The notes under the pieces were generated by a model. It worked only from the letters and a program-made list of their open reading frames with translations, made no database searches and had not been told where the DNA came from. Made by a program: the position numbers and the translations under genes. From the NCBI GenBank assembly GCA_947453965.1, contig CANGIQ010000004.1:62001-126000 (forward strand): 64,000 nucleotides of DNA. The letters are read 5' to 3'. Source of the stretch: Comamonadaceae bacterium (lineage in GTDB: Bacteria > Pseudomonadota > Gammaproteobacteria > Burkholderiales > Burkholderiaceae_C). Shown in pieces: positions 1-64,000 of the stretch (positions are counted from its first letter, which is position 1; each line of letters begins with the position of its first letter).

Positions 1-82
1 ATTAGAAGTTAGAACTTATGATTCTTCATCGCTCTATACTTATCAAGTCAATACGTCGTAGTTAAGCCATCTTGAGGTTTCA

Positions 83-1177
83 ATGCAAGTTTCTGTTCTA
101 GTTAAATTACTCTCAATCATGAGTGTGAATACCTCTGCCGAAACTGCAATTACTGCACGTGATATCGCGCTTAAATGGGATAAGCGTTATCCAGATGGTG
201 AACCGGATGAAAGCACGCTGCGGCAAGTTCAACGGTATATGAATGAGCTGACCGCGTCCATAGAAGACTTGCCTCCTCTGATTGAGTATGAAGAGTTTCA
301 AATCTCAATCACGCCAAAGCTTCAAGGAAAAAAGGCCAGAGAAGTCCGTCACTTCTATTTGCCACCAGACAGAGTTGTCAAGTGGTTTATGACAGAACAG
401 GCGGCGGTTAACCTTCTATTAACTGGTCAAGTGGTTGGTCAATCTTTGGGCGGTATAAAGCAGCTTGGCTTGAATCGCGTTAAGTCGATTGCCAGCGATG
501 TCATTGATTTAAAGAAGTCTGATGAACTTCGACGAATTGCAAGCAGTATCAGAATTGTTCAGGACGGCTTAGGCCGTTTGCGCGCCACTATTCGTCCAGG
601 CATCCTTCAAACCATGATGGATAGCATCATTTCAGACAAGGCTGTATCTTTTACCTATGTGAAGCCCAATGGTGAGTCTAAAAAGCATACGGTTAATCCA
701 TTGGGTTTGGTGAGCAAGGACGGTGCTATTTATCTGATTGCCACGAAGGGCAGTGATCCCAAAAAAATTCACTTCGCATTGCAACGGGTTATTGACGCGG
801 ATGTTGCAAGTCGATCGCCGAGAATTGTTCCATTAGGTTTCGATCTTGACCAATACATCGAGGAAACGCATCAATTGAGTCATCCTATTGGTGAGGGGAT
901 TCAACTTGTTCTAGAAGCGAATGATGAAGCACTTTTTCATTTCGTAGAACGGCCTCTTGCGCGTACGCAAAAGATTGAAAAATCACGTACAAAAAAATGG
1001 CACAAGATTACTGCTGAAATTCCAAACACAATACTTCTTATGCCATTTTTAATGAGCATGCTTAAAAACGTTCGTGTAATTGAGCCGCTTTCACTTCGAA
1101 AAGAAGTTGCCAATATGATTGAACAGATGAAGGAAAACTACTCGATTCCAGGCGCTGATGAGCTGCACCGTATATAG
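83..1177 (+). CDS. WYL-domain transcriptional regulator
   Basis: Probable DNA-binding regulator of the WYL family, in which an N-terminal helix-turn-helix region is followed by a ligand-sensing WYL domain. The WYL segment is visible around residues 190-235, with the run VNPLGLVSKDGAIYLIA followed by a basic, R/H-rich stretch. The N-terminal 100 residues look like a winged-helix part (STLRQVQRYMNEL). The start at 83 is supported by a GAGG Shine-Dalgarno sequence 8 bases upstream; a second ATG lies 12 codons in. It is the leftmost gene of the AT-rich island and points toward it. WYL proteins often repress defence genes, so control of the four neighbours is a reasonable inference, not shown. Confidence 0.85.
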   Translation: MQVSVLVKLLSIMSVNTSAETAITARDIALKWDKRYPDGEPDESTLRQVQRYMNELTASIEDLPPLIEYEEFQISITPKLQGKKAREVRHFYLPPDRVVKWFMTEQAAVNLLLTGQVVGQSLGGIKQLGLNRVKSIASDVIDLKKSDELRRIASSIRIVQDGLGRLRATIRPGILQTMMDSIISDKAVSFTYVKPNGESKKHTVNPLGLVSKDGAIYLIATKGSDPKKIHFALQRVIDADVASRSPRIVPLGFDLDQYIEETHQLSHPIGEGIQLVLEANDEALFHFVERPLARTQKIEKSRTKKWHKITAEIPNTILLMPFLMSMLKNVRVIEPLSLRKEVANMIEQMKENYSIPGADELHRI

Positions 1178-1200
1178 AAGTGCAGGCATGATCTGAATCA

Positions 1201-1809
1201 TCATGCTGATTTTTTCAAGTAAGGGCCATAGACTTCAGCCGGCGCAAATCCTGCACAGAGTTGCTCGATGATATGGTCGCGAAAGTTGCGGACCTCTGGC
1301 GATAAGTTAGAGCGGTTCGCTGTGTAAAACTCCCACATTATTTCGGAAGCTTTAACTTTTGAAATCTTGATTGTTTTTTGAAGGCGGATTGCATTGGCAG
1401 CTTTTGCTTTATGGATGTGGTCCCAAAATTCGGGTAGCTTAGCTTCCCAATTAAAGGCATAACAGATTTGACGCTCTTGTTCGCAGTCGAATTTGTTTTT
1501 GATGCCTTCGCCGCACTCACCTTTGCGACCTACGATCAAAGTTGAGATACGTGGCAACTTCGCTTGCTCAGCAAAGTCAAAAATTACACCCAACACACGG
1601 CCTGTTCGTACAGGAATCATTTTCTGAATGTCAGTGTCATTTGGATGACGCTGTTTTGCCAGTTCGATCAACTCTTTGTATGTCAGCACTGTCTTATTTT
1701 TAGCTGTCTCGATCAAAATTGGATAAAACAGACTTGCCAAATGCAAGCTTAAGTCTGTATGAAAATTTTGCTCACTAGAGTCAACGGAGAGAGGGGAGAA
1801 GTTAGTCAT
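1201..1809 (-). CDS. Hypothetical protein of the AT-rich island
   Basis: A soluble protein of about 202 residues that I do not recognise. The ORF track begins at a TTG (1872), but the ATG at 1809 has an AAGGA five bases upstream and leaves the shared regulatory box (1865-1882) outside the gene, so I prefer it. A segment reading LTYKELIELA, then VRTGRVLGVIFDFAEQ and LPRISTLIVG, vaguely resembles the winged-helix part of alkyltransferase-like proteins; this is only a pattern impression and the reactive PCHR motif is absent. It is downstream of the FtsH-like gene on the same strand, with a 105-base gap carrying its own box, so it may have its own promoter. Confidence 0.7.
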   Translation of the reverse strand: MTNFSPLSVDSSEQNFHTDLSLHLASLFYPILIETAKNKTVLTYKELIELAKQRHPNDTDIQKMIPVRTGRVLGVIFDFAEQAKLPRISTLIVGRKGECGEGIKNKFDCEQERQICYAFNWEAKLPEFWDHIHKAKAANAIRLQKTIKISKVKASEIMWEFYTANRSNLSPEVRNFRDHIIEQLCAGFAPAEVYGPYLKKSA

Positions 1810-1864
1810 GTCATTCCTTAAATCAGGGTTGCTTTGCGATTCATTTGATAGTTTTTCAGATGGT

Positions 1865-1882
1865 GGCGACAAAAGATGTCGT
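1865..1882 (-). promoter_or_regulatory. Island box 1 (ACGACWKYWTTTGTCGCY)
   Basis: On the minus strand this reads ACGACATCTTTTGTCGCC. It contains the inverted repeat CGACA-N5-TGTCG. It lies 55 bases upstream of the ATG at 1809 of the small hypothetical gene, in the same orientation as that gene. Nearly the same 18-mer occurs upstream of two other island genes, so it is a candidate operator or activator site for the island regulator. Confidence 0.65.
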
Positions 1883-1914
1883 TTTATCGAATGTTTATCG
1901 ATTTTTCCATGTGT

Positions 1915-3345
1915 CTACGCAACAAGAGAGAAAGGACCTCCAGGTTTTTTCATTGATTCCCTTTGCAACTGAATGATTGATTCAAAGTCTTTTCGTGTAA
2001 GAAACGTTTTTTCATTCAATGTCTCTGCAATCAGCTTTAAAAGCTGATGGTGGGCTTTAAAGAGGCTCAGTACCATCTCAAATTGAGTAGACAGGTATTC
2101 GCGAATCATGATTTCTACATGGGCGTATTCTGATGGCGTTGGCTTGCCGAGCACGACTTCAAGATTTGATGCGGCTTGCGCATCAGTGGAAAGATCTGGT
2201 GAGTGCCCCCACTTACCAAATAATCCGCCTGCAAGTCGAGTTGCAGATTCAAGGTCTGATTTGGAGCCACTTGCGCTTGTTTGCGTCGCTCCAAGTAAAT
2301 AGTGCTCTGCTACACGTCCACCGAGTGCGACACGAATCTTGTGCGTGATGTCTCGATAGGTCAAGTCATCACTGATTCGTTCATGATCGTCATAGCCACG
2401 AACGACAACGCCATGTGTTCCACCACGCTTTATGACACTACAGTATTCAGGCGGTGTTTTGTCTTTGGAGTCCAAATAAACAACAAGGGCGTGTCCAGCT
2501 TCATGAATAGCGTGACGCTGGCGAATTTCAGGTGGATCTAATTGATCATCGCATTCGCTAATTCCATACACAGCCAGCATCACCAAGTCATTAAATGTGA
2601 CTTTTCGCTTCTCTGACCACGCGCGACGCTGGAGTGATTTTTGAACAATGCTGCGGCGACGGTAGTCATTCAATTCATGCCGAACTAGACATCCGACACG
2701 TTTCAGATTGGATTGATACGACTCATCAACAATGCCAATACCCGTTTCCTCCAGAAATGCCTGGGCAGTTTCTTCATAACCAATTTCAGGTATTTCAATG
2801 CGCCGATCGAAGAGGCCAGATTGACGTAACTGCTTGTCCATTTGGGATACAGACTGCAATCCTGTTACAAAAACAATAGGTTGCTGCAGAATCCCTGCTC
2901 TAAGGCGTTTTGCGAGCTCTTTGCGAAATTCATAGGCCTTGTCTTCATCGTGCGTTGGACATTCAGGCCACTCATGATCATCCTCGTCATCGTTCGCACC
3001 ATTTTTAAGCCAAGCACCGGGTTCAAGGTAGATGAGAACAGGTTCATTGCCAGCTAAGACATCGAGCCACTCGCCAAAATTACTGACTTGATCATGAGCG
3101 ATGATATGCAACTGCATACCTGCCTCACCAGCAATGTAATGGACCATTGTTTGAATTGCTTCAACATCGTGATGTTCGATGACTACTGCATGCCCAATCA
3201 TTTCCCATTCATGTCGGAAAAAGCTAGAGCCAGTTGCTGTCTTGATGGCATCTTTCCAACGCTTGATGGCACTTGTCTCGGGAAGAAAATTCCAAAATGT
3301 ACACCCCAAATTTGCTGTCGATATTTGTGGAATAGTTTTTTTCAT
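1915..3345 (-). CDS. FtsH-like M41 zinc protease with degenerate AAA domain
   Basis: The C-terminal half is an FtsH-type M41 peptidase. The zinc motif HEAGH lies at residues 281-285, the third ligand is probably D364 in SKSDLESAT, and GGRVAEHYLLG matches the family's conserved block. The N-terminal half keeps an AAA-like end (FVTGLQ...LFDRRIEIPEI, the arginine-finger region), but no Walker A sequence is present and the Walker B position reads LIYLEPG. No transmembrane segment is obvious. Known FtsH proteins need ATP to unfold substrates, so this one probably cleaves loose substrates or uses a partner. The start has AAGGAG seven bases upstream. Low G+C like its neighbours. Confidence 0.85.
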   Translation of the reverse strand: MKKTIPQISTANLGCTFWNFLPETSAIKRWKDAIKTATGSSFFRHEWEMIGHAVVIEHHDVEAIQTMVHYIAGEAGMQLHIIAHDQVSNFGEWLDVLAGNEPVLIYLEPGAWLKNGANDDEDDHEWPECPTHDEDKAYEFRKELAKRLRAGILQQPIVFVTGLQSVSQMDKQLRQSGLFDRRIEIPEIGYEETAQAFLEETGIGIVDESYQSNLKRVGCLVRHELNDYRRRSIVQKSLQRRAWSEKRKVTFNDLVMLAVYGISECDDQLDPPEIRQRHAIHEAGHALVVYLDSKDKTPPEYCSVIKRGGTHGVVVRGYDDHERISDDLTYRDITHKIRVALGGRVAEHYLLGATQTSASGSKSDLESATRLAGGLFGKWGHSPDLSTDAQAASNLEVVLGKPTPSEYAHVEIMIREYLSTQFEMVLSLFKAHHQLLKLIAETLNEKTFLTRKDFESIIQLQRESMKKPGGPFSLVA

Positions 3346-3387
3346 GTATCGCTCCTTTGTCTGTGAAGATGCACGGTAAATGAATTA

Positions 3388-3405
3388 AGCGACAAATACT
3401 GTCGT
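3388..3405 (-). promoter_or_regulatory. Island box 2
   Basis: Minus strand reading ACGACAGTATTTGTCGCT, containing CGACA-N5-TGTCG. It is 42 bases upstream of the FtsH-like start codon and points the same way. It shares the 203-base divergent intergenic region with box 3. Confidence 0.65.
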
Positions 3406-3478
3406 CAAAAATGAAAGCCTTTTTGAGGCGGCATTGAGAACCCTAATTTCGCCGGAAATTCGGATTCCATAAATATTG

Positions 3479-3496
3479 ACGACTTCTTTTGTCGCC
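3479..3496 (+). promoter_or_regulatory. Island box 3
   Basis: Plus strand reading ACGACTTCTTTTGTCGCC, which differs from box 1 at one position. It is 52 bases upstream of the ATG at 3549 of the lipoprotein gene and has the same orientation as that gene. Confidence 0.65.
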
Positions 3497-3548
3497 TTCA
3501 TTTCTCACAATAGTTTTTGTTAACAACTTAACGAGTTGGGGGAAAGCG

Positions 3549-4616
3549 ATGTCCGCAGTAAAGCCAAGTACATGCTCTTTTAGGAGGCGCAAACTTTTCG
3601 ACGCTCATGCGCTCTTGTGCATTTTTATTGCGACGTCAATTCTTTTCCTCTGCGGTTGTGCCACGACGCCAGTGACCAGCCGTAATGCAAGTACACCCGT
3701 ACGGGCCACAGGTGTTGGATCAACAATGGAAAATGCAAAAGAGAATGCGTTTCGCCAAGCGATTGAAAACAAAATTGGTGTTCTCGTTCTCAGCGAGAAA
3801 GAAATTAAGAATTTCAAGCTGAACAAAGATGACATCTTGACGTTTAGTGCTGGATTTATTGATGACTACAACGTGATTAGCAAAGAAAAGTTAGCTGCAA
3901 AATGGGTTGTAACTATCGATGCATGGGTTTCTGGTAGCCGCCTTGCAAACAAGATTACAGCAATCAGCTCGGTGGATGGTTCGATCAGCGGAAAAAAAGC
4001 AGCTGATCGATTCGATTCATTCATCAAACAAAAGCAACAAGCGGATCGGTTGCTACAAAAAATGATTTCTGGCTTTCCTGAAGATGCGATTCAGGTTAGA
4101 TTTCTCCGGACCGAGATGAAATTTGATCCAGACCGACGTGCGCAGGTTTTAATTTATTTTGAAACTGCATGGAGTAAGGCTTACATTACTTCACTCTTGG
4201 AAATGCTTGCACTTCTCCAAGATACAACTTATGGAAATGGGTTTGTTGGTGTCGTAAATGTTAGTCACAAAAAACCAGATGACTGGTTCGGAAGCCTTGA
4301 TACTTTTTATTTTTTAGATCGTCATTTATTCAATACCTTGTATAACCAACTAAATAACACCAAAATTGCTGTGCGTTTAAAAATTCGAGATGGCCGAACG
4401 GTCGTGCATGAAGACTGCTGGCCGCTCGACAATCAGTTCATTACCTATGGTTATGGAAGTCAACTTGGGATTTTGGGCAATCGCATCTTTGAATCTAAGA
4501 TTCAAATGGAAATTCCGTATGGCTCGTCTGCGCATCGCGTCTTAGAAAGTGCGAGTAGCATCACACTTTCTATTGAATCTGCAGACCGTTGTAGTCGCTC
4601 TAAGACAAAGCGCTAA
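3549..4616 (+). CDS. LPP20/FlgT-N-like outer lipoprotein
   Basis: A predicted lipoprotein of 355 residues. The chosen ATG at 3549 follows a GGGGGA stretch and gives a standard signal peptide: a basic N-terminus (FRRRK), a hydrophobic core and the lipobox LCGC with the lipidated Cys at residue 37. The track start at 3489 would add 20 residues and is less likely. Just after the Cys, the segment ATGVGSTMENAKENAFRQAI then DDILTFSAGFIDDY resembles the LPP20 / FlgT N-terminal fold, found in surface lipoproteins and flagellar proteins. The remaining 200 residues are unrecognised. No flagellar genes are near, so its role here is unknown. It is divergent from the protease gene. Confidence 0.7.
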   Translation: MSAVKPSTCSFRRRKLFDAHALLCIFIATSILFLCGCATTPVTSRNASTPVRATGVGSTMENAKENAFRQAIENKIGVLVLSEKEIKNFKLNKDDILTFSAGFIDDYNVISKEKLAAKWVVTIDAWVSGSRLANKITAISSVDGSISGKKAADRFDSFIKQKQQADRLLQKMISGFPEDAIQVRFLRTEMKFDPDRRAQVLIYFETAWSKAYITSLLEMLALLQDTTYGNGFVGVVNVSHKKPDDWFGSLDTFYFLDRHLFNTLYNQLNNTKIAVRLKIRDGRTVVHEDCWPLDNQFITYGYGSQLGILGNRIFESKIQMEIPYGSSAHRVLESASSITLSIESADRCSRSKTKR

Positions 4617-4658
4617 TTTGCTAACTTATAAGTAGAGAAATTCAGTGCTAAATTTGAT

Positions 4659-4668
4659 TTTTGTCGCT
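4659..4668 (+). promoter_or_regulatory. Half island box upstream of DUF2779 gene
   Basis: TTTTGTCGCT matches the right half of boxes 1-3, but the left ACGAC half is missing. It sits 48 bases upstream of the ATG at 4717, the same distance class and orientation as the full boxes. Confidence 0.4.
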
Positions 4669-4716
4669 TTTGCTTTTAATGTGTGAAAGCTTTTTTTTCA
4701 AAATAAAGGTGCGTTA

Positions 4717-6858
4717 ATGTCAACAGCTTCTAAGGCTCGTTATTTGAGCAAATCGCGTTTTAAATTGGCATTGGAATGCCCAACTAGGCTTTTTTACGCT
4801 AAAGAGTCAAATGGGTATTTCGACAAAAATCAAGATAACGATTTCCTACACGCACTGGCTGATGGCGGAAATCAGGTTGGCGAACTTGCAAAATTTAAAT
4901 ACCATCCAAATCCAATTGGCGAAGCTATTACCGTGGAGCCGCTTGGATATGAGGAAGCACTTTCACAAACTCGATTGAAGATGTCTACTTCGACTCGCAC
5001 TGTGATTGCTGAGGCCGCATTGCTGCATGAGACATTTTTTGTTCGTGTTGATATTCTGATTCATGATCCTGTCGCTAAGACAATCGAGATCATCGAGGTG
5101 AAGTCAAAAAGTATTGATGATGCGACCATTGCGTCACGCTTCAAAAATGATAAAGGAAACTTTCAAGCGAAATGGCTCCCTTATCTCTATGACGTCACAT
5201 TTCAATCAGAAGTCGCTAGGCGTTGTTTCCCTGAGTACAAAATTATTTCTAAGTTGTTGTTGCTAGATTCTGATGAAGTTTGCGACATTGATGCCTTGCA
5301 TCAAAAATTCAAAATCGTCACGGTGAAAGATCCTCAGTCTGGTAAGGCGCGCGTTCGCATTGAAACGGCACCTGATTTAACGCGTGATGATTTGGGCCGA
5401 TTGAATTTCTTGCGTGAAGTTCTTGTTAGCGACATCGTTCATGAATTGCGTGCTAAACCGATTGACAACACTCCGCACGTTCCTTCTGAACATGGCAGGG
5501 ATTTGAACACCTTCATGAGTTGGGTAGGACGCCTTCAAGCAGAAGGCGCTTTATATTTCGGAGGCGTTTCCAAGGCATGTAAGTCATGTCAATTCAGAGC
5601 AGGTCCAAATGAGCCGAAGAAGAGTGGTGTTCATGACTGTTGGCAAACTGCTTTGAGTCAAGGGATGCTTGATTCCGGACGTGATATCGAAGATCGTAGT
5701 GAGCCACTTTCCATTGATATTTGGGGTGGGGGTTCTGGGTCGGTCAGTATGGCCGATCGGGTGCTTGAGGCGCGACGTGCATTTCTTGCTCATGTCCAAG
5801 AGGATGATGTTCGTCCAAAAAATCAAAGTAATGAAATTGGGATGTCTTCGCTTGAACGACGGATGTTTCAGGTGAAGGCAGCCAATGAAAAAACAAATGT
5901 TGTTGAAATTAATGAGGACGTCTTGAGTGCCATAGATAATTGGGAGTGGCCTTTGCACATGATTGACTTTGAAACTTCAGCACCAGCAATTCCTTTCTTT
6001 AAGGATATGCATCCATATCAAACTTTGGCGTTCCAGTTCAGTCACCACATCATGGAAAAGTTGCCTAGCGGCAAGGTGAAAATTCGTCATGCGAATCAAT
6101 GGATCAGCACGAAGGCAGAGTCATTTCCAAGTATTGAGTTTGTTAGGCAGTTACGAAACGCCTTGATGCCAGGTGGACGCCTAGTTGGTACAGTTTTTCG
6201 ATATCACAATCATGAAAACTCTGTGCTGCGCAGCCTGCGTAAGACAATCCTTGATGAAGGACAGTCTTTGGTGCCTGATATGGAGGCCCTGGTTGAGTTC
6301 ATTGATCTGATTACTAAATCAACGAGCTCTGAGGCATCGTTTGAAGGTGAGAAACAAATGGTTGACTTGCACCGTTTGATTCAAAAGGGTTATTACTCTA
6401 GCGTGGCCGGTGGCAGCATTTCTTTGAAATACATGCTCCCCGCTGTACTTCATGACGCGCCAGCAGTTTCAGATTTTTATCGTAAGCCAAAGATCTATGG
6501 AGCGGGTCTTGTTATCGATAGCCTTAACTTTAATCAGGAAGGGCATGTCTGGCTGCAAGCAGATAAAGGAAATGATCCTTACAAAACATTGCCAGGTATT
6601 TTTGGCCCAGACTATGGAGAGCTTGATGCCATCATTGCCCGTCTTGCGGGAGACGAAGAGGGGGAAGATGGTGCGATCAATCAAGGCGGTCTGGCCATGA
6701 CGGCCTATAACTACACTCAATTTACCAGCTTGCAAGATGCTGATCGTGAACGAATTCAATCCGCACTTTTGCGTTACTGTGAGCTCGATACTTTGGCTAT
6801 GGTTATTTTGGTGCAGGGTGTGATGGAGTTGCGTGGTACCCCGCTAACTATTCAATAA
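4717..6858 (+). CDS. DUF2779 protein: Cas4-like Fe-S nuclease plus DEDD exonuclease
   Basis: A two-domain nuclease candidate of 713 residues. Residues 1-310 look Cas4/AddB-like: C21 near the N-terminus and C288, C291, C308 could hold a 4Fe-4S cluster, and D112, E127 and K129 (IEIIEVKSK) form a PD-(D/E)XK site. From about residue 410 a DEDD-type 3'-5' exonuclease fold begins with HMIDFET (D417, E419) and ends with YCELDTLAM (D691), as in DUF2779. The family is widespread but its function is not settled; DNA or RNA processing, and defence, are inferences. A half copy of the island box lies upstream. All catalytic residues I can place are intact. Confidence 0.85.
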   Translation: MSTASKARYLSKSRFKLALECPTRLFYAKESNGYFDKNQDNDFLHALADGGNQVGELAKFKYHPNPIGEAITVEPLGYEEALSQTRLKMSTSTRTVIAEAALLHETFFVRVDILIHDPVAKTIEIIEVKSKSIDDATIASRFKNDKGNFQAKWLPYLYDVTFQSEVARRCFPEYKIISKLLLLDSDEVCDIDALHQKFKIVTVKDPQSGKARVRIETAPDLTRDDLGRLNFLREVLVSDIVHELRAKPIDNTPHVPSEHGRDLNTFMSWVGRLQAEGALYFGGVSKACKSCQFRAGPNEPKKSGVHDCWQTALSQGMLDSGRDIEDRSEPLSIDIWGGGSGSVSMADRVLEARRAFLAHVQEDDVRPKNQSNEIGMSSLERRMFQVKAANEKTNVVEINEDVLSAIDNWEWPLHMIDFETSAPAIPFFKDMHPYQTLAFQFSHHIMEKLPSGKVKIRHANQWISTKAESFPSIEFVRQLRNALMPGGRLVGTVFRYHNHENSVLRSLRKTILDEGQSLVPDMEALVEFIDLITKSTSSEASFEGEKQMVDLHRLIQKGYYSSVAGGSISLKYMLPAVLHDAPAVSDFYRKPKIYGAGLVIDSLNFNQEGHVWLQADKGNDPYKTLPGIFGPDYGELDAIIARLAGDEEGEDGAINQGGLAMTAYNYTQFTSLQDADRERIQSALLRYCELDTLAMVILVQGVMELRGTPLTIQ

Positions 6859-6866
6859 ATCGCACC

Positions 6867-8195
6867 ATGACACAACACGCCGCCGTATCCGGTGTTATTT
6901 ATTGGTTCAGACATGACCTGCGTCTTCACGACAACCCTGCATTGACGCAGGCGATTTTGTGGGCAGAGCGTCACCACACCTGGTTGTTGCCTGTGTACGT
7001 GCACGACACGGCCCTGCGTCTAGACACACCTTGGGGCTTTGCGCGCACCAGTGACCATCGTTTGGCGTGGACTCAAATGGCAGTGCAAGATGTGGCAGAA
7101 CAAATCGCGGAACTCGGCAGCCAGCTGTTGCAAATCACGGGCGACCCCAGTGTGGCGTTGGCAGAGCTGATGCAGCGCTCAGCAGCAACCCTGTTGGTGT
7201 GCGAAGAGGTTGCCGCGCCTTACGAACAGGCGCACATTCAAGCCTTGCAAGCAAGCGGGGTGACGGTGCACACCGTATGGCAATCTACCCTCATGACGCC
7301 TGAGCAACTGCCATTCGAAACCCATGAGGTGCCCGATGTGTTTTCGAGTTTTCGGCGAGCAGTAGAGCGTAAAACTTTCGCACCAGTGCCACCGGTGAGC
7401 GCTGTCACGCGTCTTCCCGCCTTGCCCGAGCAGATGGACTTTCACTTTGCGCTGGGTCGTGAACTGGGCCTCAACAACGCGGCCATTTTGAACGACCCAC
7501 GCTCCGCATTTCCTTGGTCGCAGCCTGCGTTTCATGGCGGTGAGCGCGCGGCCCTCGTGCATCTGGCTCAGTATTGCAGCCGTGGTTTACCGCATAGCTA
7601 CAAAACCACGCGTAACGGACTGTGCGGCGCAGACTACTCCACCAAATGGTCACCTTGGTTGGCCACAGGCGCCTTATCACCGCGTCAAGCGTGGTCGGCC
7701 ATTGCTTCTTTCGAGGCGCAGCATGGCGCCAATGACAGCACCTACTGGATTGGTTTTGAGCTGCTGTGGCGTGACCACTTTCGTTGGCTGCACCGCAAAC
7801 ATGGCGATCGCATGTATTGGCAACGCGGTTTGTCTGAGGCGCCGTATCAGCGACCCCGTCACAACGCAGGCGTATTTGAGCGTTGGCGATCTGGTCAAAC
7901 CGGCCATGCCTTCATTGACGCAGGCATGCGTGAGCTCAATGCCACGGGCTACGCGTCCAACCGCATGCGGCAAAACTTGGCAAGCTATTTGATTCACGAC
8001 TTGCACTGTGATTGGCGCGCCGGAGCCGCTTGGTTTGAATCCCAGTTGATTGATTTTGATGTGTACAACAACCAAGGCAATTGGTTGTACTTGAGCGGAC
8101 GTGGAACCGACCCCAGAGGGTCCAGGCGCTTTAACCCCGACAAGCAAGCCGATGACTACGATCCCGACGGCGCTTTCCGTGAACTCTGGCGGTAA
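6867..8195 (+). CDS. Cryptochrome-DASH / deoxyribodipyrimidine photolyase
   Basis: A blue-light flavoprotein of 442 residues that repairs UV-made pyrimidine dimers or acts as a photoreceptor. The N-terminal antenna domain begins YWFRHDLRLHDNPAL. The run LMTPEQLPF followed by PDVFSSFRR, and the C-terminal NWLYLSGRGTDPR and FNPDKQADDYDPDG, are typical of the cry-DASH branch rather than class I CPD photolyases. It starts only 8 bases after the island's last stop codon, yet its G+C is that of the core. Its 3' end overlaps the convergent MerR gene by 40 bases. The pairing with a LitR/CarH-like regulator suggests light control. Confidence 0.9.
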   Translation: MTQHAAVSGVIYWFRHDLRLHDNPALTQAILWAERHHTWLLPVYVHDTALRLDTPWGFARTSDHRLAWTQMAVQDVAEQIAELGSQLLQITGDPSVALAELMQRSAATLLVCEEVAAPYEQAHIQALQASGVTVHTVWQSTLMTPEQLPFETHEVPDVFSSFRRAVERKTFAPVPPVSAVTRLPALPEQMDFHFALGRELGLNNAAILNDPRSAFPWSQPAFHGGERAALVHLAQYCSRGLPHSYKTTRNGLCGADYSTKWSPWLATGALSPRQAWSAIASFEAQHGANDSTYWIGFELLWRDHFRWLHRKHGDRMYWQRGLSEAPYQRPRHNAGVFERWRSGQTGHAFIDAGMRELNATGYASNRMRQNLASYLIHDLHCDWRAGAAWFESQLIDFDVYNNQGNWLYLSGRGTDPRGSRRFNPDKQADDYDPDGAFRELWR

Positions 8196-9181
8196 GTCGG
8201 TGATGGGCGCTCATTCAGGTCAATCCCTTCATGTTGGGCAATTTTTTCGAGGGCATTTTCAAACAGTGATCGGGCAGAACCCGAGATAGAACGCAAGTAC
8301 GCATGAAGGTGCGCATCGTCTGCGTTCTTGTTCAAGCACTCCTGGCTGTACTCTTCAAAGCTGGCCAGTTGTGAAATCAGTTCAGCCACATGCCTGGGAC
8401 ATTCGCACAGCACATTGGTCGAGATGCCTGCGACACGGGCCAATGTGTCCTCCGAGTACTTGCGGCTTGAAATCACCGTGCCCGATGTGCCAAATTCCTG
8501 CGCACGGGCTGGGTCCACAAACAAAACCGACTGGATGAGTTCTGCCAATTCGCTGTCCGAGATAGGCTCTCGTCGAACAATCAGTCCAGAAAATTTCATC
8601 GCTTGAACCACCGCTTCAGGTGCGAAGTTGTAGATGACGATGGTTTGTGCAAACGGATGCTTTTGAATGAGCGCTTGAATCGTGGCTTGAACAGCAGTTT
8701 GCAGGGTGTTGACTTTGATCAACAGCACCTGGGATTGTTCCGACAGCACGGCGGTGGCAGCGGCGCTCAAGTCGGTCAACACGTCGGTGACTCTGATTTT
8801 GTGGGGCTGCAAGACGGTAGCGAATTTCTGTGATTCGATTCGGTTGGCCATGCTCAAGCCCACCACCGCAAGTGTCAAGGGCTGACCCTGCACAACCGAC
8901 GGACGGGGTGCGCTGTTTTGCACATTGCTCATGCGACGCAGTTGCGCCAAATCCAGATGGGCAATCGCGCTGATGGCATGCCCCTCGCGCGCGAGCTGCT
9001 TGAGCAATATGGCTTTGGAGACATCGTGCTCTTCGTACAAGCGTTGGTTGCCTTCGGTTTTTACCGGGCTGAATGCGCCGTAGCGTGTTTCCCAGATACG
9101 CAAGGTGGAGACGGGAATGCCTGTGGTTTTAGAAACCGCACCAATGCGGAAGAACAGTGTGGTGATTGGGAGTGCGGACAT
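8156..9181 (-). CDS. MerR-family regulator, CarH/LitR-like
   Basis: Regulator with an N-terminal MerR winged helix (FRIGAVSKTTGIPVSTLRIWETRYG), a middle alpha/beta domain placed where CarH and LitR bind cobalamin, and a C-terminal helical part. The DxHxxG cobalamin motif is not visible in the middle domain, so B12 binding is doubtful. The start at 9181 (MSALPITTLF) is preferred; the track start at 9304 adds 41 hydrophobic residues unlike the family and overlaps the divergent gene. It converges on the photolyase with a 40-base overlap. Relatives control photolyase and other light-induced genes in several bacteria. Confidence 0.8.
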   Translation of the reverse strand: MSALPITTLFFRIGAVSKTTGIPVSTLRIWETRYGAFSPVKTEGNQRLYEEHDVSKAILLKQLAREGHAISAIAHLDLAQLRRMSNVQNSAPRPSVVQGQPLTLAVVGLSMANRIESQKFATVLQPHKIRVTDVLTDLSAAATAVLSEQSQVLLIKVNTLQTAVQATIQALIQKHPFAQTIVIYNFAPEAVVQAMKFSGLIVRREPISDSELAELIQSVLFVDPARAQEFGTSGTVISSRKYSEDTLARVAGISTNVLCECPRHVAELISQLASFEEYSQECLNKNADDAHLHAYLRSISGSARSLFENALEKIAQHEGIDLNERPSPTYRQSSRKAPSGS

Positions 9182-9191
9182 CAAAATCTTA

Positions 9192-9213
9192 TTTTTGAGT
9201 AGTTGTTGAGTAG
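9192..9213 (+). repeat. Two 11-bp direct repeats, candidate MerR operator
   Basis: TTTTTGAGTAG is followed at once by TTGTTGAGTAG, giving an exact 11-bp period that shares TTGAGTAG. A related TTGCGTAG lies at 9256-9263. The repeats are just upstream of the MerR start. CarH is known to bind tandem 11-bp repeats in its own promoter, so an autoregulatory operator is likely. Confidence 0.5.
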
Positions 9214-9302
9214 ATAATATGATTAAAAATAGAAAAAATGTGAATAAATCCACTATTGCGTAGATAAATATCTCAAAATCCTCCTCAGTAGGAGATTGCC
9301 CC

Positions 9303-9794
9303 ATGATTTCGAAGAAAACCGTTCATGCCATTGAGTTGTGCGTCTTGCTGGCTGGTCAAAGGAGCGCGGGCTACATGACCACCATGGATCTTTCGCCACG
9401 GCTTGATTTGTCCATTTCTTACTTAGAAAACATTCTGAAGTCACTCAAGGACCATGCCCTCGTCTTGTCCATGAAAGGTCCAGGTGGCGGCTACATGATC
9501 AGGGGTGATATCTCTCGCATCTCCATGTGGGATGTGGCCTGCGTGTTCGAAACAACCTTGGCGGCCGCAGAGGGCGGCAGCGACGCGGCGTCGCACGGAT
9601 CTTATGAGCTCGAACTGGAGCAGGTGGTGATCCGTACCTTGAAGAGTTTCACGCTGGCAGACTTTGCTGATTTCTGTGCGTCAGACGCCAGCGCTTACGC
9701 CGAGGTGGTGGGTCGATTCAAGTTCAAACCCTTGCCTGTGCCTTTCATGCCCAAAGCACCGAACTCGGTGTTTCAGCTCTCCGCATCACTTTGA
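9303..9794 (+). CDS. Rrf2-family transcriptional regulator
   Basis: An IscR/Rrf2-type winged-helix protein of 163 residues. The N-terminal MISKKTVHAIELCVLLAGQ and the recognition region LSISYLENILKSLK match the family, as does the wing GPGGGYMI. The three clustered cysteines that bind the Fe-S cluster in IscR are not present; the only later Cys residues are isolated. It therefore probably senses something other than Fe-S status, or works with a partner. A TAGGAG lies upstream of the ATG. It is divergent from the MerR gene and upstream of the DUF2805 and MpaB-like genes. Confidence 0.85.
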   Translation: MISKKTVHAIELCVLLAGQRSAGYMTTMDLSPRLDLSISYLENILKSLKDHALVLSMKGPGGGYMIRGDISRISMWDVACVFETTLAAAEGGSDAASHGSYELELEQVVIRTLKSFTLADFADFCASDASAYAEVVGRFKFKPLPVPFMPKAPNSVFQLSASL

Positions 9795-9852
9795 GCGTTT
9801 GGGTCATGTATTGGATCGCATCCAAAACGTCCATGAGCCACGGAGCCTAGGA

Positions 9853-10140
9853 ATGCCCCTCAAGTTTTCACAACGGCTTGCAGATCTTTCGGTGGGCGAT
9901 GTGTCCGCCGTGATCCAAATGGCGTGGGAGGACCGCACCTCTTTTGAAACCATCCAAGAGCGTGTTGGGTTGTCAGAGTCCGAGGTCATACGCCTCATGC
10001 GCCATGAGCTCAGTCCCAGCTCTTACAGGATGTGGCGCAAGCGCATGAAGGGTCGTGTCACCAAGCACTGCGCGCTCAGAAGCCCTGACATGAAATTTGA
10101 AGATCGCCGGGTGGCTGACCACCGCCGCGCCAATTGCTGA
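9853..10140 (+). CDS. DUF2805 / TIGR03643 small protein
   Basis: A 95-residue protein whose core (LSVGDVSAVIQMAWEDRTSF, then GLSESEVIRLMRHEL and SYRMWRKRMKGR) matches the conserved TIGR03643 family of unknown function. The shape suggests a small helix-turn-helix protein. The ATG at 9853 is chosen because GGAG lies 8 bases upstream and upstream residues of the longer ORF are unlike the family. Its stop overlaps the start of the MpaB-like gene, so the two are probably translated together. In other bacteria the family is found near photolyases, which would fit this neighbourhood. Confidence 0.8.
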   Translation: MPLKFSQRLADLSVGDVSAVIQMAWEDRTSFETIQERVGLSESEVIRLMRHELSPSSYRMWRKRMKGRVTKHCALRSPDMKFEDRRVADHRRANC

Positions 10141-11045
10141 TGTCTTGGCAAGCCGCCATCACCGATGTGGCGTTGCGCGCAATCGGTGAGCGCGTGCGTG
10201 CGATCACGGGTTCCACCTCCGACCTGAATGATTTCACTTTTCCAAAGGGTGACCCTGGCTTGTTTGGGCCTGACTCGATCGCCTGGACCGTGCATGCACA
10301 CTTCACGGCCATGATGGTGGGGGGCTTGTCATCGTTGATGGTTCAGTCCCTGCACCCTAGAGCGCTGTCTGCTGTTTGGGACCATTCTGATTTCCGCCAC
10401 CAACTCAAAGGCAGGTTAGGTCGAACCGCCTATTTTGTGGCGGCCACCACCTATGGCGGCGAAGCCTTGGCCATGGGGGCGATTCGTCGGGTCAACATGA
10501 TCCATGCCCACATCCGTGGCGTCGACCTTCAAGGACGCCCCTATATCGCCAACGAGCCAGCCCTGATACGTTGGGTTCATCTTGCCGAGGTGAGTTCATT
10601 CCTTGGTGCGTATCAACATTTCGCCAAAACGCCACTGTCTGAGTCCGCCTGTGACCAGTACATTGCGGAAATGCGTCAGGTGGGGCATTTGTTGGGCGCG
10701 ACCGATTTACCCCTGACGTGGCGATCGACCCAAGAAGCTTTGTCCGCATATCTGGGTGAGTTGAGCTTTGATGAACGCGCCAAGGAAATACGCACGATCA
10801 TTGAAAACTATCCCACCGATGTGCTCGACCAGCCTTTCATGCGTCTGATCTTGAATGCTGCATTTGATGTCATGCCCTCATGGGTCCTAGCGCTCATGCA
10901 AAGGCCCGCCAATTGCGCACTGCAGGCGCAAGCGACCAAACTGGCGCTTGTGGCAGCTTCGCAGCCGATTCAGTGGATGCTTGATCGGCAAGGCGTCTGC
11001 GCTGTTGCACGCCAGAGGGTTCAGGGGCGTGTGGCCGATGTTTGA
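10134..11045 (+). CDS. MpaB/DUF2236 oxygenase-like protein
   Basis: A 303-residue member of the DUF2236 family, related to fungal MpaB and to rubber oxygenase Lcp, which use haem b. Visible signature parts are HAHFTAMMVGGLSSLMVQSLHPRAL and HIRGVDLQGRPY, then WVHLAEVSSF with the conserved histidine. The substrate is unknown. ATG codons at 10134 and 10140 are both possible; the second overlaps the previous stop (TGATG). The 3' end overlaps the convergent pterin dehydratase by 25 bases. Confidence 0.8.
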   Translation: MLMSWQAAITDVALRAIGERVRAITGSTSDLNDFTFPKGDPGLFGPDSIAWTVHAHFTAMMVGGLSSLMVQSLHPRALSAVWDHSDFRHQLKGRLGRTAYFVAATTYGGEALAMGAIRRVNMIHAHIRGVDLQGRPYIANEPALIRWVHLAEVSSFLGAYQHFAKTPLSESACDQYIAEMRQVGHLLGATDLPLTWRSTQEALSAYLGELSFDERAKEIRTIIENYPTDVLDQPFMRLILNAAFDVMPSWVLALMQRPANCALQAQATKLALVAASQPIQWMLDRQGVCAVARQRVQGRVADV

Positions 11046-11353
11046 GATGGCCTTGGCAACACATCCGCCAACAATTGGTCGATGTGCATCGCCAGCTCAA
11101 AGTCTTTGTGGGTGAGCCCACCGGCGTCGTGTGTCGTGAGCTGAATCCGCATGTGGGTGTAGCTCGATAAAACTTCGGGGTGGTGGTCTAGCTTCTCGGC
11201 CACTTCGGCCACATGCACAAAGAAATTGACAGCCGTCTTAAAACTGTCGAACACCACGTTCTTGCAAATGCGGGTCTTGTTCGCATCCAAGGTCCAGTGG
11301 TCTAACAGCTTTAGCCCGTGGTCAATGTCGGCGTTGTTGAGTCGTTGCTGCAT
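11021..11353 (-). CDS. 4a-hydroxytetrahydrobiopterin dehydratase
   Basis: A pterin-4a-carbinolamine dehydratase (PCD/DCoH family), which recycles the pterin cofactor after aromatic hydroxylation. The active-site pattern EKLDHHPEV, then YTHMRIQLTTHDAGGLTHKDF, is complete, including the paired His residues. Length (110 aa) is normal. No pterin-dependent hydroxylase gene is in the window, so the partner lies elsewhere or the protein acts in folate/pterin repair. It lies 27 bases downstream of the class II aldolase gene on the same strand. Confidence 0.9.
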   Translation of the reverse strand: MQQRLNNADIDHGLKLLDHWTLDANKTRICKNVVFDSFKTAVNFFVHVAEVAEKLDHHPEVLSSYTHMRIQLTTHDAGGLTHKDFELAMHIDQLLADVLPRPSQTSATRP

Positions 11354-11380
11354 GTGGAGGCTTTGCGATGGCTGAATGCT

Positions 11381-12148
11381 TCACTCAGCATAGCCAGGAT
11401 TGACACGGTCCAACACCCGCATCATGGCTTCGAAGTACAAGCGCTCGCGTTCTGCACGTGAATAGTGGTCATCCTTGCTGGGTGTGCGCACGCGGTCAAT
11501 CACGCGCTCTTCCAAGATGTTCAAAGGTTTGCACGTGCTCATGGCGAGCACTTGGGTGCGGCATGCTTTTTCGAGTTTGTAGAGCAAGCGGTAGGCCTGC
11601 GCCACGGTGTCGCCCACGGTGATGACGCCATGGTTTTTCAAGAACATGACGGACTTGTCTTTCAACAAGGATGCCAAGCGCTCGCCTTCGTTCAGCGATG
11701 AAGCCAACCCCGTGTAAGTGTCGTCATACGCAATGCGTTCATGGAAAAACGCAGCGGTTTGGGTCGCGGGCAGCAGGCGGTTGTCTTGCAGCATATTGAG
11801 TGCCAGTGCCCAAGGCTGGTGGGTGTGCAAAACCACCTTGGCACCGGTGAGCCGGTGCAGTGGCGCATGGATGCTGCGTGCAGACAGTTCAACCACGCCA
11901 TGGCCTTCCAGGGTGTCACCCGCTTCGTTGAACACCATGAGGTCGCTGGCCCGTGCTTCCGACCAGTGCAAACCAAATGGCAACACCATGTATTGGTCTT
12001 CACGCCCTGGCACCGTCATGGTGAAGTGGTTGTCGATGCCTTCGTCAAAGCCATCGTGGACGGCGAGTCGCAAAGCCGCTGCCAGATGGATCTTGGCTTG
12101 TTTGATGGGGTCGGGGTTCGATGCGCTGTGCAATGCGTGGACGGACAT
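11381..12148 (-). CDS. Class II aldolase/adducin family protein
   Basis: A zinc-dependent class II aldolase or epimerase-like enzyme of 255 residues, acting on a hydroxy-acid or sugar substrate not identified here. The segment NHFTMTVPG matches the phosphate/substrate loop and VVLHTHQPWA supplies the zinc histidines, with KNHGVITVG later. The ATG at 12148 is preferred: AAGGA lies six bases upstream, whereas the track start is a TTG. It follows pxpA after 90 bases on the same strand and may be the last part of the pxp transcript. Confidence 0.85.
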   Translation of the reverse strand: MSVHALHSASNPDPIKQAKIHLAAALRLAVHDGFDEGIDNHFTMTVPGREDQYMVLPFGLHWSEARASDLMVFNEAGDTLEGHGVVELSARSIHAPLHRLTGAKVVLHTHQPWALALNMLQDNRLLPATQTAAFFHERIAYDDTYTGLASSLNEGERLASLLKDKSVMFLKNHGVITVGDTVAQAYRLLYKLEKACRTQVLAMSTCKPLNILEERVIDRVRTPSKDDHYSRAERERLYFEAMMRVLDRVNPGYAE

Positions 12149-12253
12149 GATGTTCCTTTTCAAAGAAGCATAAAAACTGCAATCAGCGTAGCGGAAAATT
12201 GAAAAAAAGACAGCACCTAAATGACCGATATGTCACCTAGGTTGGCGTGCGGC

Positions 12254-13024
12254 TCACAAATCGCAAAGCGGTGCCAGCAGGTAACCCGCTGCTTCAAGCG
12301 CCAAACGCACGGCTTGCGCCGTGGCCACCGCCTCAGGACCATCGCCATGTACACAGATGCTGTCGATGCGACAGGGTAGATGAAGCCCGTTGGCAGTCAC
12401 GATGGCTTTGGCGTTCATCATGCGCAGCACGTGTTCCACGCAGGCTTGACTGTCGTGGATCACGGCACCTGCGCGGGAACGTGGCGTGAGTTGCCCGTCG
12501 TCTAAGTAGGTCCGATCTGCGAACACCTCATACCGAACTGGTTGACCCGCTTCTTCTGCCGTCTTTGCGAACGTGGAATAGGGCGGAACAAGAAGAACCA
12601 GCGATGGGTCTAATTTGCGCACCTCCTTCACGATGGTGGCTGCCACCGCAGCGTCCGCGCAAGCCACATTGTGCAAAGCGCCATGTGGTTTGACATGGGT
12701 GACGCGGGTGCCTTCTGCGACGGCAATGGCTTGCAAGGCGCCGATTTGATAGAGCAGGGTGGCTTCTAAATCTTGGGCCGACATCTGCATCACGCGCCTG
12801 CCAAAACCTTGCAGATCTGGAAATGACGGATGCGCGCCAATGCTCACGCCTTGGGCCATGGCCAAGCGGACAGTTTCTTGCATGACGGTTGGGTCACCGG
12901 CGTGGAAGCCGCAAGCCACATTGGCACTTTTGACGATCTGCAGCAAGGCTGTGTCGTCGCCCATTGTCCAAGCGCCAAAGCTCTCACCCAAGTCGGCATT
13001 CAGGTTGATACGAGGAGTTGTCAT
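12254..13024 (-). CDS. pxpA: 5-oxoprolinase subunit A (LamB/YcsF family)
   Basis: Subunit of the ATP-dependent bacterial 5-oxoprolinase PxpABC, which opens pyroglutamate to glutamate. The start MTTPRINLNADLGESFGAW is the family signature, followed by VACGFHAGDP, GAHPSFPD and THVKPHGALHN. Length (256 aa) is normal. It is the third gene of a B-C-A order, 13 bases after pxpC. The function of the family is established in Bacillus subtilis and Escherichia coli; the same genes in a catabolic operon could also act on related lactams. Confidence 0.93.
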   Translation of the reverse strand: MTTPRINLNADLGESFGAWTMGDDTALLQIVKSANVACGFHAGDPTVMQETVRLAMAQGVSIGAHPSFPDLQGFGRRVMQMSAQDLEATLLYQIGALQAIAVAEGTRVTHVKPHGALHNVACADAAVAATIVKEVRKLDPSLVLLVPPYSTFAKTAEEAGQPVRYEVFADRTYLDDGQLTPRSRAGAVIHDSQACVEHVLRMMNAKAIVTANGLHLPCRIDSICVHGDGPEAVATAQAVRLALEAAGYLLAPLCDL

Positions 13025-13037
13025 CGTCGGGTTCCTA

Positions 13038-14087
13038 TCAAAGTTCTGCGCGTAACATGCCGCTCACGAGGTTGCTGCTGTAGAGCGCCTGTTCATCCAT
13101 GAAGCCAGGCGGTAAAAACGATTCACGCGTGGTCAGCCATTGCATCCATGCGTCACGTTGGTCTTGCAGGGCTTGTCGCGCTTGGGCGCCCGTCACGCTT
13201 TGAAAGCGCAGTTGTGAACCCGGTTTCAAATGCGCGAGTTTGGGCAGGTCAGCTTGAATCACCGTTGCAATTTTGGGGTAGCCACCGACTGTTTGGCTGT
13301 CGGCCAACAGCACAATCGGTTGGCCATTGGCAGGCACCTGGATGGCTCCGGGCGTCACTGCATCTGAGACGATGTCGGCCGCTGCCGCGTTGACATGAGC
13401 CAACGCCGTGCCACGTAGCCTCAGCCCCATGCGGTCTTGCTCCACCGTGGCTTCCCATGTGTCATTTTCAAATCGAGTCAGTGACTCAGGCGTGAAGTGA
13501 TCTTGCTGTGGACCCCACATGACACGAATGGGCCCCGCTGGGTGCACCCATGGCGCAGGACTGCGCCATTCACGAAAGTCAGACGTGGTCCAGGTGCTGC
13601 AAGGCAGCAGATCACCCGGACGCAATGCCCGTCCTTGCAAGCCTTCGAGTCCCGCACGCCAATAGCTGGAGCGGCTGCCCAACTGCGTGGGCAGTTGAAG
13701 GCCACTGGCCACAGCCAGATAAGCGCAGCCTGTTTCGGCGAGGCCCAATGTCAATCTGTCGCCTGTTTGTAGGGTGGCGCTTTGCCATGCTGGCAAGGTG
13801 GTTTGTTTGCCATCTTGGCTCAACCATGTCGCTGTGATGGCACCCGTCAGTGCGACACGCACGGGACCTGAGGCGATGCGCAGTTCCGTGCCCATGCCGC
13901 GCAACTCCAACACGGCTTCACCACCCGCATTGCCAACCAAGGCATTCGCCGCTTCTGCCAAGGGGGCATCCAGCCAACCCGACAAGGGGATGCCTTCATG
14001 GCGGTGTCCGGCACGTCCTCGGTCTTGCACCGTGGTGCCAATGCCTGGCTGCACGACTTCCATCATGCCTGTTGATGCGCCATTCAT
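13038..14087 (-). CDS. pxpC: 5-oxoprolinase subunit C (biotin-dependent carboxylase-like)
   Basis: AHS2-domain subunit of 5-oxoprolinase, 349 residues. Signature parts are VVQPGIGTTVQDRGR near the N-terminus, GSRSSYWRAGLEG in the middle, and QPIVLLADSQTVGGYPKIA late, as in KipA-type proteins. It overlaps pxpB by four bases (ATGA), indicating coupled translation. The protein works as a complex with PxpB and PxpA. Confidence 0.92.
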   Translation of the reverse strand: MNGASTGMMEVVQPGIGTTVQDRGRAGHRHEGIPLSGWLDAPLAEAANALVGNAGGEAVLELRGMGTELRIASGPVRVALTGAITATWLSQDGKQTTLPAWQSATLQTGDRLTLGLAETGCAYLAVASGLQLPTQLGSRSSYWRAGLEGLQGRALRPGDLLPCSTWTTSDFREWRSPAPWVHPAGPIRVMWGPQQDHFTPESLTRFENDTWEATVEQDRMGLRLRGTALAHVNAAAADIVSDAVTPGAIQVPANGQPIVLLADSQTVGGYPKIATVIQADLPKLAHLKPGSQLRFQSVTGAQARQALQDQRDAWMQWLTTRESFLPPGFMDEQALYSSNLVSGMLRAEL

Positions 14088-14833
14088 GTGGCGTCTCCCG
14101 GGGCTAGAAAGGTCTCACGTGAGCGTTCGCCGTGTTGGCACTGCAAGAAAAGTTGTTCGTATGCCGCTTTGTCAATCGCATACCAACTGACGATGTCGCC
14201 CGCTGCCAACATGGCAGGTTGATCGGTTTGTCGCAGATCAAACAAAGGCACAGGTGTTTTGCCAATCAGGTTCCAACCACCTGGGCTCTCCCAAGGGTAG
14301 ACCGCGCACATTTCGCCGGCAATGGCCACCGAGTTGGGCGGAACACGTTGACGCGGGCTCGCCAGGCGCGGCATGGCCAGTTCTGGTGGTAAGCCGCCCA
14401 TGTAGGGAAAGCCTGGCAAAAAGCCAATCATGTAGACGCGAAATTGGGTGGCCAACACGCGCTCAATCAATTGGTCTTCGCGCATCTGTTTGGCTTGCGC
14501 CCAAGCGGGCAGATCAAGGGCGAAGCTGGGGTCAAAGCAAGCAGGCAAGCGCCAATGTTTACCTGTGATGACGCTTTGTTGCATGTTGTGTGCAAACGCC
14601 AACAGCTGTGCAGCGAGTGCATCGGCATCGGTGGCGTGTGGCGCGAAATGTACGGTGAGCGAGCGAAAAGTCGGCACCACATCGGTGACGGCTGCAAACA
14701 ACGGGTTGTCGATGCGCGCTTGCGCGACGCGATTCGCCAAGGCCATGACTTGCCCATTGAGCTCGGTGTCGATGCGCGAGCCGAACTCGACGGTCCAGGC
14801 GCTGTCTCCGAGTGGCAAGAGTCGTGTCGTCAT
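14084..14833 (-). CDS. pxpB: 5-oxoprolinase subunit B (AHS1 domain)
   Basis: AHS1-domain (KipI-like) subunit, 249 residues. The N-terminal LLPLGDSAWTVEFG and the segment YMIGFLPGFPYMGGLP are diagnostic, as is SVAIAGEMCAVYPWESPGGWNLIG. It begins 14 bases after the MarR-type regulator gene and overlaps pxpC by four bases, so regulator and enzyme genes are probably one operon. Confidence 0.92.
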   Translation of the reverse strand: MTTRLLPLGDSAWTVEFGSRIDTELNGQVMALANRVAQARIDNPLFAAVTDVVPTFRSLTVHFAPHATDADALAAQLLAFAHNMQQSVITGKHWRLPACFDPSFALDLPAWAQAKQMREDQLIERVLATQFRVYMIGFLPGFPYMGGLPPELAMPRLASPRQRVPPNSVAIAGEMCAVYPWESPGGWNLIGKTPVPLFDLRQTDQPAMLAAGDIVSWYAIDKAAYEQLFLQCQHGERSRETFLAPGDAT

Positions 14834-14847
14834 CGCGCGTCTTCGTT

Positions 14848-15381
14848 TTAAAGCGAGGCCGCAGACCGGGCGGCCTGGTCGTACACACCCGAGAGCACGC
14901 GCAGCAGACGCGCCAATTCGCCAATGTCGCGATTCAGGGCTTCATCCGCTTTCAAGGCGTTGATGAGGCAGCTCTCGCGAATTTCGCGGTAACGCTGCAC
15001 ATAGTCGTTGCCGGACGCGGTTGACGAGTAAGTCACCTCTTTGCCGCTCTTGCGCGAGGCCACCACGCCCAGTCCCAGTAATTTTTTGAGCGAGTAGTTG
15101 ATGAGGTGTGTGTCTTCCACGTTCATGATGAAACAAATATCCGACAAACGTTTGTCACGCGCACGGTGAGACACATGATGGAGCACCAACACATCCAGTG
15201 GGGTAAGGTCTTTCAAACCGGCAGCGGACATGCAGTGGATGATCCAGCGGTGAAATGCATTGCCCGCGACGATGAGGCCAAATTCGAATTCGCTCATTTC
15301 GGCACTTCGCGGGGACACCAAGTGTGACGACGAGACGATGGGCACACTGGCGTGTGACTCAGCCTTGGGTTTCTTGGTCAT
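14848..15381 (-). CDS. MarR-like winged-helix regulator
   Basis: A 177-residue winged-helix protein of the COG5631/MarR-like type. The visible parts are LTPLDVLVLHHVSHRARDKR and ICFIMNVEDTHLINYSLKKL, the latter fitting a recognition helix, then GKEVTYSSTASG as the wing. It is the first gene of the pxpBCA strand and is divergent from the TRAP operon, with a strong palindrome between them. It likely controls both directions in response to the substrate of the pathway; that substrate is not known. Confidence 0.85.
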   Translation of the reverse strand: MTKKPKAESHASVPIVSSSHLVSPRSAEMSEFEFGLIVAGNAFHRWIIHCMSAAGLKDLTPLDVLVLHHVSHRARDKRLSDICFIMNVEDTHLINYSLKKLLGLGVVASRKSGKEVTYSSTASGNDYVQRYREIRESCLINALKADEALNRDIGELARLLRVLSGVYDQAARSAASL

Positions 15382-15431
15382 ACATGCTTTCTTCTTGGGT
15401 TTCTCGGTGCGTCGTGTACCATCATAAAATC

Positions 15432-15457
15432 AAATTGTCGACAATTTGTCAACAATT
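15432..15457. promoter_or_regulatory. Palindromic operator between MarR-like gene and TRAP operon
   Basis: AAATTGTCGACAATTT (15432-15447) is a perfect 16-base palindrome. It is followed directly by TTGTCAACAATT, a second, near-symmetric copy of the TTGTCNACAA core offset by 11 bases. It lies 51 bases from the regulator start and 80 bases from dctP, a typical place for a regulator that controls both sides. Confidence 0.6.
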
Positions 15458-15537
15458 AGGGAATATGCCTAGGATGAATCGCTCAGACAAAGGTAAATTC
15501 AATCTGTTGTCACTTAACTACTGTTTGGAGGTGTTTC

Positions 15538-16515
15538 ATGAAACGCAGGTATTTCTCTCTTGCCGCTTTGGGTCTGACCAGTTGCCTTGCCGCTGGGTTG
15601 GCACAGGCGCAGACCAAATGGGATTTGGCGTCGGCCTATCCCGCCAATAACTTCCACACAGAAAACTTGATGCAGTTTGCGGCCGATGTCGACAAGGCGA
15701 CGGCAGGCAAGCTCAAGATCACGGTGCATGCCAACGCCTCGCTATTCAAAGCGACAGAAATCAAACGCGCGGTGCAAGGCGGCCAGGCCCAAGCGGGTGA
15801 GGTGATTCAGGCCAACTTGCAAAACGAATGGCAAATCTACGGCGCCGACGGGTTGCCGTTCTTGGCCGACAGCTACGACGAATCCGTCAAGCTGCAAGCC
15901 GCGCAGCGCCCGATGGTGGAGAAGAAGTTGGCCGATCAAGGCTTGGTGTACCTCTACGCTGTGGCCTGGCCACCGCAAGGCATCTTCACCAAAAAGCCCA
16001 TCGCCTCGGCGGCTGACCTCAAGAGCGTCAAGTGGCGCGCTTACAGCCCAGCCACGGCCCGCATTGCAGATTTGGTGAAGGCCCAACCGGTGACCGTGCA
16101 GGCAGCAGAACTCTCTCAAGCCTTGGCAACAGGTGTGGTCGAGGCGACCATGACCTCGGGTGCAACGGGTGTGGACAGCAAGCTGTATGAACACCTCAAG
16201 TACTACTACGACGTGCAAGCTTGGTTGCCCAAGAACATGGTGATCGTCAACCGCAAAGCATTTGACGCCCTGGATAAACCCTCCCAAACCGCCGTCTTGA
16301 ACGCCGCTGCTGCCGCCGAAACGCGTGGACTGGCGGCCAGCAAGCGTGTGGATACGGAATCCAAAGCCAAGCTCAAGGCCAACGGCATGCAAGTGCTGGA
16401 GCCTTCGGCACAACTCAAAGCCGACCTGCAAAAAGTAGGCGAGGTGATGCTCACGGAATGGCTTGAGAAATCGGGCCCTGAAGGGCAGTCCTTGCTGACC
16501 AGCTACAAGCGTTGA
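15538..16515 (+). CDS. TRAP transporter substrate-binding protein (DctP family)
   Basis: Periplasmic receptor of a TRAP uptake system, 325 residues. A cleavable signal peptide ends near GLAQAQT. Family landmarks are KWDLASAYPANNFHTENL, the channel region VKWRAYSPATARIADLV with its conserved arginine, and GVVEATMTSG. GGAGG lies upstream of the ATG. It is followed by the small and large membrane subunits with overlapping or near-overlapping genes. The neighbouring pxp genes suggest a carboxylate or lactam substrate, an inference. Confidence 0.9.
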   Translation: MKRRYFSLAALGLTSCLAAGLAQAQTKWDLASAYPANNFHTENLMQFAADVDKATAGKLKITVHANASLFKATEIKRAVQGGQAQAGEVIQANLQNEWQIYGADGLPFLADSYDESVKLQAAQRPMVEKKLADQGLVYLYAVAWPPQGIFTKKPIASAADLKSVKWRAYSPATARIADLVKAQPVTVQAAELSQALATGVVEATMTSGATGVDSKLYEHLKYYYDVQAWLPKNMVIVNRKAFDALDKPSQTAVLNAAAAAETRGLAASKRVDTESKAKLKANGMQVLEPSAQLKADLQKVGEVMLTEWLEKSGPEGQSLLTSYKR

Positions 16516-16517
16516 TC

Positions 16518-17084
16518 ATGAGCAACGCGCCTGTGACAAAACCATCTGGACTGCGACGCGGTCTGGATGGGCTGTATGCACTGGGAGGCATCATTTCCTC
16601 CCTCTGTGTTTTGACCATTTTGGTGCTCATGGTGGGCGCATCGATGGGGCGTAGCCTAGATTGGCGTGTCTCGTGGATCAATGACGTGGTGTCATGGTTG
16701 TGCGCCGCAGCGGCCTTTTTTGGCATGGCCTACAGCTTTCGAAATGGCGACTTTGTGCGGGTGACCTTGTTGCTTGAAAAAGTGTCTCCACGCACACGCC
16801 ATTGGCTGGAGGTGACGTCTTTGGCAACCGCCAGTGTGGCGATTTCTTATCTGTTTTTTTGGGCTGCACGCTTCACCTACCAGAGCTGGGAGTTCAACGA
16901 CATTGCCGGCAATATGGTGGCGATTCCCTTGTGGATTCCACAGCTGAGTTTTGTCATCGGTGCTGGAATTTTGTTTGTGGCGGTGGTGGATGAGTGTGTT
17001 TGCGTGTTGCGTGGTGGCAGGCCTAGCTATGTCGTCCGTGTGGAAGAACGCCATGCACGTGGCGATTTTTCCGAGGAGTTGTGA
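16518..17084 (+). CDS. TRAP transporter small permease (DctQ family)
   Basis: Four-helix membrane subunit of the TRAP system. The segment WINDVVSWLCAAAAFFGMAYSF matches the conserved DctQ core, and four hydrophobic stretches are visible. The track start is a TTG at 16512; the ATG at 16518 is preferred. It couples to the large subunit through an ATGA overlap at its end. Confidence 0.9.
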   Translation: MSNAPVTKPSGLRRGLDGLYALGGIISSLCVLTILVLMVGASMGRSLDWRVSWINDVVSWLCAAAAFFGMAYSFRNGDFVRVTLLLEKVSPRTRHWLEVTSLATASVAISYLFFWAARFTYQSWEFNDIAGNMVAIPLWIPQLSFVIGAGILFVAVVDECVCVLRGGRPSYVVRVEERHARGDFSEEL

Positions 17085-18394
17085 TGAGCTTGCTTGAAAT
17101 TGGTGGCTTGCTGCTGCTCTTGATGTTGTTGATGCTCAGCGGCGGTGTGTGGATTGCCATGACCTTGGCGATTGTGGGTTGGGTCGGTCAGGCCTTCTTC
17201 ACCCACACCGAGCCTGGCATGAACCTGTTCAGTGCGTTTTGGGAAACCACCGCGAGTTGGGAACTTGCAGCGTTGCCGCTGTTCATCTGGATGGGTGAAA
17301 TTCTCTACCGCACGCGTTTATCAGAACAAATGTTTGATGGTTTGGCGCCCTGGTTGAACCGTGTGCCAGGCCGTTTGATGCACACCACCATTTTGGGCTG
17401 CGGTATTTTTGGCTCGGTTTCTGGATCGTCTGCGGCCACCTGTGCCACGATTGCCAAAGTCGCATTGCCCGAGTTGGAGCGTCGTGGCTATGACCGGGGG
17501 TTGGCCTTGGGCTCACTGTCTGCCGCAGGGGGGCTTGGCATTTTGATTCCACCCTCGATCACCATGGTGGTCTATGCCGTGGCTGCTGATGCCAGTGTGA
17601 TTCGGTTGTTCTTGGCGGGCTTTCTGCCAGGCTTTTTGCTCATGGGTTTGTTCTCTGGTTACATCGCCTGGTGGAGCCTTCGAAACCCCGACCGTGTGCC
17701 GCCGCCTGAGGCGCCCACGACCTTCGTCGAAAAACTACGCCGCTCAGGCAGTTTGATACCTTGTGGCTTGTTGATCGTGTTCATCGTTTGGGTGCTGGTG
17801 AGCGGCTTGGCAACCGCAACAGAATGCGCGGCCTGGGGTGTGGTCGGTTCACTCGCCATTGCAGCGGCAGGACGCAGCTTGACCTGGGACAATTTTTGGG
17901 CTGGTTTGGCTGGTGCCACGCGCATCAGCTGCATGATCATGTTCATTTTGGCGGGCGCTGCGTTTTTGACCAAGACCATGGCCTTCACCGGCATCCCGCG
18001 TGAGTTGGCTGAGTTTGTGCAGAGCCTTGATTTGTCACCCTTCGGTTTGATTGCCGTGTTGGTGGTGATTTATCTGGTGCTGGGCACGGCCTTGGACGGC
18101 ATCTCGATGATTGTGCTGACCAGCGCGGTGGTGTTGCCCATGATTCAAAAGGCCGGGTTTGATCTGGTGTGGTTTGGCATCTTCATCATCATGTTGATTG
18201 AAATTGCAGAGATCACGCCACCGGTCGGGTTTAACCTGTTCGTGTTGCAAAACATGACAGGCATCGACAGCAACCGAATCGCCCGCATGACCTTGCCCTT
18301 TTTTGGCTGCATGATTTTGGCCATTGTGTTGATCACGATTTTTCCGGAAATCGTGACCAGCGTGCCCAACTGGGTCATGGGTCAGGAGCTTTGA
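17084..18394 (+). CDS. TRAP transporter large permease (DctM family)
   Basis: Main sodium-coupled channel subunit of the TRAP system, about 436 residues with a dozen hydrophobic segments. Conserved blocks are GIFGSVSGSSAATCATIAKV, LSAAGGLGILIPPS and LIEIAEITPPVGFNLFVL. The ATG at 17084 follows GAGGAG and overlaps the stop of the small permease; the track's GTG start one codon earlier is less likely. Eleven bases after its stop comes the convergent CoA-transferase gene, with no clear hairpin between. Confidence 0.93.
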   Translation: MSLLEIGGLLLLLMLLMLSGGVWIAMTLAIVGWVGQAFFTHTEPGMNLFSAFWETTASWELAALPLFIWMGEILYRTRLSEQMFDGLAPWLNRVPGRLMHTTILGCGIFGSVSGSSAATCATIAKVALPELERRGYDRGLALGSLSAAGGLGILIPPSITMVVYAVAADASVIRLFLAGFLPGFLLMGLFSGYIAWWSLRNPDRVPPPEAPTTFVEKLRRSGSLIPCGLLIVFIVWVLVSGLATATECAAWGVVGSLAIAAAGRSLTWDNFWAGLAGATRISCMIMFILAGAAFLTKTMAFTGIPRELAEFVQSLDLSPFGLIAVLVVIYLVLGTALDGISMIVLTSAVVLPMIQKAGFDLVWFGIFIIMLIEIAEITPPVGFNLFVLQNMTGIDSNRIARMTLPFFGCMILAIVLITIFPEIVTSVPNWVMGQEL

Positions 18395-18405
18395 GGGCTC
18401 AGCAA

Positions 18406-19518
18406 TTAACAGTCAGCGGGTGGTGACAAGCGATAGCTGGCCGGTGTGCGACTGAGTTTGATCGGCGACGCCAGCCCCTTGTAGCCACCCGGCATGCTGA
18501 CCGTCATGCCCCGATGTGCCGTGTGCGGATGGTTCAAGGCCTGAGGCACATCCAGAATCGGCGCGCAGGGCACGCCTTTGTCTCCGAGTTGCTCCACCAA
18601 GGCTTCGCCATCTCGTGTGGACATCAAGGCAATCAGTTGTTGTCGCAAATCTGCGCGATGCACCGAGCGGCCTGCTGCGCTTGCAAAGGCGGGCTGCTTC
18701 GCCAGATCGGCGTCACCCAGCACGTGGCACAGTTGTTCAAATTGACGGTCGTTGCCGACCGCCAGAAATACCGGCACTGTTTGGGTGGGGAATGCGTCGT
18801 ACGGATAAATGTTCGGATGTGCGTTGCCCGTGCGGTTGGGCACGCGTCCGTCACCGAACCAGTTGGCCGCATGGGGGTGCAACAGTGACAGGCCGCAGTC
18901 ATACAGGGCGGCTTCGACGAACTGGCCCAAACCGCTGCGCTGGCGTTCTTGCAGCGCCATCAGAACGCCCAGTGCCGCGTTGAGGCCCGTGACCATATCG
19001 ACCACAGGTAGTCCCACCCGCAGCGGCTCGCCACCCACTTCACCGTTGACACTCATGATGCCGCTCATGGCCTGAATGGCAGCGTCATAGCCAGGCAGCC
19101 CACCCAAGGGACCATCAGCACCGTAGCCGCTGATGCGGCAGTGGACCAGCCGGGGGAATTTTTCTTTCAGTGTGTCGTAGCCCAAGCCCCATTTTTCCAG
19201 CGTGCCTGTTTTGAAGTTTTCCAGCAAAACGTCTGCACCCGTCAATAAGGTCAGCAAGCGGTCGCGGTCTGCGGCTTGGGTCAAGTCCAGCCGCATGCCA
19301 CGTTTGTTGCGGTTGATCCCCATGTAGTAAGAGGCGACACCGTTTTCGAACGGCGGCCCCCAGGTGCGGGTTTCATCACCTTGTGGCGGTTCAATCTTCA
19401 AGACATCGGCGCCATGGTCGGCCAGGATTTGCCCGCAATACGGGCCGCCCAAAACGCGGGACAAGTCGATCACGGTGACGCCTGCAAGAGCGCCGGTGTT
19501 GGGAATGGGGGTGGTCAT
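18406..19518 (-). CDS. CaiB/BaiF-type CoA-transferase
   Basis: Class III CoA-transferase that moves CoA between carboxylic acids. The N-terminal VIDLSRVLGGPYCGQILADHGADVLKIE and later NRNKRGMRLDL are standard; the catalytic Asp is probably the one in GLPGYDAAIQAMSG. The ATG at 19518 (MTTPIPNTG) is preferred over the track start eight codons upstream. It is the last gene of a minus-strand set with two Bug receptors and an acyl-CoA dehydrogenase. Substrate not predicted. Confidence 0.88.
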   Translation of the reverse strand: MTTPIPNTGALAGVTVIDLSRVLGGPYCGQILADHGADVLKIEPPQGDETRTWGPPFENGVASYYMGINRNKRGMRLDLTQAADRDRLLTLLTGADVLLENFKTGTLEKWGLGYDTLKEKFPRLVHCRISGYGADGPLGGLPGYDAAIQAMSGIMSVNGEVGGEPLRVGLPVVDMVTGLNAALGVLMALQERQRSGLGQFVEAALYDCGLSLLHPHAANWFGDGRVPNRTGNAHPNIYPYDAFPTQTVPVFLAVGNDRQFEQLCHVLGDADLAKQPAFASAAGRSVHRADLRQQLIALMSTRDGEALVEQLGDKGVPCAPILDVPQALNHPHTAHRGMTVSMPGGYKGLASPIKLSRTPASYRLSPPADC

Positions 19519-19542
19519 GGGCGTGTGCTTTAAATTTTTCAA

Positions 19543-20541
19543 TCAGTCAACGGTGGCGCCAGAGGCCTTCACGACCTCGCGCCATTTCGGCACTTCGGTT
19601 TGAATGAAGGCGGCCAGTTGTGCGGGCGTTTGTTCGGTGGCGATTTCAAGCCCTTGTTCTTGCAGGCGTTGACGCACATCCGCTTGCTTGAGCACATTCA
19701 CAAACGCGGCATTGAGTTTTTGCACGGTGTCTTTGGATGTGCCAGCAGGCGCCACGATGCCAAAGAACACGCTGACATCAAAATCTTTCAGGCCTTGTTC
19801 GGCCAAGGTAGGCACATCGGGCAGGCTGCGCGATCGCGTCGCTGACGTCACGCCCAAGACCCGCAGCTTGCCCGCTTTGATATGGGGCAAAGCCGTCAAC
19901 ACATCGGTGAAAGACATGGTGACTTGGCCGCCCAAAAGATCGTTCAGTGCTGGGCCTGTGCCTTTGTAGGGAATGTGCTGAATGTCTGTGCCGCTGACCA
20001 TGTTGAACAACACACCTGCCAGATGCGACGACGCACCGTTGCCTGATGAGGCGTAGGTGAGTTTGTTGGTTTTGGCATAGGCGATGAGTTCGCGCACGTT
20101 GTTGGCGGGCACATTGGGATGCACCACCAACACATTGGGCAGATGCCCGATGCGAATGACGGGCTCGAAACTCTTGATCGGGTCGTAGCTGATTTTGTTG
20201 TACAGGCTGACGTTGATGGCCAAGGGGCCGGAGGTGCCAAACAAAATGGTGTTGCCGTCAGCGGCAGCGCGTGCGACTTGTTCTGCACCAATGTTGCCGC
20301 CAGCGCCCGCTTTGTTTTCCACGATCATGCCTTGTGGAAGATAGGCTTTGATGGCAGTGGCTAAGTTGCGCGCCATGGCGTCTGTCGGGCCGCCTGGGGC
20401 AAAAGGGACAACCAGGGTGACGGGTTTCACGGCTGCGGGCGTCTGTGCCTGTGCGTGATGACTGAAACCTAGGCCATTCGTGAGCAACAACAGCATGGCG
20501 AGCAGCGTGTGGCTGCGGGGGTGTGTGAAGATTGAGATCAT
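19543..20541 (-). CDS. Bug/TctC-type periplasmic receptor 1
   Basis: Tripartite-tricarboxylate-transporter receptor of the Bug family, 332 residues. The signal peptide ends near AQAQT. The family pattern VVPFAPGGPTDAMARNLA, VENKAGAGGNIGAEQVA and HIPYKGTGPALNDLLGG is complete. Ligand unknown; Bug proteins typically bind small carboxylates. It lies between another Bug gene and the CoA-transferase, and no TctA/TctB genes are nearby. Confidence 0.92.
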   Translation of the reverse strand: MISIFTHPRSHTLLAMLLLLTNGLGFSHHAQAQTPAAVKPVTLVVPFAPGGPTDAMARNLATAIKAYLPQGMIVENKAGAGGNIGAEQVARAAADGNTILFGTSGPLAINVSLYNKISYDPIKSFEPVIRIGHLPNVLVVHPNVPANNVRELIAYAKTNKLTYASSGNGASSHLAGVLFNMVSGTDIQHIPYKGTGPALNDLLGGQVTMSFTDVLTALPHIKAGKLRVLGVTSATRSRSLPDVPTLAEQGLKDFDVSVFFGIVAPAGTSKDTVQKLNAAFVNVLKQADVRQRLQEQGLEIATEQTPAQLAAFIQTEVPKWREVVKASGATVD

Positions 20542-20589
20542 GGCGTGTCTCCTGCAGTATTTTTAAAAAGGGCAATCACGTGTGGCCAC

Positions 20590-21576
20590 TCATTGGGGCG
20601 ACGCACCTGAGGTGGTTTTGAAGCGTTCCATGCGGATCTTCTCGCGCGCAAAAGCGGTTCTGGCGTACTGCGCAAAATCTTCTGGGCTGCGGTAGTTCAC
20701 GGGCTGGTTGAGTTGGTCGAGTATTTTTCGACCCTCGGGCGATTCGAGCGCGGTTTTGAATGCGTCATGGATGATGCGCACACGTTCGGGCGCCATTCCC
20801 TCAGGACCCGCGATGCCATACGGTGACTCAATCGCCGCATCGACACCGAGTTCACGCAAGGTCGGCACCTGCGGAAACTGCGCCACCCGTTTGGGCGTGA
20901 GCATGACCAGGTAACGCATTTTGCCGGCCTGGATGTGTGAGGACGCCACGCCCGAGAGCACGCTTGCATCGATGTGCCCGCCTAGCAAATCGGCAGCTTG
21001 TTCGGCATCGCCTTTGTAGGGTACCCGGTTGAGATCAATCTTGGCGGTCTGAACCAATTCGCTGAGTGCGATGCTGGGCGTCTGGATGGGGCCCGCGGCA
21101 CCGACAGAAATCTTGCCTGGGCGCTTGCGTGCGTCGTTCACGAAGTCATTCCAGTTTTGCCACGGCGCATCTTGCTTGACGGCGATGCCAAAGGTGTAGT
21201 CCGTCAGACCAATGATGTAGGTGAGTTTGAGCGGGTCAAAAGCCACTTTGTTCAGGTAGGGCTCGCGGTAGGTGCTGGCAGGCAGCACCGCCAGGGTGTG
21301 ACCATCGGCTTGGACGCGGGCCAGTTCGGCGGCGCCAAAAGTGCCATTGGCACCGGGTTTGTTTTCAACTACCACAGCTTGCCCCAGCAGGACGGAAGCT
21401 TGTTGGGCCAGCACACGCAGATGTGAATCGGTGGGGCCACCTGCAGCGTAGGGCACCACGAGCTTGATGGGCTTGCTGGGAAAACTTTGAGCCAAGGCAA
21501 AGCCGCTGGTCATGCTCCATGCGGTGATCAAGGCCGTTGCGAGCCATTGGCGACGGGACGGGCAAACGTGGGTCAT
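20590..21576 (-). CDS. Bug/TctC-type periplasmic receptor 2
   Basis: A second, divergent Bug receptor of 328 residues. The signal peptide ends near ALAQS, and the first loop LVVPYAAGGPTDSHLRVLA and the VENKPGANGTFGAAELA motif are present, with RVPYKGDAEQAADLLGG later. It differs strongly from its neighbour, so it is not a recent duplicate. It follows the AidB-like acyl-CoA dehydrogenase by 28 bases on the same strand. Confidence 0.9.
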   Translation of the reverse strand: MTHVCPSRRQWLATALITAWSMTSGFALAQSFPSKPIKLVVPYAAGGPTDSHLRVLAQQASVLLGQAVVVENKPGANGTFGAAELARVQADGHTLAVLPASTYREPYLNKVAFDPLKLTYIIGLTDYTFGIAVKQDAPWQNWNDFVNDARKRPGKISVGAAGPIQTPSIALSELVQTAKIDLNRVPYKGDAEQAADLLGGHIDASVLSGVASSHIQAGKMRYLVMLTPKRVAQFPQVPTLRELGVDAAIESPYGIAGPEGMAPERVRIIHDAFKTALESPEGRKILDQLNQPVNYRSPEDFAQYARTAFAREKIRMERFKTTSGASPQ

Positions 21577-21604
21577 GGTTGTCTCCTTGTGTTTTTAGGG
21601 TGGG

Positions 21605-23362
21605 TCAGCACAGGTTCAAGGTTTGCAGTTCTTCCAGGCTCGCCACGCAGGCGTGGGTGTCGAATAGCGGAGCCAAATCGACAGCTTGAGGTGACTGCAG
21701 TGGGTTGTGTGGCAGCAGACGGTGTCCCAGCACCAACTGGGCCAGCAACATGCGCCGCATGGAGCCCGTTTTGCCGGCTTCCCAGCCCATGGCGATGGCG
21801 GTGGTCAAGTGATACAGGGCCGATGCGGCTTGGCGTGCCATGGATTCTTGTTTGGCGCGTGCCGTTTGTTCGGCCAGCGTGTGCACTTGAGCCAGCAGTG
21901 TTTGCAAACACGCGCGAACTTGAGGGTGCCAAGGTGTGGCGGCCATCAGTGCCTCCATGTGCTGGCGCCAAACGGGCAAGGCATCTTCGCGCACGATGGC
22001 ACGCATCACGTCCAGTGCGACGATGTTGCTGGTGCCTTCCCAGATCGACCCGAGGTGTGCATCGCGCACGATGCGTGGGTCTCCCCACTCTTCGATGTAG
22101 CCACAGCCGCCCCGAACTTCCATCGCGTCTGCAGTGACTTTGCGCGCATCACGGCAGGCGCGAAATTTGATCAAAGGCGTCAGCAAGCGGGTGAGGGCGT
22201 AGGCGCCGGGCTCCTGGGCATCGCTGCGACGCAATGCTTCTGCGGTTTGGAACATCATGGTGCGGGCTTGTTCCGCGGGCACCATCAGCTTGGCCAGTTG
22301 GCGTTGCATCAAAGGCATTTCGATCAGGTGTTTGCCAAAGGCCTGTCGGTGGCGCGAGATGTAGAGTGCTTCAGAGACGGCGCGACGCATCAAGCCCGCG
22401 GCGCGCATGCCGTTTGAAAGGCGCGAGTTGTTGACCATGTCGGCCATTTGCGCAAAGCCTCGACCCAGCTCACCGACCAGCCAAGCTTTGGCGCCTTCCA
22501 ACCGGATTTCGCCGCTGGCCATCGAGCGTGTGCCCATCTTGTCTTTGAGTCGGATGATGCGGTACTTGTTGGGTGTGCCGTCCGGGAGCACACGCGGCAA
22601 CAGGAACAGCGACACGCCTTTCATGCCTGCAGGCGCACCTTCGGTGCGCGCAAGCACCATGGCCATCGCGGCATCGGGGTTGGAGCAAAACCATTTATCG
22701 CCATGCAAGCGCCAAGCGTGTCCGGGTTCATCGGCATCGGGGCGCGCCCATGTTTCGGTGGCCGACACATCGGAGCCGGCGCCTTGTTCGGTCATGAACA
22801 TGGCACCTTGCGACAAGGCATCCAGATCTTGGGTGGTCAGATCAGCCAAGTAACGTTGCACCAGTTCAGGCGAACCGTATTTGCGCAGCGTGCGGGTGAG
22901 CGAATCGGTCATGGAGAGCGGGCAGCACAGCCCGAACTCGGCTTGCACAAACAGGTAGGTCAGCGCGTACTTGACGGCCGGTGGCATGGTGTGCCCCCAG
23001 CCTAAAACGCCAGCCCGATGCGACATGGCGGCCAAGCCGAATTCGCCAAAGGCCAGACGTTCCATTTCCACATAGGCGGGATGTTTGAGGATGCGCTGTG
23101 CATCTACCCCGGCACGCGAGCGGTGTTCCAGCGTGGGCGGGTGCATGTCTGCGGTGTGCGCCAACTGGTCTAGCTCGCCGCCTGCAAGCTCGCCCAATCG
23201 ATGCAAATGGGGTTGCAGATGGGCCAGCAAATCTGCAGGCAAGTACAAGGCCAGGAGTTGGGCGAACTCTGGGTCATCGAGGTAGGCATTGGCCCCGGCG
23301 CGGTCAGGCACGGGGTGTTCATCACCCGTTGGGGTGAAATCAGCAGCTTGTCGAGCATTCAT
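21605..23362 (-). CDS. AidB-like acyl-CoA dehydrogenase
   Basis: A 585-residue flavin-dependent acyl-CoA dehydrogenase family member with AidB-type landmarks: FMTEQGAGSDVSAT, ALMYISRH-like helices (SEALYISRHRQAFGKHLIEMPLMQRQLAKL), and MEVRGGCGYIEEWGDPRIVRD then SIWEGTSNIVALDV. In the family the Glu in the W/YEGT motif is the catalytic base of dehydrogenases, and it is present here. Escherichia coli AidB binds DNA in the adaptive response, but this gene is with receptor and CoA-transferase genes, so a catabolic dehydrogenase is more likely. First gene of its minus-strand set, divergent from the LysR gene. Confidence 0.87.
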   Translation of the reverse strand: MNARQAADFTPTGDEHPVPDRAGANAYLDDPEFAQLLALYLPADLLAHLQPHLHRLGELAGGELDQLAHTADMHPPTLEHRSRAGVDAQRILKHPAYVEMERLAFGEFGLAAMSHRAGVLGWGHTMPPAVKYALTYLFVQAEFGLCCPLSMTDSLTRTLRKYGSPELVQRYLADLTTQDLDALSQGAMFMTEQGAGSDVSATETWARPDADEPGHAWRLHGDKWFCSNPDAAMAMVLARTEGAPAGMKGVSLFLLPRVLPDGTPNKYRIIRLKDKMGTRSMASGEIRLEGAKAWLVGELGRGFAQMADMVNNSRLSNGMRAAGLMRRAVSEALYISRHRQAFGKHLIEMPLMQRQLAKLMVPAEQARTMMFQTAEALRRSDAQEPGAYALTRLLTPLIKFRACRDARKVTADAMEVRGGCGYIEEWGDPRIVRDAHLGSIWEGTSNIVALDVMRAIVREDALPVWRQHMEALMAATPWHPQVRACLQTLLAQVHTLAEQTARAKQESMARQAASALYHLTTAIAMGWEAGKTGSMRRMLLAQLVLGHRLLPHNPLQSPQAVDLAPLFDTHACVASLEELQTLNLC

Positions 23363-23428
23363 GGGGCGGTCTCCGCATTGGATTCATGGCATGGGCATGC
23401 CTTTGCCAAGGATTTTTAGAGACCTGAT

Positions 23429-23445
23429 TTAATATGTCTAATATT
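23429..23445. promoter_or_regulatory. Candidate LysR-type operator
   Basis: AATAT-GTCTA-ATATT is an inverted repeat in the AT-rich divergent region, and a T-N11-A frame (23429-23441) fits the usual LysR half-site layout. It lies 36 bases upstream of the LysR gene and 67 bases from the acyl-CoA dehydrogenase start. Confidence 0.4.
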
Positions 23446-23480
23446 GATTTTCTAATTTTTCATAAAAAATTTGTATTGCC

Positions 23481-24344
23481 ATGGAATTCAGACACCTGCG
23501 TTATTTCCTCGCTTTGGCTGAAGAGTTGCACTTTGGTCGGGCCGCAAAGCGGCTCAACATTTCACAACCGCCGCTGAGTTTCAACATCAAACAGCTAGAG
23601 ACCTCATTGGGCGCAGAGCTGTTCATCCGCAACAGCCACGGTGTGCGTCTGACGCCTGCGGGTGAGGCGTTTCGTCAATCGGCCCAGCGTGTGTTGATGG
23701 AGGCGAACGCGGCGGCTTTGCAAGTGCGCGAAGTCGCAGCAGGGGTGACCAGCCGGGTACGCATCGGTTTTGTGGGCTCGATGTTGTTTCGTGGGTTGCC
23801 TGAACGCTTGCATGAATTTCAGCTGGCGTTTCCCAAAGTACAGATTGAGCTGACAGAACTGAACTCCGTCGAGCAACTCGAGGCCTTGGCACGCGGCGTG
23901 ATTGACGTGGGATTTGTGCACACAGACCGGATTGCCGGTGACTTGCAACATGCGCTGTACATGTCGGAGCCCTTTGTGTGTTGTTTGCCGGCGCGACACC
24001 CGGCGGCACGGGGTAAGACGCTGAATACGGAGCGATTGAAAAACTCACCGCTGATTTTGTTTTCTCGTGGTGCATCGCCCGACTATTACGAACGCGTGAT
24101 CTCCCTGTGTGCCCTGATCGGATGGGCGCCTTTGGTGCGCCACGAGGTGCGTCATTGGTTGAGTGTGGTGGCCTTGGTTCGCAAAGGCATGGGGGTGGCT
24201 TTGGTCCCACGCGCCTTGATGGACAGCGGTGTGGCGGACGTGGTGTTCAAGCCATTGCCGGAGTCGCGGGTGAGGTCCGATGTGCACATGGTCTGGCGGG
24301 AGCGCCATGTGCCAGACGCCTTGTTGGCGTCTTTGTTGCCTTAA
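23481..24344 (+). CDS. LysR-family transcriptional regulator
   Basis: A 287-residue LysR regulator. The N-terminal helix-turn-helix reads MEFRHLRYFLALAEELHFGRAA then LNISQPPLSFNIKQLE, close to the BenM/CatM type that starts MEFRHLRYF. The ligand domain follows from about residue 90 (RVRIGFVGSML). It is divergent from the acyl-CoA dehydrogenase set and parallel to a Bug / cupin / dehydrogenase / ligase set, so it may control both in response to the degraded acid or its CoA ester. Confidence 0.93.
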   Translation: MEFRHLRYFLALAEELHFGRAAKRLNISQPPLSFNIKQLETSLGAELFIRNSHGVRLTPAGEAFRQSAQRVLMEANAAALQVREVAAGVTSRVRIGFVGSMLFRGLPERLHEFQLAFPKVQIELTELNSVEQLEALARGVIDVGFVHTDRIAGDLQHALYMSEPFVCCLPARHPAARGKTLNTERLKNSPLILFSRGASPDYYERVISLCALIGWAPLVRHEVRHWLSVVALVRKGMGVALVPRALMDSGVADVVFKPLPESRVRSDVHMVWRERHVPDALLASLLP

Positions 24345-24398
24345 CATTTGTCACGATGACTGTGTTGTTGAACCTTTGTTAAAAAATGGAGACACTGA

Positions 24399-25361
24399 AT
24401 GAAGATGTTGAATCGAATCTTGTTGCTGGTTGTGGGCCTGATCAGCAGCTGCGTTGCAATGAGTCAAACGTATCCAGCAGGTCCTATCACCTTGGTGGTT
24501 CCTTTTGCTGCGGGGAGTGGCACAGATGCGGTGGCTCGCATCGTCAGCAAAAAGCTCAGTGATCGCTTGAAGCAACCGGTGCTGATTGAAAACAGAGCCG
24601 GTGCCAATGGCCAAATTGCGGCACAGTTTGTGGCCAAAGCCAAACCCGATGGCTACACCTTGTTGATGACCACCAACACCTCGCATTCGGCCAACCCCAG
24701 CTTGGTCAGCAACCTCAAGTACGACCCCATCAAAGATTTCACACCTGTGGCGCGCGTGGGTGAGTTGCCCTTCGCGTTTGTGGTGCATCAAAACGATCCC
24801 GCCAAAACGCTCAAAGACTGGATTGAGAATGCCAAACGCAATCCCGGCAAGTTTTCATATGCCACCCCCAACAGTACCTCGTTGGTGGCTTCTGAAACCA
24901 TCAAAAGAATTGCAGGCATTGATGTGGTGGGTGTTCCCTACAAGTCGAGTCCACAAGCCCTGACGGATTTGATTGGCGGATCGATACAAATGTATGTGGT
25001 CGATTCGGGCTCTGGCATGAGCATGATCAAGGCGGGAACCGTCAAAGTTTTAGGCGTGACCACCAAAGACCCACTCAGCGCCATGCCTGGCGTACCGCCC
25101 ATTGCCAGCATCGTTCCTGGATTTGATTTGACCTCGTGGAACGGTATTTTTGGACCGGCGGGCATGCCCAAAGCTGTGGCCGACAAAATCAATGCAGAAC
25201 TTCAGCAAGTGCTTGAAGACAAAGAAATCAAAGAGCGCTTGAGCCAGCTTGGATTTGAAATTTGGCCTACCAAAACACCAGAAGATTTTGCGAAGTATGT
25301 GAGTGAGCAATTGGTGCACTGGAGCACCTTGATCAAACAAGCGGGTATTCGTCCCGAATAA
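24399..25361 (+). CDS. Bug/TctC-type periplasmic receptor 3
   Basis: Bug receptor of 320 residues. The signal peptide ends near CVAMSQT; loops VVPFAAGSGTDAVARIVS and IENRAGANGQIAAQFVA and the segment GVPYKSSPQALTDLIGG are as in the family. It begins 54 bases after the LysR gene and is followed by the cupin and acyl-CoA dehydrogenase genes on the same strand, so it is probably co-transcribed with them. Confidence 0.92.
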   Translation: MKMLNRILLLVVGLISSCVAMSQTYPAGPITLVVPFAAGSGTDAVARIVSKKLSDRLKQPVLIENRAGANGQIAAQFVAKAKPDGYTLLMTTNTSHSANPSLVSNLKYDPIKDFTPVARVGELPFAFVVHQNDPAKTLKDWIENAKRNPGKFSYATPNSTSLVASETIKRIAGIDVVGVPYKSSPQALTDLIGGSIQMYVVDSGSGMSMIKAGTVKVLGVTTKDPLSAMPGVPPIASIVPGFDLTSWNGIFGPAGMPKAVADKINAELQQVLEDKEIKERLSQLGFEIWPTKTPEDFAKYVSEQLVHWSTLIKQAGIRPE

Positions 25362-25388
25362 CGAGGCGCATTCGACAGAAGGAAACAC

Positions 25389-25775
25389 ATGAAAAAAAGT
25401 TACTTGGTTCGTGCCGCGGATGTACCGGCTTATCAGCCAGCAAATCACCACCACACCAGCAACCAACGGTTGATTGGGCCCGAAACAGTAGGCGCCCAAC
25501 ACATGGAGGTGTTGCTGGGCACGTTGCACAAAGGAGGCGGTGCTTTGCCGCATGCGCATCCAGGCATTGAGCAAGCGTGCTATTTGCTAGAAGGCACGGC
25601 CCATGTCGAGGTGGCCGGTCAATCGTTTGAGATGGTGCCTGGCGACACCTGTTTCTTTCCCGCAGACGAAATGCATGTGTTCACGGTGACCAGTGAGACG
25701 CCCGTCAAATTGCTGGTCATGTACAGCCCACCCTATGGTGAGTCTCCAGACAAAGTGATTCGCGCTGCGGCGTAA
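25389..25775 (+). CDS. Cupin-domain protein
   Basis: A single-domain cupin of 128 residues. The first cupin motif is clear: LPHAHPGIEQACYLLEGTAHVE, with GDTCFFPADEMHVFTV as the second. The His/His/Glu and last His positions to bind a metal are present. The function could be a small isomerase, dioxygenase or binding protein; nothing in the sequence decides. It is 27 bases after Bug receptor 3 and has an AAGGAAAC leader. Confidence 0.88.
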   Translation: MKKSYLVRAADVPAYQPANHHHTSNQRLIGPETVGAQHMEVLLGTLHKGGGALPHAHPGIEQACYLLEGTAHVEVAGQSFEMVPGDTCFFPADEMHVFTVTSETPVKLLVMYSPPYGESPDKVIRAAA

Positions 25776-25798
25776 ATGATGTTGAACGGAATGTGGTC

Positions 25799-26962
25799 AT
25801 GAATTTTTCAATCACCCCTGAACAAGAGCAAATTCGTGATGCCATTGAGAGGGTGTGCCAACCCTTCGATGCCGATTACTGGTTGCGCAAAGACCAAGAG
25901 GGTGGATTCCCCGACGACTTTCATCGTGCCTTGGCCAGTTCGGGCTGGTTGGGCATTGCCATGCCTGAGGCATATGGCGGGGCCGGTCTGGGCATCAGTG
26001 AGGCCGCGCTCATGATGCACACCATTTCTGCCACCGGTGCAGGCTTGTCGGGCGCTTCTGCCGTTCACATGAACATCTTTGGTTTGCACCCTGTGGTGGT
26101 GTTTGGCAACGACGAGCAAAAGAAACGGTGGTTGCCACCCTTGATTGCGGGCACCGACAAGGCCTGCTTTGGTGTCACCGAGCCCAACACTGGGTTGAAT
26201 ACCTTGAAGCTCAAGACCCGCGCTGTGCGCGAGGGCAATCACTATGTGGTTCATGGTCAAAAAGTCTGGATCAGCACCGCACAAGTGGCCAACAAAATCT
26301 TGCTGCTGGCGCGCACCACACCTGTCGAAGAATGCCAAGGCACAGAAGGCTTGAGTTTGTTCTACACCGACTTGGACCGCAGCACCGTAGAGGTGAGAGA
26401 GATTGAAAAACTCGGTCGCAAATGTGTGGACTCCAATCAGGTGTTCATCGATGGCTTGCGTATTCCTGTGCAAGACCGGGTTGGCGAGGAAGGCAAGGGC
26501 TTCAGCTACATCTTGCACGGGCTCAATCCGGAACGCATTTTGATTGCCAGCGAAGCCGTAGGCTTGGGACGTGCTGCGCTCAAGCGTGCGGCCGGTTATG
26601 CCAACGAACGAGAGGTTTTTGGCCGTCCCATTGGTCAAAATCAAGGGATTCAACATCCTCTGGCCAAATCGTGGATGGAGCTCGAAGCCGCGCATTTGAT
26701 GGTTCATAAAGCGGCATGGCTTTATGACCAAAACTTGCCCTGTGCGGCAGAGGCCAACAGCGCCAAATTTTTGGCGGCCGAGGCGTGTTACCACGCGTGT
26801 GAGAACGCGATCTTCACCCACGGGGGAATGGGTTATGCCAAGGAGTACCACGTGGAGCGCTATCTTCGTGAGTCTTGGATTCCCCGCTTGGCGCCCGTCA
26901 GCCCCCAATTGATTTTGTGCTTTATTGCCGAGAAAGTGCTCGGCCTACCCAAGTCGTATTGA
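25799..26962 (+). CDS. Acyl-CoA dehydrogenase family protein
   Basis: A 387-residue acyl-CoA dehydrogenase: MNFSITPEQEQIRDAIERVC, GWLGIAMPEAYGGAGLG, CFGVTEPNTGLNT and THGGMGYAKEYHVERYLRE are all family blocks. At the place where many members have the catalytic Glu in YEGT, this protein reads RLAPVSPQLI, with no Glu. Some acyl-CoA dehydrogenases keep the base elsewhere (isovaleryl- and long-chain types), so it may still be active. The ATG at 25799 is preferred to the GTG at 25793 of the track. Followed by a hairpin and the acyl-CoA ligase. Confidence 0.9.
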   Translation: MNFSITPEQEQIRDAIERVCQPFDADYWLRKDQEGGFPDDFHRALASSGWLGIAMPEAYGGAGLGISEAALMMHTISATGAGLSGASAVHMNIFGLHPVVVFGNDEQKKRWLPPLIAGTDKACFGVTEPNTGLNTLKLKTRAVREGNHYVVHGQKVWISTAQVANKILLLARTTPVEECQGTEGLSLFYTDLDRSTVEVREIEKLGRKCVDSNQVFIDGLRIPVQDRVGEEGKGFSYILHGLNPERILIASEAVGLGRAALKRAAGYANEREVFGRPIGQNQGIQHPLAKSWMELEAAHLMVHKAAWLYDQNLPCAAEANSAKFLAAEACYHACENAIFTHGGMGYAKEYHVERYLRESWIPRLAPVSPQLILCFIAEKVLGLPKSY

Positions 26963-26993
26963 GTCCGGTGTGCGTCCCATGGTGGCCCCGAAG

Positions 26994-27020
26994 GGTGGGT
27001 TCGGAAATGACGAACCCACC
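26994..27020. terminator. Inverted repeat between acyl-CoA dehydrogenase and ligase genes
   Basis: GGTGGGTTCG and CGAACCCACC form a perfect 10-base stem with a 7-base loop (GAAATGA). There is no T run after it, so it may be an attenuator or RNA-processing site rather than a true terminator. Confidence 0.5.
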
Positions 27021-27071
27021 TTCCGTGAAACCCTAGGTCCGTATCGCAGCAGTTTGCCTATCATTGCTTGT

Positions 27072-28619
27072 ATGCATCCAGACATTGACCACCTGCTGGC
27101 ACAACCTTTTGGTTCCTTGCCCGAATTCGTTGCCTTACAAGCCACCCACCGACCTCATCACACCGCTCTGATTCTCGAAGAGGTGCAACTGAGCTACGCC
27201 GAACTTCGTTTGGGTATGGAGCGGGTGGCCGCCAGTTTGCAGCGCGATGGTTTTGGGCCAGGCGATGTGTTGGCCCTGTGCGCTGGCACCTCCATGGAAT
27301 ACGTGATGGCCTATTTCGGTGCGTTGCGTGCGGGGGTGGCGGTGGCACCGTTGGCGCCATCGGCCACGGCCGAACATCTGAGCGCCATGCTGAGTAACTG
27401 CGGCGCACGCCTGGTGCTGCGCGACGCCGCAGTGGCGGCGCAATGGCCTTTGCAGGCGGGTAACACGCTGCGCTGTGTGGCGCTCGATGATTCGCCGCAA
27501 GCGGGCGAGCGTTGGTTGCACTGGTTGGCCGCGCCAGAGCAGACACCAGCGCCCATTGCGCCCACACCAGACTGGCCCTTCAACGTCATTTACTCTTCAG
27601 GCACCACAGGCGTGCCCAAAGGCATTGTGCAATCGTGGGCCATGCGCTGGGCCCATCTGCGCCGTGCGGTGACCAATGGTTATGGCCCCGACAGCATCTC
27701 GCTGTGCGCCACGCCGCTGTATTCCAACACCACGCTGGTGGCTGCATTGCCCACGCTGGCCTTGGGCGGCACGCTGGTGCTGATGCGCAAGTTCGATGCG
27801 GCGCACTACCTGCAACTGGCTGAGCAACACCACGCCACCCACACCATGTTGGTGCCTGTGCAGTACCAGCGCTTGATGGCCTGTCCAAGCTTTGACAGCA
27901 CCAACCTGAGCCTGCTCAAAAACAAGTTCTGTACCAGCGCACCTTTCAACGCCAAGCTCAAGGCCGAGGTATTGCAGCGTTGGCCAGGCCGACTCATCGA
28001 GTACTACGGACTGACCGAAGGCGGCGTGCGTTGCGAGCTGCATTGCCACGAATTTCCAAACAAGCTGCACACGGTCGGCCGTCCCGGTGAGGGCGCTGAC
28101 ATCCGCTTCATTGACGAGCAAGAGCAAGAGATACCCAAGGGCGAACTGGGCGAAATCGTGGGTGAGTCGGCCGGCATGATGACCGGCTATTACCGCTTGC
28201 CCGACAAAACCCGCGAGGCCGAATGGTTCGATGCAAAGGGCAAACGCTTTATCCGCAGCGGCGACGTGGGCCGCATGGACGAAGACGGTTTCATTGTGTT
28301 GGGGGACCGCAAGAAGGACATGATCATCACGGGCGGCTTCAACGTTTACCCCTCCGACATTGAAGAAAAACTGGTGCAACACCCCGATGTGCAGGAATGC
28401 GCGGTGGTGGGCGTTCCCTCCGAGCAATGGGGCGAGACCCCCGTGGCCTTTGTGGTGCTGCGTTCTGGCGCATCCGCGCAAGCACAGACGTTGCGTGAAT
28501 GGCTCAACGCGCGCGTGGGCAAGACCCAACGTGTGGCCGATGTGCGACTGGTAGATGCCTTGCCGCGCAGTGAAATTGGCAAAGTGCTCAAGCGCCAGTT
28601 GCGCGATGAATACGTGTAA
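27072..28619 (+). CDS. AMP-dependent acyl-CoA synthetase/ligase
   Basis: Adenylate-forming enzyme that activates a carboxylic acid with ATP and CoA. Motifs in order are IYSSGTTGVPKGIVQ (P-loop), YYGLTEGG, RSGDVGRMDEDGFIVLGDRKKDMIITGGFNVYPSDIE and the C-terminal RSEIGKVLKRQL with the catalytic Lys. The start at 27072 (MHPDIDHLLAQ) is preferred because the 49 residues before it come from the hairpin-bearing gap and are unlike the family. The acid activated is unknown; neighbouring dehydrogenase and Bug genes suggest a small imported acid. Confidence 0.92.
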   Translation: MHPDIDHLLAQPFGSLPEFVALQATHRPHHTALILEEVQLSYAELRLGMERVAASLQRDGFGPGDVLALCAGTSMEYVMAYFGALRAGVAVAPLAPSATAEHLSAMLSNCGARLVLRDAAVAAQWPLQAGNTLRCVALDDSPQAGERWLHWLAAPEQTPAPIAPTPDWPFNVIYSSGTTGVPKGIVQSWAMRWAHLRRAVTNGYGPDSISLCATPLYSNTTLVAALPTLALGGTLVLMRKFDAAHYLQLAEQHHATHTMLVPVQYQRLMACPSFDSTNLSLLKNKFCTSAPFNAKLKAEVLQRWPGRLIEYYGLTEGGVRCELHCHEFPNKLHTVGRPGEGADIRFIDEQEQEIPKGELGEIVGESAGMMTGYYRLPDKTREAEWFDAKGKRFIRSGDVGRMDEDGFIVLGDRKKDMIITGGFNVYPSDIEEKLVQHPDVQECAVVGVPSEQWGETPVAFVVLRSGASAQAQTLREWLNARVGKTQRVADVRLVDALPRSEIGKVLKRQLRDEYV

Positions 28620-28665
28620 ATCACGACGGCCCCCTTTGATGTTTGACACAAGGACTGAAAACACC

Positions 28666-29658
28666 ATGCACAACCAAGCTTCTAAACTGCGCCGCAACCT
28701 CGCGGCTTGTTTTGCACTGTTCACTACGGCATGCCTTATGCAATTCGCGCATGCCGACAAGCCATGGCCTGTCAAACCGATTCAGCTGGTCATTCCCTAC
28801 CCACCGGGTGGCAGTGCCGATTTGCTGGGGCGGCCGCTGGCCTTGCAGTTGCAGCAGCAACTCGGCCAACCTGTGGTGCTCGAATACAAGGCTGGTGCAG
28901 GTGGCACGCTGGCCACGCAGTACGTGGCGCGTGCCCAGCCCGACGGCTACACCGTGCTGATGGTGTTGGCCGCCCACGCCATCAACCACAGCCTGTACCC
29001 CAAGTTGCCGTATGACACGCGCAAAGACTTCACACCCGTATCGTTGGTAGCCAACTTGCCCATGGTGGTGGCGGGTAGCCGGAAGCTGTCTGCCAAGAAC
29101 ATGAACGAACTGGTGCAAGCCGCCAAGGCCGCGCCCGGTCAGCTCACTTTTGGTTCGGCGGGCAATGGCAACACGGGGCACTTGGCGGCCGAGTATTTCA
29201 GCAGCATTGCAGGCATCAAGATGACGCATGTGCCCTACAAAGGCAGTGCAGGCGTGGTCAACGCCATGCTGGCGGGCGACATCGATTTGACGTTCGACAG
29301 TATTTCGACTTCCATGCCGCAAATTCGCAGCGGCCAGATGCATGCGCTGGCCGTCACCAGCCCGCAGCGCTCCGCGCTGGCGCCCGAGGTGTCCACGGTG
29401 CAGGAGCAGGGCATTGCGGGATTTGATGTCACAGGCTGGTACGCCATCATTGCGCCTGCGGGCATGCCCAACGACATCAAGCAGCGCTTGAGCCGTGAGA
29501 TCGCCACGGCGCTGCGCCAGCCCCAGGTGCAGTCACAGTTGGCCGCTGGCGGTTACGAACCTGTGGGCTCCACGCCGGAGGCCTTGCAAGCCCACATCGA
29601 ACGCGAAATCACGCGCTGGTCTGCGGTGGTCAAGTCCACCGGCGCCAAGATCGATTGA
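28666..29658 (+). CDS. Bug/TctC-type periplasmic receptor 4
   Basis: Bug receptor of 330 residues. The start MHNQASKLRRNLAACFAL at 28666 gives a good signal peptide ending near FAHADK; the ATG at 28639 would lengthen it. Loops LVIPYPPGGSADLLGRPLA and LEYKAGAGGTLATQYVA are present. It follows the ligase gene by 46 bases and is followed by another Bug gene with a 23-base gap. Confidence 0.91.
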   Translation: MHNQASKLRRNLAACFALFTTACLMQFAHADKPWPVKPIQLVIPYPPGGSADLLGRPLALQLQQQLGQPVVLEYKAGAGGTLATQYVARAQPDGYTVLMVLAAHAINHSLYPKLPYDTRKDFTPVSLVANLPMVVAGSRKLSAKNMNELVQAAKAAPGQLTFGSAGNGNTGHLAAEYFSSIAGIKMTHVPYKGSAGVVNAMLAGDIDLTFDSISTSMPQIRSGQMHALAVTSPQRSALAPEVSTVQEQGIAGFDVTGWYAIIAPAGMPNDIKQRLSREIATALRQPQVQSQLAAGGYEPVGSTPEALQAHIEREITRWSAVVKSTGAKID

Positions 29659-29681
29659 GTTTGAACACAAGGAGCTCCCAG

Positions 29682-30662
29682 ATGCATGACGCCACCACGC
29701 GCCGCCAACTCATTGCCAGCGGTCTTCTTGCTGCGGCGACACAACCTTGGGCCGCATGGGCTGCGCCCGCATGGCCGAACCGGACGGTGCGCTTCATCGT
29801 GCCGTTTCCACCGGGTGGCCCTGTGGACACCACCGCGCGCATTTTTGCGACCAAGTTGTCCGAAGTCTGGCAAACCCCGACGGTGATCGACAACCGCGCC
29901 GGGGCCGGTGGTGTGGTGGGTGCCACAGCCGCCGCCAAAGAAGCACCCGATGGCCATGGCTTGTTTGTGGGGGCGATTCACCATTCGGTCAATCCATCGC
30001 TGATGGGCAAGCTGCCCTACGACATTGAAAAAGATTTCGCACCCATCAGCTTTGCGGCCATGTTCCCCGTGTTTTTGGTGGCGCATCCGTCGGTGCCAGC
30101 CAACTCGATTCAAGAGTTGATTGCGCTGGCCAAAAGCGGAGCGCCATTGGCCTACGGGTCTTCTGGCAATGGCGGTGGTACCCACTTGGCGGGCGAGTTG
30201 TTCAATATGGAAGCGGGCACCAAGCTGCAGCACATTCCGTACAAAGGCAGCGCACCTGCCATGAATGATTTGCTGGGCGGTCAGGTGCAACTGATGTTCA
30301 GCGACGCGCCCACCGCCTTGCCGCACATCAAATCCGGCCGTGTCAAGGTGCTGGCGGTGGCCAGTCGCAAGCGTTCACCGATGTTGCCCAATGTGCCGAG
30401 TGGTGTGGAATCTGGTCTGCCTGGCTTCGAGGCCTATTCTTGGGCTGCGTTGTTCGCACCCGCCCAGACGCCTCAACCCGTGTTGGACAAGATCAACGCC
30501 GACTTCAACACCGTGATGAAAGACTCTGAGGTGCGCCGTCGCCTGCTAGAGGCCGGTGCGGAGGCCGATCCCGGCACGCAGGAACAGATGCGTCAACGCC
30601 TGCGCAGCGAATTGGACAAATGGGCCAAGGTCATCAAGGCCGGTGGCATCACAGCGGGTTGA
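29682..30662 (+). CDS. Bug/TctC-type periplasmic receptor 5
   Basis: Bug receptor of 326 residues. The N-terminus MHDATTRRQLIASGLLAAA has a twin-arginine-like start, unlike the other four receptors, and ends near AAWAAPA. Family loops FIVPFPPGGPVDTTARIFA and IDNRAGAGGVVGATAAA are present. AAGGAG precedes the ATG at 29682. It is three bases before the thioesterase gene. Confidence 0.9.
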   Translation: MHDATTRRQLIASGLLAAATQPWAAWAAPAWPNRTVRFIVPFPPGGPVDTTARIFATKLSEVWQTPTVIDNRAGAGGVVGATAAAKEAPDGHGLFVGAIHHSVNPSLMGKLPYDIEKDFAPISFAAMFPVFLVAHPSVPANSIQELIALAKSGAPLAYGSSGNGGGTHLAGELFNMEAGTKLQHIPYKGSAPAMNDLLGGQVQLMFSDAPTALPHIKSGRVKVLAVASRKRSPMLPNVPSGVESGLPGFEAYSWAALFAPAQTPQPVLDKINADFNTVMKDSEVRRRLLEAGAEADPGTQEQMRQRLRSELDKWAKVIKAGGITAG

Positions 30663-30665
30663 TGC

Positions 30666-31082
30666 ATGCAGCCACAGCTCGACCGTAATGCGTTTCTTCG
30701 GCTGATCGGTGCCGTTCAAGTGCCAGCCCCACCGGGTAAGGTGCATGTGCGTTTGCCCCATGTGCGCGAGGAGTTGCTGAACCAATTGCCAGCCGCGCAT
30801 GGCGGCGTGATCATGACGCTGCTTGATTCGGTCATGTCGCGCGCTGCTGCGCAGCTGCCCGATGCACCATCACAAACCGCCGTCACCGTGGAGATGAGCA
30901 GCCGCTTTCATCGCCCCGGGCGTGGCCCATTGCTGGCTGAAGGCTGGGTGGTACACGCCAGCCGCAGCCTGTGCAGTTGTGCGGCGCAGATGGTGGATGA
31001 AGAGGGGACGTTGGTGGCAACCGCCACAGGGACCTTCAAATACTGGCTGGCCAAGACAACGCTGGATGATGCGACGCCTTGA
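30666..31082 (+). CDS. PaaI-type hotdog thioesterase
   Basis: A 138-residue hotdog-fold acyl-CoA thioesterase. The family pattern AAHGGVIMTLLDSVMSRAA is complete, with the catalytic-region Asp, followed by TVEMSSRFHRPGRG. It would release CoA from stalled or toxic acyl-CoA made in this pathway. It is the last gene of the plus-strand set and ends in front of a terminator shared with the convergent TRAP operon. Confidence 0.88.
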   Translation: MQPQLDRNAFLRLIGAVQVPAPPGKVHVRLPHVREELLNQLPAAHGGVIMTLLDSVMSRAAAQLPDAPSQTAVTVEMSSRFHRPGRGPLLAEGWVVHASRSLCSCAAQMVDEEGTLVATATGTFKYWLAKTTLDDATP

Positions 31083-31124
31083 CGCATTCTATGCCGTAGA
31101 TCTTTTTTCGTGCCCCCCAAAAAA

Positions 31125-31150
31125 ACAAGCCCCGCATGCGGGGCTTGTTG
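31125..31150 (-). terminator. Rho-independent terminator of the second TRAP operon
   Basis: AACAAGCCCC / GGGGCTTGTT make a 10-base stem around GCATGC. Read on the minus strand it is followed by a run of T (the A run at 31119-31126), so it terminates the minus-strand TRAP operon ending at 31169. It could also serve the thioesterase strand. Confidence 0.8.
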
Positions 31151-31168
31151 TCATGAGGTGCTTGGTGA

Positions 31169-32488
31169 TCAGCCCACAAACCCCACCAGCCACAAAGGCA
31201 CGATGGGGAAGAAGAGGAACAGCAGGGTGCGCAGCACGTCGCTGACCAAGAAGGGCATGACGCCTTTGTAGCTCTCAGCCATGGGCACTTCTTTGGCCAT
31301 GCTGTTGACCACATAGACGTTCAGGCCCACGGGCGGCGCGATCAGGCCAAAACCTACCGTCATCAACACCATGATGCCAAACCAAATGGCCACCATGTCT
31401 TTGGGCATGCCAAAGTCCAGGCCCATCACCATGGGGAAGAAGATCGGCACAGTCAGCAACAGCATGGACATTTCGTCCATCACGGCGCCGAGCAACACGT
31501 AGAAGATCAAAATCGCACCAATCACAGCCAAAGGTGGCAAACCCCAGCTGCCGACCACAGCGGCCAATTGGTTGGGCACTTGCGTCATGGCCAAAGCGGC
31601 GTTCATCAAGTCAGCGCCGACAAAGATCAAGAAGATCATCGCTGCGCTGGTCGCAGTGCCCAAAAAGCATTCGCGGAACTTGGCCATGCTCATCTCACCT
31701 TTGCCAACCGCTGTCAGCAGGGTAGAGGCTGCACCGACCGCCGCACCTTCTGTGGGGGTGAACAAGCCGCCATAGATGCCGCCGAACACGAGGGTGAAGA
31801 TCATCAAAATTGGCAACACGCCCCAGACTTTGGCCCATGTCATGGGTTCACGATCTTCGTCAACTTCAGGGGCTTGGCCTGGCACCATGCGCACATAGAC
31901 GGCCACGGCCACCATATAACCCACCATCGCAATGATGCCGGGAATCACGGCTGCAGCGAACAGCTTGGAAATGTTTTGTTCGGTCAAGATGGCATAAATC
32001 ACCAGCACCACGGAGGGTGGGAGTTGAATGCCCAAGGTGCCACCCGCTGCGAGCGTGCCGGTTGCCAAACGGCCTGAGTAGCCGTGACGCTTCATCTCGG
32101 GCAGGGCAACGCCTGTGATGGTCGCTGCGGTGGCTACGGACGAACCACTGATGGCGCCAAATGCGGCACAGGCCAGCAACGATGCCATGGCCAACCCGCC
32201 TTTGAAGCCGCCCATCACGCTGGCTGCAAACGCAAACAAAGACTTGCTGATGCCGCCCTTGGTGGCAAAGTTGCCCATCAAGATGAACAAGGGGATCACG
32301 GACAAGTCATAGCCTGCAAAGCGAGCAAATGCTTGCGCATTGACGAAGTTGGAAAAAGGCAGCCATCCCGCTTGCGAGATGTAGCCAATGGCACCGGCCA
32401 AAAACATGCTGATGGCAATCGGAAACCGAATGGCCATGAAAAACAGCATGCTGCCGAAAATAAATCCTGTCAGTTCTAAAGGCGTCAT
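31169..32488 (-). CDS. TRAP transporter large permease (DctM family)
   Basis: Channel subunit of the second TRAP system, 439 residues with about twelve hydrophobic segments. Conserved blocks are FGAISGSSVATAATITGVALPEM, GTLAAGGTLGIQLPPS and MTVGFGLIAPPVGLNVYVV. It begins two bases after the small permease stop. A terminator follows. Confidence 0.93.
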   Translation of the reverse strand: MTPLELTGFIFGSMLFFMAIRFPIAISMFLAGAIGYISQAGWLPFSNFVNAQAFARFAGYDLSVIPLFILMGNFATKGGISKSLFAFAASVMGGFKGGLAMASLLACAAFGAISGSSVATAATITGVALPEMKRHGYSGRLATGTLAAGGTLGIQLPPSVVLVIYAILTEQNISKLFAAAVIPGIIAMVGYMVAVAVYVRMVPGQAPEVDEDREPMTWAKVWGVLPILMIFTLVFGGIYGGLFTPTEGAAVGAASTLLTAVGKGEMSMAKFRECFLGTATSAAMIFLIFVGADLMNAALAMTQVPNQLAAVVGSWGLPPLAVIGAILIFYVLLGAVMDEMSMLLLTVPIFFPMVMGLDFGMPKDMVAIWFGIMVLMTVGFGLIAPPVGLNVYVVNSMAKEVPMAESYKGVMPFLVSDVLRTLLFLFFPIVPLWLVGFVG

Positions 32489-32490
32489 GC

Positions 32491-32967
32491 TTAATTCTCC
32501 GTGGGCAATTCAAAGCCAAACAAAGCTTGACGCAAACCAATCACAGCGGTCAATGCAAAGGGGGGCACCATGGCGGCATACACAATCCATTCAGGCAAGC
32601 TCATCAACATGGTTTGCGAGCCGGAGTTGTAGGCACTCAAGCCACCCAAGGTGGTTCGCCAGGCCAGCAAACCAAACACCAGGGCCAAAACAAAGGCGCC
32701 GAGTTTGTCGAGTTTGCCGTTGGTAGCGTCGCTGAGGCTGTTGGTGAAGAAATCCACAATGATGTGGCCTTGGCGGACTTGCGACAGCGGCATGAACAAG
32801 GCAATCGCGGCGCCAGTGGACATGGCGGTGATTTCAAAAGCGCCGGCCATGGAGTCGCCCGTCGTGTTGCGCAAAATCAAGTTGCCACAGGTGATGAGTG
32901 TGATGAGCGTGATCAGCGCTCCCGCTAAAACGGCACAAAGATTGGCCAGTGAGGTAAGAAGTCTCAA
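32491..32967 (-). CDS. TRAP transporter small permease (DctQ family)
   Basis: Small membrane subunit, 158 residues and four hydrophobic segments. The segment AFEITAMSTGAAIALFMPLSQVRQGHIIVDFF is a typical DctQ core. It lies between the receptor gene (with a hairpin in the 103-base gap) and the large permease. Confidence 0.9.
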   Translation of the reverse strand: MRLLTSLANLCAVLAGALITLITLITCGNLILRNTTGDSMAGAFEITAMSTGAAIALFMPLSQVRQGHIIVDFFTNSLSDATNGKLDKLGAFVLALVFGLLAWRTTLGGLSAYNSGSQTMLMSLPEWIVYAAMVPPFALTAVIGLRQALFGFELPTEN

Positions 32968-33012
32968 AGTGACTCTCCAGAGAGTTCGAGGAAGAAGTGC
33001 TCAGTGTACGTA

Positions 33013-33040
33013 ACAAAGGGAGGTTGGAACCTCCCTTTGT
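33013..33040. terminator. Intercistronic hairpin in the second TRAP operon
   Basis: ACAAAGGGAGGTT and AACCTCCCTTTGT form a perfect 13-base inverted repeat with two bases between. There is no T run. It lies between dctP and the small permease, where partial termination or mRNA protection would give more receptor than membrane subunits. Confidence 0.55.
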
Positions 33041-33070
33041 GATGGATGAAACAAGCCGAAGCGTTGCGTC

Positions 33071-34105
33071 TTACTTGGTGTATTTCGCAATCAGAGCTTG
33101 TGCTTCGTGCAGCAAGGTGGTGCCATCGAAGCCTTTTTTGTCCATGTCTGCCACCCACTCGTTGCTCAAACCTGCAGAAGCACGCTTCCAGTTGTCGAGT
33201 TCGGATTGAGGAATGACGGTGATGGTGTGACCACCGGCGACCATCTTGGCTTTGCCTGGTACGTCGTTGCCCGCTTGGGTTTTGCCCAAGAACGCCGACA
33301 GTTCGCGGCCCGAGTTTTTGTCGATGACTTTCTTCAAATCAGCAGGCAGTGACTCGTACTTGGCCTTGTTCATGGGCACCACAAACACGGTGGTGTACAA
33401 CGCATTGGCCGAGCGGTCGGTCTCTGCGGTGAAGTGGGCCAACTCGTCGATCTTCAATGTTTGCGCCACTTCGTAGGGAATCACAGCACCATCAATCACA
33501 CCTTTGGACAAGGCGTCTGGCACGGCAGGCACAGGCATGCCCACGGGTGTAGCGCCCATGCTAGCAAGCAGCTTGGTGGTCAAACGGGTGGGGGCACGCA
33601 GCTTCAGGCCTTTGATGTCAGCCATGGTTTTGATTTGCTTCTTGGCTGTGAAGATGTTGCCAGGGCCGTGCACGTGCATGGCCAGCACTTTCACGTCTTT
33701 GTATTCTTCTTTGGCGAATTTTTCATAGTAGTCCCAGGCGGCGCGGCTGGTGGCCTCGGCGTTGGTCATCATGAAAGGCAGTTCGAACACTTCCATCTTG
33801 GGGAAACGGCCTGCCGTGTAGCCAGGCAATGTCCACACCACGTCAGCCACGCCATCGCGTGCTTGATCGTAGAGCTGGGGTGGTGTACCGCCCAATTGCA
33901 TGGCGGGGTAGATTTGGCATTGCAGACGGTTGTTCGAGTCTTTGGCAATGTTGTCGCACCAGCCGCGCAGCATGTGTGTGTTTTGGATCGACTGTGGGCT
34001 CAGAAAGTGATGGACTTTCAGAATGATGGGGTCAGCCGCTTGGGCGACAAAGCCTGCGCTGGCCAAGACAGCAGCCAAGGCTGCACGTTTGAAAACTTGT
34101 TGCAT
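33071..34105 (-). CDS. TRAP transporter substrate-binding protein (DctP family)
   Basis: Periplasmic receptor of 344 residues. The signal peptide ends near FVAQAADP. Landmarks are LKVHHFLSPQSIQNTHML, MADIKGLKLRAPTRLTTKLL (with the substrate-binding Arg) and SKGVIDGAVIPYEVAQTL. It is the first gene of its operon and has a TetR-type inverted repeat 41 bases upstream. The substrate is unknown. Confidence 0.92.
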   Translation of the reverse strand: MQQVFKRAALAAVLASAGFVAQAADPIILKVHHFLSPQSIQNTHMLRGWCDNIAKDSNNRLQCQIYPAMQLGGTPPQLYDQARDGVADVVWTLPGYTAGRFPKMEVFELPFMMTNAEATSRAAWDYYEKFAKEEYKDVKVLAMHVHGPGNIFTAKKQIKTMADIKGLKLRAPTRLTTKLLASMGATPVGMPVPAVPDALSKGVIDGAVIPYEVAQTLKIDELAHFTAETDRSANALYTTVFVVPMNKAKYESLPADLKKVIDKNSGRELSAFLGKTQAGNDVPGKAKMVAGGHTITVIPQSELDNWKRASAGLSNEWVADMDKKGFDGTTLLHEAQALIAKYTK

Positions 34106-34146
34106 GTAACCGTCTCCGATGGAAAATTTAACGTTGAGATAGTAAT

Positions 34147-34162
34147 CCGACCGAGTGGTCGG
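34147..34162. promoter_or_regulatory. TetR-type inverted repeat upstream of dctP
   Basis: CCGACC-GAGT-GGTCGG is a perfect 6-4-6 inverted repeat. Such ACCGACC/GGTCGGT repeats are common operators of TetR-family repressors. No TetR gene is in the window, so the regulator would act from elsewhere. Confidence 0.5.
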
Positions 34163-34167
34163 TTAAT

Positions 34168-34184
34168 TAAGGGGAAACCCCTTA
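34168..34184 (-). terminator. Hairpin after the Nudix gene
   Basis: TAAGGGG-AAA-CCCCTTA is a perfect 7-base stem with a 3-base loop, 12 bases past the Nudix stop. The downstream stretch on the minus strand is AT-rich but not a clear T run, so terminator strength is uncertain. Confidence 0.45.
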
Positions 34185-34196
34185 GGCCCCTTGTTT

Positions 34197-34745
34197 TCAG
34201 GCGATGTCGACTTGATGCAGCTGGAATTGCTGACTTTTGGCATCCGCAAAGTAATGCTGCAAGGTTTCTTTGACGGTGCGAAACGCAATCTCGTCCCAAG
34301 GCACTTCATCCTCAGCAAACAAGCGTGCTTCCATGGTTTCGTGGCCGGGGTCAAACTGGTCGCTGGTGAGTTGGGCGCGAAAGAAAAAATGCACTTGCCC
34401 CACGCGCACCACGTTCATGATGCTGAAGATGTCTTGCATTTCAAACTGCGCACCGGCTTCTTCGGTGGTCTCGCGCGCGGCGCCCTGGGCCAATGTTTCA
34501 CCCAACTCCATGAAGCCCGCGGGCAAGGTCCACTTGCCCAGCCGAGGTTCGATGTTGCGTTTGCACAGCAAGACCTTGTCGCCCCACACCGGCACGGTAC
34601 CCACCACATTGAGTGGGTTTTCGTAATGGATGGTGTGGCATGACGGGCACACCGCACGCTCACGTGTGTCGCCATCGTCAGGCACACGGTAGCTCACGGC
34701 GCTGCCGCATGATTTGCAATGTTGGATGAGCGGACGGTGCAGCAT
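34197..34745 (-). CDS. Nudix hydrolase with zinc ribbon
   Basis: A nucleotide-diphosphate-type hydrolase of 182 residues. The N-terminal zinc ribbon (CKSCG ... CPSC) resembles that of NADH pyrophosphatase. The Nudix box is complete: GFMELGETLAQGAARETTEEAG. The ATG at 34745 (MLHRPLIQHC) is preferred; the track start at 34811 lies inside the FAH gene. The substrate cannot be told from sequence. It probably shares a transcript with the FAH and monooxygenase genes. Confidence 0.88.
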   Translation of the reverse strand: MLHRPLIQHCKSCGSAVSYRVPDDGDTRERAVCPSCHTIHYENPLNVVGTVPVWGDKVLLCKRNIEPRLGKWTLPAGFMELGETLAQGAARETTEEAGAQFEMQDIFSIMNVVRVGQVHFFFRAQLTSDQFDPGHETMEARLFAEDEVPWDEIAFRTVKETLQHYFADAKSQQFQLHQVDIA

Positions 34746-34764
34746 GCGGGGTCGGCTTTCTGGT

Positions 34765-35460
34765 TTAGGCGACGCGAACTTTGAGTTCGCCCAGGCCTGT
34801 GACGGCACCAACCAGGGTGTCGCCTGACACCACCGCAGCCACGCCTTCGGGCGTGCCGGTGTAGATCAGATCGCCCGGTTGCAATTCCCAAGCGGCAGAC
34901 AAGTGCTCAATGGTTTCGGCAATGTTCCAAATCAGCTTGTGGATGTGGCTGCGTTGGCGGTCCTGGCCGTTGACCTGCACATAGATTTCGGCATTCACCA
35001 CATCACCGGCTTGCGCCGCAGGGGTGATCGGGCCGATCGGCGCGCTCAGATCAAATGCTTTGCCAATGCACCATGGGCGGCCTTGCTTTTTCATCTCGCC
35101 TTGCAAATCGCGGCGCGTCATGTCCAAGCCTACGGCGTAACCGTAGATGTGGTGCATGGCGTCAGCCGCCTTGATGTTTTTGCCGCCTTTGCCAATCGCC
35201 ACCACCAATTCAATTTCGTGGTGCAGGTTCTTGGTCAAGCTGGGGTAGGGCATGGTGCCGGTCTCGCCCGCGTGAACCACGATCAACGCATCTGCAGGCT
35301 TCAAGAAAAAGAAAGGCGGCTCACGACCTGTGAAGCCCATTTCTTTGGCGTGTTCTTCGTAATTGCGGCCCACGCAGTAAATGCGGTGCACGGGAAACGT
35401 TTCGGTTTTGCCCACCACGGGCACCGACACCACGGGGGTGGGAGGGAAGAGATAGCTCAT
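34765..35460 (-). CDS. Fumarylacetoacetate hydrolase family protein
   Basis: FAH-family enzyme, 231 residues, of the short YcgM-like type. Landmarks are YCVGRNYEEHAKEMG, FFFLKPADAL, the metal site HHEIELVVAIG, and GYAVGLDMTRRDLQ followed by a conserved Lys (IGKAFD), then GDLIYTGTPEGV. Short members act as acylpyruvases or oxaloacetate decarboxylases. It follows the monooxygenase-like gene by 27 bases. Confidence 0.9.
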   Translation of the reverse strand: MSYLFPPTPVVSVPVVGKTETFPVHRIYCVGRNYEEHAKEMGFTGREPPFFFLKPADALIVVHAGETGTMPYPSLTKNLHHEIELVVAIGKGGKNIKAADAMHHIYGYAVGLDMTRRDLQGEMKKQGRPWCIGKAFDLSAPIGPITPAAQAGDVVNAEIYVQVNGQDRQRSHIHKLIWNIAETIEHLSAAWELQPGDLIYTGTPEGVAAVVSGDTLVGAVTGLGELKVRVA

Positions 35461-35487
35461 GGGTGTGTCCTGTTTGTGGTTTTGGGC

Positions 35488-35793
35488 TCAGTTGACAGAT
35501 TTAGCGACCAGCTCGAAATGCTCGACGACTGGGGGCTGGGCAAAGAAAGGTCCGACGATGGCGCGCCATTCGGCAAAACCGGGCGATTCACGAAAGTCCA
35601 CCGTGTGGTTCTCGAGCGTGGTCCAAAAAATTTGCAGCACATAGCGCTCAGGTGATTCCACGCCGCGGTTGACTTTGAACCCTTCAAAGCCCTTGGCCTT
35701 GGCAATCACAGTGTTCAAACCGTGTTGGATGGCTTGGTCAAAAGCGGCTTGCTGGCCGGGCTGAATGCGGATGTCGGCGAGTTCGAGAATCAT
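35488..35793 (-). CDS. ABM-domain (antibiotic biosynthesis monooxygenase-like) protein
   Basis: A ferredoxin-like-fold protein of 101 residues with the segment LADIRIQPGQQAAFDQAI and a late HFELVAKS. Typical of small ABM/EthD-like proteins, many of which have no proven activity. The ATG at 35793 (MILELADI) is preferred over the track start 16 codons upstream. Confidence 0.75.
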   Translation of the reverse strand: MILELADIRIQPGQQAAFDQAIQHGLNTVIAKAKGFEGFKVNRGVESPERYVLQIFWTTLENHTVDFRESPGFAEWRAIVGPFFAQPPVVEHFELVAKSVN

Positions 35794-35901
35794 GGCGTGC
35801 TCATGGGTTAAGACAAGCACCAAGTCTAACGTCAGGCCCACAAGAGTTGGCGTCCCATGTGTGATATTCGAGGTGCTATCCGTTCACGCTATCCTTGCGC
35901 C

Positions 35902-36657
35902 ATGAACATCACAGACTGGCCCTTGCCTGCAGGCGTCCACGCCGTGTGCACCACGCGCTTGGGTGGTGTGTCGCAAGCGCCGTTCGACAGTTTCAACCTG
36001 GGTGACCATGTCAACGATGTGCCTGCGCATGTCGCTGCCAACCGAGCCTTGTTGCAACAGCAGCTTCAAACCGCGCGGCCCGTGTTTTTGCAGCAAGTGC
36101 ATGGGGTGGATGTGGTGGCCTTGAATGCGCAGACCCCAAATGGCACGGTGGCTGATGCATGTTTCACCACCGACATCGGTGTGGCATGCACCATCATGGT
36201 GGCCGATTGCTTGCCCCTGCTGTTCACAGATTTAGAAGGTCAAGTGGTGGCTGCAGCTCACGCAGGCTGGCGCGGTTTGGCGCAAGGGGTGATCGAGCAC
36301 ACGGTGCAGGCCCTATGCAAGGCGGTGAACGTTCAGCCCAAAGACCTGCGTGTTTGGTTGGGCCCATGTATCGGACCTTCTGCTTTTGAGGTGGGGGATG
36401 AGGTGCGCGAAGCCTTCATCGCGCATCACACCGACGCGCAGCGCATGTTCCAGCCACATCCCGCGCATGCGCACAAATGGCTGGCCGATTTAGCGGGGTT
36501 GGCGCGTCAACGGCTGCAAGCCTTGGGGGTTTTGTCCATCGCAGGCAATGACAGCACACGCGCGTGGTGCACCGTCAGTCAAGCTTCAAGCTTCTTTTCC
36601 TACCGACGCGACGGTGTCACGGGACGTTTCGGGGTGTGCATCTGGCGCAGCGCTTGA
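35902..36657 (+). CDS. pgeF: Peptidoglycan editing factor PgeF (YfiH, laccase domain)
   Basis: A copper/zinc multicopper-like protein of 251 residues. Landmarks are FLQQVHGVDVV, MVADCLPLLFTD, AAAHAGWRGLAQGVIEH and GPCIGPSAFEVGDEVRE, with the metal Cys and His residues kept. Escherichia coli YfiH/PgeF edits the muropeptide precursor UDP-MurNAc-L-Ser. The ATG at 35902 (MNITDWPLP) is preferred. Its 3' end overlaps the small membrane gene on the other strand by 72 bases. Confidence 0.9.
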   Translation: MNITDWPLPAGVHAVCTTRLGGVSQAPFDSFNLGDHVNDVPAHVAANRALLQQQLQTARPVFLQQVHGVDVVALNAQTPNGTVADACFTTDIGVACTIMVADCLPLLFTDLEGQVVAAAHAGWRGLAQGVIEHTVQALCKAVNVQPKDLRVWLGPCIGPSAFEVGDEVREAFIAHHTDAQRMFQPHPAHAHKWLADLAGLARQRLQALGVLSIAGNDSTRAWCTVSQASSFFSYRRDGVTGRFGVCIWRSA

Positions 36658-36858
36658 CGCTTGAGCCAGGGCTTCTTGCGCTTTGCGTGCACGGCGTCTG
36701 GCGGGTGAACCCATGATGTAACCCACCACGCCCATAGGTAAAACCCCATAGAGTAAAAACGTGAAGACGGCCCCCAAAACCGAGCCGATAGGGCTGGTGG
36801 CTTCGGCCACCGCCATCATCAAGGCCACATAAAGCCACGCAATCAATACCAAATACAT
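36586..36858 (-). CDS. Small membrane protein of unknown function
   Basis: A 90-residue protein with two hydrophobic segments (MYLVLIAWLYVALMMAVA and VFTFLLYGVLPMGVVGYIMG), then a basic patch (ARRRARKA) and a polar tail. Nothing indicates a function. It is divergent from phaC and convergent with pgeF, with 72 bases of overlap with the latter. Its clean hydrophobic layout and its own start support a real gene. Confidence 0.65.
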   Translation of the reverse strand: MYLVLIAWLYVALMMAVAEATSPIGSVLGAVFTFLLYGVLPMGVVGYIMGSPARRRARKAQEALAQASSAAPDAHPETSRDTVASVGKEA

Positions 36859-36958
36859 TTTGTATACGCCTAACTTTGATGTCTGTCAGAAAATCGAAGG
36901 GTATTTCAAGACATACTGGCGACAGTCGATCAAGAAATTCGAAATCAGGAGACAAGCA

Positions 36959-38632
36959 ATGGACCAGAATTCTGCCTTAAAGAGTTTGAGCGAGGGTTGG
37001 TTGAAGGCCCTGGCGTCTTTCCAAACACTGGGCACCCAAGGTGGTGGTACGCCTCAACTCAGTTTCGCGGCTGACAAACTCGAGGCTTTGCAAAAGCAAT
37101 ACATGACCGAGGCCACCGAGTTGTGGAACCAAAGCTTGCACGGTGCGCCGACTGTCAAAGACCGTCGCTTCTCTGGCGATGCATGGGCTCAAAACCCCGT
37201 GGCTGCCTTTGCGGCCGCCGCGTACATGCTCAACACCCGCACCTTGATGGGCTTGACCGATGCGGCAGAAACGGATGCCAAAACCAAAGCCCGCATTCAA
37301 TTTGCTGTTGAGCAATGGGCCGCGGCCACCGCCCCCAGCAACTTCTTGGCGCTGAACGCAGACGCGCAGAAAAAAGCCATCGACACACATGGCGAAAGTA
37401 TTTCCAAAGGCATTCAAAACTTGCTGCACGACATGCAGCAAGGCCATGTGTCCATGACCGACGAGAGCTTGTTTGAGGTGGGTAAGAACGTGGCCACCAC
37501 CGAAGGCAAGGTGGTGTTTGAAAACGAGTTCTTCCAATTGCTGGAATACAAGCCCTTGACAGCCAAGGTCTACGAGCGTCCTTTCTTGTTGATCCCACCT
37601 TGCATCAACAAGTTCTATATCTTGGACCTGCAGCCCGAAAACTCGCTCATTCGCTATGCCGTGAGCCAAGGCCACCGCACGTTTGTGGTGAGCTGGCGCA
37701 ACCCCGACGAATCGTTGAAACACACCACCTGGGACAACTATGTGGAAGACGTGGCGATTCAGGCGATTTCGGTGGTGCAAGAAATTGCCAATGCCAAACA
37801 AATCAATGCCTTGGGCTTTTGCGTCGGCGGCACGATTTTGTCGAACGCCTTGGCCGTGTTGGCGGCACGCGGGCAAAAGCCTGTGGCCAGTGCCACTTTC
37901 TTGACCACCTTGATCGACTTCCGCGACACCGGCGTGCTGGATGTGTTCATTGACGACAACTTCGTCAAGTTCCGCGAAGCGCAGTTTGCCAGCGGTGGCC
38001 TGATGAAGGGCAAAGACATGGCGTCGACCTTCAGCTTTTTGCGTCCCAACGATTTGGTGTGGAACTATGTGGTGGGCAACTACCTCAAGGGCGAAACCCC
38101 ACCCCCGTTTGACTTGCTCTACTGGAACAGCGACTCCACCAACTTGCCTGGCCCGATGTATGCCTGGTATTTGCGCAACACCTATTTGGAGAACAACCTC
38201 ATCAAGCCCGGCAAAGCCACGGTGTGTGGTGAAAAAATTGACCTCTCCAAAGTCAATATCCCGGTCTACATCTATGGCTCACGGGAAGACCACATCGTGC
38301 CCATTGGCGGCTCGTATGCCTCTACCCAAGTCTTCCCAGGTAAAAAGCGTTTTGTGATGGGTGCGTCAGGCCACATCGCCGGCGTGATCAACCCCCCAGC
38401 AGCCAAGAAGCGTTGCTACTGGACGGGCAGCGACACCAGCTTTCCCGCCGATGTGCAGCAGTGGATTGGCAAGGCCAAAGAACACCCAGGCAGCTGGTGG
38501 ACCGATTGGTCGACTTGGCTCAAAGCGCATGCGGGCAAACAGATTGCGGCGCCTAAAACCTATGGCCGCGGCAAGCACAAAGCGATTGAGAACGCACCCG
38601 GCCGTTACGTCAAAGAACGCGCCAGCAATTGA
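36959..38632 (+). CDS. phaC: Class I poly(3-hydroxyalkanoate) synthase
   Basis: Polymerises 3-hydroxyacyl-CoA into PHA granules, 557 residues from the ATG at 36959. The lipase-like box GFCVGGTIL holds the catalytic Cys (C288), with the Asp in GSREDHIVP and the His in GASGHIAGVIN. Length and the N-terminal non-conserved 100 residues fit class I. The leader CAGGAGACAA is shared with phaA and phaB. First gene of the phaCAB operon. Confidence 0.96.
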   Translation: MDQNSALKSLSEGWLKALASFQTLGTQGGGTPQLSFAADKLEALQKQYMTEATELWNQSLHGAPTVKDRRFSGDAWAQNPVAAFAAAAYMLNTRTLMGLTDAAETDAKTKARIQFAVEQWAAATAPSNFLALNADAQKKAIDTHGESISKGIQNLLHDMQQGHVSMTDESLFEVGKNVATTEGKVVFENEFFQLLEYKPLTAKVYERPFLLIPPCINKFYILDLQPENSLIRYAVSQGHRTFVVSWRNPDESLKHTTWDNYVEDVAIQAISVVQEIANAKQINALGFCVGGTILSNALAVLAARGQKPVASATFLTTLIDFRDTGVLDVFIDDNFVKFREAQFASGGLMKGKDMASTFSFLRPNDLVWNYVVGNYLKGETPPPFDLLYWNSDSTNLPGPMYAWYLRNTYLENNLIKPGKATVCGEKIDLSKVNIPVYIYGSREDHIVPIGGSYASTQVFPGKKRFVMGASGHIAGVINPPAAKKRCYWTGSDTSFPADVQQWIGKAKEHPGSWWTDWSTWLKAHAGKQIAAPKTYGRGKHKAIENAPGRYVKERASN

Positions 38633-38671
38633 TTTCAGCGATTGATTTTTTACACGACAACAGGAGACAAC

Positions 38672-39850
38672 ATGGAAGACATCGTCATCGTTTCAGCCGC
38701 ACGCACAGCCGTCGGCAAGTTTGGTGGTTCATTGGCAAAAATTGCTGCCACCGATTTGGGCTCCATCGTGATTCGTGAAGCCTTGGCGCGCGCCAAGGTG
38801 GACCCTGCCTTGGTGGGCGAAGTGATCATGGGCCAAGTGCTGGCCGCTGGCGCAGGTCAAAACCCTGCACGTCAGGCCTTGATGAAGTCCGGTGTTCCCA
38901 ATGCCGTGCCTGCCTTGACCATCAACGCGGTGTGTGGTTCTGGTTTGAAGGCGGTCATGTTGGCCGCCCAAGCGGTGGCCTATGGCGACAGCGAGATCGT
39001 GGTGGCCGGTGGTCAAGAAAACATGAGCGCATCACCGCACGTGTTGTTGGGCTCGCGCGATGGCCAACGCATGGGCAACTGGAACATGGTCGACTCGATG
39101 ATCGTCGACGGTTTGTGGGATGTGTACAACCAATACCACATGGGCATCACGGCTGAAAACGTGGCCAAAGCGCACGGCATCAGCCGCGACATGCAAGACG
39201 CCTTGGCCTTGGCCAGCCAACAAAAAGCCTCTGCCGCCCAAGACGCGGGCAAGTTCAAAGATGAAATCGTGTCAGTGAACATCCCACAGCGCAAAGGCGA
39301 TCCTGTGGTGTTCAATGTTGACGAGTACATCAATAAAAAAACCAATGCCGAAGCCCTCGCAGGCTTGCGTCCTGCGTTTGACAAAGCCGGTACGGTGACC
39401 GCAGGCAATGCCTCGGGCATCAACGACGGCGCGGCTGCCGTGGTGGTGATGACGGCCAAAAAAGCGGCCGCCCTGGGTCTCAAGCCCTTGGCACGCATTG
39501 CTGCGTTTGGCACCAGCGGTTTGGACCCCGCGATCATGGGCATGGGCCCGGTATCGGCGTCGCGCAAAGCCTTGCAACGCGCAGGCTGGAAGGCTGCGGA
39601 TGTGGACTTGTTCGAGCTCAATGAAGCCTTTGCCGCACAAGCCTGTGCGGTGAACAAAGAATTGGACATCGATCCAGCCAAAGTCAACGTCAACGGCGGC
39701 GCCATTGCGATTGGCCACCCCATCGGTGCGTCGGGTTGCCGCATCTTGGTCACTTTGTTGCACGAGATGCAGCGTCGCGATGCCAAGAAGGGCTTGGCCG
39801 CTTTGTGCATTGGTGGCGGCATGGGGGTTTCTCTGGCCTTGGAGCGTTGA
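38672..39850 (+). CDS. phaA: Acetyl-CoA acetyltransferase (beta-ketothiolase)
   Basis: Condenses two acetyl-CoA to acetoacetyl-CoA, the first step to PHB. 392 residues from ATG 38672 (MEDIVIVSAARTAVGKFGG). Catalytic residues are C88 in NAVCGSG, the His in GHPIGASG and the Cys in CIGGGMG. Spacing to phaC is 39 bases and the Shine-Dalgarno leader is the same CAGGAGACAA. It belongs to the PHB operon, though it can also serve ketone or beta-oxidation pathways. Confidence 0.96.
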   Translation: MEDIVIVSAARTAVGKFGGSLAKIAATDLGSIVIREALARAKVDPALVGEVIMGQVLAAGAGQNPARQALMKSGVPNAVPALTINAVCGSGLKAVMLAAQAVAYGDSEIVVAGGQENMSASPHVLLGSRDGQRMGNWNMVDSMIVDGLWDVYNQYHMGITAENVAKAHGISRDMQDALALASQQKASAAQDAGKFKDEIVSVNIPQRKGDPVVFNVDEYINKKTNAEALAGLRPAFDKAGTVTAGNASGINDGAAAVVVMTAKKAAALGLKPLARIAAFGTSGLDPAIMGMGPVSASRKALQRAGWKAADVDLFELNEAFAAQACAVNKELDIDPAKVNVNGGAIAIGHPIGASGCRILVTLLHEMQRRDAKKGLAALCIGGGMGVSLALER

Positions 39851-39906
39851 TCGCGTCAGTTAAAGTTTTTAGTCAGTTCAATAACTCATACAACAGGAGA
39901 CAAGTG

Positions 39907-40644
39907 ATGAGCAAAAAAGTAGCGTATGTAACAGGTGGTATGGGTGGCATCGGGACCGCGATTTGCCAGCGTCTGCATCAAGAAGGTTTCACCGTGATCG
40001 CGGGCTGCGGCCCCACACGTGACTTCAAAAAATGGTTGGACGAGCAAAAAGCATTGGGCTACACCTTCTACGCTTCTGTGGGTAACGTCGCGGATTGGGA
40101 CTCCACGGTAGAAGCTTTCACCAAAGCCAAGGCTGAGCACGGCCCGATCGATGTGTTGGTGAACAACGCCGGTATCACCAAGGACCGCATGTTCTTGAAG
40201 ATGAGCAAAGAAGACTGGGATGCGGTGATGAGCACCAACCTCGACTCCATGTTCAACGTGACTAAGCAAGTCGTGCCCGATATGGTCGACCGTGGCTGGG
40301 GCCGCATCATCAACATCTCGTCAGTCAACGGTGAAAAAGGCCAAGCGGGTCAAACCAACTACTCGGCCGCCAAAGCCGGTATGCACGGTTTCTCCATGGC
40401 CCTGGCGCAAGAGCTGGCCACCAAAGGCGTGACGGTGAACACTGTGTCGCCTGGTTACATCGGTACCGACATGGTCAATGCCATCCGTCCTGATGTGTTG
40501 GAAAAAATCGTGGCCACCGTGCCGGTCAAGCGTTTGGGCAAACCTGCTGAAATTGCTTCCATCATTGCCTGGATGGCCAGCGAAGACGGTGGCTACACCA
40601 CCGGCGCTGATTTTGCGGTCAACGGTGGTTTGCACATGGGTTGA
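39907..40644 (+). CDS. phaB: Acetoacetyl-CoA reductase
   Basis: NADPH-dependent short-chain dehydrogenase making (R)-3-hydroxybutyryl-CoA. 245 residues from ATG 39907. The glycine-rich motif is TGGMGGIGTAICQRL, the NNAG motif is NNAGITKD, and the catalytic triad includes Ser in NISSVNG and YSAAK. The longer track start lies inside phaA. The leader CAGGAGACAAGTG repeats that of phaC and phaA. A terminator follows 34 bases later. Confidence 0.96.
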   Translation: MSKKVAYVTGGMGGIGTAICQRLHQEGFTVIAGCGPTRDFKKWLDEQKALGYTFYASVGNVADWDSTVEAFTKAKAEHGPIDVLVNNAGITKDRMFLKMSKEDWDAVMSTNLDSMFNVTKQVVPDMVDRGWGRIINISSVNGEKGQAGQTNYSAAKAGMHGFSMALAQELATKGVTVNTVSPGYIGTDMVNAIRPDVLEKIVATVPVKRLGKPAEIASIIAWMASEDGGYTTGADFAVNGGLHMG

Positions 40645-40678
40645 TGTAGGTGATGCCTCGGGCATCCTGCTGACCCCC

Positions 40679-40708
40679 AAAAGCCGCAGCTTGGTCTGCG
40701 GCTTTTTT
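40679..40708 (+). terminator. Rho-independent terminator of phaCAB
   Basis: AAAAGCCGCAG and CTGCGGCTTTT form an 11-base stem around a 6-base loop, followed by T. A smaller hairpin (GATGCC TCG GGCATC) lies just before it. Confidence 0.9.
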
Positions 40709-40779
40709 CATGGCCGTGTGCCCTAAGTGTTAACCCGTCATTTAATTTTGTTAGAGTTGTCAAAGTTAATAACAAATAT

Positions 40780-40791
40780 GGCAAATTTGCC
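40780..40791 (+). promoter_or_regulatory. Palindrome abutting the methyltransferase ribosome site
   Basis: GGCAAATTTGCC is a perfect 12-base palindrome. It touches the GGAGG ribosome-binding site of the next gene, so a bound protein or a folded leader could affect expression. No regulator can be named. Confidence 0.4.
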
Positions 40792-40799
40792 GGAGGATT

Positions 40800-41513
40800 A
40801 TGGGCGATTACACCAATATGGCGGGGTACTACGACGTCATCATGACCTCGGGCTACTACGACTACGCGAAGATTGTGGACAGCCTGGTGGCACACCAACC
40901 CCGACGCAATGTGTTGGAAATCGGGTGCGGGACGGGTTTGATTTTGGAAGAGTTGGCCAAGCGTCAGCCGCAGCTGCCGATCACCGGCATTGATTTGACC
41001 GCGCCTATGCTCTCCATTGCGCAAAAGCGTTTGGCGCCTTTTTCAACTGTGTCTTTGTCGCAGCAAAACATCACCGAGTTATCGCTCAACGAAAAGCATG
41101 AATTGGCGTTTTCTTACGGCGGTGTTTGGTACTTTGTGATCGACGGCGACAAAGAGCCATTCATGGTCAGCCATATTGCCGATGAACAAGCCAATCACTT
41201 GGGCTTTCAACACTTGGCTCAACACATGGCGGTGGGTGGTACCTTGTTGTTGGGCATTCAAGGTCCGCACCACGACTACGAGACCGTGATTTCCAACGGC
41301 ATGAAGTACTCGCAAAAAATTGATCCCACTGACATTGGATTCACCAAGCACTATTACCTAAAGGACGGCGATCACAAAGTGATGGACCAAACCGTCCACT
41401 ACCGCACCTACACCTTTACCCAGGCGCAGGCCCTGATGGGAGCCTATGGCTTCGAGTACGTGGCCAAGAAAGACACGCATCAGCTGTTTTTGCAGTTCAA
41501 GAAAGTGAAATGA
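40800..41513 (+). CDS. Class I SAM-dependent methyltransferase
   Basis: A 237-residue methyltransferase. The SAM-binding motif is VLEIGCGTGLILEELAK, followed by TGIDLTAPMLSIAQKRL. The start MGDYTNMAGYYDVIM resembles small-molecule methyltransferases. No substrate is indicated. It overlaps the next gene, an hydroxyisobutyrate-dehydrogenase-like gene, at ATGATG, and begins after GGAGG. Confidence 0.85.
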   Translation: MGDYTNMAGYYDVIMTSGYYDYAKIVDSLVAHQPRRNVLEIGCGTGLILEELAKRQPQLPITGIDLTAPMLSIAQKRLAPFSTVSLSQQNITELSLNEKHELAFSYGGVWYFVIDGDKEPFMVSHIADEQANHLGFQHLAQHMAVGGTLLLGIQGPHHDYETVISNGMKYSQKIDPTDIGFTKHYYLKDGDHKVMDQTVHYRTYTFTQAQALMGAYGFEYVAKKDTHQLFLQFKKVK

Positions 41514-42412
41514 TGAGCGCTGCCAAACCGAAGTTGTTTTTCATCGGCGTCGGCAATATGGGCAACCCCATGGCCGCGAACCTGGTCAAGGCCGGTTACG
41601 CCGTCACGGTGTTTGACGTGGCGCGCGCCAAAGCCGACAACTTGCTGGCCTTGGGCGCCACCTGGGGCAACAGCTTGGCCGAAGGCGCCGCACAGGCCGA
41701 TGTGGTGATGGCCTCGTTGCCAGGCCCCGTGCAAGTGCGCGAGGTGATGCTGGGCGAGCAGGGCGTGTTGGCCCATGTCAAAGCGGGCACGACCGTGATT
41801 GATACCTCCACCAGTGCGGTGGATTTGGTGCGTGAGTTGGTGGCACTGGCTAAAGCCAAAGGCGTGGACTTTTTAGAAGCGCCTGTCACCAATGCCGTGG
41901 ATATGGCGGCGCTGGGCCGTTTGTCTGTGTTTGTGGGTGGCGATGCCGCCTGCTTTGAAAAGCACAAACCCATCTTTGATGTGATTGGCGAAAAGATTTT
42001 TCACGTGGGCGAGCCAGGCAATGGCGCCACTATCAAGTTGCTCACCAATTTACTTTGGTTCGTCAGTGCGGCAGCCATTGGCGAGGGGTTGATGCTGGGG
42101 GCCAAAGCCGGTATTCCTTTGCACACCGTGTGGGAAGCCATCAAGTCCAGCGCGGGCAACAGCTGGGTGGCCGAGCACGATGTGCCATCCATCTTTGCGG
42201 GGCATTACGACCCCAGCTTTTCGCTCGCCTTGTGCTGCAAAGATTTGGGCCTCATCAACGACATCGCCAAATCGCAAGGCTATGAATTGCCCATGGGCGG
42301 CATGGCGCAAACACTGTTTCAACAAGCCATGAGCACCTATGGTCCCGATGCGGCCGAGTTGCATGTGGTCAAACTGCTGGAAGAACGTGTGGGACACATG
42401 TTGCGACCATGA
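41510..42412 (+). CDS. NAD(P)-dependent beta-hydroxyacid dehydrogenase
   Basis: Member of the 3-hydroxyisobutyrate dehydrogenase / tartronate semialdehyde reductase family, 300 residues. The nucleotide motif is FIGVGNMGNPMAANLVKAGY, the catalytic Lys is in GNGATIKLLTNLL, and TVIDTSTSAVDLV is the substrate-side motif. Its stop overlaps the aminotransferase start. Substrate unknown; coupling with a class III aminotransferase suggests a hydroxy- and amino-acid conversion. Confidence 0.9.
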   Translation: MMSAAKPKLFFIGVGNMGNPMAANLVKAGYAVTVFDVARAKADNLLALGATWGNSLAEGAAQADVVMASLPGPVQVREVMLGEQGVLAHVKAGTTVIDTSTSAVDLVRELVALAKAKGVDFLEAPVTNAVDMAALGRLSVFVGGDAACFEKHKPIFDVIGEKIFHVGEPGNGATIKLLTNLLWFVSAAAIGEGLMLGAKAGIPLHTVWEAIKSSAGNSWVAEHDVPSIFAGHYDPSFSLALCCKDLGLINDIAKSQGYELPMGGMAQTLFQQAMSTYGPDAAELHVVKLLEERVGHMLRP

Positions 42413-43719
42413 CCGAACAATCTCGCCTACTTGCCGAAGCTCATTTGCACATGCCACAAGGCGTGGCAGAGAACTACCGCTATTGGGGTGAGAAAGACAC
42501 AGTCTTCATCGCCAGCGCCAAAGGCTGCACGCTCACCGATGTGGATGGCAAAACCTATGTGGACTTTCGCTTGGGCTACGGTCCCATCATCTTGGGTTAT
42601 CGCGACGAGCGCGTAGACAACGCGGTGATCGAGCAAATCACCCAGCGTGGCACGCTCTCAGGCTTTGCAACCGAGCTCGACACCACCGTGGTCAAGCAAA
42701 TCAAAGCCCTGTGCCCGAACATCGACAAAATGCGATTTGCCAATTCGGGCACCGAGGCGGTCATGGGCGCGGTGCGCACGGCACGCGGCTACACCGGCCG
42801 CGACCGGGTAGCGATTGTGGAAGGCTCTTTCCACGGTTTGTACGACGAGATGATGTGGAAGTCCGACATCGAACACTGGCAGCCGGGCAGCAAGGTCGCG
42901 CCGCAAGTCATTCCATTCGGTGCTGGTATTCCTGAGCGCAGCCGTGAGCTGCTGAGCATCATCAGCCACAACGATTTTGAGTCGCTTGAAAATTTGTTTG
43001 CCACCCACGGTGACACACTGGCTTGTGTGGTGATTGAACCCATCATTGGCAATGCTGGCAGCGTGTCGGCCAGCCAGGCGTGGCTGCAACGCCTGCGTGA
43101 CCTGTGCACCCAGCACGGCGCGCTGCTCATCATTGACGAGGTGAAGTCGGGTTTTCGCGTCGCCAAGGGCGGGGCGCAAGAGTTGTATGGCATCCATGCC
43201 GACCTGAGCACCTATGCCAAGGCCATGGGCAATGGCTATCCGGTGGCAGCTTTTGGCGGCAAAGCCCAGGTGATGGACGTGGTGGGGTCACACTCTGGCG
43301 GCGTGGTGCATGGCGGCACCTACACCGCCAACTTGGTGGCTTTGAGTGCTGCCCACGCCACGCTCAAAATTTTGACTGAGACCGATGCACACGAGACTAT
43401 TCAACGTGTGGGCATGCAAATTCAAGCCTTGCTTGGCCGTGTGTTCACCGCGGCTGGCATGGAACACGCCTTCGCAGGCCCACCTGCGATGTTTGGCATT
43501 CACTTCAGCGCGACCGTGCCCACCAACTACCGTGACTGGCGCGTCACCAACAGCGCGCTGTACCGCAAGTTCGCCTGGGAGCTCATTGCACGCGGTGTGA
43601 TGTTGGAGCCCGATTCGCGCGAACCCTGGTTCATTTGCGAAGCGCATCAGCACATGGACCTGGGATGGCTCGAAGAGATGGCCACACAGGCGATGCGTGC
43701 AGCACTGCTGGCTGATTGA
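42409..43719 (+). CDS. Class III PLP aminotransferase
   Basis: A 436-residue class III aminotransferase related to glutamate-1-semialdehyde aminomutase. Visible parts are MRFANSGTEAVMGAVRTARGYTGRD, SFHGLYDEMMW, the Asp of LLIIDEVKSGFRV and the PLP Lys in STYAKAMGNGYP. It is coupled to the dehydrogenase gene by a 4-base overlap, so the two enzymes probably act in sequence. It is not hemL itself, judging by its setting. Confidence 0.88.
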   Translation: MTEQSRLLAEAHLHMPQGVAENYRYWGEKDTVFIASAKGCTLTDVDGKTYVDFRLGYGPIILGYRDERVDNAVIEQITQRGTLSGFATELDTTVVKQIKALCPNIDKMRFANSGTEAVMGAVRTARGYTGRDRVAIVEGSFHGLYDEMMWKSDIEHWQPGSKVAPQVIPFGAGIPERSRELLSIISHNDFESLENLFATHGDTLACVVIEPIIGNAGSVSASQAWLQRLRDLCTQHGALLIIDEVKSGFRVAKGGAQELYGIHADLSTYAKAMGNGYPVAAFGGKAQVMDVVGSHSGGVVHGGTYTANLVALSAAHATLKILTETDAHETIQRVGMQIQALLGRVFTAAGMEHAFAGPPAMFGIHFSATVPTNYRDWRVTNSALYRKFAWELIARGVMLEPDSREPWFICEAHQHMDLGWLEEMATQAMRAALLAD

Positions 43720-43777
43720 GCCATGCGGTCATGCCCCTGCCAAATCGGGGCGTTGAAGAAGTCAGGATAATTGGCGC

Positions 43778-44800
43778 ATGACTCTTCCCGACGCCTCGCT
43801 GTGGCGCACCTCAGTCGCTCCCATGATGGATTGGACCGACCGCCACTGCCGTTACTTTCACCGCCTGCTCAGCCGCCACACCTTGCTCTACACCGAGATG
43901 GTCACCACCGGTGCGCTGCGCCATGGCGATGTGCAACGGCATTTGCGATTCAATGCTGAAGAGCATCCCGTGGCCTTGCAGTTAGGCGGCAGCGATGCGG
44001 CTGACTTGGCGCACGGTGCCAAACTCGGTGAGCAATGGGGTTACGACGAAATCAACCTCAACTGCGGTTGCCCGTCTGACCGGGTGCAGCGCGGCGCCTT
44101 TGGCGCTTGCTTGATGAACGAGCCACAAACCGTGGCCGATGGCGTCAAAGCCATGCTCGATGTGGTGAGCGTGCCTGTGACGGTCAAACACCGCATCGGC
44201 ATTGACCGCATCGAGAGCTACGACTTTGTGCGTGACTTTGTCGGCACGGTCAGTGACGCAGGTTGCCAAGTGTTCATCGTGCATGCGCGCAACGCTTGGC
44301 TCGATGGCCTGAGCCCCAAAGAAAACCGCGAAATTCCACCCTTGCGTTACGAGTTGGGTTACCAGCTGAAAAAAGACTTTCCGAATTTGGTGATCGCCAT
44401 CAACGGCGGCATCACCAGCAACACGCAAATGGTTGAACACCTGCAGCATGTAGACGGCGTGATGCTGGGGCGTGAAGCGTATTACCGCCCCTGGCTCATG
44501 ACCACCTGGGATGCCGAGTTCTACAACGACCCGCACGACACACCCACCCGTGAGGCGGTGGAGGAGGCGATGGTGGCCTACATGGAGCGTGCCCATGCCG
44601 AAGATGGTTGCCCTTGGTATGCGATCGCGCGTCATATGCTTGGGCTGTACCACGGACAGCGTGGTGCGCGTTTGTGGCGTCAGGTCTGGAGCAACCACAA
44701 GCTCAAACCCCTGCCGCCCCGAGAGGTGTTGAAGATCGCGCGTGAGGCTTTGGCGCGTGGGGCGCAGCAAACGCTTGAAAGCGCCCACCATGTCGAGTGA
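43778..44800 (+). CDS. dusA: tRNA-dihydrouridine synthase A
   Basis: FMN enzyme reducing uridine 20 of tRNA, 340 residues. The family pattern is APMMDWTDRHCRYFHRL, VALQLGGSD, INLNCGCPSDRV (with the catalytic Cys), KHRIGID and FIVHARNAWLDGLSPKENR. Length is normal. Its end overlaps the EamA gene by about 11 bases. Confidence 0.95.
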   Translation: MTLPDASLWRTSVAPMMDWTDRHCRYFHRLLSRHTLLYTEMVTTGALRHGDVQRHLRFNAEEHPVALQLGGSDAADLAHGAKLGEQWGYDEINLNCGCPSDRVQRGAFGACLMNEPQTVADGVKAMLDVVSVPVTVKHRIGIDRIESYDFVRDFVGTVSDAGCQVFIVHARNAWLDGLSPKENREIPPLRYELGYQLKKDFPNLVIAINGGITSNTQMVEHLQHVDGVMLGREAYYRPWLMTTWDAEFYNDPHDTPTREAVEEAMVAYMERAHAEDGCPWYAIARHMLGLYHGQRGARLWRQVWSNHKLKPLPPREVLKIAREALARGAQQTLESAHHVE

Positions 44801-45713
44801 TATGCCCCAGGCTCGTTTGCGCCATTGGGCCTTGGCATTGATGTGGGTCTTGCCCCTGTTGTGGGCTGTCAACATTGTGGCGGCGCGTCAAGCGCCGGGC
44901 GTGGTGTCCCCTCATGTGCTGGCCCTGGGTCGCTGGGGGTTGGCCGGCTGCATTTTGTCGGGCTTGAGCTGGCGTGAGCTGTGGTCTCAGCGTGGCTATG
45001 TCTGGCAACACCGCTGGCGCTATGTGGCCTTGGGGGCGTGCGGCATGTGGGTGTGCGGGGCGTGGATTTATCTGGCGGGTGAGAGCACCAGCGCAATCAA
45101 TATTTCGCTCATCTACGCATCGGCCCCGGTGATGATTGCCGTGGGGTCGGTGGTGTGGCTCGGTGAACGTTTTTCAAAGCGTCAAGTGCTCGGTGTGGTG
45201 CTGGCCTTGTTGGGGGTGGTGCATGTGGTGGTGCGTGGCGATTGGCGCCATTTGATCCAGCTCCAACTGGTGCCTGGTGACCTGTGGGTGGTTGCCGCTG
45301 CCATTGCATGGGCCGCTTACGCCTTGCTGCAAAAGAAATGGCCCAGCCCGCTCAGCGCAACCGCGCGTTTGGCCTCGATCTGCATGGGCGGGGTGGTGGT
45401 GTTGCTGCCCTTTGCGGTGTGGGAGCTGATGTCTGAGCACACGCCCGTGTTGGGCTTGCATGCCTTGCAACTGATCGTGGTCACGGCCTTGGTGCCGGGC
45501 TTGGGTGCTTACTGGATTTATGGATGGACGCAAAAGATTTTGGGTGCCAGCCGCGTGGCCATGACCCTTTATCTGGGACCGCTTTACTCGGGGGGCGCAG
45601 CCTGGTTGTTGCTCAACGAGTCCTTGGGTTGGCACCATGTCTGGGGCGGGGTGATGATTTTGTCGGGCGTGGCCTTGGTGATGGCCATCAAACCCGCTTC
45701 GCCCACCGCGTAG
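44790..45713 (+). CDS. EamA/DMT-family exporter
   Basis: Drug/metabolite-superfamily transporter, about 307 residues and ten hydrophobic segments in two EamA repeats. Visible parts are LMWVLPLLWAVNIVAARQAPG, the repeat 1 end GESTSAINISLIYASAPVMIAVGSVVWLGE, and the repeat 2 end GASRVAMTLYLGPLYSGGAAWLLLNE. The ATG at 44790 is chosen; the track start lies further inside dusA. Substrate unknown. Confidence 0.87.
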   Translation: MSSDMPQARLRHWALALMWVLPLLWAVNIVAARQAPGVVSPHVLALGRWGLAGCILSGLSWRELWSQRGYVWQHRWRYVALGACGMWVCGAWIYLAGESTSAINISLIYASAPVMIAVGSVVWLGERFSKRQVLGVVLALLGVVHVVVRGDWRHLIQLQLVPGDLWVVAAAIAWAAYALLQKKWPSPLSATARLASICMGGVVVLLPFAVWELMSEHTPVLGLHALQLIVVTALVPGLGAYWIYGWTQKILGASRVAMTLYLGPLYSGGAAWLLLNESLGWHHVWGGVMILSGVALVMAIKPASPTA

Positions 45714-45741
45714 ACTCAGCACTCACGACCCTCGCCGAGGT

Positions 45742-47799
45742 ATGACGATGCAAACTCACCCGCCAGTTCACACCGTTGTCGGGGCTTGTCCCCACGATTG
45801 CCCTGACACCTGTTCCTTGCTCACCACGGTGCAAGACGGACGCGCCATCAAGGTGCAAGGCAATCCGGCCCATGCCATGACCGATGGCGTGTTGTGCACC
45901 AAAGTCTCCCGTTACACCGAGCGCACCTACCACCCCGAGCGTATCTTGCAACCGCTCAAGCGGGTGGGGCCCAAAGGCTCAGGCCAGTTTGAACCCGTCA
46001 CCTGGGACGCGGCGCTGGACGATATTGCCACCCGGTTGAAACGCATTGCCGCAGACGATCCGCAAGCCATCCTGCCCTACAGCTATGCCGGCACCATGGG
46101 GCTGGTGCAGGGCGAATCCATCGCCGCACGGTTTTTCCATCAGCTGGGGGCCTCTTTGCTGGACCGCACGATTTGCGCGTCTGCCGGCGCCGAAGCCTTG
46201 ACCTACACCTTGGGTGCCAAGGTGGGCATGCGGGTGGGGCAGTTTGCGCAGTCCAAGCTCATCCTCATTTGGGGCAGCAATTCGATTGGCAGCAATTTGC
46301 ATTTCTGGCGTATGGCGCAAGAGGCCAAGCGTCAAGGCGCCAAGCTGGTGTGCATTGACCCGCGCAAAAGCGAAACTGCTGACAAATGCCACACCCACAT
46401 TGCACTCAAGCCCGGCACTGATGCCGCGCTGGCCCTGGCCTTGATGCATGAATGCATCGTGCACAACTGGCTCGACCAAGACTACCTCGACCGTTACACC
46501 GTGGGCTGGGACGCCCTGCGCGCGCGTGCTTTGCAATGGCCGCCGCAGCGCGCGGCCGAGGTGTGTGGTGTGCCTGTTGAGCAGATCATCGAACTCGCGC
46601 GTGATTGGGGTACCACCCGGCCTGCTGCCATTCGCCTGAACTACGGCATGCAGCGTGTGCGCGGTGGCGGCAACGCGGTGCGTGCCATTGCCTGCTTGCC
46701 CGCGCTTACCGGAGCGTGGCGTCATCCGGCGGGTGGTTTGCTGCTGGCGAGCTCCGGGCATTTTCCGGTGCGTCGCGCTGCGTTGCAGCGCCCCGATTTG
46801 TTGGGCGATCGTCGCCCACGCATGGTCAATATGAGCACCATTGGCGAAGCACTGCTCGCGCCAGCCTCGCCTGCGTTTGGGCCGCAAATTCAAGCCGTGG
46901 TGGTTTACAACAGCAATCCCGTGGCGGTGGCGCCGCAATCGGGCCAGGTGGTTCAGGGCTTTGCCCGAGAAGATTTGTTCACGGTGGTGTTGGAGCACTT
47001 TCAAACCGACACCGCTGACTACGCCGACTACATCCTGCCCGCCACCACCCAGCTGGAGCATTGGGACATCCACACCAGCTACGGCCACACCGATGTGTTG
47101 CTCAACCGTCCGGCCATTGCGCCGGTAGGGCAGGCGCGCACCAACACCGCTATTTTTAGGGCCTTGGCCCAGCGCATGGGCTATCACGACCCGTGTTTTC
47201 AAGAAGACGATGAAGCGCTGTGTCGCAGTGCCATCGGTGCACCCCAGGATTTCGATATCTTGCTGGCGCAGGGCTTTTTCAGTCTGGATCTGCCGGACGT
47301 ACCGTTTGCCCAGGGTGGCTTTCCCACGCCTTCGGGTAAGTGTGAGTTCTTCAGCCAACGCCTGGCCGATATGGGGCTCGATGGCTTGCCCGACCATGTG
47401 CCCAACTACGAGGTGGCGCAGGCACATGGGCGCTATCCCTTGGCCATGATTTCACCGCCTGCGCGCAACTTCTTGAACTCCAGTTTTGTCAATCTGCAGA
47501 GCTTGCGGGATATCGAGGCCGAGCCCGTGCTGGAGATGCACCCGCACGATGCAGCGGCGCGCGGCATTGCCAACGGCGCGGTGGTGCGTGTCTTCAACGA
47601 CCGGGGTACCTATGTGTGCAAAGCTCGCGTGAACGACCGGGCTCGTCTGGGCGTGGTCAACGGCCTGGGCATTTGGTGGCGCAAGTTGGGGCTCAACGGT
47701 ACCAATGTGAACGAGCTGACCAGTCAGAAGCTGACCGATTTGGGGCGTGCGCCGGTGTTTTACGACTGTTTGGTTGAGGTGGCGCTGGACGGCGCTTAG
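45742..47799 (+). CDS. Molybdopterin oxidoreductase (DMSO reductase family)
   Basis: A large molybdenum enzyme of 685 residues without a signal peptide, so cytoplasmic. The N-terminal Fe-S site has C16, C20, C24 and C52 (CPHDCPDTC then GVLC). C145 in RTICASAG aligns with the metal-binding Sec/Cys of formate dehydrogenases and is a likely Mo ligand. No electron-transfer subunit or chaperone gene is beside it. The reaction is not known; this family includes uncharacterised formate-dehydrogenase-like proteins. It converges on the GntR gene with a 4-base overlap. Confidence 0.88.
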   Translation: MTMQTHPPVHTVVGACPHDCPDTCSLLTTVQDGRAIKVQGNPAHAMTDGVLCTKVSRYTERTYHPERILQPLKRVGPKGSGQFEPVTWDAALDDIATRLKRIAADDPQAILPYSYAGTMGLVQGESIAARFFHQLGASLLDRTICASAGAEALTYTLGAKVGMRVGQFAQSKLILIWGSNSIGSNLHFWRMAQEAKRQGAKLVCIDPRKSETADKCHTHIALKPGTDAALALALMHECIVHNWLDQDYLDRYTVGWDALRARALQWPPQRAAEVCGVPVEQIIELARDWGTTRPAAIRLNYGMQRVRGGGNAVRAIACLPALTGAWRHPAGGLLLASSGHFPVRRAALQRPDLLGDRRPRMVNMSTIGEALLAPASPAFGPQIQAVVVYNSNPVAVAPQSGQVVQGFAREDLFTVVLEHFQTDTADYADYILPATTQLEHWDIHTSYGHTDVLLNRPAIAPVGQARTNTAIFRALAQRMGYHDPCFQEDDEALCRSAIGAPQDFDILLAQGFFSLDLPDVPFAQGGFPTPSGKCEFFSQRLADMGLDGLPDHVPNYEVAQAHGRYPLAMISPPARNFLNSSFVNLQSLRDIEAEPVLEMHPHDAAARGIANGAVVRVFNDRGTYVCKARVNDRARLGVVNGLGIWWRKLGLNGTNVNELTSQKLTDLGRAPVFYDCLVEVALDGA

Positions 47800-48431
47800 C
47801 TCGCCGCTTCCAGACCATTCGCGAAATGCGCCTTCATGCACTGCACGCTGGCGGCCTCGTCCCGTGCCAGCAGGGCGTCCATCAGGGCTTGGTGCTCACG
47901 CAGGGATTCATCAATGCGCCCCGTCTTGAACAGCGAGTTGTGGCGGTTGAGCTTCATCACCTTGCGCAAATCGGCCACCATTTGGTCGCGCCAGCGGTTG
48001 TTGGCGATTTCGAGCAAGCGCATGTGAAAACGCTCGTTGATCTCGAAAAACTTCTCGCGGTCGTGGGTGGCAGCGGCGAGCGCCGCATGGAGGTCTTGCA
48101 AATCTTTCAGCTGTTCGGGGCTGGCTTGGGTGGCCACAACGCCTGCGGCATCGGCCTCTAACAAAGAGAGCAGGTGGTAGACATCGCGCTGGTCTTTGTC
48201 GTTCACCTCGGTCACATAGGCGCCGCGGCGCACCTTCATGGTCACCAAACCTTCGGCCGCCAGCACCTTCAGGGCCTCGCGCAGGGGGGTGCGGCTGATG
48301 CCGTATTCCTCGGCCAGACGCATCTCGTCAATCCAACTGCCGGGCTCTAACTCACGCGCAAAAATGCGCTGCCGAAGCAGTTCGGCAACTTCTTCGTACA
48401 GGGCGCGGGGGGTGAGGGTGACGGCAGCCAT
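47796..48431 (-). CDS. GntR-family regulator (FCD domain)
   Basis: A 211-residue GntR regulator. The N-terminal helix-turn-helix reads LYEEVAELLRQRIF, then EYGISRTPLREALKVLAAEGLV, and the C-terminal FCD domain contains FFEINERFHMRLLEIANN, with the metal-type His residues. It is divergent from scpA and likely controls the propionate route in response to an acid or CoA ester, an inference from position. Confidence 0.92.
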   Translation of the reverse strand: MAAVTLTPRALYEEVAELLRQRIFARELEPGSWIDEMRLAEEYGISRTPLREALKVLAAEGLVTMKVRRGAYVTEVNDKDQRDVYHLLSLLEADAAGVVATQASPEQLKDLQDLHAALAAATHDREKFFEINERFHMRLLEIANNRWRDQMVADLRKVMKLNRHNSLFKTGRIDESLREHQALMDALLARDEAASVQCMKAHFANGLEAAS

Positions 48432-48464
48432 GGCGTCGGATTGTAAGCTCAGATAAGATTTTGA

Positions 48465-48483
48465 ATCAATAATTATAAATGAT
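48465..48483. promoter_or_regulatory. Candidate GntR operator in scpA upstream region
   Basis: ATCAATAATTATAAATGAT is a 19-base imperfect palindrome with 7 of 9 pairs matching. It is 33 bases from the GntR start and 81 bases from scpA. It is the only symmetrical stretch I see in the 133-base gap. Confidence 0.4.
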
Positions 48484-48564
48484 ATGATGCTTGGAACACA
48501 TTACCCTGGGGTCTACCCTGTGGGCTGTCCGATCGCTGAAAACACCTTTCAAGAGTGAATTGCC

Positions 48565-50721
48565 ATGAGCCAAAAGCCGACCGAATTCAACGCCGCCAAC
48601 CTCGAAGCCTGGGCCAAAGCGGCCGCCAAATCTGCCCCCGGTGGCGATGTGAACGCCCTGAACTGGAAGACCTTGGACGGCATCAGCGTCAAGCCGCTGT
48701 ACACCGCCGAAGACACCCAGAACCTGCCTTATGCCAACACCTTGCCCGGTTTTGAGCCGTATGTGCGTGGACCACAAGCCACCATGTACGCGGTGCGCCC
48801 TTGGACAATTCGCCAGTACGCCGGTTTTTCCACCGCTGAAGAATCCAACGCGTTTTACCGCAAGGCTCTGGCTGCAGGTGGTCAAGGCGTGTCGGTGGCG
48901 TTTGACTTGGCCACCCACCGTGGCTATGACTCAGACCATCCCCGTGTAACGGGCGATGTGGGCAAGGCCGGTGTGGCGATTGACTCGGTCGAAGACATGA
49001 AGATCTTGTTCAACGAGATTCCCTTGGACAAGGTGTCGGTCTCGATGACCATGAACGGCGCGGTGCTGCCCGTGTTGGCCGGCTATGTGGTGGCCGCCGA
49101 AGAGCAGGGCGTGAGCCAAGAGCTGCTCTCGGGAACGATTCAGAACGACATTCTGAAAGAGTTCATGGTGCGCAACACCTACATTTACCCGCCCGAGCCG
49201 TCGATGAAGATCATTGGCGACATCATTGGCTACACCGCCCAACACATGCCCAAGTTCAACTCGATCTCGATTTCGGGTTACCACATGCAAGAGGCGGGTG
49301 CCAACCAAGCCTTGGAGTTGGCCTTCACCTTGGCAGACGGCAAAGAGTATGTGAAGACAGCCATCGCCTCTGGCTTGGATGTGGACGCCTTTGCAGGCCG
49401 CTTGTCGTTCTTCTGGGCGGTGGGCATGAACTTCTATTTGGAAATCGCCAAGATGCGCGCCGCCCGCTTGCTGTGGTGCCGCATCATGAAGGGCTTTGAC
49501 GCCAAGAACCCCAAGAGCTTGATGCTGCGCACGCACAGCCAAACCTCGGGCTGGTCGCTCACCGAGCAAGACCCGTACAACAACGTGGTGCGCACCACCA
49601 TCGAGGCCATGGCTGCGGTGTTTGGTGGCACCCAGTCGCTGCACACCAACTCGTTTGACGAAGCGATTGCTTTGCCCACCGAGTTCTCGGCGCGTATTGC
49701 CCGCAACACCCAGCTCATCATTCAAGAAGAAACCCACATCACCAATGTGATCGATCCCTGGGCCGGTTCTTACATGATGGAGTCACTGACCCAAGAAATG
49801 GCCGACAAGGCCTGGGCCATCATCGAAGAAGTCGAAGCCATGGGTGGCATGACCAAGGCCGTGGACAGCGGCTGGGCCAAGTTGAAGATCGAAGCGGCTG
49901 CGGCTGAAAAGCAAGCGCGCATTGACTCTGGCAAAGACGTCATCGTCGGCGTGAACAAATACAAGCTCGCCAAAGAAGACCCGATTGAAATTTTGGCCAT
50001 CGACAACGTCAAAGTGCGTGACGGTCAGATTGAACGTTTGAAGCAAATCAAAGCCAAACGCGACAGTGCCAAAGTACAAGCCGCCTTGGACGCGCTCACC
50101 GCTTCTGCTGAGAGTGGGGAAGGTAACTTGCTCGATTTGTCGATCAAGGCGATTCGCCTGCGCGCCACGGTGGGCGAGGTGAGCGATGCCTTGGAAAAAG
50201 TTTTCGGCCGCCACCGCGCCGACACGCAAAAGGTGACCGGTGTGTACGCAGCTGCTTACGATTCAGCCGAAGGCTGGGACCAACTGAAAAAAGAAATCAG
50301 CGAATTCGCTGATGCCCAAGGTCGTCGCCCACGCGTGATGATCGCCAAGCTCGGCCAAGACGGCCATGACCGTGGTGCCAAAGTGGTGGCCACGGCCTAT
50401 GCCGACTTGGGCTTTGACGTGGACATGGGACCTTTGTTCCAAACCCCTGAAGAGTGCGCACGCCAAGCCATCGAAAACGATGTGCATGCGGTGGGTGTGT
50501 CCACCCTTGCAGCAGGTCACAAAACCTTGGTGCCTGCCATCATCGCTGAGCTGAAGAAGCAAGGCGCGGACGACATCATCGTGTTTGTGGGCGGTGTGAT
50601 TCCGCGTCAAGACTACGAGTTCTTGTACGAGTCTGGTGTCAAAGGCATTTACGGTCCAGGCACGCCCATTCCGGCCAGCGCGAAAGACGTGCTGGAGCAA
50701 ATCAAAAAGGCGCTGGGCTAA
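48565..50721 (+). CDS. scpA: Methylmalonyl-CoA mutase
   Basis: Coenzyme-B12 enzyme interconverting methylmalonyl-CoA and succinyl-CoA, 718 residues on a single chain. The catalytic barrel is in the first 550 residues ([19 protein letters not shown]-like region, [17 protein letters not shown]), and the C-terminal B12 domain has the DxHxxG motif in [13 protein letters not shown]. It is the first gene of an operon with meaB, pccB and pccA. Confidence 0.96.
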
Positions 50722-50729
50722 GCCCAGGC

Positions 50730-51761
50730 TTGCACACGGACACGCGCGTGACGCCTGATCAACTGTTGCAAGGTCTGCTGCATGGGCAAGCGCCTGTGCA
50801 GCGCCGCGCCATGGCCAAGGCCATCACCTTGCTGGAGTCCACCCGCACCGACCATCGCGCCTTGGCCGATGAATTGCTCACCGCCATGCTGCCGCACACG
50901 GGGCAATCCTTTCGCTTAGGTATCAGCGGTGTGCCCGGTGTGGGCAAGTCCACCTTCATCGAAGCGCTGGGTTTGTATTTGATTGGTCAAGGTCACCGTG
51001 TGGCCGTGTTGGCGGTAGACCCCTCGTCCAGTGTGTCGGGTGGTTCTATCTTGGGTGACAAAACCCGCATGGAACATTTGTCAGTGCACCCACAAGCCTA
51101 CATTCGCCCCAGCCCATCGAGTGGTACTTTGGGTGGCGTGGCCGAGAAAACCCGTGAGTCCATGCTGGTCTGCGAAGCCGCAGGCTACGACGTGGTGATT
51201 GTGGAAACTGTGGGCGTGGGCCAAAGCGAAACAGCGGTGGCCAACATGACCGATATGTTTTGTTTGCTGCAGTTGCCCAATGCGGGCGACGATTTGCAGG
51301 CGATCAAAAAAGGCGTGATGGAGCTGGCGGATTTGGTGGTCATCAACAAGTCGGACATCGACTTGAACGCCGCCACACGTGCTGAAGCGCAAATTACCAG
51401 TGCCCTGCGTTTGCTGGGCATGCACGGCAACCCCGAGAACGCCCACCACAACGAGACCCAATGGCATCCTCAAGTGATCAAGATCAGCGCCTTGCTCAAT
51501 CAAGGTGTGGACGCGTTTTGGTCTGCGGTCAGTGACTTCAAGCGACTGCAAACCCACAATGGACGCTTTGACACGCGCCGCCAACAGCAAGCCCTGTCGT
51601 GGATGTGGGAACGCATTGACGCAGGTCTGAAACAAAATTTTCGGGCGCAGTCACGTGTGCAAGCACTGCTGCCCCAACTCAGTCACCAAGTGGGCGCGGG
51701 GCAGTTGGCTGCTTCGACGGCAGCCCGTCAACTGCTCAGTGCTTACCAAGCACAGAGTTAA
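50730..51761 (+). CDS. meaB: Methylmalonyl-CoA mutase-associated GTPase MeaB
   Basis: G3E GTPase that protects and reloads methylmalonyl-CoA mutase. The Walker A is [15 protein letters not shown], with [23 protein letters not shown] after it, and NKSD as G4. Two starts are possible: TTG at 50730 as in the track, or GTG at 50748, which gives a normal-looking [13 protein letters not shown]. Neither has a strong ribosome site. It follows scpA by 8 bases. Confidence 0.93.
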
Positions 51762-51793
51762 TTTGAAATCTTCCTGGAGAAAAGAGAGCAACC

Positions 51794-53326
51794 ATGCAAG
51801 ACATCATTGAACAACTGGAACAAAAACGTGCGGCGGCGCGCTTGGGCGGTGGCCAAAAGCGCATCGACGCCCAACACAGCAAGGGCAAGCTCACGGCGCG
51901 TGAGCGCATCGAGGTATTGCTGGACGAAGGCACCTTCGAAGAGTGGGACATGTTCGTCGAACACCGTTGCACCGACTTCGGCATGGAAGGCAACAAGATC
52001 CCGGGCGACGGCGTGGTCACGGGCTACGGCATGATCAACGGCCGTTTGGTGTTTGTGTTCAGCCAAGACTTCACGGTCTACGGCGGTGCCTTGTCTGAAA
52101 CCCATGCCGAGAAAATTTGCAAAATCATGGACCAAGCCATGAAGGTTGGCGCACCTGTGATCGGCCTGAACGACTCGGGCGGTGCGCGCATTCAAGAAGG
52201 CGTGGCCTCACTGGGCGGCTACGCCGAAGTCTTCCAGCGCAACGTCATGGCCAGCGGCGTAGTGCCACAGATCAGCATGATCATGGGGCCATCAGCCGGT
52301 GGTGCGGTGTATTCGCCCGCGCTGACCGACTTCATCTTCATGGTCAAAGACACCTCGTATATGTTTGTGACCGGTCCTGAAGTGGTCAAGACCGTGACCC
52401 ACGAGGAAGTCACGGCTGAAGAGTTAGGCGGCGCCTTGACCCACACCACCAAGAGCGGTGTGGCCGACATGGCCTTTGAGAACGACGTCGAAGCCTTGTT
52501 GATGCTGCGTCGCCTCTACAACTACCTGCCTTTGAACAACCGCGAAAAAGCACCTGTGCGTGCCAGCGGTGACCCATCGGGCCGCATGGACATGAGCTTG
52601 GACACCTTGGTGCCTGAGAACCCCAACAAAGCCTATGACATGAAAGAGCTCATCGTCAAAACTGTGGACGATGGCGACTTCTTTGAGCTGCAACCCGACT
52701 ACGCCAAAAACATCCTGATCGGCTTTGCCCGCATGGAAGGCCAAACCGTGGGCATCGTGGCCAACCAGCCCTTGGTGCTGGCAGGCTGTCTGGACATCAA
52801 GAGCTCCATCAAGGCTGCGCGCTTTGTGCGCTTCTGCGATGCGTTCAACATCCCCGTCGTCACGTTTGTGGACGTGCCCGGTTTCATGCCCGGTACCTCG
52901 CAAGAGTACGGCGGCATCATCAAACATGGTGCCAAGTTGCTGTATGCGTACGCCGAGTGCACCGTGCCAAAAATCACCGTCATCACGCGCAAGGCCTACG
53001 GCGGTGCGTATGACGTGATGGCCTCCAAGCACTTGCGCGGCGACGTGAACTTTGCCTGGCCCAACGCCGAGATTGCGGTGATGGGTGCCAAGGGTGCGGT
53101 GGAAATCATCTTCCGCGAAGACAAAGGCGATCCTGAAAAACTAGCCGCCAAAGAAGCCGAATACAAAGCCCGCTTTGCCAACCCGTTTGTGGCGGGTGCA
53201 CGCGGCTTCATCGACGACGTCATTCAACCGCACGAAACCCGCAAGCGCATCTGCCGCTCGTTGGTGATGTTGAAAGACAAAAAGATCGACAACCCATGGC
53301 GCAAGCACGGGAATATTCCGCTCTAA
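51794..53326 (+). CDS. pccB: Propionyl-CoA carboxylase beta subunit (carboxyltransferase)
   Basis: Acyl-CoA carboxylase carboxyltransferase of 510 residues that moves CO2 from biotin to propionyl-CoA. Visible parts are [56 protein letters not shown] and [26 protein letters not shown]. The Asp-containing acyl-binding region suits propionyl-CoA rather than long chains. GGAGA precedes the start. The end overlaps the longer ORF of pccA but not its likely start. Confidence 0.94.
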
Positions 53327-53343
53327 GACGCGAGGAGAAGAAC

Positions 53344-55392
53344 ATGTTTAAAAAGATACTGATTGCAAACCGTGGCGAAATTGCTTGCCGCGTCATCGCC
53401 ACCGCTCACAAGATGGGCATCCAAACCGTGGCTGTTTATTCTGAGGCGGACAAAGAAGCACGCCATGTGCAGCTGGCCGACGAAGCCGTGTTGTTGGGCC
53501 CCGCGCCGTCGCGCGAGTCTTACCTCGTGGCTGACAAAATCATCGCAGCTGCCAAGGCCACAGGCGCACAAGCCATTCACCCGGGCTATGGCTTTTTGAG
53601 CGAGAACACCGAGTTCGCCAAGCGCTGCGAAGACGAAGGCATTGCCTTCATCGGCCCCAAGGCGCATTCGATTGCGGCCATGGGCGACAAGATTGCATCC
53701 AAGAAGTTGGCCAACGAAGCCAAGGTCAACACCATCCCTGGTTACAACGATGCCATCGACACCGCGGAGCAAGCGGTGGAAATTGCCAAAGGCATTGGCT
53801 ACCCCGTGATGATCAAAGCGTCAGCCGGCGGCGGTGGCAAGGGCCTGCGCGTGGCTTTCAACGACAAAGAAGCGTTTGAAGGCTTCACCTCGTGTCGCAA
53901 TGAAGCACGTAACAGCTTTGGCGACGACCGTGTGTTCATCGAAAAATACGTGCTCGAACCCCGTCACATCGAAATTCAGGTACTGGGCGACAGCCATGGC
54001 AACGTGGTGTATTTGAACGAGCGTGAGTGCTCCATCCAACGCCGTCATCAAAAGGTGATCGAAGAGGCGCCATCGCCTTTCATCAGCGAGGCCACCCGCA
54101 AAGCCATGGGCGAACAAGCCGTGGCCTTGGCCAAGGCGGTGAAATACCAATCGGCTGGCACGGTGGAGTTTGTGGTCGGCAAAGACCAGGATTTCTATTT
54201 CTTGGAAATGAACACCCGTTTGCAGGTGGAGCATCCTGTGACCGAAGCCATCACCGGTCTGGACTTGGTGGAGATGATGATTCGCGTGGCTGCTGGCGAG
54301 AAATTGCCGATCGCGCAAAAAGACGTGCAACGCAATGGCTGGGCCATTGAATGCCGCATCAACGCCGAAGACCCGTTCCGCAACTTCTTACCTTCCACAG
54401 GCCGTTTGGTGCGTTTTCAAACGCCCAAACAAACCATGTTCCAAGGCAACACCGCCGACTTGCTGGGCGTGCGTGTGGACACCGGGGTGCAAGACGGTGG
54501 CGAGATTCCGATGTTCTACGACTCGATGATCGCCAAGCTCATCGTGCACGGTAAAGACCGCAACGAGGCGATTGCCAAGATGCGCGAAGCCTTGAACGGC
54601 TTTGTAATTCGCGGCATCAGCTCGAACATTCCCTTCCAAGCGGCGTTGCTGGCACATCCCAAATTTGTCTCGGGTGACTTCAACACCGGGTTCATTGCCG
54701 AGCAATACGCACACGGCTTCCGTGCTGAAGATGTGCCACATGATGACCACGACTTTTTGGCTGCCTTGGCCGCATTCGTGCGCCGTAAGTCGCGCGAGCG
54801 CGCCGCCAACCTGAGTGGTCAGTTGCCTGGCTATGACGTCAAAGTGGGTCAAGACTACACCGTGGTCGAGTTGGGCCAGGACGGCAAAAACCGCTATGTG
54901 CAAGTGCATGTGGACGAGTTCGTGGGCAAGTCGGGCGTGGCGCAAATCACCATCGCGGGCAAGAGCTATGCGATTGAAAGCAACTCACGCTTGAACGACA
55001 TTCGCATCGAAGGTTCGGTCAACGGCAAGCCTTTCACTGCCCAAGTGGAGCGCGGCACCTTGAAGAACCCCTTGGCCTTGCAAGTGCAGCACAACGGCAC
55101 CCGCATCGAGGCCTTGGTGATGTCGCCCCGTATGGCGGAGCTGCACAAGCTCATGCCATTCAAAGCACCCCCCGATTTGAGCAAATATGTGATTTCTCCC
55201 ATGCCTGGCTTGTTGGTCGATGTGGCGGTACAGCCGGGACAAAAAGTGCAAGCGGGCGAACGCGTGGCCGTGATTGAAGCGATGAAGATGGAAAACGTCT
55301 TGTTCGCCACCCAAGACGGCGTGGTCAAAAAAGTGGTGGCGTCCAAAGGCGAATCGCTGACGGTCGACCAGATGATTGTGGAGTTTGAATAA
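53344..55392 (+). CDS. pccA: Propionyl-CoA carboxylase alpha subunit (biotin carboxylase and BCCP)
   Basis: Biotin-containing subunit, 682 residues from ATG 53344 (MFKKILIANRGEIACRVI) after GAGGAG. It has a biotin carboxylase domain (SAGGGGKGLRVA ATP loop, EMNTRLQVEHPVTEAITG), a middle linker, and the C-terminal biotinyl site VIEAMKMENVLFA. It ends with TAA immediately followed by the ATG of the VOC gene, so the two are coupled. Confidence 0.95.
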   Translation: MFKKILIANRGEIACRVIATAHKMGIQTVAVYSEADKEARHVQLADEAVLLGPAPSRESYLVADKIIAAAKATGAQAIHPGYGFLSENTEFAKRCEDEGIAFIGPKAHSIAAMGDKIASKKLANEAKVNTIPGYNDAIDTAEQAVEIAKGIGYPVMIKASAGGGGKGLRVAFNDKEAFEGFTSCRNEARNSFGDDRVFIEKYVLEPRHIEIQVLGDSHGNVVYLNERECSIQRRHQKVIEEAPSPFISEATRKAMGEQAVALAKAVKYQSAGTVEFVVGKDQDFYFLEMNTRLQVEHPVTEAITGLDLVEMMIRVAAGEKLPIAQKDVQRNGWAIECRINAEDPFRNFLPSTGRLVRFQTPKQTMFQGNTADLLGVRVDTGVQDGGEIPMFYDSMIAKLIVHGKDRNEAIAKMREALNGFVIRGISSNIPFQAALLAHPKFVSGDFNTGFIAEQYAHGFRAEDVPHDDHDFLAALAAFVRRKSRERAANLSGQLPGYDVKVGQDYTVVELGQDGKNRYVQVHVDEFVGKSGVAQITIAGKSYAIESNSRLNDIRIEGSVNGKPFTAQVERGTLKNPLALQVQHNGTRIEALVMSPRMAELHKLMPFKAPPDLSKYVISPMPGLLVDVAVQPGQKVQAGERVAVIEAMKMENVLFATQDGVVKKVVASKGESLTVDQMIVEFE

Positions 55393-55884
55393 ATGAGCAC
55401 GGCGAACCGCCCCTTCCAAGTTCTCGGCATTCAACAAATCGCCATCGGCGGTCCTGACAAGGGCCGTCTGAAAAAATTGTGGGTAGATATGTTTGGCCTC
55501 GAAGTCACCGGCACGTTTCAAAGCGAACGCGAGAATGTGGACGAAGACATCTGCGCCATCGGCGTCGGCCCCTTCAAGGTCGAAGTCGATTTGATGCAAC
55601 CCATGGACATCGACAAAAAACCAGCGGTTCACGCCACCCCGCTGAACCATGTGGGTCTGTGGATCGATGACTTGCCAGTGGCGGTGGAATGGCTTACCGC
55701 ACAAGGCGTGCGCTTTGCACCCGGCGGCATCCGCAAGGGCGCGGCAGGGTTTGACATCACCTTTTTGCATCCCAAGGGCAACGACGAGTTCCCGATTGGG
55801 GGCGAAGGCGTGTTGATTGAGCTGGTGCAAGCCCCGGCCGAAGTGGTCAAGGCCTTTGCGGCCTTGGCAGCTTCACACGCTTAA
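55393..55884 (+). CDS. VOC-family protein, candidate methylmalonyl-CoA epimerase
   Basis: A 163-residue vicinal-oxygen-chelate protein that starts at the base after the pccA stop. In methylmalonyl-CoA epimerase the metal is held by an N-terminal His, a middle Gln, a second His and a final Glu. Here [10 protein letters not shown] supplies the second His and GVLIELVQ the final Glu, but the first His position reads Gln (GIQQIAIG). The pathway setting supports an epimerase that makes the mutase substrate; the substitution leaves activity uncertain. Confidence 0.75.
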
Positions 55885-55907
55885 GCGCTTGCCCGGACGG
55901 ATGGGTG

Positions 55908-57161
55908 TCATTCGTGCATAGACACGCGCTTGGCTAACACATAGGCCAGCAAAGATGCGCATGAAGCGACCACGGCACACAGCCAGTAGTGCGTCACTTG
56001 GCCGCTTGGTTCGTTGTGCAGCAGCATGCCACCCACCCATGCCGCCACGCCCATCGAGAACGATTGAACCGCACCGTTGAGCGACATGAAGGTGCCACGG
56101 AATTTGGGGTTGGCTGCTGAGGTGAGCAACGCCATGCCTGGAATCATGCGTGCGTTCATGGCAAAGAACAGTGTGCTGGTCACCAGCAACACCACATACA
56201 GCGGCACCGGTTCGATCAGCGTGACGGCAAACATCGGGATGATCGAGAACAGCACAGCACGTTGAAAGGTTTGGCGCTTGCCCAAACGGTCGGTCACACC
56301 CCCCACCCAGCGCCCGCTGAACAGTGTGACCACACCACCGCAAAAGTACAACCACGGAATTTCATTCGGCGCCATGATCTGGTTGTTCTGCAAATACAGC
56401 GTGATGTAGGGAATGATGGTGAAGGCGGCAAACATCATGGTGGCCGACAACAGCAAGGCCATGCGTTGGTTGGCTTCACCCAGCACTTGGCCCATGGCGT
56501 GCAACACATGTTTGTCTTTGGCGTGGGCCACATGCGCATCAAGCTTGGGTACGCTGAAATTGGCCAATGCACCCACGACGATGCACATCACCCCAATGGC
56601 AAAAAAGGCCGTGTGCCAGCCCCACAGATTGGCAAACAGCAAACCCGCAGGCACGCCTGCAACGGTGGCTACCGAGAACGAGGTCATCACGATGCCGGTG
56701 GCGCGGCCGCGCCGGGCAAAGGGCACCACGTCGCCGATGATGGTTTGTGTCATGGTCGACAGTACGCCACCGAAAAAACCAGCGGCAATGCGTGCCGCCA
56801 TCAGCCAGCCATAGGTGGGCGCCACGCCACATGCGATGGTGGTCAGTGCAAACAGCACATACAGAGTCAGCAGCAAACGCTTGCGGTCGAAACGGTCAAT
56901 GAACATGGTGGCAAACAAGCCAGACAGACCTGCCGCCACGGTGTAGGCCGAAACCAGCAAACCAAACTCAGCGAAGCTGATGCCAAACAGGCGTGTGAGT
57001 TGCGGCCCCAGCGGCATCATGATCATGAAGTCCACGATGTGCGTGAACTGAATGCCAGCCAAGCTCAGAAGGAGCAGAAGTTCTCTGCGTGCAGATAAGT
57101 GTGTGTGCATAGGGGGAGGTGAAATCACTGGCATGGAGGAGGACACCCCCATATTGTTCAC
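55908..57161 (-). CDS. MFS transporter
   Basis: Major facilitator protein of about 417 residues with twelve hydrophobic segments. The first loop motif is seen in FIDRFDRKRLLL, typical of 12-helix drug or metabolite exporters. The start is uncertain: the GTG at 57161 overlaps the rsxB stop (GTGA), and a downstream ATG at 57110 has no ribosome site. Substrate not predictable. Confidence 0.85.
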   Translation of the reverse strand: MNNMGVSSSMPVISPPPMHTHLSARRELLLLLSLAGIQFTHIVDFMIMMPLGPQLTRLFGISFAEFGLLVSAYTVAAGLSGLFATMFIDRFDRKRLLLTLYVLFALTTIACGVAPTYGWLMAARIAAGFFGGVLSTMTQTIIGDVVPFARRGRATGIVMTSFSVATVAGVPAGLLFANLWGWHTAFFAIGVMCIVVGALANFSVPKLDAHVAHAKDKHVLHAMGQVLGEANQRMALLLSATMMFAAFTIIPYITLYLQNNQIMAPNEIPWLYFCGGVVTLFSGRWVGGVTDRLGKRQTFQRAVLFSIIPMFAVTLIEPVPLYVVLLVTSTLFFAMNARMIPGMALLTSAANPKFRGTFMSLNGAVQSFSMGVAAWVGGMLLHNEPSGQVTHYWLCAVVASCASLLAYVLAKRVSMHE

Positions 57162-57817
57162 GTCTTCGTGGCGTGACGTGCTTTTGCTTTAGCGAGTGCG
57201 GCTTCGATGATGGCACGTTTACGGTCCACTTCGGGCGCATGCTCGGTGCCTTTGGTGTGGGCGGGTAGATCGGCTAGTTTTTTCAAGGCTTTGGCTTGCA
57301 AACGCTGGTCGTGCTCTGCGGCTTCACGTTGCAGACGTATTTGGCGTGCGTCGTAGCGTGTGCGTGCCAGGTCGGCCAAATGCTGCGGCCAGGCCGCCCA
57401 GCCGCTGAGGTCAAGGTCAACCGGTTCGAGCGAGATGCAATCGACTGGACAGGCAGGGATGCACAACTCGCAGCCGGTGCAATACGACTCAATCACCGTG
57501 TGCATGCGTTTGTTGGCGCCGACGATGGCATCGGTAGGGCACACGCCGATGCACAGCGTGCAGCCAATGCACCAGGCCTCGTCAATGATGGCAATGGTGC
57601 GCGGGCCTTCTAAGCCGTTGTCAGGATTGAGGGGGGTGACAGGTTGGCCGGTCAGGGCCGCCAAGCGCACCACACCCTCTTGGCCTCCGGGTGGGCACTG
57701 GTTGATGCCCGCTTCGCCAAGCGCCATGGCCTCGGCGTAGCGTTGGCAATCCGGGTAGCCGCAGCGCGTGCATTGCGTTTGCGGCAGGGCATCGTTGAGC
57801 TGTTGGGCGAGGCTCAC
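57158..57817 (-). CDS. rsxB: RnfB/RsxB-like ferredoxin protein
   Basis: A 219-residue electron carrier with an N-terminal 4Fe-4S domain (CTRCGYPDCQRYAEAM then QCPPGG) and two further clusters (CIGCTLCIGVCP and CTGCELCIPACP). It lacks the usual N-terminal membrane segment and no rnf operon is present, as for the standalone RnfB of betaproteobacteria. Its start overlaps the phaZ stop and its end overlaps the MFS start, suggesting one transcript. Confidence 0.9.
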   Translation of the reverse strand: MSLAQQLNDALPQTQCTRCGYPDCQRYAEAMALGEAGINQCPPGGQEGVVRLAALTGQPVTPLNPDNGLEGPRTIAIIDEAWCIGCTLCIGVCPTDAIVGANKRMHTVIESYCTGCELCIPACPVDCISLEPVDLDLSGWAAWPQHLADLARTRYDARQIRLQREAAEHDQRLQAKALKKLADLPAHTKGTEHAPEVDRKRAIIEAALAKAKARHATKT

Positions 57818-59232
57818 TTCTTGGCAGAAGCCGCTTTTCTGGCGACAGGCTTGGCAGCGGCCTTGACAGCCACTTTTTTGGCCACAGCAGGGCGGGGCTT
57901 TTTAGCGGCAACAGTTTTTTGAGCTGCAACTGCTTTTTTGGGCGCGGCCGCTTTGGCAACTTTGCCAGCCTTGTTGTTTTCCAGGATGAAGCTCTTGACG
58001 TGTGGGTACACCACCTCGCGCCAACGGCGACCGCTGAAGATGCCGTAGTGGCCTGCGCCTTTGGCTTCCAGGTGGTGATGCGCTTGGCGCACGATGCCGC
58101 TGCACAGCTTGTGCGCCGCTTCGGTTTGGCCTGAGCCCGAAATATCGTCCAACTCGCCTTCGACAGTCAGCAAGGCGGTGTTACGAATGTCTTGTGGGCG
58201 CACAAGTTCAAGCTTGCCTTGTGGGTTTTTCACTTCCCAGGTGCCGCGTACCAGTTTGAACTCTTGGAACACGGTGTTGATGGTTTCCAAGTAGTAGTCG
58301 GCATCCATGTCGAGCACGGCGTTGTACTCGTCGTAGAACTGACGGTGCGATTCGGCGCTGGAGTTGTCGCCCTTGATCAAGTCTTTGAAGTAATCGTAAT
58401 GGCTCTTCAAATGACGATCGGGGTTCATGGCCACAAAGCCGGTGTGCTGCAAGAAGCCTGGGTAGACGCGACGGCCAGCACCGGGGAAGTTGTCGGGCAC
58501 GCGGTAGATCACATTGTTTTCAAACCAGCTGTGGCTCTTGTTGGTGGCCAAGTTGTTCACGGCGGTGGGGGACTTGGTGGCGTCGATGGGGCCGCCCATC
58601 ATGGTCATGCTCAAGGGCGTTTGTTCACCACGGCTGGCCATCAAAGACACTGCAGCCAAGACTGGAACCGTGGGCTGGCACACGCTCATGATGTGGCAAC
58701 TGCCGTACTTGGCTTGCAAGTCACGGATGAACTCCTGCACATAGTTCACATAGTCGTCGAGGTGGAATTCACCTTCGCTCAAAGGCACCAAGCGTGCATT
58801 GCGCCAATCAGTGATGTAGACCTTGTGGTCTTTGAGCATGGTCTTGACGGTGTCACGCAGCAAGGTGGCGTAGTGGCCTGACAAAGGCGCCACGATCAAC
58901 ACCACGGGTTGGTTTTTGAGCTTGTTCAGCGTGGCAGCATCGTCTGAAAAACGCTTGAAGCGGCGCAGTTCGCAAAAAGGCTTGTTGATTTCAATGCGCT
59001 CGTGGATGGCTACGCTGACGCCATCGACTTCCACCGATTGGATGCCAAATGCTGGTTTTTCGTAGTCTTTGCCCAAGCGGTAGAGCAGGTCGTAACCGGC
59101 GGACACGCGCTGCGCCATGGCGTTTTGGCCAATCGGTGACATGGGGTTGCTGTAGAGCTTCGAGGCCGCCTGCGCAAAGTCTGCGAACGGCTCCATCAAG
59201 GTGCGCTGTGTTTCGAAGATTTGGTAAAGCAT
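57814..59232 (-). CDS. phaZ: Intracellular PHB depolymerase with Lys/Ala-rich tail
   Basis: Intracellular poly(3-hydroxybutyrate) depolymerase that mobilises stored polymer. The catalytic Cys lies in SVCQPTVPVLAAVSL, and HYATLLRDTV and GPIDATKSPTAVNNLA are family blocks. The typical enzyme has about 420 residues; this one has 472, with a C-terminal tail of roughly 48 residues of Ala, Lys, Pro and Val (AKKPRPAVAKKVAVKAAAKP) like histone H1 or the PhaF/AlgP tails. A candidate PhaR-like site lies upstream. Overlaps rsxB by four bases. Confidence 0.92.
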   Translation of the reverse strand: MLYQIFETQRTLMEPFADFAQAASKLYSNPMSPIGQNAMAQRVSAGYDLLYRLGKDYEKPAFGIQSVEVDGVSVAIHERIEINKPFCELRRFKRFSDDAATLNKLKNQPVVLIVAPLSGHYATLLRDTVKTMLKDHKVYITDWRNARLVPLSEGEFHLDDYVNYVQEFIRDLQAKYGSCHIMSVCQPTVPVLAAVSLMASRGEQTPLSMTMMGGPIDATKSPTAVNNLATNKSHSWFENNVIYRVPDNFPGAGRRVYPGFLQHTGFVAMNPDRHLKSHYDYFKDLIKGDNSSAESHRQFYDEYNAVLDMDADYYLETINTVFQEFKLVRGTWEVKNPQGKLELVRPQDIRNTALLTVEGELDDISGSGQTEAAHKLCSGIVRQAHHHLEAKGAGHYGIFSGRRWREVVYPHVKSFILENNKAGKVAKAAAPKKAVAAQKTVAAKKPRPAVAKKVAVKAAAKPVARKAASAKK

Positions 59233-59253
59233 AAGTCGTATCTCACAAAAATG

Positions 59254-59264
59254 TTGCAGTGCAA
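59254..59264. promoter_or_regulatory. TTGCA-G-TGCAA palindrome upstream of phaZ
   Basis: TTGCAGTGCAA is symmetric around one base, 21 bases upstream of the phaZ start and near an ATATAG stretch. Similar TGCA-centred sites are reported for the PHA regulator PhaR in related bacteria as far as I recall, so it is offered as a candidate PhaR operator. Confidence 0.4.
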
Positions 59265-59340
59265 TATAGCAGCAGTTTCATCGTTCAAAATGGAGTCTGT
59301 CCCCCAATTTACTGGGTAATTTTTCTGTCTTGGACCATTC

Positions 59341-60162
59341 ATGAGCACTGTGATCACACCAACGCGTCAGCCTGTTCTTTTTCTGGGGCACGGCAGCCCC
59401 ATGAATGCGATTGAAGACAGCTCGTACCGCCGGGCTTGGCAGAATTTAGGGGCTCAGTTTGGCCTCCGTTGGGCCAAACCCAAGCTCATTTTGTGCATCT
59501 CGGCCCACTGGATCACCCAGGGCTGGTGGCTCACAGGCATGGACAAACCCAAAACCATCCATGACTTTGGCGGTTTTCCACAAGAACTGTTTGAACAGCA
59601 ATATCCCGCGCCCGGTGCACCCGAATGGGCCGCGCAGGCCGCGAAACAACTGAGTCAGCCATACAACGGCGAGCCTTTGGGCCTGGACTTGACCGAGTGG
59701 GGCTTGGACCATGGGGCGTGGAGCGTGCTCAAGCCCATGTTTCCGGCGGCGGACATTCCGGTGGTGCAGCTGAGCATCGACTATCACCGTCCTGCTGCCG
59801 AGCACTATGCCTTGGGGCAGCAGCTGCACACCTTGCGCGATCAAGGTGTGCTCATCGTGGCCAGTGGCAACACCGTGCACAACCTGCGCACCATGAACCG
59901 CTCAGCGCCCGACAACCAGGCGTATGACTGGGCGATTGCGTTTGATCAATGGGTGGCCAGCCAAATCACATCTGGCCACAACGAAGCGTTGGTGGACTTT
60001 CAAGCCCAAGGTGTCATCGCGAAGATGTCGCACCCCAGCTACGACCACTTTTTGCCTTTGCTTTACGCTGCGGGGGTGGCAGAGGCAGGTGAGCCAGTGG
60101 AATTTTTCAACGAAGGCTATCAGCTGGCATCAATCGCGATGCGTTCGGTGATTTGGGGGTGA
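59341..60162 (+). CDS. ygiD: 4,5-DOPA extradiol-type dioxygenase (YgiD/LigB)
   Basis: A 273-residue metal-dependent ring-opening dioxygenase family member. Active-site His residues appear in LFLGHGSPMNAI, CISAHWITQG, EWGLDHGAWSVLKPMFP and IVASGNTVHNLR. The family is widespread and its natural substrate is usually not known. A bidirectional terminator separates it from the convergent tyrB. Confidence 0.9.
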   Translation: MSTVITPTRQPVLFLGHGSPMNAIEDSSYRRAWQNLGAQFGLRWAKPKLILCISAHWITQGWWLTGMDKPKTIHDFGGFPQELFEQQYPAPGAPEWAAQAAKQLSQPYNGEPLGLDLTEWGLDHGAWSVLKPMFPAADIPVVQLSIDYHRPAAEHYALGQQLHTLRDQGVLIVASGNTVHNLRTMNRSAPDNQAYDWAIAFDQWVASQITSGHNEALVDFQAQGVIAKMSHPSYDHFLPLLYAAGVAEAGEPVEFFNEGYQLASIAMRSVIWG

Positions 60163-60178
60163 GGTGAATTGCTATGAA

Positions 60179-60202
60179 AAAAAGGGCCCTCGGGCCCTTT
60201 TT
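60179..60202. terminator. Bidirectional terminator between ygiD and tyrB
   Basis: AAAAAGGGCCC and GGGCCCTTTTT form an 11-base stem with a 2-base gap. T runs flank it on both strands, serving both convergent genes. Confidence 0.9.
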
Positions 60203-60237
60203 CTTTGTCACACACCGCCTGCGCGTGCGCTATGCCG

Positions 60238-61434
60238 TCACATCACTTTCGCGATGGCTTGGCACACATAGTCGATGTTCTTGCTGTTGAGCGCAGCCAC
60301 GCACATGCGGCCGGTGTCGGTGCCGTACACGCCAAATTCAGAGCGCAAACGCACCATTTGGTCTTTGCTCAAGCCCGAGTAGCTGAACATGCCGATTTGG
60401 GTGGTGATGAAGCTCATGTCTTGCTTGACGCCAGCAGCTTTGAGGCCATCGACCAGCTTTTGACGCATGGCCTTGATACGCACGCGCATTTCGCCCAGTT
60501 CTTTTTCCCACAATGCGCGCAGCTCGGGGTTGCCCAGCACAGCCGCCACCACGGCACCGCCGTGAATGGGTGGGTTGGAGTAGTTGGTGCGAATCACGAT
60601 TTTGAGTTGCGACAACACGCGGCCCGCTTCTTCTTTGTCCGCGCACAACACGCTCAAAGCCCCCACGCGCTCGCCGTACAAGCTGAAGCTCTTGGAGAAC
60701 GAGGTGGACACAAAGAAGCACAAGCCAGCAGCGACGAATTTTTGAATCACCGCGCCGTCTTCGGCAATGCCGTGGCCAAAGCCTTGGTAAGCCATGTCCA
60801 AGAACGCGGTGAGGTTTTTGGCCTTGACCACCGCCACCACCTGGTCCCATTGGGCGGGGGTGATGTCGTAGCCGGTGGGGTTGTGGCAGCACGCATGCAA
60901 CACCACCACCGTGCCAGCAGCAGCGGCGTTCAATGAGGTCAACATGCCGTCAAAGTTCACGCCGCGCTTGGCTGGGTCGTAGTAAGCGTAGGTGTCGACC
61001 TTGAAGCCCGCGTTGGTGAACAAAGCGCGGTGGTTTTCCCAGCTGGGATCAGAAATCAATACGGTGGCGTTGGGGCTCAGGCGCTTCAAAAAGTCAGCGC
61101 CGATTTTCAAGCCACCGGTGCCGCCAATACCTTGCACCGTGGCCACGCGGCCCGATGTAACGGGCTCGGAATCAGCACCAAAGACCAAGCCTTTGACGGC
61201 TGCGTCATAGGCGGCAATGCCGTCGATGGGCAAGTAGCCACGTGCGGCTGGTGTCGCCATCATGGTTTTTTCGGCGGCTTGCACACACTGCAACAGGGGC
61301 AGTTTGCCGTTGTCGTCGAAATACACGCCCACGCCAAGGTTGACTTTGTTGGGGTTGGTGTCAGCGGCAAATTGCTCGTTGAGGCCCAAGATGGGGTCGC
61401 GGGGTGCCATTTCGACGGCGGTAAACATTGACAT
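60238..61434 (-). CDS. tyrB: Aromatic/aspartate amino acid aminotransferase
   Basis: Class I PLP aminotransferase of 398 residues. Family features are NLGVGVYFDDNGKLPLL, VLHACCHNPTGYDIT, and the PLP Lys in STSFSKSFSLYGERVG, then IRTNYSNPPIHGG. It transfers amino groups between aromatic amino acids or aspartate and 2-oxoglutarate. It is divergent from uvrB, as in many Burkholderiales. Confidence 0.92.
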   Translation of the reverse strand: MSMFTAVEMAPRDPILGLNEQFAADTNPNKVNLGVGVYFDDNGKLPLLQCVQAAEKTMMATPAARGYLPIDGIAAYDAAVKGLVFGADSEPVTSGRVATVQGIGGTGGLKIGADFLKRLSPNATVLISDPSWENHRALFTNAGFKVDTYAYYDPAKRGVNFDGMLTSLNAAAAGTVVVLHACCHNPTGYDITPAQWDQVVAVVKAKNLTAFLDMAYQGFGHGIAEDGAVIQKFVAAGLCFFVSTSFSKSFSLYGERVGALSVLCADKEEAGRVLSQLKIVIRTNYSNPPIHGGAVVAAVLGNPELRALWEKELGEMRVRIKAMRQKLVDGLKAAGVKQDMSFITTQIGMFSYSGLSKDQMVRLRSEFGVYGTDTGRMCVAALNSKNIDYVCQAIAKVM

Positions 61435-61533
61435 CGTCAGTCCTTGATCACGGATAAAGAAAGGGAATTAGGTGAGCTTGCGCAGTCTGCGGTAGGCTTG
61501 CATGTTCGGCCTGAATTTTAAGGGTCAACCCGT

Positions 61534-61566
61534 ACGGTTTTTTGAGCCGCACGTTTTTTTCGAGCC
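61534..61566 (+). repeat. Imperfect direct repeat upstream of uvrB
   Basis: ACGGTTTTTTGAGCC is followed by ACGTTTTTTTCGAGCC, with two bases between. The unit is a T run between ACG and GAGCC. It lies 19 bases before the uvrB start and may be part of its leader. Confidence 0.4.
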
Positions 61567-61584
61567 ATACCGTTTTCAAACACC

Positions 61585-63708
61585 ATGTCTGACACCCCAG
61601 AAACACTTGCGCCCGTGTCGCCAGCCACACCGGCGGCAGAGGCGCCCAAGGGCACCTTGGTCAGCTACCCCGGCTCGCCGTTTGAGCTGTTTCAGCCATA
61701 TCCGCCTGCGGGCGACCAGCCCACAGCCATTGCCCAATTGGTCGAAGGCATCAACGATGGCGAGGTGTTTCAAACCCTGTTGGGCGTGACGGGCTCGGGC
61801 AAAACCTTCACCATGGCCAACGTGATTGCCCAACTGGGGCGTCCTGCCATCATCTTTGCGCCCAACAAAACCTTGGCGGCGCAGCTGTACAGCGAGTTCC
61901 GTGAGTTTTTCCCCAACAACGCGGTGGAGTATTTCGTCAGCTACTACGACTACTACCAGCCCGAGGCCTATGTGCCGCAGCGCGATTTGTTCATCGAAAA
62001 AGACAGTGCCATCAACGAGCACATCGAGCAAATGCGCTTGAGCTGCACCAAAAGCATCTTGGAGCGCCGCGATGTGATCGTGGTGGCCACGGTGTCGGCC
62101 ATCTACGGCATTGGTGAGCCCGAGAGTTACCACCAGATGATCATGACCCTGCGTGCGGGCGACAAAGTCGGGCAGCGCGACGCCATCGCCCAGCTGGTGC
62201 GCATGCAGTACGAGCGCAATGACCAAGATTTTTCACGCGGCAAATTCCGCGTGCGCGGCGACACGATTGATGTGTTCCCTGCCGAACATTCCGAGTTGGC
62301 CATTCGCATTGAACTGTTCGATGACGAGATTGAAAGCCTGCAACTGTTTGACCCGCTCACAGGCCGCATTCGCCAAAAGATTCCGCGCTTCACCATTTAC
62401 CCTTCTAGCCATTACGTGACGCCGCGCGACCGCGTGTTGGCGGCGGTGGAAACCATCAAGGTGGAGTTGGCCGAGCGCTTGAAAGAGTTGGTCGGCATGA
62501 ACAAGTTGGTCGAAGCTCAGCGCCTAGAGCAACGCACGCGCTTTGATTTGGAGATGCTCAGCGAAGTCGGCCACTGCAAAGGCATTGAGAACTACACCCG
62601 CCATTTGTCGGGTGCCGCGCCCGGTGCGCCGCCCAGCACCTTGACCGACTACATGCCCAAAGACGCGGTGATGTTCTTGGATGAGAGCCACGTCATGATT
62701 GGCCAGCTCGGCGGCATGTACAACGGTGACCGCGCGCGCAAGACCACCTTGGTGGAATACGGCTTTCGTTTGCCCAGCGCCTTAGACAACCGGCCCTTGA
62801 AGCTCGATGAGTTTGAAAAACGCATGCGCCAAGTGGTGTTTGTCTCGGCCACGCCGGCTGAGTATGAAAAGACCCATGCCAGCAAAGTGGTGGAGCAGTT
62901 GGTGCGCCCCACGGGCTTGGTGGACCCCATTGTGGAAGTGCGCCCCGCGACGCACCAAGTCGACGATGTGTTGCAAGAAATCCGCATTCGAGTGGACTTG
63001 AACGAGCGCGTGCTCATCACCACCCTGACCAAGCGCATGGCCGAGCAATTGACCGACTACCTCACCGACAACGGCGTCAAAGTGCGCTATGTGCACAGCG
63101 ATGTCGACACCGTGGAGCGGGTGGAAATTCTGCGTGACTTACGCCTCGGCGCATTCGACGTGCTGGTGGGCATCAACTTGCTGCGCGAGGGCATTGACTT
63201 GCCCGAGGTCTCGTTGGTGGCGATTTTGGATGCCGACAAAGAAGGTTTCTTGCGCTCTGAACGCAGCTTGATTCAAACCATTGGCCGTGCCGCGCGTAAC
63301 CTGAGTGGCAAAGCCATTCTGTATGCCGACCGCATGACCGAGTCCATGAAGAAGGCCATTGGCGAGACCGAACGTCGCCGCGCCAAACAAATCGCCCACA
63401 ACGAAGCCCATGGCATCACGCCGCGCGGCGTGTTCAAGCAAGTGCGCGACTTGATCGACGGTGTGTACAGCGAGAAGGCCGGCAAAGAAGCCCAAGAGCG
63501 CGAAATGCAACGCGCCGCCATCGAAGACATGAGCGAACGCGATGTGGCCAAAGAAATCAAACGCCTGGAAAAGCTGATGATGGAACATGCCCGCAACCTC
63601 GAGTTCGAAAATGCCGCCCGCGTGCGCGACCAACTGGCCACCTTGCGCGAGCAGGCCTTTGGCGGGGCAGGGCACGACAACGTGGCGGTGTTGGCGCAAA
63701 AACCGTGA
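61585..63708 (+). CDS. uvrB: Excinuclease ABC subunit B
   Basis: Helicase-like subunit of nucleotide excision repair, 707 residues. The Walker A is [12 protein letters not shown], the beta-hairpin region includes [21 protein letters not shown], and the UVR domain at the end reads [25 protein letters not shown]. The first 25 residues (rich in Ala and Pro) are a lineage-specific extension. No LexA box is visible in the gap to tyrB. Confidence 0.97.
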
Positions 63709-63728
63709 CCTAGGGTTTTCGCGAGGTT

Positions 63729-63743
63729 TTTGTCGCCGACAAA
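63729..63743. promoter_or_regulatory. Palindrome between uvrB and iscR
   Basis: TTTGTCG-C-CGACAAA is a perfect 7-1-7 inverted repeat, 20 bases after the uvrB stop and 94 bases before iscR. Its first part (TTTTGTCGCC with the preceding base) equals the right half of the island boxes, most likely by chance. No T run follows, so it is not a clear terminator. Confidence 0.35.
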
Positions 63744-63789
63744 TCGCTTGTGCGACAGAGTACCCGAGCAAAAACGTGGGGATTGAGGT

Positions 63790-63814
63790 ATACTTGACTC
63801 AATTAGTCGACAAA
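63790..63814 (+). promoter_or_regulatory. IscR type 1 binding site
   Basis: The core TTGACTCAATTAGTCGAC within this 25-base stretch matches the type 1 IscR consensus ATASYYGACTRWWWYAGTCRRSTAT at 22 of 25 positions by eye. A TATACT overlapping its left end could be a -10 element. This fits autoregulation of iscR by its Fe-S form. Confidence 0.8.
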
Positions 63815-63837
63815 GCCCAACCACAAAGGAGCTTGCC

Positions 63838-64000
63838 ATGCGTCTCACCACCAAAGGTCGTTTTGCGGTCACCGCCATGATTGATTTGGCCTTGCGCCAA
63901 AACAACGGTCCCGTCACCTTGGCTGCTATCAGCCAACGTCAACAAATCTCGTTGTCTTACCTCGAACAGTTGTTCGGTAAGCTGCGTCGCCACGACCTGG
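63838..64000 (+). CDS. iscR: Fe-S cluster regulator IscR (cut by window end)
   Basis: The first 54 codons of an Rrf2 regulator: [20 protein letters not shown] then [18 protein letters not shown], the IscR DNA-binding helices. The gene runs off the window, so the Fe-S cysteines cannot be checked. Identification rests on this N-terminus, the IscR site upstream and the position after uvrB. An AAGGAG precedes the ATG. Confidence 0.9.

What the first reader, a model, noticed from the sequence alone, without database searches (positions are those of the whole stretch)
83..6858. AT-rich five-gene island, candidate undescribed defence or stress system
A WYL regulator, a small unknown protein, an FtsH-like protease with a dead AAA domain, an LPP20-like lipoprotein and a Cas4-like/DEDD nuclease sit together in low-G+C DNA. 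WYL regulators and PD-(D/E)XK nucleases are common in phage defence islands. Protease plus nuclease plus surface lipoprotein is not a combination I can match to a named system.
Basis: inference. Interest (0 to 1): 0.78.

Follow-up and report, generated by a model that had tools for sequence, protein, structure and literature searches.

The report
WYL-controlled nuclease, ATPase and protease island
Next to a tRNA gene this bacterium carries a foreign DNA island whose protease, lipoprotein and neighbouring genes share one regulatory DNA site; the same site marks related nuclease and ATPase genes on plasmids and in other species, which points to an undescribed, switch-controlled system, most likely for fighting phages or plasmids.

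Summary
The five genes are real, but they are the right half of a 13.9-kb, 43% G+C island of ten genes that starts at the 3' end of tRNA-Ser(GCT) and is cut by the window edge. Upstream lie a GmrSD-type gene (PADLOC HEC-05), a second WYL regulator, a double-AAA ATPase (AAA2), a small protein (unkA) and a lipoprotein. The strict five-gene set was found nowhere else, but parts recur: WYL lies within 6 kb of DUF2779 at 11 of 20 loci (0.16 expected), AAA2-DUF2779-WYL operons occur in several genomes and plasmids, and a prophage carries M41, GIY-YIG, WYL and DUF2779 together. The strongest link is a palindrome, GCGACA-N5-TGTCGC, 52-67 bp before unkA, unkB, M41 and the window lipoprotein. A matrix built only from other genomes ranks these four sites first in 84 kb; the same site precedes AAA2, DUF2779 and WYL genes in other beta- and gammaproteobacteria. 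Its five-base spacer matches BrxR (WYL) operators. M41 keeps its protease motif but lacks Walker A in all relatives. I read this as a mobile WYL-controlled regulon, most likely anti-phage or anti-plasmid; a DNA-damage role remains open. No function was tested.

The parts
83..1177 (+). WYL2 regulator (wHTH by eye + WYL + WCX), the likely reader of the operators
   Evidence: Pfam WYL E=6.7e-12, WCX E=3.2e-7; full-length homolog (34%) at a long-DUF2779 locus in G105
1201..1872 (-). unkB, 223 aa from the TTG; ATG start more likely at 1809; function unknown
   Evidence: homolog (33%, E=1e-19) in the M41-ClpS operon of G019
1867..1881 (.). operator copy 2, CGACAAAAGATGTCG, perfect, centre 65 bp before the unkB ATG
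1915..3345 (-). M41 metalloprotease with degenerate, P-loop-less AAA domain
3390..3404 (.). operator copy 3, CGACAAATACTGTCG, perfect, centre 52 bp before M41
3480..3494 (.). operator copy 4, CGACTTCTTTTGTCG, one mismatch, centre 62 bp before the LP2 ATG at 3549
3489..4616 (+). LP2, putative lipoprotein (ATG at 3549, lipobox LCGC); no LPP20 match
4717..6858 (+). DUF2779 nuclease, long subfamily: Cas4-like PD-(D/E)XK with four conserved Cys plus DEDD-type exonuclease
1..82 (+). window edge; island continues left to tRNA-Ser: HEC-05, WYL1, AAA2, unkA (with perfect operator copy 1 at C4:60470), LPP1

Best explanation
A horizontally acquired, WYL-controlled regulon sits behind tRNA-Ser. Shown by sequence: ten low-G+C genes; four copies of one palindromic operator before unkA, unkB, M41 and LP2; the same operator before AAA2, DUF2779 and WYL genes elsewhere; intact nuclease, protease and AAA2 ATPase motifs; a dead ATPase site in M41. 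Inferred: a WYL dimer (probably WYL2) binds GCGACA-N5-TGTCGC near the promoters and represses the genes. During phage or plasmid entry the WYL domain senses a nucleic-acid or nucleotide signal and releases the promoters. DUF2779 then degrades foreign DNA, AAA2 remodels or unfolds protein targets, and M41, which cannot use ATP itself, degrades proteins handed over by AAA2 or another unfoldase. The lipoproteins would act at the envelope.
For: Operators: 3 perfect + 1 near-perfect copies, all in the island, 0.03 expected; matrix from 17 sites of other genomes ranks them 1-4 of 84 kb; 0 perfect sites in 1.44 Mb of control DNA; AAA2 genes 15/36 against 41/686 other genes, P=5.5e-9. Linkage: WYL near DUF2779 at 11/20 loci against 0.16 expected; AAA2-DUF2779-WYL operons. 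Prophage copy with M41, WYL and DUF2779. Neighbours include BREX, type I R-M, HEC-05. Operator spacer of 5 bp as in BrxR sites.
Against: No functional data. The strict five-gene set was seen once. M41 does not accompany AAA2 elsewhere and can stand alone. The window's DUF2779 is the long subfamily, not the one in the AAA2 operons. Two long-DUF2779 relatives closest to it (G132; G087 on a short contig) show no WYL beside them. Perfect operators are missing in Alphaproteobacteria. Loci are not phylogenetically independent, so P values are too small. No integrase or att repeat was found.
Confidence: 0.5

Rival explanations
1. A mobile WYL-controlled DNA-damage or general stress regulon rather than phage defence: WYL senses ssDNA or damage products, DUF2779 acts in repair, AAA2 and M41 in protein quality control.
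For: The WYL regulator DriD activates a DNA damage response by binding ssDNA (PMC12340889, abstract). Neighbours elsewhere include SOS peptidases, UmuD and Y-family polymerase, RtcB, Sir2, macro-domain and ADP-ribosylglycohydrolase genes.
Against: Patchy presence, prophage and plasmid carriage and frequent restriction/BREX neighbours fit conflict with mobile DNA better.
Confidence: 0.3
2. Several independent cargo genes piled up at a tRNA hotspot (HEC-05, a solitary DUF2779, a solitary M41) with no common function.
For: Content after tRNA-Ser differs in every relative; M41 and long DUF2779 each stand alone in G132.
Against: Four shared operators in front of unkA, unkB, M41 and LP2, the same as those in unrelated genomes.
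Confidence: 0.15
3. The repeated palindrome is a transcription terminator or RNA hairpin, not an operator.
For: Two copies score as terminator-like.
Against: T-runs are not on a consistent side; all four lie 52-67 bp before start codons; the same letters recur in distant genomes while the flanks differ.
Confidence: 0.03

Closest known systems
BrxR/CapW WYL repressors of BREX and CBASS islands (PMC9122601, PMC9122588)
   Same: WYL regulator, palindromic operators near promoters, 5-bp spacer as in BrxR sites, defence-type neighbours
   Different: Other operator sequence shared by several promoters of one island; no BREX or CBASS genes here; effectors are DUF2779, AAA2 and M41
FtsH / M41 AAA proteases
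   Same: M41 domain with HExGH and FtsH-like fold over both halves
   Different: No Walker A, no transmembrane part seen, short; paired with ClpS and TPR genes in two relatives
COG2251/TM0106-type nucleases and DUF2779 (PMC3985635)
   Same: PD-(D/E)XK domain plus RNase H-like 3'-5' exonuclease; DUF2779 is one of the predicted exonucleases
   Different: No helicase or AAA part in the same protein; AAA ATPase is a separate gene in AAA2 operons
IetAS
   Same: AAA ATPase together with a protease; AAA2 is nearest to IetA among PADLOC models (E=1e-40)
   Different: AAA2 has two AAA domains, the protease is M41 and not an IetS-type serine protease, and the two are not paired elsewhere
FtsH-containing MoxR-vWA ternary systems (PMC7159879)
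   Same: FtsH-type AAA domains, one inactive, in conflict loci; MoxR and VWA genes lie near M41 in G019
   Different: Those carry two AAA domains with the second active; here one dead AAA and a live M41; no MoxR-vWA pair in this island

Membership tests
WYL (BrxR/CapW-type) controlled defence island | WYL-domain regulator encoded in the island | tested here: met
   WYL1 and WYL2
WYL (BrxR/CapW-type) controlled defence island | Inverted-repeat operator before the controlled genes | tested here: met
   four copies, 5-bp spacer
WYL (BrxR/CapW-type) controlled defence island | Regulator binds the operator and controls expression | not testable with these tools
   needs gel shift and reporter assays
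WYL (BrxR/CapW-type) controlled defence island | Protects against phage | not testable with these tools
   needs phage challenge
FtsH ATP-dependent protease | Zinc protease motif HExxH | tested here: met
   HEAGH at 281, all seven relatives
FtsH ATP-dependent protease | Working AAA ATPase (Walker A and B) | tested here: not met
   no Walker A in any relative; NCBIfam FtsH score 65 against cut-off 600
DUF2779 (PF11074) | Match above the curated cut-off with catalytic residues kept | tested here: met
   64 bits against 23.3; invariant residues
IetAS | IetA-type ATPase with a partner IetS serine protease | tested here: not met
   double-AAA protein with only a domain-level IetA match; no serine protease family hit among the island proteins
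HEC-05 candidate (PADLOC) | Full-length match of the first island gene | tested here: met
   E=2.6e-226 over residues 1-577
LPP20 lipoprotein | Match to an LPP20 model | tested here: not met
   no LPP20 hit at E<=1 for either lipoprotein

The most novel reading that the evidence does not exclude
A widespread, undescribed mobile regulon, defined by the operator GCGACA-N5-TGTCGC and a WYL regulator, coordinates a double-AAA ATPase, a DUF2779 nuclease and exchangeable effectors (an externally powered or ATP-independent M41 protease, FtsZ-like and deacetylase-like proteins, lipoproteins) as one induced anti-phage or anti-plasmid programme.
Probability: 0.35. Interest if true: 0.82.

Novelty: new variant of a known kind. 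Interest (0 to 1): 0.66.

Why it matters
WYL regulators are known guards of defence islands, but few of their operators are known. Here one operator recurs in several families and links genes that no catalogue used here groups together. That gives a simple handle: scan genomes for the site to find the full regulon, and test one regulator and one DNA site at the bench. The M41 proteins with a dead ATPase and a live protease motif also raise a mechanistic question: what unfolds their substrates.

Tried and rejected
Single-sequence genome-contig scan with M41: one generic FtsH-like hit only. Phage, plasmid and IMG/VR searches with M41: no relative covering 80% of the query, mostly generic FtsH or AAA. 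tRNA 3'-end repeat at the right border, to prove integrase insertion: none, and no integrase seen. phr lies elsewhere in relatives, so the right border rests on G+C only. Literature on DUF2779 or M41 defence systems: nothing specific. My first gene caller gave spurious antisense ORFs in G+C-rich L015; that locus was read by hand. Operator test on alphaproteobacterial and Desulfosarcina plasmids failed for perfect sites. IetAS membership and the terminator reading were considered and rejected.

Full report
OBSERVATION. The five ORFs exist as described. Pfam gives WYL and WCX for the first, Peptidase_M41 without an AAA hit for the third, and DUF2779 for the fifth; the second and fourth match no family above cut-off. 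The window is G000:C4:62001-126000, so the DNA left of it could be read. The low-G+C block (0.433 against 0.592 left and 0.574 right) runs from the 3' end of tRNA-Ser(GCT) at C4:54825-54917 to about window 6860. DNA similarity with genus relatives stops at or just after that tRNA end, and what follows the tRNA differs between relatives. The photolyase block to the right lies elsewhere in relatives. The left half, outside the window, holds GmrSD_N/HEC-05 (PADLOC E=2.6e-226), a second WYL protein, a double-AAA ATPase here called AAA2 (both Walker A and B sets present), a small protein unkA and a lipoprotein LPP1.

THE PROTEASE. Full-length relatives of the M41 protein are rare: 3 of 61 genomes in the relatives set, 3 of 399 in the order and 2 of 301 in the family, own genome included. 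All seven proteins lack a Walker A motif and keep HExGH. A model from a six-sequence alignment (mean pLDDT 74) matches FtsH-family structures over both halves. In G019 and G027 a ClpS-like gene and a TPR gene precede it; G019 adds an unkB homolog and a DUF2779 gene. In G112 it lies inside a prophage beside the terminase gene, with GIY-YIG, WYL and DUF2779 genes running towards the portal gene (the phage genes were named by eye from sequence). In G132 one copy stands alone among chromosomal genes.

THE NUCLEASE. The long DUF2779 relatives share D112, E127-x-K129, four cysteines and D417-x-E419, the marks of a Cas4-like PD-(D/E)XK nuclease with a cysteine cluster plus a DEDD-type exonuclease; DUF2779 was predicted to be a 3'-5' exonuclease (PMC3985635). 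It occurs in 22 of 210 genomes of the order. In 18 such genomes, WYL genes lie within 6 kb at 11 of 20 DUF2779 loci against 0.16 expected; the P value of 4e-19 ignores shared ancestry, including a pair of near-identical loci in G196. The closest homolog of WYL2 found (34% over full length) lies at a long-DUF2779 locus in G105, with a GIY-YIG-like gene (by eye) and a single-AAA ATPase.

THE ATPASE. AAA2 relatives occur in 22 of 260 genomes of the order and on plasmids. AAA2 lies beside a short DUF2779 and a WYL gene in Rhodoferax antarcticus, Diaphorobacter HDW4B, G196 (two copies, with one gene between) and G248, and beside DUF2779 at contig ends in G229 and G278. AAA2 with WYL and other nucleases or helicases is seen in Pantoea, Leisingera, Fuscovulum, Novosphingobium and Desulfosarcina, and with DUF2779 in Sphingobium. 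Neighbours include BREX genes in Sphaerotilus, a type I R-M set in G151 and a DrmMII-like methylase in G267. The window's DUF2779 belongs to the longer subfamily, so the match to this operon is by family, not by closest orthology.

THE OPERATOR. A repeat search of the island showed one palindrome several times. Its core CGACA-N5-TGTCG occurs in perfect form three times in the 104 kb around the window, always in the island, plus one copy with one mismatch; shuffled island sequence gives 0.03 perfect copies. The sites lie before unkA, unkB, M41 and LP2. The same site turned up before AAA2, DUF2779 or WYL genes in other genomes, among them Rhodoferax, Sphaerotilus, Thiodictyon, Pseudomonas luteola, G196, G229, G267, G151, G236 and G074. 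A matrix from 17 of those foreign sites, with none from this genome, has the consensus aTGCGACA-N5-TGTCGCAt and ranks the four island sites first to fourth in 84 kb, at 52 to 67 bp from the start codons; in 420 kb of other DNA of this genome its best score is 17.2, between the third and fourth island sites. In 1.44 Mb of control DNA there is no perfect site. AAA2 genes carry a site (at most one mismatch) in 15 of 36 cases against 41 of 686 other genes, P=5.5e-9; the 'other' count includes divergent partners of the same sites. A one-mismatch copy lies in the divergent promoter of the prophage M41 and before the unkB homolog in G019. Sites also precede FtsZ-like and histone-deacetylase-like genes in AAA2 islands. 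The limit: the alphaproteobacterial and Desulfosarcina plasmids tested lack perfect sites; Novosphingobium and Pantoea have a near-copy at the AAA2 promoter.

READING. BrxR, a WYL repressor, binds inverted repeats of 10 to 11 bp with a 5-bp spacer (PMC9122601), and CapW dimers bind palindromes over the -10 site (PMC9122588). The spacer, the promoter position and the WYL gene at the loci make a WYL dimer the natural reader of this site. Repression relieved by an infection signal is inferred by analogy. The sequence supports co-regulation of unkA, unkB, M41 and LP2; LPP1, WYL2 and DUF2779 lie downstream on the same strands and may be co-transcribed, which was not tested. That DUF2779 cuts foreign DNA, and that AAA2 feeds M41, are hypotheses. 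The mobile, patchy setting and defence neighbours favour phage or plasmid defence; the ssDNA-sensing WYL activator DriD (PMC12340889) and stress-type neighbours keep a damage response open.

KNOWN OR NEW. PADLOC recognises HEC-05 and generic WYL, IetA-like and restriction models only. The papers held here name no DUF2779 defence system. I file it as a new variant of WYL-controlled islands, not as FtsH (ATPase feature not met) and not as IetAS. DefenseFinder could not be run.

Noticed in passing
L016:6820-15934 (G112): M41, GIY-YIG, WYL and DUF2779 genes sit as cargo between terminase and portal genes of a prophage.
   Followed up: partly
L101:8670-9860, L172:7733-8671, L180:543-1757: FtsZ-like tubulin-family genes lie next to AAA2, two of them sharing an operator-bearing intergenic region.
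   Followed up: partly
L172:694-1596, L176:15883-16782, L221, L224: Histone-deacetylase-like genes recur in these islands; two have the operator in front.
   Followed up: partly
L013:9561-9881, L014:7350-7691: A ClpS-like adaptor gene lies directly before the pseudo-AAA M41 gene in two relatives.
   Followed up: partly
L110-L129 (after tRNA-Ser in relatives); island starts at C4:54918: Content after tRNA-Ser(GCT) differs in each genus relative looked at: a variable integration spot without a visible integrase here.
   Followed up: partly
L101:14605-20583, L109:13024-18789, L378:7638-13494: After AAA2-WYL a similar three-gene set recurs: ~400-470 aa unknown, ~650 aa (phospholipase D-like in L101), SNF2/DEAD helicase.
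   Followed up: no
L215:11253-12518 and L014:2400-3170: Unknown protein (43% identical) shared by the G105 WYL2-DUF2779 locus and the G027 M41-ClpS locus.
   Followed up: no
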